Virus record (IMG/VR): IMGVR_UViG_3300033150_001420 | Location: 1-26,087 of that record | Direction: 5' to 3' (one strand) | Length of the DNA stretch: 26,087 nucleotides | Source of the DNA: a virus | Shown here: one piece after another, positions 1 to 26,087 of the stretch | How positions within the stretch are numbered: the stretch's first letter is position 1 | Layout of the letters: each line of letters starts with the position of its first letter | The notes under the pieces: generated by a model | Databases searched by the model: none | Told to the model about the DNA's origin: nothing | What the model saw: the letters and a program-made list of their open reading frames with translations, nothing else | Position numbers and translations under genes: made by a program

Positions 1-13
1 GGAAAAGCTGGCC

Positions 14-340
14 ATGACCATTCGGCAAATTGTGGATGGCGAATTATGGGCTGGGCATGTGAGTTGCCACAACTGTGGGCACCGTTGGGTGGCCTGTGCC
101 CCGTGGGGAACGGCTACTTTTGAGTGTCCAGTCTGTCGGAAGATGGACGGAAAGAAGGCATTGTCCAGAGCGGAAGAAGCTACGATAAGAATGATCACTG
201 CCCTCGTAGACGTATTAGGCCTGTCTTCCAAACAGAGCCTTGAGTTGTTGAGGGAATCCGTTTTGCCGACATTAAGCGACACCATCCTTCACGGACAAAT
301 GCGACAAGCGATTAAATCTTTTGAGGATGCAGAGGCCTAA
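14..340 (+). CDS. Small zinc-ribbon protein, function unknown
   Basis: The 108-residue product opens with a zinc-ribbon pattern: Cys18-x-x-Cys21, a further Cys28, and Cys38-x-x-Cys41. The rest (about 50-108) looks helical and charged and shows no catalytic motif. Such small ribbon proteins are common among phage early genes and may bind DNA, RNA or a protein partner, but the sequence does not say which. The ATG at 14 follows GGAAAAG (1-7) at suitable spacing. It overlaps a TGA at 15-17 in another frame whose preceding codons read K-S-W-P. That ATGA overlap suggests an upstream gene, cut by the window edge, ends here and is translationally coupled. It is the first of a rightward cluster of small genes. 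Confidence 0.7.
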   Translation: MTIRQIVDGELWAGHVSCHNCGHRWVACAPWGTATFECPVCRKMDGKKALSRAEEATIRMITALVDVLGLSSKQSLELLRESVLPTLSDTILHGQMRQAIKSFEDAEA

Positions 341-354
341 ACAAGGAGAACTTT

Positions 355-522
355 ATGTTGACAGGTTTGTATTATCCCATTTCATTTGAGGACCATATTG
401 ACCTAGCCCTACTTCCCTACCCCGCGCCGTTTTTGGCCCGGGTTCTGGAGGATTGTTCCCAGACCGTGGACGAGCTGGACCACGAACTGACCGAGGCCGT
501 GCGAGAGCTGGAACAAATGTGA
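355..522 (+). CDS. Hypothetical 55-residue protein
   Basis: This short ORF starts at an ATG preceded by AAGGAG (343-348) with a 6-base spacer, a near-ideal ribosome binding site. The product begins MLTGLYYPISFEDHID and ends in an acidic, probably helical stretch rich in Glu, Asp and Leu. No domain is recognised. It lies 14 bases after the zinc-ribbon gene, and its TGA (520-522) directly abuts the ATG of the next gene, so the three look co-translated. The strong ribosome binding site and tight packing are the main reasons to call it. Function is unknown. Confidence 0.6.
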   Translation: MLTGLYYPISFEDHIDLALLPYPAPFLARVLEDCSQTVDELDHELTEAVRELEQM

Positions 523-864
523 ATGCCTATGGACTGCGAAGCCGAGCACCGGGCGATCATCGCCGTGGCCATGATCAACAAGGGACATTTCGTGCAGGAC
601 TTATATGATGCCTTGCGGATTTGCACGCACGGAGTATGCATGAGCCCCAATAATGGCGACGACAAGGACGATAAGTGGGTGGTTAAGGCCAAGCTGGTCA
701 TCACCCGGGCCGACTCCGAGACCCCGGCCGTGAATGTGCAGGGAGAAGCCAAGGCGGATATGCCCGCCTCGAAGTCTGACGGAGTTAGCTACCTGGACCA
801 CGATGGCAACATCGTTGCGCCGGACTCGGCGCTTCGCCAGATGCCGCTATGGAGGGGTGTTTAA
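523..864 (+). CDS. Hypothetical 113-residue phage protein
   Basis: The N-terminal half has a helical segment (about residues 5-30, containing HRAIIAVAMINKGHFVQDLY) and a Cys-containing stretch. It is followed by an acidic loop with several Asp and Lys (about 44-52) and a probable beta region. Codon use is GC-ending throughout, like the late genes, which supports real coding. The ATG immediately follows the stop of the preceding ORF. A second ATG two codons later (MDCEAEH) is an alternative start. The TAA overlaps the next ATG as TAATG. I do not recognise the family; position suggests an early or accessory role. Confidence 0.6.
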   Translation: MPMDCEAEHRAIIAVAMINKGHFVQDLYDALRICTHGVCMSPNNGDDKDDKWVVKAKLVITRADSETPAVNVQGEAKADMPASKSDGVSYLDHDGNIVAPDSALRQMPLWRGV

Positions 865-968
865 TGAAGGCCCTGACGATGCACCAGCCCTGGGGCGCAT
901 TAAATGACGGATGGGGAGGTGTGCCACTGAGCCATGGAACCTTGCTGCCGACAGCTTCGCGGGGTTGA
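864..968 (+). pseudogene. Probable remnant of an ASCH-domain gene
   Basis: The ORF opens MKALTMHQPWGAL, which closely resembles the conserved start of ASCH-domain proteins (typically MKALT-x-x-QPWA-x-L), a PUA-like RNA/nucleotide-binding fold usually over 100 residues long. Here the similarity ends after about 13 codons and the frame stops after 34. A second frame in the same stretch, ATG 911 to TGA 973, reads like a natural protein end (contains PWNLAADSFAGLK), and its TGA overlaps the next gene's ATG as ATGA. The simplest reading is an internal deletion that joined the head of an ASCH gene out of frame to the tail of the same or another gene. The start overlaps the previous stop as TAATG. 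Confidence 0.45.
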
Positions 969-969
969 A

Positions 970-1227
970 ATGAAGGTCTATGTCGTTGTCATGTATCGTT
1001 GGGGCGACCGCCAAAAGCATAGTTATGTTCTGGGGGTCTGGACCAGGAGAGAGGCGGCCTTGAAATCCGCTGACGACGAAGAGGTTTATCGGGGCGGCAA
1101 ATACGAGGCCGAGGTCCTTCGGTTTCCACTAAACTCTCGTGATGGTTGGCGGATCGTCAAAAAGTTGCCGCCCGCATTAAAGCCAGCCCGCCTTTTTGGG
1201 CGGATAAAAAGAACATCTAAAAAATGA
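970..1227 (+). CDS. Small hypothetical protein, beta-rich, basic C-terminus
   Basis: The 85-residue product starts MKVYVVVMYRWGDRQKH and continues with a pattern typical of small phage and bacterial proteins that report on a parameter over time: a beta strand, then GVWTRREAALKSADDEE, then a K-Y-E-A-E-V strand. This resembles the DUF7336 type, from memory only. The tail is basic and ends KRTSKK. An upstream in-frame ATG at 934 would add 12 residues, but the ATG at 970 is preferred. It overlaps a TGA (971-973) of another frame as ATGA and has GGGG (961-964) upstream. No catalytic residues are evident. Near the 3' end, CCGCC and GGCGG form a 5-bp stem without a T tract, so it is not a convincing terminator. 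Confidence 0.6.
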   Translation: MKVYVVVMYRWGDRQKHSYVLGVWTRREAALKSADDEEVYRGGKYEAEVLRFPLNSRDGWRIVKKLPPALKPARLFGRIKRTSKK

Positions 1228-1282
1228 GAAGTCCGATTAAATATTTTGGATGACATTTTTTTAACCATTACAGGAGGAAACA

Positions 1283-1594
1283 ATGAGGTTTCAGCTTGGC
1301 GATATAGTGTACGACGTTTTGCTCTATAAATGGGGGCAGGTATTCAAGATTGAAATTCCTGCCGAGCGCGATCCGGACTCCAGGCCTGGGCAGATTGGTA
1401 TTTTCTTTGACGACCAGTCAACGGTCTTTTATTCGATTTCAGCTTCAGAGAGCGACAAGAGCGGCGGGCCGGACCAACACACAGTCCAATACGCCTTGCT
1501 TTTTTTCGAGCAAGAGTTGGGCGGGGCCGTCCACGCTTGCCATCATCAACGCCAACGACCTGCCATATGGGACAACCTCGCTTGGGAAGATTAA
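1283..1594 (+). CDS. Hypothetical protein, probably frameshifted near its 3' end
   Basis: The start is well supported: AGGAGG (1272-1277) sits 5 bases before the ATG. The product begins MRFQLGDIVYDVLLYKWGQV, a small beta-rich, KOW/SH3-like opening (inference), and looks natural to about residue 75. After a run of seven T (1500-1506) the annotated frame becomes unlikely, with many His, Gln and Arg codons. The +1 frame instead reads LAIINANDLPYGTTSLGKIK with GC-ending codons and ends at a TGA (1611-1613) overlapping the next ATG as ATGA. I infer either a one-base insertion or assembly error in the T run, or a real frameshift. In that case the intact gene would span 1283-1613. Function unknown. 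Confidence 0.55.
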   Translation: MRFQLGDIVYDVLLYKWGQVFKIEIPAERDPDSRPGQIGIFFDDQSTVFYSISASESDKSGGPDQHTVQYALLFFEQELGGAVHACHHQRQRPAIWDNLAWED

Positions 1595-1609
1595 AATAAA
1601 CGAAAGAAA

Positions 1610-1786
1610 ATGACTTCTGTGAAAATTTTCACGATCTCCGTAATTGGTACAATTACCGCCTTTTTCGCGCTTGTCGTCATCCTGTCTCTGGTTGCCGCGC
1701 CGCAACCTGAATACGACCCCGCCCTTGAGCTGCGCAAGGTGGAGAGAGTCAGCGCCCCAACCAGTCGCGTTCCCGGTTGCCCATGA
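1610..1786 (+). CDS. Small single-pass membrane protein
   Basis: This 58-residue product has a short N-terminus (MTSVK), then a hydrophobic segment from about residue 6 to 29 rich in Ile, Val, Leu, Phe and Ala, ending before APQPEYDPALEL. The remaining hydrophilic half is charged. This is the layout of a signal-anchor peptide in the inner membrane with the C-terminus outside. There is no lipobox. The ATG overlaps the TGA of the +1 continuation of the preceding gene, and the TGA (1784-1786) overlaps the ATG of the next ORF, both as ATGA. A role in superinfection exclusion or lysis is possible but unproven. Confidence 0.55.
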   Translation: MTSVKIFTISVIGTITAFFALVVILSLVAAPQPEYDPALELRKVERVSAPTSRVPGCP

Positions 1787-1887
1787 GTCAACAAGAGTCG
1801 CCGCTACGGCTGTCCTTGCCTGACGGCATTGGTTTCAACGGCTGTTCCGTTTATGGCCCGGATCGCCACAACTTCTATTCTGATTGA
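1783..1887 (+). CDS. Tiny ORF, 34 residues, possibly a truncated gene
   Basis: The ATG overlaps the stop of the membrane protein gene (ATGA). The product starts MSQQESPLRLSLPDGIGFNG and ends GPDRHNFYSD, with plausible protein-like composition but no recognised domain. Just past the stop a shifted frame (1883-1921) reads IEAQHLVAKYVG, also protein-like. The ORF may therefore be the front of a slightly longer protein broken by a frameshift near 1880. It has no independent ribosome binding site and would depend on coupling. Confidence 0.35.
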   Translation: MSQQESPLRLSLPDGIGFNGCSVYGPDRHNFYSD

Positions 1888-1994
1888 GGCCCAACACCTC
1901 GTTGCAAAGTACGTGGGATAGGCCGGGAAAGATAGTGGTGAAGCATTGCGGGGTGAAAGATTTACCCATTTGGCTACACGAATACTACCTGTGA
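1884..1994 (+). other. Candidate tiny ORF at the convergence point
   Basis: A TTG at 1884 overlaps the preceding TGA (TTGA) and opens a 36-codon frame that reads well at its end (KHCGVKDLPIWLHEYYL). GTG codons at 1935 and 1938, preceded by GGGAAAG, are alternative starts giving about 19 residues. The last 21 bases run antisense to the end of the leftward DUF5678-like gene. Coding is uncertain, and I list it because it would be the last rightward gene before the convergent late operon. No bidirectional terminator with a T tract was found here. Confidence 0.25.
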
Positions 1995-2216
1995 GTGGAA
2001 TGTCTGGGTATAACTTTCCTCTCCAGGTTCACATTTTTGAACAAGAAAAGTGCCGAGCTCATGGTCTTGGGCGGTTTTTTGTATAGCCTCGATTTCATCG
2101 TCATAAACCCCAAGTACCCGATCGCCCTTGATGGCAATAACTTTACCGCGGTATTTCTTAACCAGTTCGTCCTGATGATCCAAATAAAACTGGAATTCTT
2201 GCTCAAGTTTGCACAT
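1974..2216 (-). CDS. DUF5678-like small protein
   Basis: The 80-residue product (from ATG 2216) fits the DUF5678 pattern, a small alpha/beta unit. An N-terminal helix (FQFYLDHQDELVKKYRGK) is followed by strand VIAIKGDRVLGVYDD, a helix of about 15 residues, then TFLVQKCEPGEESYTQ. DUF5678 proteins occur across bacteria and in mobile elements; their biochemical role is not established. A GTG at 2240 would add eight residues, but GAGGGAAAGAAG directly before ATG 2216 favours the shorter start. The gene is the last on the minus strand, separated from the late operon by 172 non-coding bases. A possible promoter and palindrome lie just upstream, so it looks like a separately controlled accessory (moron-type) gene. 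Confidence 0.6.
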   Translation of the reverse strand: MCKLEQEFQFYLDHQDELVKKYRGKVIAIKGDRVLGVYDDEIEAIQKTAQDHELGTFLVQKCEPGEESYTQTFHSQVVFV

Positions 2217-2241
2217 CTTCTTTCCCTCGCGCCCGGACACG

Positions 2242-2253
2242 TTCTAGCTAGAA
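2242..2253. repeat. 12-base perfect palindrome (possible operator)
   Basis: TTCTAGCTAGAA is a perfect palindrome 26 bases upstream of the ATG of the DUF5678-like gene. It overlaps the last bases of the proposed -10 element and the expected transcription start. Position and symmetry suit a repressor-binding site, but a single short palindrome is weak evidence. Confidence 0.35.
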
Positions 2254-2280
2254 ATTAATCATTGCCTCAGGCTTCATCAA
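2252..2280 (-). promoter_or_regulatory. Possible sigma70-type promoter for the DUF5678-like gene
   Basis: On the minus strand TTGATG (2280-2275) and TAATTT (2257-2252) are separated by 17 bases, a fair match to a housekeeping promoter in the only substantial non-coding stretch of the minus strand. The spacer holds the inverted repeat GCCTCAGGC (2264-2272). The rest of the 2217-2388 gap has no ORF longer than about ten codons and no hairpin with a T tract. Confidence 0.35.
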
Positions 2281-2388
2281 GATTCAAGCATTTTCTATGC
2301 CGCGCCTGAATGCAAGTCTTGGGGTTCTAAGGAAGGCGTGCTAGCGCTTTACGAGGTCGCCCTCCAAAATCTTGTTAGGCGATAGCTG

Positions 2389-2502
2389 CTACAACTCGCC
2401 TCGGGCTTTAAAGAATGTGATCGCGTATTTTTCAACGAGCTCCCAAACCGATATGCCGACCAGGCTGAAAAGCAGGACAATTGCCAGGATTGTTTTTTTC
2501 AT
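2389..2502 (-). CDS. 37-residue membrane peptide
   Basis: Its ATG overlaps the stop of the HExxH protein gene as ATGA (2502-2499), so the two are translationally coupled. The peptide begins MKKTILAIVLLFSLVGISVW, a basic N-terminus plus a hydrophobic core to about residue 20. It then has a short charged amphipathic tail (ELVEKYAITFFKARGEL). It could be a signal anchor or a cleaved exported peptide; no lipobox Cys is present. It is last in the late operon after the receptor-binding genes, where podoviruses often place lysis functions, so a holin-like or spanin-like role is conceivable. Size and a single membrane segment alone do not establish it. Confidence 0.55.
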   Translation of the reverse strand: MKKTILAIVLLFSLVGISVWELVEKYAITFFKARGEL

Positions 2503-2855
2503 ATCGGAGCTCCCATCGCCCTAAGCAGGGCGCGACATTTGGGGCAGGGGCGAACGTTCCACCAGTCAAGGTTGTGTCTGATCGCCCGGCGTTTTTCGGC
2601 CCATCCATCTTGGTTGCCGACAAGCTCGAACATGAGACAGTCCGGGTCTCCTGCGACGCATCCCGAAGCCGGAATGCCCCATGCGTGACATCTTTCGTGC
2701 TCGACCACCAATGCCAGCGGGCCGCGCATCGCCCATTTGGGGAGATGCACCCGAATGACCTGCCTGTCGGCGTCGAAGTTTGCGAAACACCCCGACCAAA
2801 TCTTGCGTATGTTGAGGCGGTACGTCTCTCTCCAGCCCGAAGGCAAAGGGATCAT
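2499..2855 (-). CDS. Small HExxH-type putative metalloprotein
   Basis: The 118-residue product contains VVEHERCHAWG with the zincin signature His53-Glu54-x-x-His57. In proteases of this class the two His bind zinc and the Glu activates water. The third metal ligand is not obvious; a short Cys/Asp-rich stretch (GCVAGDPDCLMFEL) follows the motif. A lone Cys-Pro-Lys-Cys pair (CPKC) lies near the C-terminus. There is no signal peptide or membrane segment. The gene starts 2 bases after the LamG-like gene and ends in an ATGA overlap with the membrane peptide, so all three are late functions. Proteolysis of virion, envelope or host protein is possible. It is much smaller than typical secreted metallopeptidases, and activity is unproven. 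Confidence 0.6.
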   Translation of the reverse strand: MIPLPSGWRETYRLNIRKIWSGCFANFDADRQVIRVHLPKWAMRGPLALVVEHERCHAWGIPASGCVAGDPDCLMFELVGNQDGWAEKRRAIRHNLDWWNVRPCPKCRALLRAMGAPI

Positions 2856-2857
2856 GG

Positions 2858-3490
2858 CTAGTTCTCCCCATACAACGCCGCGATTTCATCCGTGGTCAAC
2901 ACGCGGTTGTAAATCCGGACCTGGTCCACCTTGCCGTCGAACGGAAACGTGTTGTCGCCACGTATCCCTACTTGGAATGCGCTTGCCGAACCGTTGGGGT
3001 TCCCTGCCACAACGGTTGTTTTCTCGACGTTATCCACGTACAGGTTCAAATCCCCGCCAGTGGCCGAATTGACATTTACCGCGACGTGGTACCAGGTCAG
3101 CGAAGAAAACTCGAAATATTTATTGTCAACGCTTACAGTGGACTGGTTTGTTACCCGGAAATACGTTGACGTGTCAGTAAGTATTACGAAATCGCCCCAG
3201 TCCGCAATAATTTCCGTGGTTGCCGTCCGGTGCATCATCACGTGAAATGAAAACGCATACGGCGGGGTCAAGGCGGACAGGGCACTCGTGATGTATTGCG
3301 GTGTCGAGTATTCAAGGTCTGCCCCAATTCCCACCGCTCCAGTGAGATAGGAAACGCCATTGGGAGCCGTGCCGTTGTATCCGTTCCCGCTGGTATCCAA
3401 GAGGTTGTTTTCCAGTTTCCACTCCAGCACCAACGCCCCGCCGAAATTAAACGGATTTCTGTGATGTTTTCTGCGATGAGGAAGAAACAT
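2858..3490 (-). CDS. LamG/concanavalin A-like virion protein
   Basis: After a basic N-terminus (MFLPHRRKHHRNPFNFGG, residues 1-18) the 210-residue product is a single LamG-type jelly roll. It begins with LEWKLENNLLDTSGNGYNGT and carries central strands such as WYHVAVNVN and LNLYVDNVEK. It closes with the family's usual FDGKVDQVRIYNRVLTTDEI before the final LYGEN. LamG domains bind glycans or other surface ligands. Placed just after the fibre genes, the protein is most likely a receptor-binding or capsid/tail decoration component, with the basic tail as a possible docking segment (inference). GGGAGAAG precedes the ATG, which is 2 bases past the previous stop. Confidence 0.75.
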   Translation of the reverse strand: MFLPHRRKHHRNPFNFGGALVLEWKLENNLLDTSGNGYNGTAPNGVSYLTGAVGIGADLEYSTPQYITSALSALTPPYAFSFHVMMHRTATTEIIADWGDFVILTDTSTYFRVTNQSTVSVDNKYFEFSSLTWYHVAVNVNSATGGDLNLYVDNVEKTTVVAGNPNGSASAFQVGIRGDNTFPFDGKVDQVRIYNRVLTTDEIAALYGEN

Positions 3491-3492
3491 CT

Positions 3493-3897
3493 TTATAGCT
3501 TCTCCCTTAAAGCGTTTCGTTCGGCTATCTTGTCCTGGGCCTCTTGGGGCAGGTCGGACAGGGTGATCACCCCCTTGGCCACCAGAGCGTCAACCAAGTC
3601 CTCGACCACCCGGGCCATTTTGCCGTCGGCGTCCTCCAATTTCATGCGTACTCGTTCCGCAATTTCGTCCGGCGTGAGGTTTATGACTTCCCGAAATCTT
3701 GTAATATCGCCCGCTTTAATGCGGTATTGAACCGGACCGAGTTTTTGCGTCTCGGGGTCATAATCAGGGAAAGGTTCATCCACCACCGGCAACCACGTTC
3801 CTTTTGTGGGATGGTCCACAATCACGGGATTGAACTCATCCGGCAAGATTTTAACTTCGCCGGTGAGTTGACCATTAAGAACCTTGCGATACTCCAT
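3493..3897 (-). CDS. Tail-fibre-associated protein, possible fibre chaperone
   Basis: The 134-residue product has an N-terminal part rich in Pro and aromatic residues (HPTKGTWLPVVDEPFPDYD, about residues 27-45). This pattern is common in small proteins encoded beside phage tail fibres. A charged helical C-terminal half follows (from about residue 70). By position it may assist fibre folding or be a minor fibre component; I cannot assign it to a named family with certainty. The start chosen is ATG 3897, six bases after TAAGGAG; the ATG at 3903 overlaps the usual spacer and is less likely. The ribosome binding site overlaps the fibre gene's stop. Confidence 0.6.
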   Translation of the reverse strand: MEYRKVLNGQLTGEVKILPDEFNPVIVDHPTKGTWLPVVDEPFPDYDPETQKLGPVQYRIKAGDITRFREVINLTPDEIAERVRMKLEDADGKMARVVEDLVDALVAKGVITLSDLPQEAQDKIAERNALREKL

Positions 3898-3907
3898 GTT
3901 CATCTCC

Positions 3908-5164
3908 TTACCACGGGTTTTGATCGTTGGAGAGCTTAAACTGCACAATCAGCCCGATGAGCCGGGCGTCTTCGGTCATGTCGTCGCCAGCGTCCGCAAC
4001 GTCGCGGCTGACCTCGACGTACATAACATCGCCTATGGAGTGTGAGACGGTTAAGGACGTGGCGGAGCCGATGTGAAGATCACCGGACGTGCCAGCAGTA
4101 ACCGAATCATCACAATTTGCCCCGGCATTTAGGGCACTGTCGAGAGCGCCGTCATCACCGACCGATCTTGTTTTAATCTCCCAAGAGACCCCATCTCCCC
4201 CGGACGCCCCGGACGCGGGCATCCAGACAGGTTTTACTTTCAATGTCGTTCGGTCCCATTCGGGAGGCGGGGATAGCCAGAATCCCACGCCCTCGGACGT
4301 GGCCCCGTCGAAGTCGTACACGTCAAGCATAATGTCGTTGGTTGCCAATTCCACCGTAGCCGCCGTGGCCCCGTTGGTATCCCTGGGGATCATGGCCCCA
4401 GCGGGCACGAACAATTCTTGGTATCCCTCTGTCTGATAGATGCGACCTGTCACAACCGCGCCGTTGGCGTTGGCCGCAACCTTGGCCGAACCGCTGGCGT
4501 ACAGGCTCGTAATGATCGCGGACAACGCGTTCCACTCCGCCCCGGATTCGTCATCCTTGACCTGCAGCACCTTGTCCGCGTCCCCCGCCGCCACGTCCGG
4601 CACCTTGGCCGCAGCCGCCACTGCAGAGTCTTCGGCCGCCTCGGCATTGACTTCGGCCGCCTCTGCCGCGACCTTGGATGCTTCGGCATCGGTCGCATAG
4701 CCGCTGATCGTGGTGATCAGGTCGTTGACGTCTTCGCGCTCATCCTCGGGCACGGTGATGGAGTATTTCAGGGTGCGGTCCAACTCCTCTTTAAGTTGTT
4801 GCGCCAGCATCACGGTGCGGTCCAGCGCGGCCTCTATTTCCGATGTGGGCAAGCTGTAGTAGGAGCCGAAAGCTTTCTCCTGCGTGTATGGGACCTCCCG
4901 GGCCAAAGTCAGGGTTTCGTCGGAGGCCAGGGTGCTAAAGGTGGACCCGGCCAAAGGAAATGTGATGGTCCCCCCCTCGTCTTCACCCACCCCGCTGTCC
5001 ACCGAGTAATCGGTGTCTTTGGTGAGCAATGTCTCATTCCCATCCGAATCCCGGTGGTAGACGCTGAGGTCATCCTCGTCCAAAATCAAAAAGTCATAGT
5101 CGAATTCGGTCTGGCTCCCGTTCCCGACATAGGCCTTGACGTTGCTGGTGGATTCAAGAGTCAT
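3908..5164 (-). CDS. Tail fibre with T7-fibre-like N-terminus
   Basis: The 418-residue product starts with the beta-rich virion-anchoring module of T7-like tail fibres (about residues 1-150). It includes YVGNGSQTEFDYDF near the start and a segment around LAREVPYTQEKAFG. An Ala/Glu-rich helical stretch follows (about 155-190, repeated EAAE), probably a trimeric coiled coil. The C-terminal part (about 235-418) is a beta-rich domain with FVPAGAMIPRD and a terminal LIGLIVQFKLS, resembling C-terminal domains of other phage structural proteins. It should attach to the tail nozzle and contact the host surface. It is shorter than T7 gp17 (553 residues). AAGGA before the ATG overlaps the stop region of the giant ejection protein gene. 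Confidence 0.8.
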   Translation of the reverse strand: MTLESTSNVKAYVGNGSQTEFDYDFLILDEDDLSVYHRDSDGNETLLTKDTDYSVDSGVGEDEGGTITFPLAGSTFSTLASDETLTLAREVPYTQEKAFGSYYSLPTSEIEAALDRTVMLAQQLKEELDRTLKYSITVPEDEREDVNDLITTISGYATDAEASKVAAEAAEVNAEAAEDSAVAAAAKVPDVAAGDADKVLQVKDDESGAEWNALSAIITSLYASGSAKVAANANGAVVTGRIYQTEGYQELFVPAGAMIPRDTNGATAATVELATNDIMLDVYDFDGATSEGVGFWLSPPPEWDRTTLKVKPVWMPASGASGGDGVSWEIKTRSVGDDGALDSALNAGANCDDSVTAGTSGDLHIGSATSLTVSHSIGDVMYVEVSRDVADAGDDMTEDARLIGLIVQFKLSNDQNPW

Positions 5165-5169
5165 GGTCC

Positions 5170-8100
5170 TTATCTCCCGCTAAAGCTGTCTTTTTTGTTT
5201 TTGTCCGGGGGGGCATAAATAAGAAAGTTCATGGGGTTTATGGACCCCTCTTTCCATTTCTCCACCCCCTGGGCCGCTCGATGCGCCCATTTAGTCGGTA
5301 CCCCAGCCAAAAAACCGATGGAATCGAGAGCGCCCCAGATCACCTTCTTTCCCTCTTCTTCATCCAGTTCACCTTTGGCCACGTGAGTGCCGAACGTGAT
5401 GGCCCGGTGAGTGTCTTGCACGATCCGGTCAATCATGTCCGTCGGGGCCGACCTGGTGACAGACCTGTTGAAGGCATACCCGGCCATGTTTCTCAAGCCC
5501 GGGATGCCAGAAATCCAGTGTAACCCCAGATCAAAGAGCAGGTCGTCCAGGTCGGGCCAGTCTCCGGTCAAAAGCGCGAATGCAAAGCTGATGGCCATTT
5601 GCGGCATAACCCACTCAAACACAAAGTGCCTGGCCCACTCTCGGGTGGACATGGTCCCGGCCCGCCATTCCCGGAAATGGAACATCTGCGAGTTCAAAAA
5701 CTGCATGGTGAAACTGGAGCAAAAATTGAAGAGCATCTTGATCCCGTGCCGGTCGCGCTGAAATGCCGCCAGGTCCATGGGGTGCCCGGATGGTTGTTTT
5801 TTTCTGATCACTTCATCGGCATACCTGGCCGAGGCCTCGATGTCGCCGCCGGTTTGCTCCATGCCACGGTTGTAGGCCGCTAGCCAGCCGGGGTAAATGT
5901 GGACCGCGTCCCCCGCGACAATAAACCAGTACATCATTTCTTCAAATTCTTGGCGGCCGAAATGCCGTTTGCCGAGTTTGACGGTCCTCACGTTCTCAAC
6001 AAAAAAACGGTCCAGGGATCGCCTGATTTCCTTGTCCAGATTCCTGGCGCGATGCTTCATGGCCGGGGACAAAGACTGAATCATTTCGATCATCTCGCGG
6101 CCACTGGTGACCATTTGGCCGGAGGCCCTGAAAATCTCCCTAAAACCGACCTCTTTTGCCGTATGAAAAACTCCCGCAGGCTGCTTCAGGGCGACACTGG
6201 CATTAAGGCCGAGCACGTAGATTGAGGCTCTCGCGTGGATCCACCCCATCACTTGTTCCGTGGGATCGGTCTTGGTCTGGTTCGGTCTGGCGATGTGTCT
6301 GAGCCACGGGGTCAGTTGGTCGTAGGCCTCGCGGCCAAAAGCGCCGACAAAAGCCTCCTTGTATGTTTCGGTCTTGATCAACTTGTGGACGTCGGCCACC
6401 GCCTCGGCGTGCGTAGCGTAATGAATGGAGTCGGAAAGATGCCGAACAAAAACGTTCAAGTTCAAAACAGGAGGGAGAGTCCCCCCCTTGCGCGCCTTGG
6501 TGAACCCGCTTCTGGCGTTCGGCTTTTGATAAACCGCTTCTTGGCGATTCATCAGGTCCTCTTGCTCAATGTGCTCTGCAGCCCGGTCAGAAAACCGCCT
6601 GTCAAAAATCAAGGGGTAATAGCCGCCCCGCACCGTGCGCCCGTTCGGCGTGACAAACGGTTCGGCCCTGACCTTCTTCATCTTGACCCCATGCAGATTG
6701 AAGTAAGCTTGGTCAACGCGCGGAAACATCTCGTCAACAAGCTCCCACACCTGTTCGACAAAATCCCAGTCGGCGTCATCCAGGTAACTGACGATCTTGT
6801 CCAGATGCTCCTGCTCCCATCCGTAGCCCTTCATCAGCGCGTTTCGGTTGCCCTCGTTGCCCATGTTAAGGGCCACGGCGATTATCTTCTCCTTGTTCCA
6901 AAGGCCTTCCCAAAAGTGGGCCACATCATTCGGCAGAGGCACGTCTATGTCGTATTTCAACCTGCCCGGGTCGAAATTTTCCAAGAGGGCCGATATTCTC
7001 TGTTGATAAACTTCCCAAAGAACGGTCTCGTCTTCCCGGGCCTGGACCAGCCGGCGGGTGATATGCGTGTAGTTCGGGCGCTGTTCATCCGGGACAACCC
7101 CCTTCTTCAAGCTGTAGCCGTCGGCGGAGTCCACAAGATACTCGGGTTTCAAGAGCTCTGCGATAAACCGCCTCCCCCATGCCCGGACCTTGCCGAAGAA
7201 AGTTTTTAGCTGCCGTTCCGTCAGTGCCCGGATTTGGCGTTTGCGCTTTTGCATCGGCTCGGCGCAAGCCTGGGCGGCGAACTCCAGGTTCATCAGCCTC
7301 TCTCCGTGTCGAATTTGGCCTTCTCTGACGCCCTGGTGGGCCAAAAAACGGACGGCTTCGTCCAGATCGCGAAGTTGTTCCAGAGTGTAATCCTTTGGTT
7401 TCCTCAAGCCGCGTTGGGGTGTGGCCAAAATCCAATCGGCGATGGGGATGTCCAGCGTCGGTTCGCTGTCGTCCTCAATCCTGGATTCGTTCAATTTTCT
7501 GGTCAAAAAGTCTCGCAACGTCGGCATCTCTTCCGGTCGGCGGGGAATCATGGTTTTTGTCCCCAGCCCGAACTGTTCAACCAGGGCTAAAACCTGCTCA
7601 TGCCAATCCCATGCGATGTTGCCCTGCCCGGCAACTCTCTTGACCCTTTTGAGGATTTTCTGAACTTCTTGGCGGGCCGATTGCTGGGCGCGGAGCTTGG
7701 CGAGAGCCATCCTGCGCTTTTCATTGGAGACCAGGGCTTCTTCTTTTTGCCCCAGCCTGTAGGCCCTTCTGGCGGCCTGGGCCTCGCGCTTCAAGACTGC
7801 GATCAGGTTGCGGTAGTCGCCTAAAATGTCCTTGACCTTGCGCTTTCCCACCTGCTCCTCGACAAAGGTCTTGAGCCTGGTCCCCTGGAGGTTGCGCCTT
7901 TGAACCGCCTTGGCCAATATCTCGCTCTCCATCTCGGCCAGACGCTCCAGTTCTTCGGTTACCACCGCGTCGGCGGCGGACCAGTTGGCTTCCCACGCAT
8001 CACGAGACCGGGCGATATAGGCCTCCGCGATGGATTGCCGCGGTTTGACCTTTAGCCCCCACTTGACCATCTCGGGTGCCGAATCAAATCCCAGGGCCTG

Positions 8101-11100
8101 CGGGGTCTGCCCACCTTCCTTCTTGACCAGACCTCGGCGCATCTTAGCCAGCTTGCCGATTGCCTCTTCGTCAATGCCTGCGTCCAGGAGGGCCGCTCTG
8201 GATACCCCCCCAGCCTTGACAATCTTATCCAAGCGCATGTTGCGAGGGTCGTTCTTGGCGACCTGTTTGGCTTCTTTTGCCCATTGCTTCTCCATTCTGG
8301 CCAACTCGGAGGTCCTACGCTGTTCGATTTTGTCCGCGGCCAGGGTGTTGACCTGATTGAGCAGCGTCTGGTAATCTTCCCCGGCCTCTCGCCCCACGAC
8401 CGGCACAACCTCGGCCGTCTGCTTGGCGTCCTCTATCTCGGCTTCAGTAGCCAACATCCGCTGAAAAACTCCCTCAATCTCCGGATCGAGCTTTATGCCC
8501 AAGCCGAGGATCTTGTGATAGACGGCCAGCAGCCAACGCCTGAAAGTCTGGAACACGCTGCGGAGCTCCGGAGACGGGGCCTTGCCTTCAAACAGGTACT
8601 GCTCGAACGCCCTGGCCCACTTCTCTTCTTGTTTCCGGGTCCATTCTTTCCCGACCCTGGCCCCGACAAAAGAACAAGCCTTGGCCCAATCATCCTTGCA
8701 CCACTGAGGCGTGGCCTCGTCTAATGCGAGTTCTTCGAGGACCTGGCGGAAGACGTGCCCGACCTCGTGCGGGAGAGTGGACCTGTCGGCTCGCTCGAAA
8801 AGATAAATGACGGCCTGGCCGTCTTCCCTGACCATGGCCCCGCGGGGGGTGGGGAACCGCTTTTCCTGGTACAGGGGCTGTCCTTGCTCCAGAATCTCGT
8901 CCCGCATCTTGTCGGTGACGGGCACGGTCCAGACTTCTTGACCGCCTCCACGGCCTCTCGTGGAGATTTCTGTCGTCCCCACCTTGGCCTTCTTGTCGAG
9001 CTTCTTGATGTACTTGCCGACTTCCTTGGGCAAAATCTTGTCGTAAAAGCCCTCCATGCCTTCCTTGCGGGGCAGGGAGCTCCCCTCTTCTTCATTCTGC
9101 ATCCGCTCCCAAACGCGGTCCACGATCTTGTCTATCTGTTCCGGGGTGTTCTCACGGGACAGGACGGATTTGGCGATATTTGCGAGTTCTTCCTTGGATG
9201 TGATGGCTTGCCCGCTGGTTTCCAGCAATTCTCCCCGGCGCCGGGCTTCTTCTTCGATGTTGATGCCGCCGGTTCTGCCGCCGAGCTGCTCCGTGGCCGC
9301 TACGGTCCACGATCCTGCAGCTTCTTCGATCTCAAGGTCCGACGCCATGCTGGGGGGCATCGTAGCCAGTTGTGCCTCTGCTTGCTCCCGCGTTTCAAAA
9401 AGGGGGCTTCGGCGCCCACTATGCTTGTCGCGGAGGTAAAACCCGCCTCTGACCTTTTTCCACGCGATCTCTTCGCTTCCCCAGCGGTTGAACTGCACTT
9501 CTCCCGGCGTCCAGGCCACGGCGTCATAGCCTTCCCTGGCGGCCATGCGAAGGACGCGCTTGAAGGCCAGAAGCGCCCAGGACTTCTTGAAGGGTGCGTC
9601 GGGGATGCCAGGGTCGTATTCTTCTCCGCCCCAGTTAGCACGGGCTTCCCGAACTGCCGCCAACCGCTCTGCGGTCGCGGGTCGCGCCTCGGCCATCAGA
9701 TTCGCCCACTCCGCGACCTCGTCGCCCCTTAGGATGCCAGCTTGGGCGTACCATTCAAGATACCGCGCCCGTTCCTGTTGTGCGGCTGAAAGGCCGGATA
9801 TGTCAAAATACTCGTTCCCGTTGTAGACAACCCCGGACGCTATCTGTCTGGCTTCGGCATTCCGAGCTTCAAACTCCTCTCGGCTTTCTTGTGGCCCATA
9901 CCCTTTTTTTCTGCCCTCCTGGTGCCAGTCGCTCTGAATCTCCTCGATAAACAAGGAGCGCTTGCCGTCCTTATCCACGCGGTCGTTAATCCGGAAGTGG
10001 ACCACGACCCCGAACTCGTCCCAATGGCTGGAGGCGTAGTCGCCCCCCGGAATTATGATCCGCACCTCGCGGTAGTTCTCGCCGCCAGGGAGCTGATGCA
10101 TGGAGTACTTGGCCTCGTAATTGTCGCCCTCAACGTGTTCCTCATACCACTGACGAGCCGCGTCCATGGCCTCCTCTTCGGTATCAAAGGGGCCTTGGTT
10201 GGACTCACGGTCTCCGACCTTAAGCATGTAGTAAAAGCCCTCGTCTGCGTCGCCGTACACCGTGACCATGTCTTCTTCAAACTCTTCGGCCACTTCTTCA
10301 CGATTGACCACCTCTTCCAGCTTCGGCCCCCCTTCTTCGATGAACGCCAGCACCTGATCCTTGCTGACCTTGCCCTCGACGCCTTCAAGCCAGTCGAACA
10401 ACCCCAGGTCGTCAAGTTCTTCCTGCTTGATACCGGGGGTTTTTTTAATCCGGCTGATCAGGTCCTTGGCGGGGATGGTCTTAAAGTCCATGCCCTCAAT
10501 AGCGCGAGCCAGGGGTGAATAAAAACCGAGGGAGTCCTGGAGAGGCTTGACAATGTCCTTGTCTGTGCTGGTTTGTTCTTGAAAAAGAGCGTCTTTACCC
10601 CCGACCTCTTCCATGAGATCGTTGACCTTGGACTCAATCTCATACAGCCGCTGCTCGATCTGCTGTATCTGCTCGTCGGTGTATCCGGCATCTTTTGCGG
10701 CCTTACGGGCCGAAACCAGCAACCCCTCCACCACGTCTCGGACCTCGCCTGTTTCGTAAGCCTGGAGCGCACCCTGGACGTAGTTAAGCACCTCCTGTTC
10801 GGAGAATCCGGTCAAGTCAATCAGCTTTTGCCCCAGGTCGCTCCGGGTGAACCCCGCAATGACCTCATCCGCCGGAATGGTCGGGGCGTCTTCCGGCCGA
10901 AGCCGGGCATGAGAAAAGACGCGCTGCCTGAACTCCGGGTCAGCGCTCACCTTCTCCCGAAAATCTCCCCAGGTCATCTCCGGTGCGACCTGGCGGTGGG
11001 TGCGCTCCAGGACCTCCTCAAAGCTCATTCTGCGCAGCTTATAACCCATTTTCGCGTAGTAGTCGGAGACAGGTCTGTTTGTGGCCAGGGACCAAACCCG

Positions 11101-13185
11101 GGCGTTAGCGTCAATCAAGGCCGCGTTGGCCTGGGCCTCGCGCCTTGGGACGCCCTGGCCGACCCAGCTTTCAACCAGGGCGTCCCTCCACTCGGAAGAG
11201 GTTCTGCCCTGCTCGTCAACTTCCACCTCCTGAAACAGTGTCTCCAGGCTGACCCGCTGAGCCGGATCGAGAGGAGGGGTGATTTCTTGAGCTTCGGCCT
11301 GCTCCGTCTGTTCCCGCGTCTCGGCCCGACTTACAGGCTCCCCTCTGTTCATGGGCCAAACCGAGGCCATTTGCTTCAATTCGCCGGACTTCTCGTTGTT
11401 CAAGAGACGGCCGAGCTTTCTCCCCGGAACCTTGATCTCCATATTCAAGTCCAGATACTCTTGAAAATCTTCCTGGGACATCTCTATGTCTTTGAGAAGC
11501 TGGGTCAGCCCTGTGAGGTCGTCTTGAAACAAGGCCTGGAGCTCGCGGGGATTGAGGAATATATCTTTCGGCAGGACGCCTTTTTCGACGTATCCCTGGA
11601 GCAGCTCCTCGAATTTTGCGGGAAGTTCTGAGGCCAGCCGGGACCGCCGGATAGGGTCGGAAAGAGCGTCAATCTGGGAGAGCCCCCGTGCGGCCTCGGT
11701 AACCACGGTGGCCCCTCCGCCGAGCATCGGGAACAGGGCCGTCGCCGTGGCCAGGTCTGGAGTCTCGGAAACGGTCTCTGCCACCACGTCCACAAAACTC
11801 TGGGTGGGTAATGTCGTTCCGTTCCAGCGGTTGCTTTGGCGGGCCGCCCAGTTTGTGGCCAGGTTGGTAGCGAAGTTTTGAAGCGTCTCTGTCGAGAACT
11901 CGCCTGCCCACCCCTGGGCAAAATTGCGAACCCCCGTCCGGATTGGACCGCGCCGCACCGCTTCCCTGACGGCTCGATTGGTGATTCGGGAGATCGCCCG
12001 TCTGCCCCCGGGGAACGCCCTGATCATGGCCCCGGTGCCCAGGGTCTCTAGTGCGCCGTTGACAAGATAGGTGCCCGCATAGACTTTGCACAGCAGGTTG
12101 TAGTCCCATGGCTGGCCGAGCCTGTCCCACTGTTCCATCAGCTCGGCCGCGGCCAGGCCGCCCTCGATGCCTCCCATGTAATCAAAGAGGCCGGAAATGG
12201 AGCCAACCGCGTAGGCCCCCCCCGTAATAGCCCCGTGTGCAAGCGTTCCAGCGCCAGGGGCGGCCTCCAGTCCGGCAGCGGCAACACCAACAGCGGTCGC
12301 CGCGGCCAGTCCCCTGGCCTGGGAAGACAAGAACCCTTCCCACATTGATGCCCCGCCCGCCGCAATGCCCCCGTACCAGATTTTCCCCAACAAATTCGTG
12401 TCAGGGGTAACGGGCGGAGTCGGCCTTGACGCTATCAATTCCCGGACGCGGGCCGCGCTCTCCGGGGAGCGCGTCTCGATGTATTCTCGCGCCGCGTGCC
12501 CTAGCCGGGACTGATACTTGCTATATCCCCAAGCTGCGGCAGTCTTCTCCAGAAAGCCCGGCGGCAACCTGTCGAACCGGGGCTGGCCGGTTCTTTCGGC
12601 CCAATCCCTGATTGTCGGAGGCGTGGCCGGGTCCGCCAGGGAAAACTCGCCCACGGGCGTGACCACAATGTCCGTGAGATGCGCGGATTCCCGGGGTTTT
12701 TGGGCCTCGAACCCGAAGGGCTGAATCTGCTGCGGGGCCTCTGAGAGATTGTATAACTCCTCGACCAGGTGTTCCTGTAACCGCTCTTCGGGCCGGGACT
12801 TTCTGGCCACCTCGTCCATTTCGGCCAGGACCGGCAGATCGTCGAGGACCAGGGACATGTTTCGGGCAACAAACTCGCCCAAAACAGGGACCTCCTCAAT
12901 TTTTTTGACAATGTCCCGGACGTCCATGAATTGAAACTGTTGGCCGGGCCGCCCCGCCCCTCGGTTGACCGCCGGACGGCTCTTGAAAAAGTCGAACCTC
13001 TCCCTCTGTGCCTCGATCTCTGCTTCCGTGCTCCGATTGTCGGCCGCGTTGGGCACGGCGAACTTGGCCGTGGAATAAGCTTCCGCCGGCGAAGTCTCAG
13101 CCCCGCCGGTCTTCAGAGGCACGAATGTGACCCTTTGGGCTTGAGGGTTCGGGACTTCGCTCAGGGGACGCCAGACAACCTTCAC
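5170..13185 (-). CDS. Giant internal virion/ejection protein with polyvalent and zincin-like domains
   Basis: This 2671-residue protein sits where T7 encodes gp16 (1318 residues), after gp14- and gp15-like genes, so it is probably packed in the capsid and ejected. Visible parts: Gly/Ala-rich, membrane-like stretches (about 290-340); a segment with GEFSTETLQNF (about 425); an acidic region; and a large-polyvalent-protein domain with FIEEIQSDWHQEGRKKGY (about 1078), WALLAFKRVLRMAAREGYD and GFYDKILPKEV (about 1380). Next comes a zincin-like domain with LPHEVGHVF (about 1470) and WARAFEQYLFEGKAP. A long charged helical region (about 1600-2010) leads to a C-terminal domain with GGYYPLIFDRRFSDR (about 2188) and hydrophobic segments near 2515-2568. 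No lytic transglycosylase domain was recognised. The start is GTG after GGAGAGAAG. Confidence 0.85.
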   Translation of the reverse strand: MKVVWRPLSEVPNPQAQRVTFVPLKTGGAETSPAEAYSTAKFAVPNAADNRSTEAEIEAQRERFDFFKSRPAVNRGAGRPGQQFQFMDVRDIVKKIEEVPVLGEFVARNMSLVLDDLPVLAEMDEVARKSRPEERLQEHLVEELYNLSEAPQQIQPFGFEAQKPRESAHLTDIVVTPVGEFSLADPATPPTIRDWAERTGQPRFDRLPPGFLEKTAAAWGYSKYQSRLGHAAREYIETRSPESAARVRELIASRPTPPVTPDTNLLGKIWYGGIAAGGASMWEGFLSSQARGLAAATAVGVAAAGLEAAPGAGTLAHGAITGGAYAVGSISGLFDYMGGIEGGLAAAELMEQWDRLGQPWDYNLLCKVYAGTYLVNGALETLGTGAMIRAFPGGRRAISRITNRAVREAVRRGPIRTGVRNFAQGWAGEFSTETLQNFATNLATNWAARQSNRWNGTTLPTQSFVDVVAETVSETPDLATATALFPMLGGGATVVTEAARGLSQIDALSDPIRRSRLASELPAKFEELLQGYVEKGVLPKDIFLNPRELQALFQDDLTGLTQLLKDIEMSQEDFQEYLDLNMEIKVPGRKLGRLLNNEKSGELKQMASVWPMNRGEPVSRAETREQTEQAEAQEITPPLDPAQRVSLETLFQEVEVDEQGRTSSEWRDALVESWVGQGVPRREAQANAALIDANARVWSLATNRPVSDYYAKMGYKLRRMSFEEVLERTHRQVAPEMTWGDFREKVSADPEFRQRVFSHARLRPEDAPTIPADEVIAGFTRSDLGQKLIDLTGFSEQEVLNYVQGALQAYETGEVRDVVEGLLVSARKAAKDAGYTDEQIQQIEQRLYEIESKVNDLMEEVGGKDALFQEQTSTDKDIVKPLQDSLGFYSPLARAIEGMDFKTIPAKDLISRIKKTPGIKQEELDDLGLFDWLEGVEGKVSKDQVLAFIEEGGPKLEEVVNREEVAEEFEEDMVTVYGDADEGFYYMLKVGDRESNQGPFDTEEEAMDAARQWYEEHVEGDNYEAKYSMHQLPGGENYREVRIIIPGGDYASSHWDEFGVVVHFRINDRVDKDGKRSLFIEEIQSDWHQEGRKKGYGPQESREEFEARNAEARQIASGVVYNGNEYFDISGLSAAQQERARYLEWYAQAGILRGDEVAEWANLMAEARPATAERLAAVREARANWGGEEYDPGIPDAPFKKSWALLAFKRVLRMAAREGYDAVAWTPGEVQFNRWGSEEIAWKKVRGGFYLRDKHSGRRSPLFETREQAEAQLATMPPSMASDLEIEEAAGSWTVAATEQLGGRTGGINIEEEARRRGELLETSGQAITSKEELANIAKSVLSRENTPEQIDKIVDRVWERMQNEEEGSSLPRKEGMEGFYDKILPKEVGKYIKKLDKKAKVGTTEISTRGRGGGQEVWTVPVTDKMRDEILEQGQPLYQEKRFPTPRGAMVREDGQAVIYLFERADRSTLPHEVGHVFRQVLEELALDEATPQWCKDDWAKACSFVGARVGKEWTRKQEEKWARAFEQYLFEGKAPSPELRSVFQTFRRWLLAVYHKILGLGIKLDPEIEGVFQRMLATEAEIEDAKQTAEVVPVVGREAGEDYQTLLNQVNTLAADKIEQRRTSELARMEKQWAKEAKQVAKNDPRNMRLDKIVKAGGVSRAALLDAGIDEEAIGKLAKMRRGLVKKEGGQTPQALGFDSAPEMVKWGLKVKPRQSIAEAYIARSRDAWEANWSAADAVVTEELERLAEMESEILAKAVQRRNLQGTRLKTFVEEQVGKRKVKDILGDYRNLIAVLKREAQAARRAYRLGQKEEALVSNEKRRMALAKLRAQQSARQEVQKILKRVKRVAGQGNIAWDWHEQVLALVEQFGLGTKTMIPRRPEEMPTLRDFLTRKLNESRIEDDSEPTLDIPIADWILATPQRGLRKPKDYTLEQLRDLDEAVRFLAHQGVREGQIRHGERLMNLEFAAQACAEPMQKRKRQIRALTERQLKTFFGKVRAWGRRFIAELLKPEYLVDSADGYSLKKGVVPDEQRPNYTHITRRLVQAREDETVLWEVYQQRISALLENFDPGRLKYDIDVPLPNDVAHFWEGLWNKEKIIAVALNMGNEGNRNALMKGYGWEQEHLDKIVSYLDDADWDFVEQVWELVDEMFPRVDQAYFNLHGVKMKKVRAEPFVTPNGRTVRGGYYPLIFDRRFSDRAAEHIEQEDLMNRQEAVYQKPNARSGFTKARKGGTLPPVLNLNVFVRHLSDSIHYATHAEAVADVHKLIKTETYKEAFVGAFGREAYDQLTPWLRHIARPNQTKTDPTEQVMGWIHARASIYVLGLNASVALKQPAGVFHTAKEVGFREIFRASGQMVTSGREMIEMIQSLSPAMKHRARNLDKEIRRSLDRFFVENVRTVKLGKRHFGRQEFEEMMYWFIVAGDAVHIYPGWLAAYNRGMEQTGGDIEASARYADEVIRKKQPSGHPMDLAAFQRDRHGIKMLFNFCSSFTMQFLNSQMFHFREWRAGTMSTREWARHFVFEWVMPQMAISFAFALLTGDWPDLDDLLFDLGLHWISGIPGLRNMAGYAFNRSVTRSAPTDMIDRIVQDTHRAITFGTHVAKGELDEEEGKKVIWGALDSIGFLAGVPTKWAHRAAQGVEKWKEGSINPMNFLIYAPPDKNKKDSFSGR

Positions 13186-13187
13186 AG

Positions 13188-15035
13188 CTACTTCTCTCCA
13201 TTCACAAAGAAGGCGCCATACGCCCCCGTTTCACTGTTAAATCCAAACCAAACCCCGTCGTAACAGATGCTGTCTTGCGGGACCCCTTCGGGCCTCGGGG
13301 TGTTGATGGTTTCGAAATAGGCCGATCGCAGCATTGCGGGGTCAATAGCCCGAGCCGGGACCCCGGTTATTTTCGACAGGTGCTCCCGGTAGTAATTCTG
13401 CAGGTTGATGTCCATCTCCTCGCCCACGACCTCGGACATGGTCTGCTCCGGGGAGGGGGCTCTTAATCCCGACCTGGCGACTTCCTGTTGCCAGGTATAG
13501 ACGGGCTTGTCGGGCAGGAAGGTGCGATCCTCGAAATAGGCCGTGGTCAAACTCTGCTGGGCATATTCCAGGATGTCGCGGCCTTGCAGCTCGCCCCGTA
13601 ACACGCGATCCCTCAGCACCGCGATAAATTGTTCAACATTCTCCTTGTTTAGTCCGTATTCTTCCGTCGCGGCGGCAGCTTGCAGGTAATCAATGGCCAT
13701 GTCTTGATATTGTTTGTTGATCTTGTCGGCCGCTTTATCTGATGCGTCCACGGCCTTGCCTGCGGATGTCGAGGCCTTGTTCATGTACTCGACCAACGCC
13801 AACCGATCTTCCCATTTGACATGGAAGTCGGTGTATCCGTAGAGGAGATCGTCGGCCGTAATGGGCGTTCCTTTCGCCACCGAGTTCTCAATGATCTCGG
13901 AAAGCAGGTTGTAGTGCCCCAGGTTGGTCACGAGGTCCGGGTCCATGGATGCGTACATCGCGGAGGCCTGCTCCGGGGTAAGGCCTGCCTGTTCCAGTTG
14001 TTCCGGTGTTAGGTTGTTTTGGGCCTGCAGTTCCTCGATTCGCTGCTTCCTTGCCTCGGCCTCCTCGGCTTTGGCCCGTCTTTTGGCCGCCTCTTCCTTG
14101 GCGCGCAGAAACTCAATATAGCTGACGGCTTCGCGGTACCTGTAGGGCTCATCGGCGAATTTTTCTCCAACCTCGGCAATCATCGCGTCATAGTCTTGGC
14201 CGTGCCGACCCGTCACCTCGTTCAAAGTCTCCTGCATCTCCCTGGCTTCGACCTTGTCCTGCAGGACCGCTTTCAGCTTTGTGGCGACATCGGGGCGGAC
14301 CAGGTGTTCATATTTGTCCAGGGTCTGCCGGGCCAGAATGGGGTCTTCCTGGGCCTGGGCTTGAACGACCATCGAGAGATAGTCGGTCGCGGCCGCCTCC
14401 AGGGCATCAGCCCGAACCTGCTTATTTTGATATAGCGCGCCAACGGATTGCTGGATCATTTTGACCTGATCCTGGATAAGCTCAGGACTGAACCCATGGA
14501 TGCGGGCCTGCTCTGCGAATGTGTTAACCGTGTCGCCTGTAGCGTTGACTTTCTGGGCGTTGATCTGCGCGGTCTCGTGTTTTGCCAGGCTCTCGGCCCC
14601 CGAGATCATGCTTCGCCCCCACATCTGATAGAACATGGCCCGCTGGTTTTCGTTTTCCAGCACCTCCTCTTGAATCCTGCGCCCTTCGGTGTTGTAGAAC
14701 TCCTGCCCGGCACGGGTTATGCCTCGGGCCTCGCCGTACTGGAGATTTAACAACCCCGTGTCAGGGTTTAAGAGGAACTCTTGCTCCTTTTGGCTCGCGG
14801 CGACATAGGCCTCCATGACCGCGAGATGGTCAGCCTCTTGCTGTTGTTTGACCTCTCGGGCGTGGATAGCCCGGGCCAAGGAATCGGAGGCGTTTGCAAC
14901 CCCGGCCAGGGACCGGGCCATGTCCCCCCCGAAGGCCGTGGCCGTGGCACCGCCGGAACGCAAAACCGTGCGGTCGGGCAGCGCCCTGGCCGCAGAAGTC
15001 GGCAACTTGCTAGCCTCAATTCTCTTTACTTTCAT
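13188..15035 (-). CDS. Internal virion protein, gp15-like
   Basis: The 615-residue product is almost entirely helical and charged, rich in Ala, Gln and Glu. Its central segment is KEEAAKRRAKAEEAEARKQR (about residues 312-331). It lies between a gp14-like and a gp16-like gene, the order 14-15-16 of T7, where gp15 (747 residues) helps build the periplasmic ejection tunnel. Sequence similarity to T7 gp15 is not evident by eye, so the assignment rests mainly on order, size and composition. Its ATG overlaps the gp14-like stop as ATGA, and its TAG lies 2 bases before the giant gene's GTG. No enzymatic motif was seen. Confidence 0.7.
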   Translation of the reverse strand: MKVKRIEASKLPTSAARALPDRTVLRSGGATATAFGGDMARSLAGVANASDSLARAIHAREVKQQQEADHLAVMEAYVAASQKEQEFLLNPDTGLLNLQYGEARGITRAGQEFYNTEGRRIQEEVLENENQRAMFYQMWGRSMISGAESLAKHETAQINAQKVNATGDTVNTFAEQARIHGFSPELIQDQVKMIQQSVGALYQNKQVRADALEAAATDYLSMVVQAQAQEDPILARQTLDKYEHLVRPDVATKLKAVLQDKVEAREMQETLNEVTGRHGQDYDAMIAEVGEKFADEPYRYREAVSYIEFLRAKEEAAKRRAKAEEAEARKQRIEELQAQNNLTPEQLEQAGLTPEQASAMYASMDPDLVTNLGHYNLLSEIIENSVAKGTPITADDLLYGYTDFHVKWEDRLALVEYMNKASTSAGKAVDASDKAADKINKQYQDMAIDYLQAAAATEEYGLNKENVEQFIAVLRDRVLRGELQGRDILEYAQQSLTTAYFEDRTFLPDKPVYTWQQEVARSGLRAPSPEQTMSEVVGEEMDINLQNYYREHLSKITGVPARAIDPAMLRSAYFETINTPRPEGVPQDSICYDGVWFGFNSETGAYGAFFVNGEK

Positions 15036-15670
15036 CGGCCCACCGTCCCCTTTACCCAGCGAGGTCCATCATATGCAGCAAACCGAGGGGCCTTCGTGGT
15101 CGAGCTCTTCTCGCCCCAGAAAGAGGTTGCCGCCGATCCGAACGTCACCCCCCCGGCCAACAAGTCCATGGTCGGGTCGTAATGAGACTGAGCCTCAAGC
15201 AGCCCAGCCTCGTTTTGGTAGCTGGCCACCCGAACGTTTCCCGACTGCTCCGCAAAAAATCGTTCGTTTCGCAGATTCCATGCGTCAAACGCCCCATTAT
15301 ATAGGGTCATCTCGATGTCCATGGCTCCTTCCTTGGCGATGTCCTCGGCCACGGCCAAGGGCGAGCCCGAATCAATCTGCACCCCCGAGGCTGCCGCCCT
15401 GGCCCGGGCGGCCCCCTGAATGGCCGCCAGCTTGCGCCGCAGCAGCGATGCCTCGTATTCAGCCTTGTATTCCCTTTGTTGGGCCTGCTTCTCAAGGATT
15501 TGCGCACGGGCATCCCTGTCTCGGGCGGCCGCCTCGGCGTTGATCCGAGCAACCTGGGCGTTGTAGGATGCGGCCTCAGCCTGGGCCTGGCCTTGCATTA
15601 TGCTGGACGCAGTGCCCAGGACCGCCGATGTCCCCGCAATAACCAAAGTCGCCGTCGCCGGGTCACACAT
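15032..15670 (-). CDS. Internal virion protein, gp14-like
   Basis: The 212-residue product begins MCDPATATLVIAGTSAVLGT, a hydrophobic Gly/Ala-rich N-terminus that could insert in a membrane. It continues with a long Ala/Gln/Arg-rich helix (about 30-105). A conserved-looking segment (SGVQIDSGSPLAVAEDIAKE) follows, typical of this phage family. T7 gp14 (196 residues) forms the outer-membrane pore during ejection, and the size and layout agree. ATG 15670 is chosen because GGGAG lies 7 bases upstream; a longer in-frame ORF to 15718 would run further into the preceding gene. It overlaps the GNAT-like gene by 8 bases and the gp15-like gene by 4. Confidence 0.75.
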   Translation of the reverse strand: MCDPATATLVIAGTSAVLGTASSIMQGQAQAEAASYNAQVARINAEAAARDRDARAQILEKQAQQREYKAEYEASLLRRKLAAIQGAARARAAASGVQIDSGSPLAVAEDIAKEGAMDIEMTLYNGAFDAWNLRNERFFAEQSGNVRVASYQNEAGLLEAQSHYDPTMDLLAGGVTFGSAATSFWGEKSSTTKAPRFAAYDGPRWVKGTVGR

Positions 15671-16142
15671 CTTTTCGCTCCCTTTGGATCGGATAAAACT
15701 CTTCGCCCCTCGGTCCATAAGGAACCGGGGGTTCGGACACCGTGAAACCGAGAGCCTTCAGCCATTTCAGGGACTTGGCGTTGCCCTTCCAGACCATGTT
15801 GAGAAGGCACGGGTAGATGTCGTGCATCCTAGCCAAAATCCATCTGCTGACCCTCATGCACAAAAGGGGTGTCTCTTCCACGGCGTCGGTCAACAGGACC
15901 CAGGCAATGCCGGTCAAGACATAATCGCCGTAACCCCTGAGCCCAAAAATTCCGAGGGGGACATCCCCCTCTTTGAAAACTGTCCATGCGTAGTCGCTGG
16001 TCCGGACCGCCTCCTTGATCACCTGGACCGGGTCCATGTCGTCGCCGTGCACGGCCCGGAGTTCTCCGAGGTCTCCCTCGCGCAGACCTCTTGCGACCGC
16101 AATCGCGTCTTCGGGGATTGCAGGCTCAATCCTAATTTCCAT
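15663..16142 (-). CDS. GNAT-fold phage protein, T7 gp13-like
   Basis: The 159-residue product starts MEIRIEPAIPEDAIAVARGL, the opening of GNAT-like proteins, and ends with the usual SLKWLKALGFTVSEPPVPYG segment followed by a strand. T7 gp13, encoded just before gp14, belongs to a similar GNAT-like family and helps virion assembly. Catalytic acetyltransfer is not required and the acetyl-CoA loop is not clearly preserved. The start at ATG 16142 overlaps the nozzle gene's stop by 11 bases. A longer in-frame ORF to 16361 lies wholly inside the nozzle gene and is rejected. A second GNAT-like gene lies at 24746-25216. Confidence 0.7.
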   Translation of the reverse strand: MEIRIEPAIPEDAIAVARGLREGDLGELRAVHGDDMDPVQVIKEAVRTSDYAWTVFKEGDVPLGIFGLRGYGDYVLTGIAWVLLTDAVEETPLLCMRVSRWILARMHDIYPCLLNMVWKGNAKSLKWLKALGFTVSEPPVPYGPRGEEFYPIQRERKDV

Positions 16143-18528
16143 ACACGACCCCTTCGGGCATAACACCCAACAGTGTAAACGGCAGGGGATAAGACTGCCG
16201 GACATAGACCTGTCCCTCCCTGTCGTAGCCGCCCGAAAAACAAATCCTCTTGTCCCCGGAAAACAGGGCTGGGGGAGCGTCGGCCCGATCCTCAGCATTG
16301 CGAAAATCAATCCATTGCAAAGTCTCTGCGTCAGGGCCGCAGGCAACCCCGAGGGTTTCATGGAGTCTGAGGGTCACGGACATGATGCGTTTTGTTTTGC
16401 CCTGGGCTGTCCCGGTCTGGACTCCGCCCTCAAGACGCAAGGTCTTGATGTTGGTGTTGTAAGGGAGCCCGGCATGGACCGTTGCTGCTGGTTCGGTCAG
16501 GGTAAAAGCCCCGTTGGAATCCACAGTGGCATTGTCCCTGGGGGCTCCGTCGGCCAGGATGGCAATATCGCGTCCGGCCAAATGGTCCATCCCCGTGAAA
16601 GAAGTTTTGAGCTTGCGGACCTCTCCGCCGGACGTGTAGGCGGGCCAGGTGCTCCCGTCTATATTCTCGCCGGTCAGCGGGTCAGCCAGAGAGAAATGGT
16701 CGGCGTCGGTCACCGTGACCTCGTATTTGTTGCCGTTGAGGTCGGTCGTGCCGTAACTGGTCCCGTCCACGGTGTGCCCCTCGATCCCCGTGATCAGGAC
16801 TGTGTCCCCGGTCGTTAGTCCGTGGGCGGTCGCGGTCACCACCACGGGGTCGGCGGAGGTGATGTCGGAGATGTCCACGGGATCGTCGTGGGTCAGCCCC
16901 GCATCCACAAAAAAAGCGTCTCGCGTGGCACAAACCCCTTCTTCCTGGCAGGGGCTAAACTCCGGGTCCATTCTCTCCACGAATCGTTTGACGACCATGG
17001 TCGAACCGGTGGTCTGGGCGTATCTGGACACGACCGCCCACACTTCGTCGTCGTTGTCGCCGGGGATTGAAGCCACGCTTTCAAACTCGCCGTCAGTGAT
17101 GTGTCTGGAAAAACCGACGATATTGTGGTCACGTTGGTAAGTCATGGCTATCAGGACGCCGTCTTCGCGCACCATCCAAGCAATGCCGTTCGGGGTCTGC
17201 TGGAACCCCCAGGACTTGATGGGGCTATTGTGTGTCATGTGGCCGGCTAACACGGTCAGGTCGGGGGCCTGGTATCCGTCGGCCTCCAGCGAGTACACAA
17301 ATTCGCGCAGGCGCTTGCCGTATGTCTGGCTGCCATCTCGTTGTAAAAAAAGAACCACATTGCCGATGACCAGCGGCTGAATGGCCGCCGAGCCGTGGAC
17401 GGTCTCTCTTCGGACTAGAACCGCGTCGGGCGTAACAATGTCTGAGCCGGAGCCGCCGTTAAGCCACCATTCGCCGCCCACTGTGCCGATCAGCAGTTTC
17501 TTTTGCGAGACCAGCCAGCGGATGGCATTCACTTCATCCGCGCTGATCGTGTAGGTGCAGGCGTCGCTGTCAACGACCGGATCGCTTACGCCGAAGTCCT
17601 CATAGCTCCCGGACTTCGACATCCAAATGGTTTGCGGGTAGCTGGGAGAACAAGCAAAGCACAGCCGCTCCTCGAAAAAAGTTGCTTGGCTCGGGTAGTC
17701 CGACGCCGCCCAGGCGGCCGGTGCGGAGGTGAAGGACACGGCCGTCAGCGTCCAGGACGTATGCGAGGACCGAGTCAGCTTGTACGGGGCCACTGACTCG
17801 TGGACCATATACATGACATCTGCGCTTTGTGTGAAATTAACGTCGAAAATCTGCGCCTCGGACCAGGGGGTGGCGACCTCGACGGGGTCCGATCCGTCAA
17901 CGATTATCCCCCCGTCTTTATACACCCGCAAGTTGTAATCGGTAAGTTCGAGGATGTAAGCCTGGGTCGTGGAGTACTGAAAAGGGATCAGCCGGGCTAT
18001 CGGCCACATCTCTCTCACCTCCACGTTGTCCACATCAAAATCTGCGTCGCTGCTGGCTCTCAGCCGCAAGGTGGAATCTCCCGCGGCCAAGAGAACCTGG
18101 GTGCTGGTCTCGTTTGAGGACACGGCCGATCCCGTTGTTGTCCCGCAAAGAGGAGTCAGGCTCCCGGCCGAATAGCCGGAAACCGTGAACTTTACCTCGT
18201 ACCATTTGCCCGCGACCAGGCCCACATCTTGAGACAGGTCCGACTCTGTGCCTGTTGCGTGTGTCGCGACCCCCCCGGAGATGGTCCATCCCGTGCCCTT
18301 CGCCCAGTCGGAGTCAGCGTCGAAAGTGCCATTGACGGCCAAGTCCCGCCCTTTTACTTCCTCGATAAATCTGAAGCCCGACCGACGAACCACCCCCCCC
18401 TGGGGGAGCACATAGGCGTTTTCCAGGGTGTCCAGGGCGTCTTGATATTTTTTGAGGTCAACGCGGGCGATCAACCTGGGGTCTATCTCGCCCGCGCCGA
18501 AATTGGTTTGTATCAGGTGCGGAGGCAC
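16132..18528 (-). CDS. Tail nozzle protein (tail tubular B-like) with two inserted domains
   Basis: The 798-residue product matches T7 gp12 in size (794) and position, and its start (HLIQTNFGAGEIDPRLIARVD) and LPQGGVVRRSGFRF are typical of this nozzle family. Two insertions are visible. Residues about 60-173 form a carbohydrate-binding-like jelly roll (VNGTFDADSDWAKGTGWTIS near its start; ADFDVDNVEV at its end). Residues about 557-639 form a small beta domain with VVTATAHGLTTGDTVLITGI, often labelled ubiquitin-activating E1-like in phage tail proteins. The nozzle closes the tail tube and holds fibres. The start chosen is GTG 18528, 7 bases after GGGGAG. An in-frame ATG at 18603 would overlap the adaptor gene by 71 bases. 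Confidence 0.8.
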   Translation of the reverse strand: MPPHLIQTNFGAGEIDPRLIARVDLKKYQDALDTLENAYVLPQGGVVRRSGFRFIEEVKGRDLAVNGTFDADSDWAKGTGWTISGGVATHATGTESDLSQDVGLVAGKWYEVKFTVSGYSAGSLTPLCGTTTGSAVSSNETSTQVLLAAGDSTLRLRASSDADFDVDNVEVREMWPIARLIPFQYSTTQAYILELTDYNLRVYKDGGIIVDGSDPVEVATPWSEAQIFDVNFTQSADVMYMVHESVAPYKLTRSSHTSWTLTAVSFTSAPAAWAASDYPSQATFFEERLCFACSPSYPQTIWMSKSGSYEDFGVSDPVVDSDACTYTISADEVNAIRWLVSQKKLLIGTVGGEWWLNGGSGSDIVTPDAVLVRRETVHGSAAIQPLVIGNVVLFLQRDGSQTYGKRLREFVYSLEADGYQAPDLTVLAGHMTHNSPIKSWGFQQTPNGIAWMVREDGVLIAMTYQRDHNIVGFSRHITDGEFESVASIPGDNDDEVWAVVSRYAQTTGSTMVVKRFVERMDPEFSPCQEEGVCATRDAFFVDAGLTHDDPVDISDITSADPVVVTATAHGLTTGDTVLITGIEGHTVDGTSYGTTDLNGNKYEVTVTDADHFSLADPLTGENIDGSTWPAYTSGGEVRKLKTSFTGMDHLAGRDIAILADGAPRDNATVDSNGAFTLTEPAATVHAGLPYNTNIKTLRLEGGVQTGTAQGKTKRIMSVTLRLHETLGVACGPDAETLQWIDFRNAEDRADAPPALFSGDKRICFSGGYDREGQVYVRQSYPLPFTLLGVMPEGVVYGN

Positions 18529-18532
18529 TGGC

Positions 18533-19159
18533 TCACTCCCCGTATTCCGGCCGGAGCCAAGGCAGATACTGATTGGGATCGTCCGACGTAGAGGACTGGT
18601 CAATCCCCGCGGCCGACAGCCAGAGATCAGGATTTGGTTGCGGCCACCGGCCCTTGCAGGCGTTGGTCAATTTGGCCCTGTCAATCTGCTGGTGGTAGAG
18701 TTGCCACATCTCTTGCGATTTGCTTGTGGACCCGGAAATGGGCTCGGCCAGCTCTGCGGCAAGCCTGAAGCCAAGGGCTAAAATAAAACTGGCGCTATAG
18801 CGGTTAGGATTGATCTCGCGAAAAATGTAGCGCGCGGAAGCATCTACCACGTTGGTCGCGATCTTGTTCCCCTCAATAACAAACTGTCCATTCGGGTAGA
18901 GTTCCAGGATGTGCAGGCAGTCGCTCGGCATCTGATAAAACAAGTCGAACCCGTAGGCCGGAGTCTCGGAGAGCTGGGCCAAGCTGTCTCGTCTAGTGGC
19001 AAAAGGCCAGGGGAACTCCTCCAAAACCGCATCCCGGACCCGCTCATAAACCAAAGAGCACAAGGTGGCCTCTTTGGAGTTGGCTTGCTCCATGGATGTG
19101 ATCAGGCTGGCCCCCAATTTGGCCAGAGCCAGATTGCAAATTTGCGTGGTCGAGGCCAT
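18533..19159 (-). CDS. Tail adaptor (tail tubular A-like)
   Basis: The 208-residue product has the hallmark N-terminus of this family (ASTTQICNLALAKLGASLIT). It continues with a helix-rich core containing VYERVRDAVLEEFPWPFATR, in which the RD..L...PW.FA pattern is typical of gp11-like adaptors. It bridges the portal and the nozzle; T7 gp11 has 196 residues. The gene sits directly before the nozzle gene (4-base gap), as in T7. Its final codons (GGGGAGTGA) supply the ribosome binding site of the nozzle gene. The start is ATG 19159, 3 bases after the previous stop. Confidence 0.8.
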   Translation of the reverse strand: MASTTQICNLALAKLGASLITSMEQANSKEATLCSLVYERVRDAVLEEFPWPFATRRDSLAQLSETPAYGFDLFYQMPSDCLHILELYPNGQFVIEGNKIATNVVDASARYIFREINPNRYSASFILALGFRLAAELAEPISGSTSKSQEMWQLYHQQIDRAKLTNACKGRWPQPNPDLWLSAAGIDQSSTSDDPNQYLPWLRPEYGE

Positions 19160-19162
19160 GGC

Positions 19163-19519
19163 CTATTTCCTCACGGCCTTTTCCCCTGCAAAGGCGGCCT
19201 GAGCTTTGTTGTCGGCCCGGGCCTGGGCCTTGGTCATTTCGGACATCGTTTCCGGGGATTTGGTCATCTCCTCGTACAAGGCTTGGAGCTTTTTCAGCCC
19301 TGTCTGGGGATGAACGTTCTTGGCCCCCAGGGCCTTAACTTTTTCCAAGAGTTCTTCCCTGGTTATCCCCGCCTCCTCTTCGCTCTCATCTAAACACTTA
19401 AAGTGGGGATGCTGCCACTTCCCCGGGGCATCCACCTGCTCGCCCACCTTGTACAGGCGGGCCTTTTCCGGATGACACGGCGCAAAAGTGAAGCATTTTT
19501 TAATACAAACGTATTTCAT
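19163..19519 (-). CDS. Small virion-module protein with HeH/LEM-like motif
   Basis: The 118-residue product has an N-terminal Cys-containing beta part (MKYVCIKKCFTFAPCHPEKA). This is followed at about residues 50-85 by ITREELLEKVKALGAK and NVHPQTGLKKLQALYE, which resembles the helix-extended-loop-helix (HeH/LEM-like) motif often found in small phage proteins beside capsid genes. A basic, Ala/Lys-rich tail closes it. Its exact role is unknown; head completion or DNA contact is possible. AGAAGG precedes the ATG. It follows the hairpin-containing gap after the cement gene and lies 3 bases before the adaptor gene. Confidence 0.6.
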   Translation of the reverse strand: MKYVCIKKCFTFAPCHPEKARLYKVGEQVDAPGKWQHPHFKCLDESEEEAGITREELLEKVKALGAKNVHPQTGLKKLQALYEEMTKSPETMSEMTKAQARADNKAQAAFAGEKAVRK

Positions 19520-19537
19520 TGTGGACCTTCTGTTTAT

Positions 19538-19564
19538 CGGGGACCGGGTCGCACCCGGCCCCCG
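19538..19564 (-). other. Strong 12-bp hairpin after the cement gene, no U tract
   Basis: In the 51-base gap after the cement gene the minus strand forms a 12-bp stem (CGGGGGCCGGGT with ACCCGGTCCCCG, one G-U pair) around a GCG loop. It is followed by ATAAACAGAAGG rather than a U run. It is therefore unlikely to be a classical terminator and may stabilise or delimit the abundant upstream capsid mRNAs. Confidence 0.7.
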
Positions 19565-19570
19565 GTTGAG

Positions 19571-19969
19571 TTATTCGCCTTCGGCGGTCTGACGATCCAG
19601 GATGATCCCGGCCGATATTTTACCCGCGTCCGGATTGGTCCCGCTCACGGTAAAATACAGCCCCAAATACTGGCCATGCTCCCGAGGGATGTCCGGCAAG
19701 TCGAAGACGTAGCCGTCCACAAGGCTGGCCAGCACCACGGACCCGGAGGTCCAGTGGGTGGTCCCGGACGCGACGCCGGCGGCGGTCGCGGCGGACTTGA
19801 GGCTCACCGTCAGGCTGGTCAGTTTGGTAAAATCCTCGCCATCCACAAATGCGTGGACTTTGCAGCCTCCCAGGCGGTTGGCCGCGCCGGCGTTGACAAT
19901 GTTCTCGCTGACCGCACTGGCCGTTATGGCCTGCTCGGTTGCAAATTCCAGGTCGGCGTCAATGTACAT
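19571..19969 (-). CDS. Capsid cement protein, Bbp16-like
   Basis: The 132-residue product starts MYIDADLEFATEQAITASAV, the characteristic opening of the Bbp16 family of BPP-1 and epsilon15-like phages. It continues as a beta-rich protein with VVLASLVDGYVFDLPDIPRE and QYLGLYFTVSG. In BPP-1 this protein is a jelly-roll cement that sits on the shell beside the major capsid protein. It is encoded right after the capsid gene, as in those phages. AGGAG lies before ATG 19969, and hairpins occur on both sides of the gene, consistent with high and separately tuned expression (inference). Confidence 0.8.
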   Translation of the reverse strand: MYIDADLEFATEQAITASAVSENIVNAGAANRLGGCKVHAFVDGEDFTKLTSLTVSLKSAATAAGVASGTTHWTSGSVVLASLVDGYVFDLPDIPREHGQYLGLYFTVSGTNPDAGKISAGIILDRQTAEGE

Positions 19970-19988
19970 CTCGTATTCTCCTATTCTT

Positions 19989-20008
19989 CAGGGGGCCGAA
20001 GCCCCCTG
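19989..20008 (-). other. Perfect 8-bp UUCG hairpin after the capsid gene
   Basis: The minus strand reads CAGGGGGC-TTCG-GCCCCCTG in the 47-base gap between the capsid and cement genes: a perfect 8-bp GC-rich stem with a UUCG tetraloop. AAGAATAGGAG follows, which contains the next ribosome binding site and no U tract. It probably protects or separates capsid mRNA rather than terminating it. Confidence 0.75.
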
Positions 20009-20016
20009 GTTGTCGG

Positions 20017-20979
20017 TTAGCTGATCGAGGTCTCCGTGTTCAGGATCGCGTCGCACTGCCTCAAGGGGACGTTCCAGAAAGAGGTGATTCTCTTTCCCGC
20101 CCATTCTTCAATCTTCAGGGCGACATTGGATTTTTCCTCGGCCTCCTTGGACAACGCGGCCATGATGGTCTTGTTGCAGTAGAAGGCCGGACGCCCCATG
20201 CGCAAGTTGGGCACCTTGTAGAGTGCGTCAATCATGGCCTTGCGGAGCTGATCCGAGGTGAAATCACTCACATCAATGTTGGCGATGCGGGAAACGTATC
20301 GCCAGTCACGCAACGCCAGGCCCCAGTACCACCTATAGTGGGTGCGGTAGCCCTGATAGCGCCCCCCGTCCGCATCGGTCAGGGTCACTTCGCCCAGGTC
20401 TTTGGCCGACAAACCCGCCTTGCTCCCCTTGGGGAAAATCAAATGACAGGTGTTTTCGCCCCAGACCACCAGCCAAATGCTGGTACAGGTCGAACCGGAA
20501 TCGCCGAAGTTGACGACATTGGTGTCGCTCAAGGAGTCGTAACGGGGCGCGAACCCGAGAATCTTTTCGGGATCAGTGTCGGTATCGGCGTAAAACAGGG
20601 CCGAGGCAAACTCCTGATTCATCCCTTCCAGGTGCGCACGGTCCTCGCTCAACCGAAACTCCTTGGTGTTTCCATTGAGGTCGGCCAGAGCCTTGTCCAC
20701 CTCTCCGTAGTCCTCAAGCATGCCGCAGGTCTCGTCCACCTGGGCGGTGATGGACTTGGTGGGCTGGACGCCGTAATTCAGCTTGCGCCAGGTCGGCTCG
20801 GGCAGGTCAGAACGGATTGTCGTTCTGTGCCCGGTGGGCAGATTGCCCTCTACCCATACCGCGTCGTCCAGAATCTCGTTGGTTTGGTTGAAGATCTCAA
20901 CAATGTCGGCAACAGCGCCGTCCGGGTCCAGCCGCTTTGCCCAGTCTGCCAGCGTAAGGCTGGTGCCAATCGTGTTCAT
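20017..20979 (-). CDS. Major capsid protein, GP7/Bbp17 family
   Basis: The 320-residue product carries the family's signature N-terminus (LTLADWAKRLDPDGAVADIV). It also has EILDDAVWVEGNLPTGHRTT, LNYGVQPTKSITAQVDETCG, SIWLVVWGENTCHLIFPKGS and YRWYWGLALRDWRYVSRIAN. This is the HK97-fold shell protein of epsilon15 (gp7) and BPP-1 (Bbp17), about 330 residues long, not the T7 gp10 type. AAGGAGAG before ATG 20979 is one of the strongest ribosome binding sites in the late operon, as expected for the most abundant virion protein. The gene is preceded by the scaffold gene and followed by the cement gene. Confidence 0.92.
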   Translation of the reverse strand: MNTIGTSLTLADWAKRLDPDGAVADIVEIFNQTNEILDDAVWVEGNLPTGHRTTIRSDLPEPTWRKLNYGVQPTKSITAQVDETCGMLEDYGEVDKALADLNGNTKEFRLSEDRAHLEGMNQEFASALFYADTDTDPEKILGFAPRYDSLSDTNVVNFGDSGSTCTSIWLVVWGENTCHLIFPKGSKAGLSAKDLGEVTLTDADGGRYQGYRTHYRWYWGLALRDWRYVSRIANIDVSDFTSDQLRKAMIDALYKVPNLRMGRPAFYCNKTIMAALSKEAEEKSNVALKIEEWAGKRITSFWNVPLRQCDAILNTETSIS

Positions 20980-21036
20980 GGTGTTCTCTCCTTAAACCCC
21001 AGGCACTCGGTGGCGCTCGGCGGGGGATGGTGTTTG

Positions 21037-21738
21037 TTAATCGCTCATTGTCGTGTAGAGCTTGTCTTCCAAGCTACGCTTTTCGGGCGCGGGTTTGCCC
21101 TGGGGGCTCCCCCCTTCACCCAAGTCTTTGCCAATCGCAACGAGGAAGTTGCATACAGCGGGGTTTGAGCCCATGCCGGTCTGGAACAAGAGGTGGGAAA
21201 CCTCGCCGTTTTTGTCGTACGCCTCAAGAGCCCTTTTGCCTGCGGCCAGGTTCTCATCGTACTTGTTGCCCCACTCCTGCTTGATCTGCTCATTCCACTC
21301 GTTCAGTTGTTGCCCCAGGCTCTCATTTTGGGCCTTAACCCTTGCCGCCTCGAACTCAACCAGCTTTTGGGCTTGGTCATTGGACAACTTGAGTTCGTGC
21401 GCCATGCCCTTGAATTGGGTCAACAACTCTTGGTCTGGCGTCATCCCCTCGGGGACCTGGAGGTCGTAGCCGTCAGGGCTCTCGGGGATGTCAGGAGCGT
21501 CGGGCTCCTGGCTTTTGTCGTCGGGCTCCTGGCTTTTGTCGTCGGGCTCCTGGCTTTTGTCGTCGGGCTCCTGTCCATCCGGTTTTTTGTCGCCGTCCTG
21601 GGACGTTTCGGGCGGCTGCCCATCCGAGACTTTGGTCTCTGGAGCGTCTTGCCCCGAATTGTCCGCAGGAGTACCGCCTTCGTTCCCGCCGTCCTGGGGG
21701 CCGGTGTTATCCTGTCCCAGAATCGGATCGTCACTCAT
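21037..21738 (-). CDS. Capsid scaffold protein
   Basis: The 233-residue product has an acidic, disordered N-terminal half (Asp, Glu, Pro, Gln, Gly) including tandem QEPDDKS repeats (about residues 56-79). The C-terminal half is helical, with LTQFKGMAHELKLSNDQAQK and LVEFEAARVKAQNESLGQQL, and it has a basic tail. This is the usual layout of phage scaffolds encoded just before the capsid gene. The N-terminus (SDDPILGQD) matches that of the 222-residue protein two genes upstream. The ATG overlaps the Bbp19-like stop as ATGA; AGGAG lies about 10 bases upstream. Confidence 0.75.
   Translation of the reverse strand: MSDDPILGQDNTGPQDGGNEGGTPADNSGQDAPETKVSDGQPPETSQDGDKKPDGQEPDDKSQEPDDKSQEPDDKSQEPDAPDIPESPDGYDLQVPEGMTPDQELLTQFKGMAHELKLSNDQAQKLVEFEAARVKAQNESLGQQLNEWNEQIKQEWGNKYDENLAAGKRALEAYDKNGEVSHLLFQTGMGSNPAVCNFLVAIGKDLGEGGSPQGKPAPEKRSLEDKLYTTMSD
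21501..21573 (-). repeat. 21-base tandem repeat in the scaffold gene
   Basis: The plus strand carries three exact copies of a 21-base unit (CGGGCTCCTGGCTTTTGTCG followed by T) at 21501, 21522 and 21543, plus the first 10 bases of a fourth. In the minus-strand protein each copy encodes the heptad QEPDDKS. Copy number can change by slippage without breaking the frame. Confidence 0.9.
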
Positions 21739-22055
21739 GATGCTATATCTCCTTTATTTTTGTCCTCCCTGAGATCCAGCGCACGCTGCCTCAGAATGGA
21801 CAGATAGATTTCCGGGTCGGCCACGTTGACCATGCGCAGGATGTCTTGCCCAAAATCCTGGCGGCCCGAAAGATAATAAGTCTTGCTGTTGCCGGTGAAA
21901 ACCGAACTGTTAATGCCGGCCTGGTCCAATATCCATACGAGGACGTTTTTTCCCCTTTCGGAGCCGAAGACAATCTTAATGTCTTCGAGCAGGGCCTCGA
22001 ACTCTCGCCTCTGGGCCGCATTCAGGGTCTCAACGTGCTCCAATATCTCCATCAT
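21735..22055 (-). CDS. Bbp19-like phage protein
   Basis: The 106-residue product contains the Bbp19-type core, KIVFGSERGKNVLVWILDQA, then GINSSVFTGNSKTYYLSGRQ and a closing helix with NVADPEIYLSIL. Homologues lie between portal and capsid genes in BPP-1-like phages; their biochemical function is not established. Two ATGs start the frame (MMEIL); the first overlaps the preceding TGA as ATGA, and the purine run GAGAAAAAA before it is a weak ribosome binding site. Coupling to the upstream gene is likely. Confidence 0.75.
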   Translation of the reverse strand: MMEILEHVETLNAAQRREFEALLEDIKIVFGSERGKNVLVWILDQAGINSSVFTGNSKTYYLSGRQDFGQDILRMVNVADPEIYLSILRQRALDLREDKNKGDIAS

Positions 22056-22720
22056 TTTTTTCTCTTTTTCTTGATTTCCTCGTCGCCCGGGGGGGCGCCA
22101 AGAAGCACCCGCGGCGCCACCGGAGCCGATCCCTCCACCCCGCGAGGACCGGTCAGCTTAGTTGACCGAAGCCCAGATCGTGACCCTAAAATCGTGGCCC
22201 TGGACAAAGTCTTTTTTTCTCCGTCTTTAATTGTTTTTATTGTTTCTTCGCGCTCTGCGGCGTAGGGGTCCGGGACCGTCCAGTAACCGTCCGAGAGCTG
22301 GTACCCCGCTTTTTGCATCTCCTCGGCCGTATAGGCCCGACCGTCCAAAATCGTGTACCCGGACGGATCGAAATCTGCTGGGGCTTTGTCCCTGCTCCAT
22401 CCCTTGGATTCAAGCTCCTTCTCCACGTGCTCCTGCCATCTTTTGGGCGTCACCCGGCTTTGGAGCCACCCTCCCTTGCCGCGTTGCTCTGGAGTGAGAC
22501 CCAGAGACGAATCCGGGGTTTTAACTTGCTGCTGATAGCGCCTCTGTGCGGCTTGATCGTTGAACATGGCCGACTTGCGGATGTCGAACTCCCTCTGCCA
22601 GGCCAATTGAATATCCGGTCCGGTCACCCCTGCTCTATACCTCGGAGGCTTCCAGAACAGGTTCGGATACTGCTTCTTCAGTTTTTCGTCGGGGTCCTGC
22701 CCTAAAATCGGATTAGCCAC
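22052..22720 (-). CDS. Hypothetical head-module protein
   Basis: The 222-residue product starts at GTG 22720 inside the last codons of the portal gene (8-base overlap). It begins ANPILGQDPDEKLKKQ, sharing PILGQD with the scaffold. The middle is polar, with WLQSRVTPKRWQEHVEKELE and SGYTILDGRAYTAEEMQKAG. The end is basic and flexible: LSRATILGSRSGL, then a Pro/Gly-rich stretch with PRVLLGAPP and a terminal lysine-rich tail. Proteins with such tails occur in this position in related podophages, but I cannot name a function. A minor capsid or assembly factor is likely from context. Confidence 0.6.
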   Translation of the reverse strand: MANPILGQDPDEKLKKQYPNLFWKPPRYRAGVTGPDIQLAWQREFDIRKSAMFNDQAAQRRYQQQVKTPDSSLGLTPEQRGKGGWLQSRVTPKRWQEHVEKELESKGWSRDKAPADFDPSGYTILDGRAYTAEEMQKAGYQLSDGYWTVPDPYAAEREETIKTIKDGEKKTLSRATILGSRSGLRSTKLTGPRGVEGSAPVAPRVLLGAPPGDEEIKKKRKK

Positions 22721-24392
22721 CGGTCATCATCTCCTGCAGCGCTCCAAGCGCATTATTGGGATTGTTGGTTGTGGTCTCGCTCAGGGTCTTGGCCGTCTGG
22801 GCAGCCTGTCCCGCGGCCTGTTGAGCCGCCAAGGTCTGCTCCTGCTGTCTCATCTGAGCTTCCTGTTCGGCCCGGGCCTTTCGGATTTGGGCGACCTGGT
22901 CCGACGACCTGACCACCGAGGGGGGCGCGCCGACCATGGCCGCGTACTCATCCACAGCCGAATCCTCATCAATCTTGTCCAGGACCTGCGGCTTCATCTG
23001 GGCCAGATTGCCCACAAAAGCCGCCAGGCTATGAATAGCTTGCGTTCCCACCAGCTTTTGAGCTTGAGCCAGGAGCGAAATATACTCCACTCCCAGGTCT
23101 TCGCCCTCGACCTCGGGCGGGGGGTCAGGGATAAGCCCCTGACGTTCCAGGATGGCAAACGTCCTCTCCATCAACGGGTCGAGTAGCTCGGTTTGCTGGC
23201 GCTCGATAACCGGGCCGAGCATCAGGAGCTTTTCTTCGTGGCGCTCGACGACCTCGGTCGCCGTCATTCCGGGCCTCTCCAGGATCATCAAAAACAGGTC
23301 ATTGAACAGGCCTTCGCGGATACGCGCCTCCACCCTCTCCAGCTTGTATTCGGCCGCTTTGATGTCGGGCTGTATCTGATACAACGGGCCAACCGCGTCC
23401 GGGCTGTTCGAGGAGATTGGGTTTTCTGCCCCCGGAAGCAACGACAGCCGATGCGAATACTCCACGGGGACCTTCATTGGGGGGTTGAGCATCTTGTGCA
23501 GACTCATCAGTTCGGTCTTGTTGATCTCCTGCAAGACGATAACCGACTTTAGCACGTCCATGGCCGGAGAACGTCCGTAGACCTCGGCCCCGGTCACGTC
23601 CCAGCGCGGGGCGAGGACCGGAAACTCGAAATAGCCGCCCTCGAACACAATCTCTTGCTCGCAGATCACAACCGACTCAAAAGGCATGTGCTTTCTGACG
23701 CCACGCGACCCTTTCTCCGGGTCAAATTCGTCTCGAGGCTGGACGCAGTGTAAAACCTTCCAGTATTGATCGCGGTTGGTGTTGTCCCGCAAGCTTGATT
23801 GTATCTGCTTGGGCAGGGCGTTGAGACCGTACTGTTGGACCAGCTGGCGGGATGTCATCTGCCTCTCGTAATACAGAGTGTCCACCATGCCGTGAGCGTC
23901 GGTCGCCAGCCAATACTCGCCCGTGGTGAACAAATCGAACCGAACCCTGGTCTTGGGGTCGGACTCTTCGATCATGCAGCCGGTGCCGAACCCGGCTTGC
24001 TCGGTGTAGAGCCCGTGGATGCGGCTGTAAAAGTTTGATTTGGCCAGGGCTTGGTAGATGCGTTGCTCGACCTCATACAGCCATTGTTTGACGCCCTTTT
24101 GTTTCGACAGGTCAGGGTCTTGCGTCCTCAAACGAAACCACGGCCTGGCCGGGGAAGTGAGCCCTCCTTGCATGCCCGCGGCCAAGACACGGAGAGCCCG
24201 GGTCGCCACGTCGTCAATAATCTTGTCGCCCTTTTCCCGGCCGTCGTTGGGTTTAACGTCGCGGTTAAACCGACCTTTGCGGGGCAAGACGTAGTCGGAG
24301 ATGCGCTTGAACAGGCTCTCCCACGATCTCCTCTCGCTTTTGAGGTCATGGAGGCGCCGAAAATACTTGTCGGTCCGTTTGTCCTGGGACAT
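22713..24392 (-). CDS. Portal (head-to-tail connector) protein, T7 type
   Basis: The 559-residue product belongs to the podovirus head-tail connector family (T7 gp8, 536 residues). The N-terminus reads KYFRRLHDLKSERRSWESLF with DYVLPRKGRF, followed by RVLAAGMQGGLTSPARPWFR and, later, LSLLPGAENPISSNSPDAVG and LERPGMTATEVVERHEEKLL. The C-terminus (about 490-559) is a Gln/Ala-rich helix with a short polar tail. Twelve copies form the ring through which DNA is packed and ejected, and the large terminase docks here. The ATG follows GGGGGATAAAAG, which includes the stop of the preceding gene. Confidence 0.9.
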   Translation of the reverse strand: MSQDKRTDKYFRRLHDLKSERRSWESLFKRISDYVLPRKGRFNRDVKPNDGREKGDKIIDDVATRALRVLAAGMQGGLTSPARPWFRLRTQDPDLSKQKGVKQWLYEVEQRIYQALAKSNFYSRIHGLYTEQAGFGTGCMIEESDPKTRVRFDLFTTGEYWLATDAHGMVDTLYYERQMTSRQLVQQYGLNALPKQIQSSLRDNTNRDQYWKVLHCVQPRDEFDPEKGSRGVRKHMPFESVVICEQEIVFEGGYFEFPVLAPRWDVTGAEVYGRSPAMDVLKSVIVLQEINKTELMSLHKMLNPPMKVPVEYSHRLSLLPGAENPISSNSPDAVGPLYQIQPDIKAAEYKLERVEARIREGLFNDLFLMILERPGMTATEVVERHEEKLLMLGPVIERQQTELLDPLMERTFAILERQGLIPDPPPEVEGEDLGVEYISLLAQAQKLVGTQAIHSLAAFVGNLAQMKPQVLDKIDEDSAVDEYAAMVGAPPSVVRSSDQVAQIRKARAEQEAQMRQQEQTLAAQQAAGQAAQTAKTLSETTTNNPNNALGALQEMMTGG

Positions 24393-24395
24393 CTT

Positions 24396-24641
24396 TTATC
24401 CCCCCAAAGTGGTCCGTTTGACCGGGGCATCCTCTTCAGCAAGCATATTGCGTGTGATGTTGGTTTTGTCCCTCCCCATGGCCAGCTGTCGAATTTTCCT
24501 CTCTTTTTCCTGTTCCGCTTTTACGGTTTCGGAGTCAATCTCGGGCATGGCCGGCTTTTCCGGCTCCGGGGGAACCGGGGATGTTGGAGCTTTCGGGACT
24601 TGGGGTGTGGGATAACTCCCGCCTTTTCCGCCTCCACTCAT
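24396..24641 (-). CDS. Small Gly/Pro-rich head-module protein
   Basis: The 81-residue product starts MSGGGKGGSYPTPQVPKAPT, continues with a Pro/Glu-rich stretch and a charged helix (ETVKAEQEKERKIRQLAMGR). It ends KTNITRNMLAEEDAPVKRTT before LGG. Short proteins with a Gly/Pro-rich head and a similar closing segment are common just upstream of podovirus portals; their function is unknown. ATG 24641 is chosen over the in-frame start at 24662 because GGGAG lies 8 bases upstream. The gene overlaps the Com-like gene by about 107 bases in another frame. Confidence 0.65.
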   Translation of the reverse strand: MSGGGKGGSYPTPQVPKAPTSPVPPEPEKPAMPEIDSETVKAEQEKERKIRQLAMGRDKTNITRNMLAEEDAPVKRTTLGG

Positions 24642-24768
24642 TTTTTTTCTCTCCCTTCGCAATAGTGTGTTTGCATTTTCGGCATTTCACCTCGACCTGG
24701 CCGTGCCCGTCCCACCTCAACAGCAGGCACCCGCAATGCGGGCATCTAAGCTCGACCAGGCAGCTCAC
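24535..24768 (-). CDS. Com-like zinc-finger protein
   Basis: The 77-residue product opens MSCLVELRCPHCGCLLLRWD and continues GQVEVKCRKCKHTIAKG. The two Cys-x-x-Cys pairs about 20 residues apart match the Mu Com family, zinc-finger proteins that in Mu bind mRNA to allow translation of the DNA-modification gene mom (Mu Com has 62 residues). No mom-like gene is visible here, so a modification role cannot be claimed. The start is GTG 24768, with GAGGA upstream inside the GNAT-like gene. The basic, Ser/Pro-rich C-terminus overlaps the next gene by 107 bases. Lone com-like genes are frequent near terminase genes in prophages. Confidence 0.6.
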   Translation of the reverse strand: MSCLVELRCPHCGCLLLRWDGHGQVEVKCRKCKHTIAKGEKKNEWRRKRRELSHTPSPESSNIPGSPGAGKAGHARD

Positions 24769-25216
24769 AAAAAGTCCTCGCCACCAGAAAAAAGTCCGAA
24801 CCGTCCGGGCCGTACATGGCCATCCTGGCCTCACTTACGAACCCAAAATGGCGGGCGAACCGTCCGCCGGCGACATATCCCGCCCTGACAACGCCCTCAA
24901 TGCGGTGGAGTTTCCAGGCCTTGACCAGGGTCCACATCAACGCCTTGGACCACTTGACCAGGGCCACGGGGTGCTGCTTGGCCTCGTCGGACAAGGCTAG
25001 CCACGCCCTCCCCACGCCCTGCCAGATATGCTCCAGGCCAATCAGGCCCACGGGCTGGTCATCCACAATGAACGTGTACGTGGCAGAAACCTTGACCAGC
25101 CTGGCCAGGACCTCGACGGGCCGACCGAACAGCCCGTAGATGTGGAGATGATCCCGGCAAAGTTCAACCTTCTCCAGGTGCTCGGGTTGAAAATTGATAG
25201 CTCGCATCTTGCTCAT
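24746..25216 (-). CDS. GNAT-fold phage protein
   Basis: The 156-residue product has the GNAT outline: MRAINFQPEHLEKVELCRDH at the start, the strand TYTFIVDDQPVGLIGLEHIW, then a helix-rich middle. It ends GGRFARHFGFVSEARMAMYG followed by a closing strand. Related proteins are encoded beside terminases in podoviruses and are distant relatives of the gp13-like protein at 15663-16142. Substrate and enzymatic activity are unknown. The ATG overlaps the terminase stop as TAATG. The 3' end overlaps the Com-like gene by 23 bases and supplies its ribosome binding site. Confidence 0.7.
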   Translation of the reverse strand: MSKMRAINFQPEHLEKVELCRDHLHIYGLFGRPVEVLARLVKVSATYTFIVDDQPVGLIGLEHIWQGVGRAWLALSDEAKQHPVALVKWSKALMWTLVKAWKLHRIEGVVRAGYVAGGRFARHFGFVSEARMAMYGPDGSDFFLVARTFCELPGRA

Positions 25217-26087
25217 TACGCCCCCGCCAGGACATCGTAGTCCATTTGGGCCTGCCGCCCCTGCTGTTGCCCCATGACCAGCGGGTCATCGGTTACGCGT
25301 GGGGGGATCGCGCCCAATTCCTTGTCCTTGATCCTGGAAAAGGCATCCAGCATGTCGTCGTGGACGCTGACGGGGAACGCAAGATATTCCTCATCCACAA
25401 AAATGCGAACAAAATCCTGCTGCCTGCCCTCGTAGTCCACGAAGTATGCCCGCCACGGGATATAAATCTTGTGGGCCTCAAAATCGGGCACCAGGCGCCT
25501 GATCCGGTCGTGTTTGGGGGTCCGGCCGCCCAAAGGGGTGATCTCAAACCTGTAATTGGCATCGGCCTGGGCTTGCAGGATGTGCTGGATGTCGGCCTGC
25601 ATCCCGTATTGCTCATACCCCACGCCCCGGGGCTGGTACTTGCGATGCAGCCTGAACAGTGCCCTCGTGCGCTCCGCGAGGTTCATCCGGTCCCTGATGC
25701 CGTCTATCAAGTACGTGTTGCCATCGGGACCGAGACCGACCACGACCAGGACCGTGTAGTCCGAGTTTTTTTTCTTGGCGTTGGCCGGGTCCACAAGGAT
25801 GTAGCGGTTCATCCCGCGCCAACCCGGGTCTTTTTGGGTCACGCCCATGGGCTCCCAGTACATCAGCCAGTCGCGCCTAAAACCCTGCGCCTCGTCGGCC
25901 AGGGGGTTGAGCAGCATCTGGCAGGCAAACGTGTACGGACCCATTTTTTTCCGGATGTCGGCGACCTCCACAGGGTCAAGCAGGACGGGCTTGTTGGTCG
26001 TTGTGCCGTCAGGCCGCACCTCGAAGACAGGATGCTTACGGTCCTTGACCGCGCCACGGCGCAATAACTCTCCCCAGGTGTCCCCAA
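25216..26087 (-). CDS. Large terminase subunit, C-terminal part (cut by window edge)
   Basis: The frame is open to the window end (the first visible residues include GDTWGELLRRGAVKDRKH), so the ATPase domain lies outside. The 289 visible residues contain the RNase H-like nuclease domain with its acidic triad positions: YILVDPANAKKKNSDYTVLV (first Asp), VGYEQYGMQAD (Glu) and HDDMLDAFSRI (last Asp pair). Upstream, FACQMLLNPLADEAQGFRRD is the usual linker between ATPase and nuclease. The enzyme cuts concatemeric DNA and drives packaging through the portal. The TTG at 26064 is an internal codon, not a start. The small subunit is expected just outside the window. Confidence 0.9.
   Translation of the reverse strand, partial: GDTWGELLRRGAVKDRKHPVFEVRPDGTTTNKPVLLDPVEVADIRKKMGPYTFACQMLLNPLADEAQGFRRDWLMYWEPMGVTQKDPGWRGMNRYILVDPANAKKKNSDYTVLVVVGLGPDGNTYLIDGIRDRMNLAERTRALFRLHRKYQPRGVGYEQYGMQADIQHILQAQADANYRFEITPLGGRTPKHDRIRRLVPDFEAHKIYIPWRAYFVDYEGRQQDFVRIFVDEEYLAFPVSVHDDMLDAFSRIKDKELGAIPPRVTDDPLVMGQQQGRQAQMDYDVLAGA

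Follow-up and report, generated by a model that had tools for sequence, protein, structure and literature searches.

Gene cluster and neighbouring genes

The window (the whole stretch of DNA analysed, 26,087 bases) is an entire IMG/VR record and may represent only part of the virus genome. Its minus strand encodes the structural module of a podophage, with the genes in the order terminase, portal (PF12236), scaffold, capsid (PF20911) and tail proteins. These are followed on the same strand by a gp14-type gene, a gp15-slot gene, an open reading frame encoding a protein of 2671 residues and a tail fibre gene (Table 1). The large open reading frame (5170-13185) is intact, with 2671 codons and a GTG start, begins directly after the end of the gp15-slot gene and has a plausible ribosome-binding site. 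Its coordinates and length agree with those given in a preliminary description of this DNA, and its position after the gp14- and gp15-type genes and before the tail fibre gene is the gp16 slot to which it had been assigned.

Several other open reading frames of the minus strand were noted. A protein with a Laminin_G_3/ConA-like lectin domain (PF13385, 4e-15) is encoded directly past the tail genes (2858-3490), and a tail nozzle-type protein (16132-18603) shows an E1_FCCH-like match close to its C-terminus; the same odd name was found in Vibrio phage homologues. Two GNAT-like open reading frames (15663-16361 and 24746-25216) belong to profile families that match mutually with a probability of 100%, and the first of them occupies a T7 gp13-like slot. 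A 118-aa open reading frame (2499-2855) contains the motifs HERCHAWG...C-x6-C-L-M...CPKC, an order which we take to resemble that of archaemetzincin; it gave no Pfam match and had no relative among the loci fetched.

Table 1. Positions of the gp16-slot gene, its domains and its neighbours in the window
Feature	Residues	Position	Strand	Basis or remark
Tail fibre protein		3908..5164	-	
2671-aa gp16-slot protein, Bbp10/phrog_9880 family		5170..13185	-	phrog_9880, 4e-160 over residues 1430-2654
Helical C-terminal core	1641-2671	5173..8265	-	near constant length in the family
Stretch aligning with T7 and PhiM1 core proteins	2012-2383	6037..7152	-	
Zincin-like (gluzincin) domain	1440-1640	8266..8868	-	
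E1521, predicted third zinc ligand	1521	8623..8625	-	in E-x-W/F-A-x-x-F-E
HEVGH	1473-1477	8755..8769	-	two predicted zinc-ligand His and catalytic Glu
EIQSDWHQ domain (cargo)	1020-1440	8866..10128	-	predicted GNAT-like fold, two long insertions
FYSPL...DWL linker unit	886-960	10306..10530	-	common to Dolichospermum and Nostoc phage proteins
N-terminal arm	1-560	11506..13185	-	
gp15-slot protein, 615 aa		13188..15035	-	
GGAGAG ribosome-binding site		13194..13199	-	8 nt before GTG start
gp14-type internal virion protein		15032..15718	-	PF24072, 1.5e-11

The gp16-slot protein and its relatives

The protein is about twice as long as T7 gp16 (2671 versus 1318 aa), as had been stated, and the reported lack of a transglycosylase was reproduced: Pfam shows no SLT domain in the open reading frame, and the identical search retrieves SLT in T7 gp16 with a value of 1.7e-31. 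The motifs FIEEIQSDWHQ (residues 1079-1089), GFYDKILPKEV (1379-1389) and HEVGH (1473-1477) quoted in the preliminary description were all found. The N-terminal arm contains a Gly/Ala-rich hydrophobic stretch (residues 256-345, hydropathy peak 292-313). The LPD22 domain, which is located close to the N-terminus in the homologues from BPP-1, HU1 and Cobetia, was undetected in the window protein.

Homologues were retrieved by tblastn from 45 phage records, the match usually spanning residues ~1430-2660, and are located in the same slot in BPP-1 and in Pseudomonas, Vibrio, Caulobacter and other phages. Complete homologues range from 1902 to 4012 aa, so that 2671 aa is an ordinary size for the family, though twice that of T7 gp16. 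Among the relatives, Bbp10 of Bordetella phage BPP-1 is the best known, and it is encoded at the same gene position. The search for related loci returned nothing with the whole protein as direct query and required alignment queries. Searches of PDB by phmmer and profiles gave chance matches only, and in Foldseek neither of the two predicted models (residues 960-1640 and the C-terminal part) had a PDB match below E 0.001.

The protein belongs to the known polyvalent/Bbp10 class, the architecture of which is widespread and was largely predicted earlier; what is added here is a GNAT-like cargo that had not been catalogued, together with a cassette pattern that is clear. Gene slot and family membership support an ejected polyvalent protein. 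Literature searches found no virion mass spectrometry or proteomics of any Bbp10 homologue. Public databases name members of the family "lysin", "endolysin" or "crystallin beta/gamma motif" (PMC9239159), and a function in lysis would follow from these names. Pfam and NCBIfam detect no muralytic domain, the crystallin domain is unmatched and the gene is located within the internal-virion-protein cassette, all of which make a lysis protein very improbable. The names "lysin" and "crystallin" were rejected, as neither has a supporting domain in Pfam or NCBIfam.

Zincin-like domain

An HExxH motif arises by chance in 6.1% of shuffled copies of the window protein, and at this rate of about 6% the motif alone proves little. 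Its conservation carries it beyond chance: HExxH was found at the aligned position in 19/19 isolate-phage homologues with an alignment reaching that site, and in all 89 distinct IMG/VR domains (the window counted among them), with H1473, E1474 and H1477 invariant. The patterns used in the IMG/VR scan did not contain HExxH, so this conservation does not result from selection. Glutamate E1521, 44 residues past the second histidine, lies in the motif E-x-W/F-A-x-x-F-E-x-Y-x-x-E-G-K-A-P and is likewise invariant (89/89), a count that is partly biased by the scan patterns; the invariance holds in the isolates too.

Residues 960-1640 were modelled with AF2 (mean pLDDT 82). In the model a beta hairpin precedes helix 1470-1488, which carries HEVGH, and E1521 belongs to helix 1517-1533. 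The two are successive long helices, where pLDDT is mostly >85. HExxH together with a Glu ligand on the following helix, the mark of gluzincins, is represented by H1473, E1474, H1477 and E1521, and a gluzincin-type site is well supported by conservation and the predicted model. The preliminary description's zincin-like motif thereby gains a candidate third ligand. In a PDB structure comparison of the same model, the matches listed were all to the GNAT part and not to the zincin part. The metallopeptidase (MPTase) of polyvalent proteins has been described as having HExxH on one helix and a glutamate on the next (PMC5512222), with which the helices of the window protein agree. In 2013, residues 700-1000 of the homologue Bbp10 served as a seed for CLCA_X, a predicted zincin family (PMC3650047). 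The consensus of that family is HExxHxxxD, whereas the window protein has HExxHxxxQ (HEVGHVFRQ), its relatives mostly have E at the last position and the Bbp10 seed itself reads HESGHFFLE.

The domain could also have a role in structure or folding, as a zinc-requiring module that does no cutting during infection, as may be the case for domain C1 of the N4 virion RNA polymerase. That enzyme retains its HExxH domain yet is packaged uncut (PMC5512222), and a structural study reported no degradation of it (PMC12633501). In the present family, however, the general-base glutamate is invariant along with the ligands in 89/89 domains, and a purely structural zinc site needs no such glutamate; a module of this kind is rather unlikely, though a real alternative.

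EIQSDWHQ domain

The region preceding the zincin had been described as a large-polyvalent-protein domain (LPD). Both motifs quoted in support of this are present; the identity as an LPD did not hold, as Pfam LPD models match neither the window protein nor any of the 114 members of alignment A3, and a GNAT-like fold is predicted instead. The domain gave no Pfam family match in the window protein and none that was coherent among the 114 sequences of A3. It is encoded by at least 589 IMG/VR loci, yet has no Pfam family.

When this part of the AF2 model was compared with PDB, the best match had a Z of 10.6 (2.8 A over 131 residues), which is higher than the Z of 7-8 typically reached by unmatched models. 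The 50 PDB matches listed consist of acetyltransferases and of the GNAT-like ICL2/Rv1916 domain; they include the toxins AtaT, KacT and TacT2, and NatD. The secondary structure of the model (b-b-b4-a3-b5-a4-b6-b7, with two long inserts) fits the GNAT core. Strongly conserved polar residues are H1054, E1082, Q1084, S1085, D1086, R1234, Y1381 and D1382, and their conservation suggests an active site. The canonical acyl-CoA loop [QR]xxGx[GA] after strand 4 fits only 12 of 78 family members; at this position the window protein has RKKGYG and the family motif is QxGRxxGY. Because the canonical CoA loop is not kept, the domain is named GNAT-like in fold only.

Comparison by hhalign of the EIQSDWHQ profile with four phage GNAT profiles gave nothing, and an accepted GNAT profile likewise missed another across families, so that this comparison carries no information. 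Two RimI-like GNAT families have been reported in polyvalent proteins. On the predicted model, the domain looks like an acetyltransferase-type, GNAT-like fold that is not among the LPDs catalogued so far. A protein encoded by a Dolichospermum phage of ~209 kb (L005, 2202-9365) has ART-PolyVal in four stretches and the EIQSDWHQ domain twice, but lacks the zincin.

C-terminal core

The long helical C-terminal region recorded earlier was recovered in the predicted model of residues 1630-2671 (pLDDT 84), in which ~1040 residues are almost only helices. The model has no strong match to any chain in PDB. Middling matches include three phage core proteins, from T7 (9jyy_I), PhiM1 (8vb2_A) and E1004 (9vvp_W), which cover about the same stretch over 195-235 residues with Z of 5.5-5.8; the T7 chain is taken to be gp16 from its length. 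Comparison of the C-terminal profile with T7 gp16 by hhalign gave P 0.031 (reversed control 0.39). Such values are weak for helical proteins, so the resemblance to the core proteins of T7 (gp16) and PhiM1 is suggestive only. The profile comparison of the core with the C-terminal domain (CTD) of the N4 polymerase (P 0.027) was not collinear and was rejected as an indication of homology; the N4 CTD against the zincin profile gave a weak P of 0.0024.

Exchange of the middle segment among relatives

Modularity was examined in 81 family members, each divided into three segments (N-arm, cargo, and zincin with C-terminus). Several pairs have a close zincin and C-terminus and a similar N-arm, yet a wholly unrelated middle. 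The proteins of BPP-1 and Caulobacter phage SR18 show 46% identity across the whole zincin and C-terminus and an N-arm coverage of 89%, with undetectable similarity in the cargo; other such pairs include L148/L154 and L164/L139. The length from zincin to C-terminus is near constant (median 1050), whereas that from N-terminus to zincin ranges from 653 to 2980. Compared with 80 members, the window protein shares its C-terminal part with 72, its cargo with 21 and its N-arm detectably with only six.

The middle parts of 60 relatives contain ART-PolyVal (13/60), PBECR5 (5/60) and GNAT (4/60) domains, as well as Zeta toxin, RadC, GGDEF, LPD1/3/5/23, ddrB-ParB, MuF_C and methyltransferase domains. 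The cargo is PBECR1 in BPP-1, PBECR5 in the Cobetia phage, and GNAT with PBECR5 in Acinetobacter phage Ab9. The EIQSDWHQ domain is present beside the zincin in 26 of 80 open reading frames found via the zincin. By sequence comparison, the N-arm and the zincin with C-terminus are conserved among relatives and the segment between them is swapped, the PBECR cargo being an RNase.

Proposed mechanism

The reading that we prefer, with a probability of roughly one half, is that the protein is a large ejected carrier of a BPP-1-like podophage, in the place of gp16, with swappable cargo, a self-processing zincin and a helical core. The carrier would be composed of an N-arm that includes a hydrophobic stretch, a cargo that can be exchanged (GNAT-like in this protein), a zincin-like protease domain and a core of ~1050 residues. 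The head would contain the core and the arm, which after ejection would help to form a channel across the envelope. The cargo would enter the cytoplasm as an early effector and modify a molecule of the host or of the phage. Most likely, the zincin would cut its own protein close to the cargo/core junction, thereby freeing or maturing the cargo. Self-processing by the zincin has been proposed for polyvalent proteins, citing P1 DdrB (PMC5512222). The uncut packaging and undegraded state of the N4 polymerase weaken the case for self-cleavage.

The preliminary description had suggested delivery of a protease acting on host defence or cell-wall proteins. This stands as one option; self-processing is at least as likely, because the zincin is fixed between a variable cargo and a constant core and because of the reasoning in PMC5512222. 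If the zincin were itself the effector, it would act after ejection by cleaving a protein of the host, whether a defence protein, a regulator or one of the envelope. Its catalytic site is never degenerate, and polyvalent MPTases have also been proposed as direct effectors (PMC5512222). Parts that target the host would, however, be expected to vary or vanish; the zincin is constant beside the core while the cargo varies, and it is kept in homologues from phages of very different hosts. A host-cleaving zincin is rather unlikely, though a real alternative.

More tentatively, and with the odds somewhat against it, the gp16-slot proteins of BPP-1-like podophages may form a general cargo system in which the arm, the self-cutting zincin and the ejectosome core are fixed and the effector cassette between arm and zincin is phage-specific; the EIQSDWHQ domain would then be one such cargo, a common and new class of transferase with a GNAT fold. 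Should this cassette picture be true, the sequence from the N-arm to the zincin would by itself list early effectors delivered by virions, and the presence of protease-like domains in ejected phage proteins would become a question testable in culturable phages.

Comparison with known systems

Bbp10 of BPP-1 (phrog_9880) occupies the same slot and shares a homologous zincin and C-terminal part of ~1200 residues (25% identity) with a conserved HExxH. It differs in size (2052 versus 2671 aa) and in containing PBECR1 and an N-terminal LPD22, whereas the window protein contains the EIQSDWHQ GNAT-like domain. In the polyvalent proteins described by Iyer et al. (2017, PMC5512222), several mutually unrelated domains are joined in a single polypeptide of a late gene, with a zincin-like MPTase as hub. 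At least two unrelated, mostly enzymatic domains are expected in this class, and a single open reading frame of the window encodes the GNAT-like and zincin-like domains in a packaging/structural gene context; unlike in the described proteins, its EIQSDWHQ domain fits no Pfam LPD model.

T7 gp16 and the PhiM1 TEP share the gene slot and a weak fold similarity over residues 2012-2383. T7 gp16 has half the length of the window protein and carries an SLT domain; mobility of this transglycosylase domain among ejection proteins is known (PMC8954989). The N4 virion RNA polymerase gp50 is composed of a membrane N-domain, the enzyme, the HExxH domain C1 and a helical domain C2 of ~1100 residues (PMC12633501). 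Its cargo is an RNA polymerase, and its C-terminal helical part has no significant sequence-profile similarity to that of the window protein. The domain layout is the same and the neighbouring genes are similar, and the N4 enzyme offers the clearest model for the working of such a protein.
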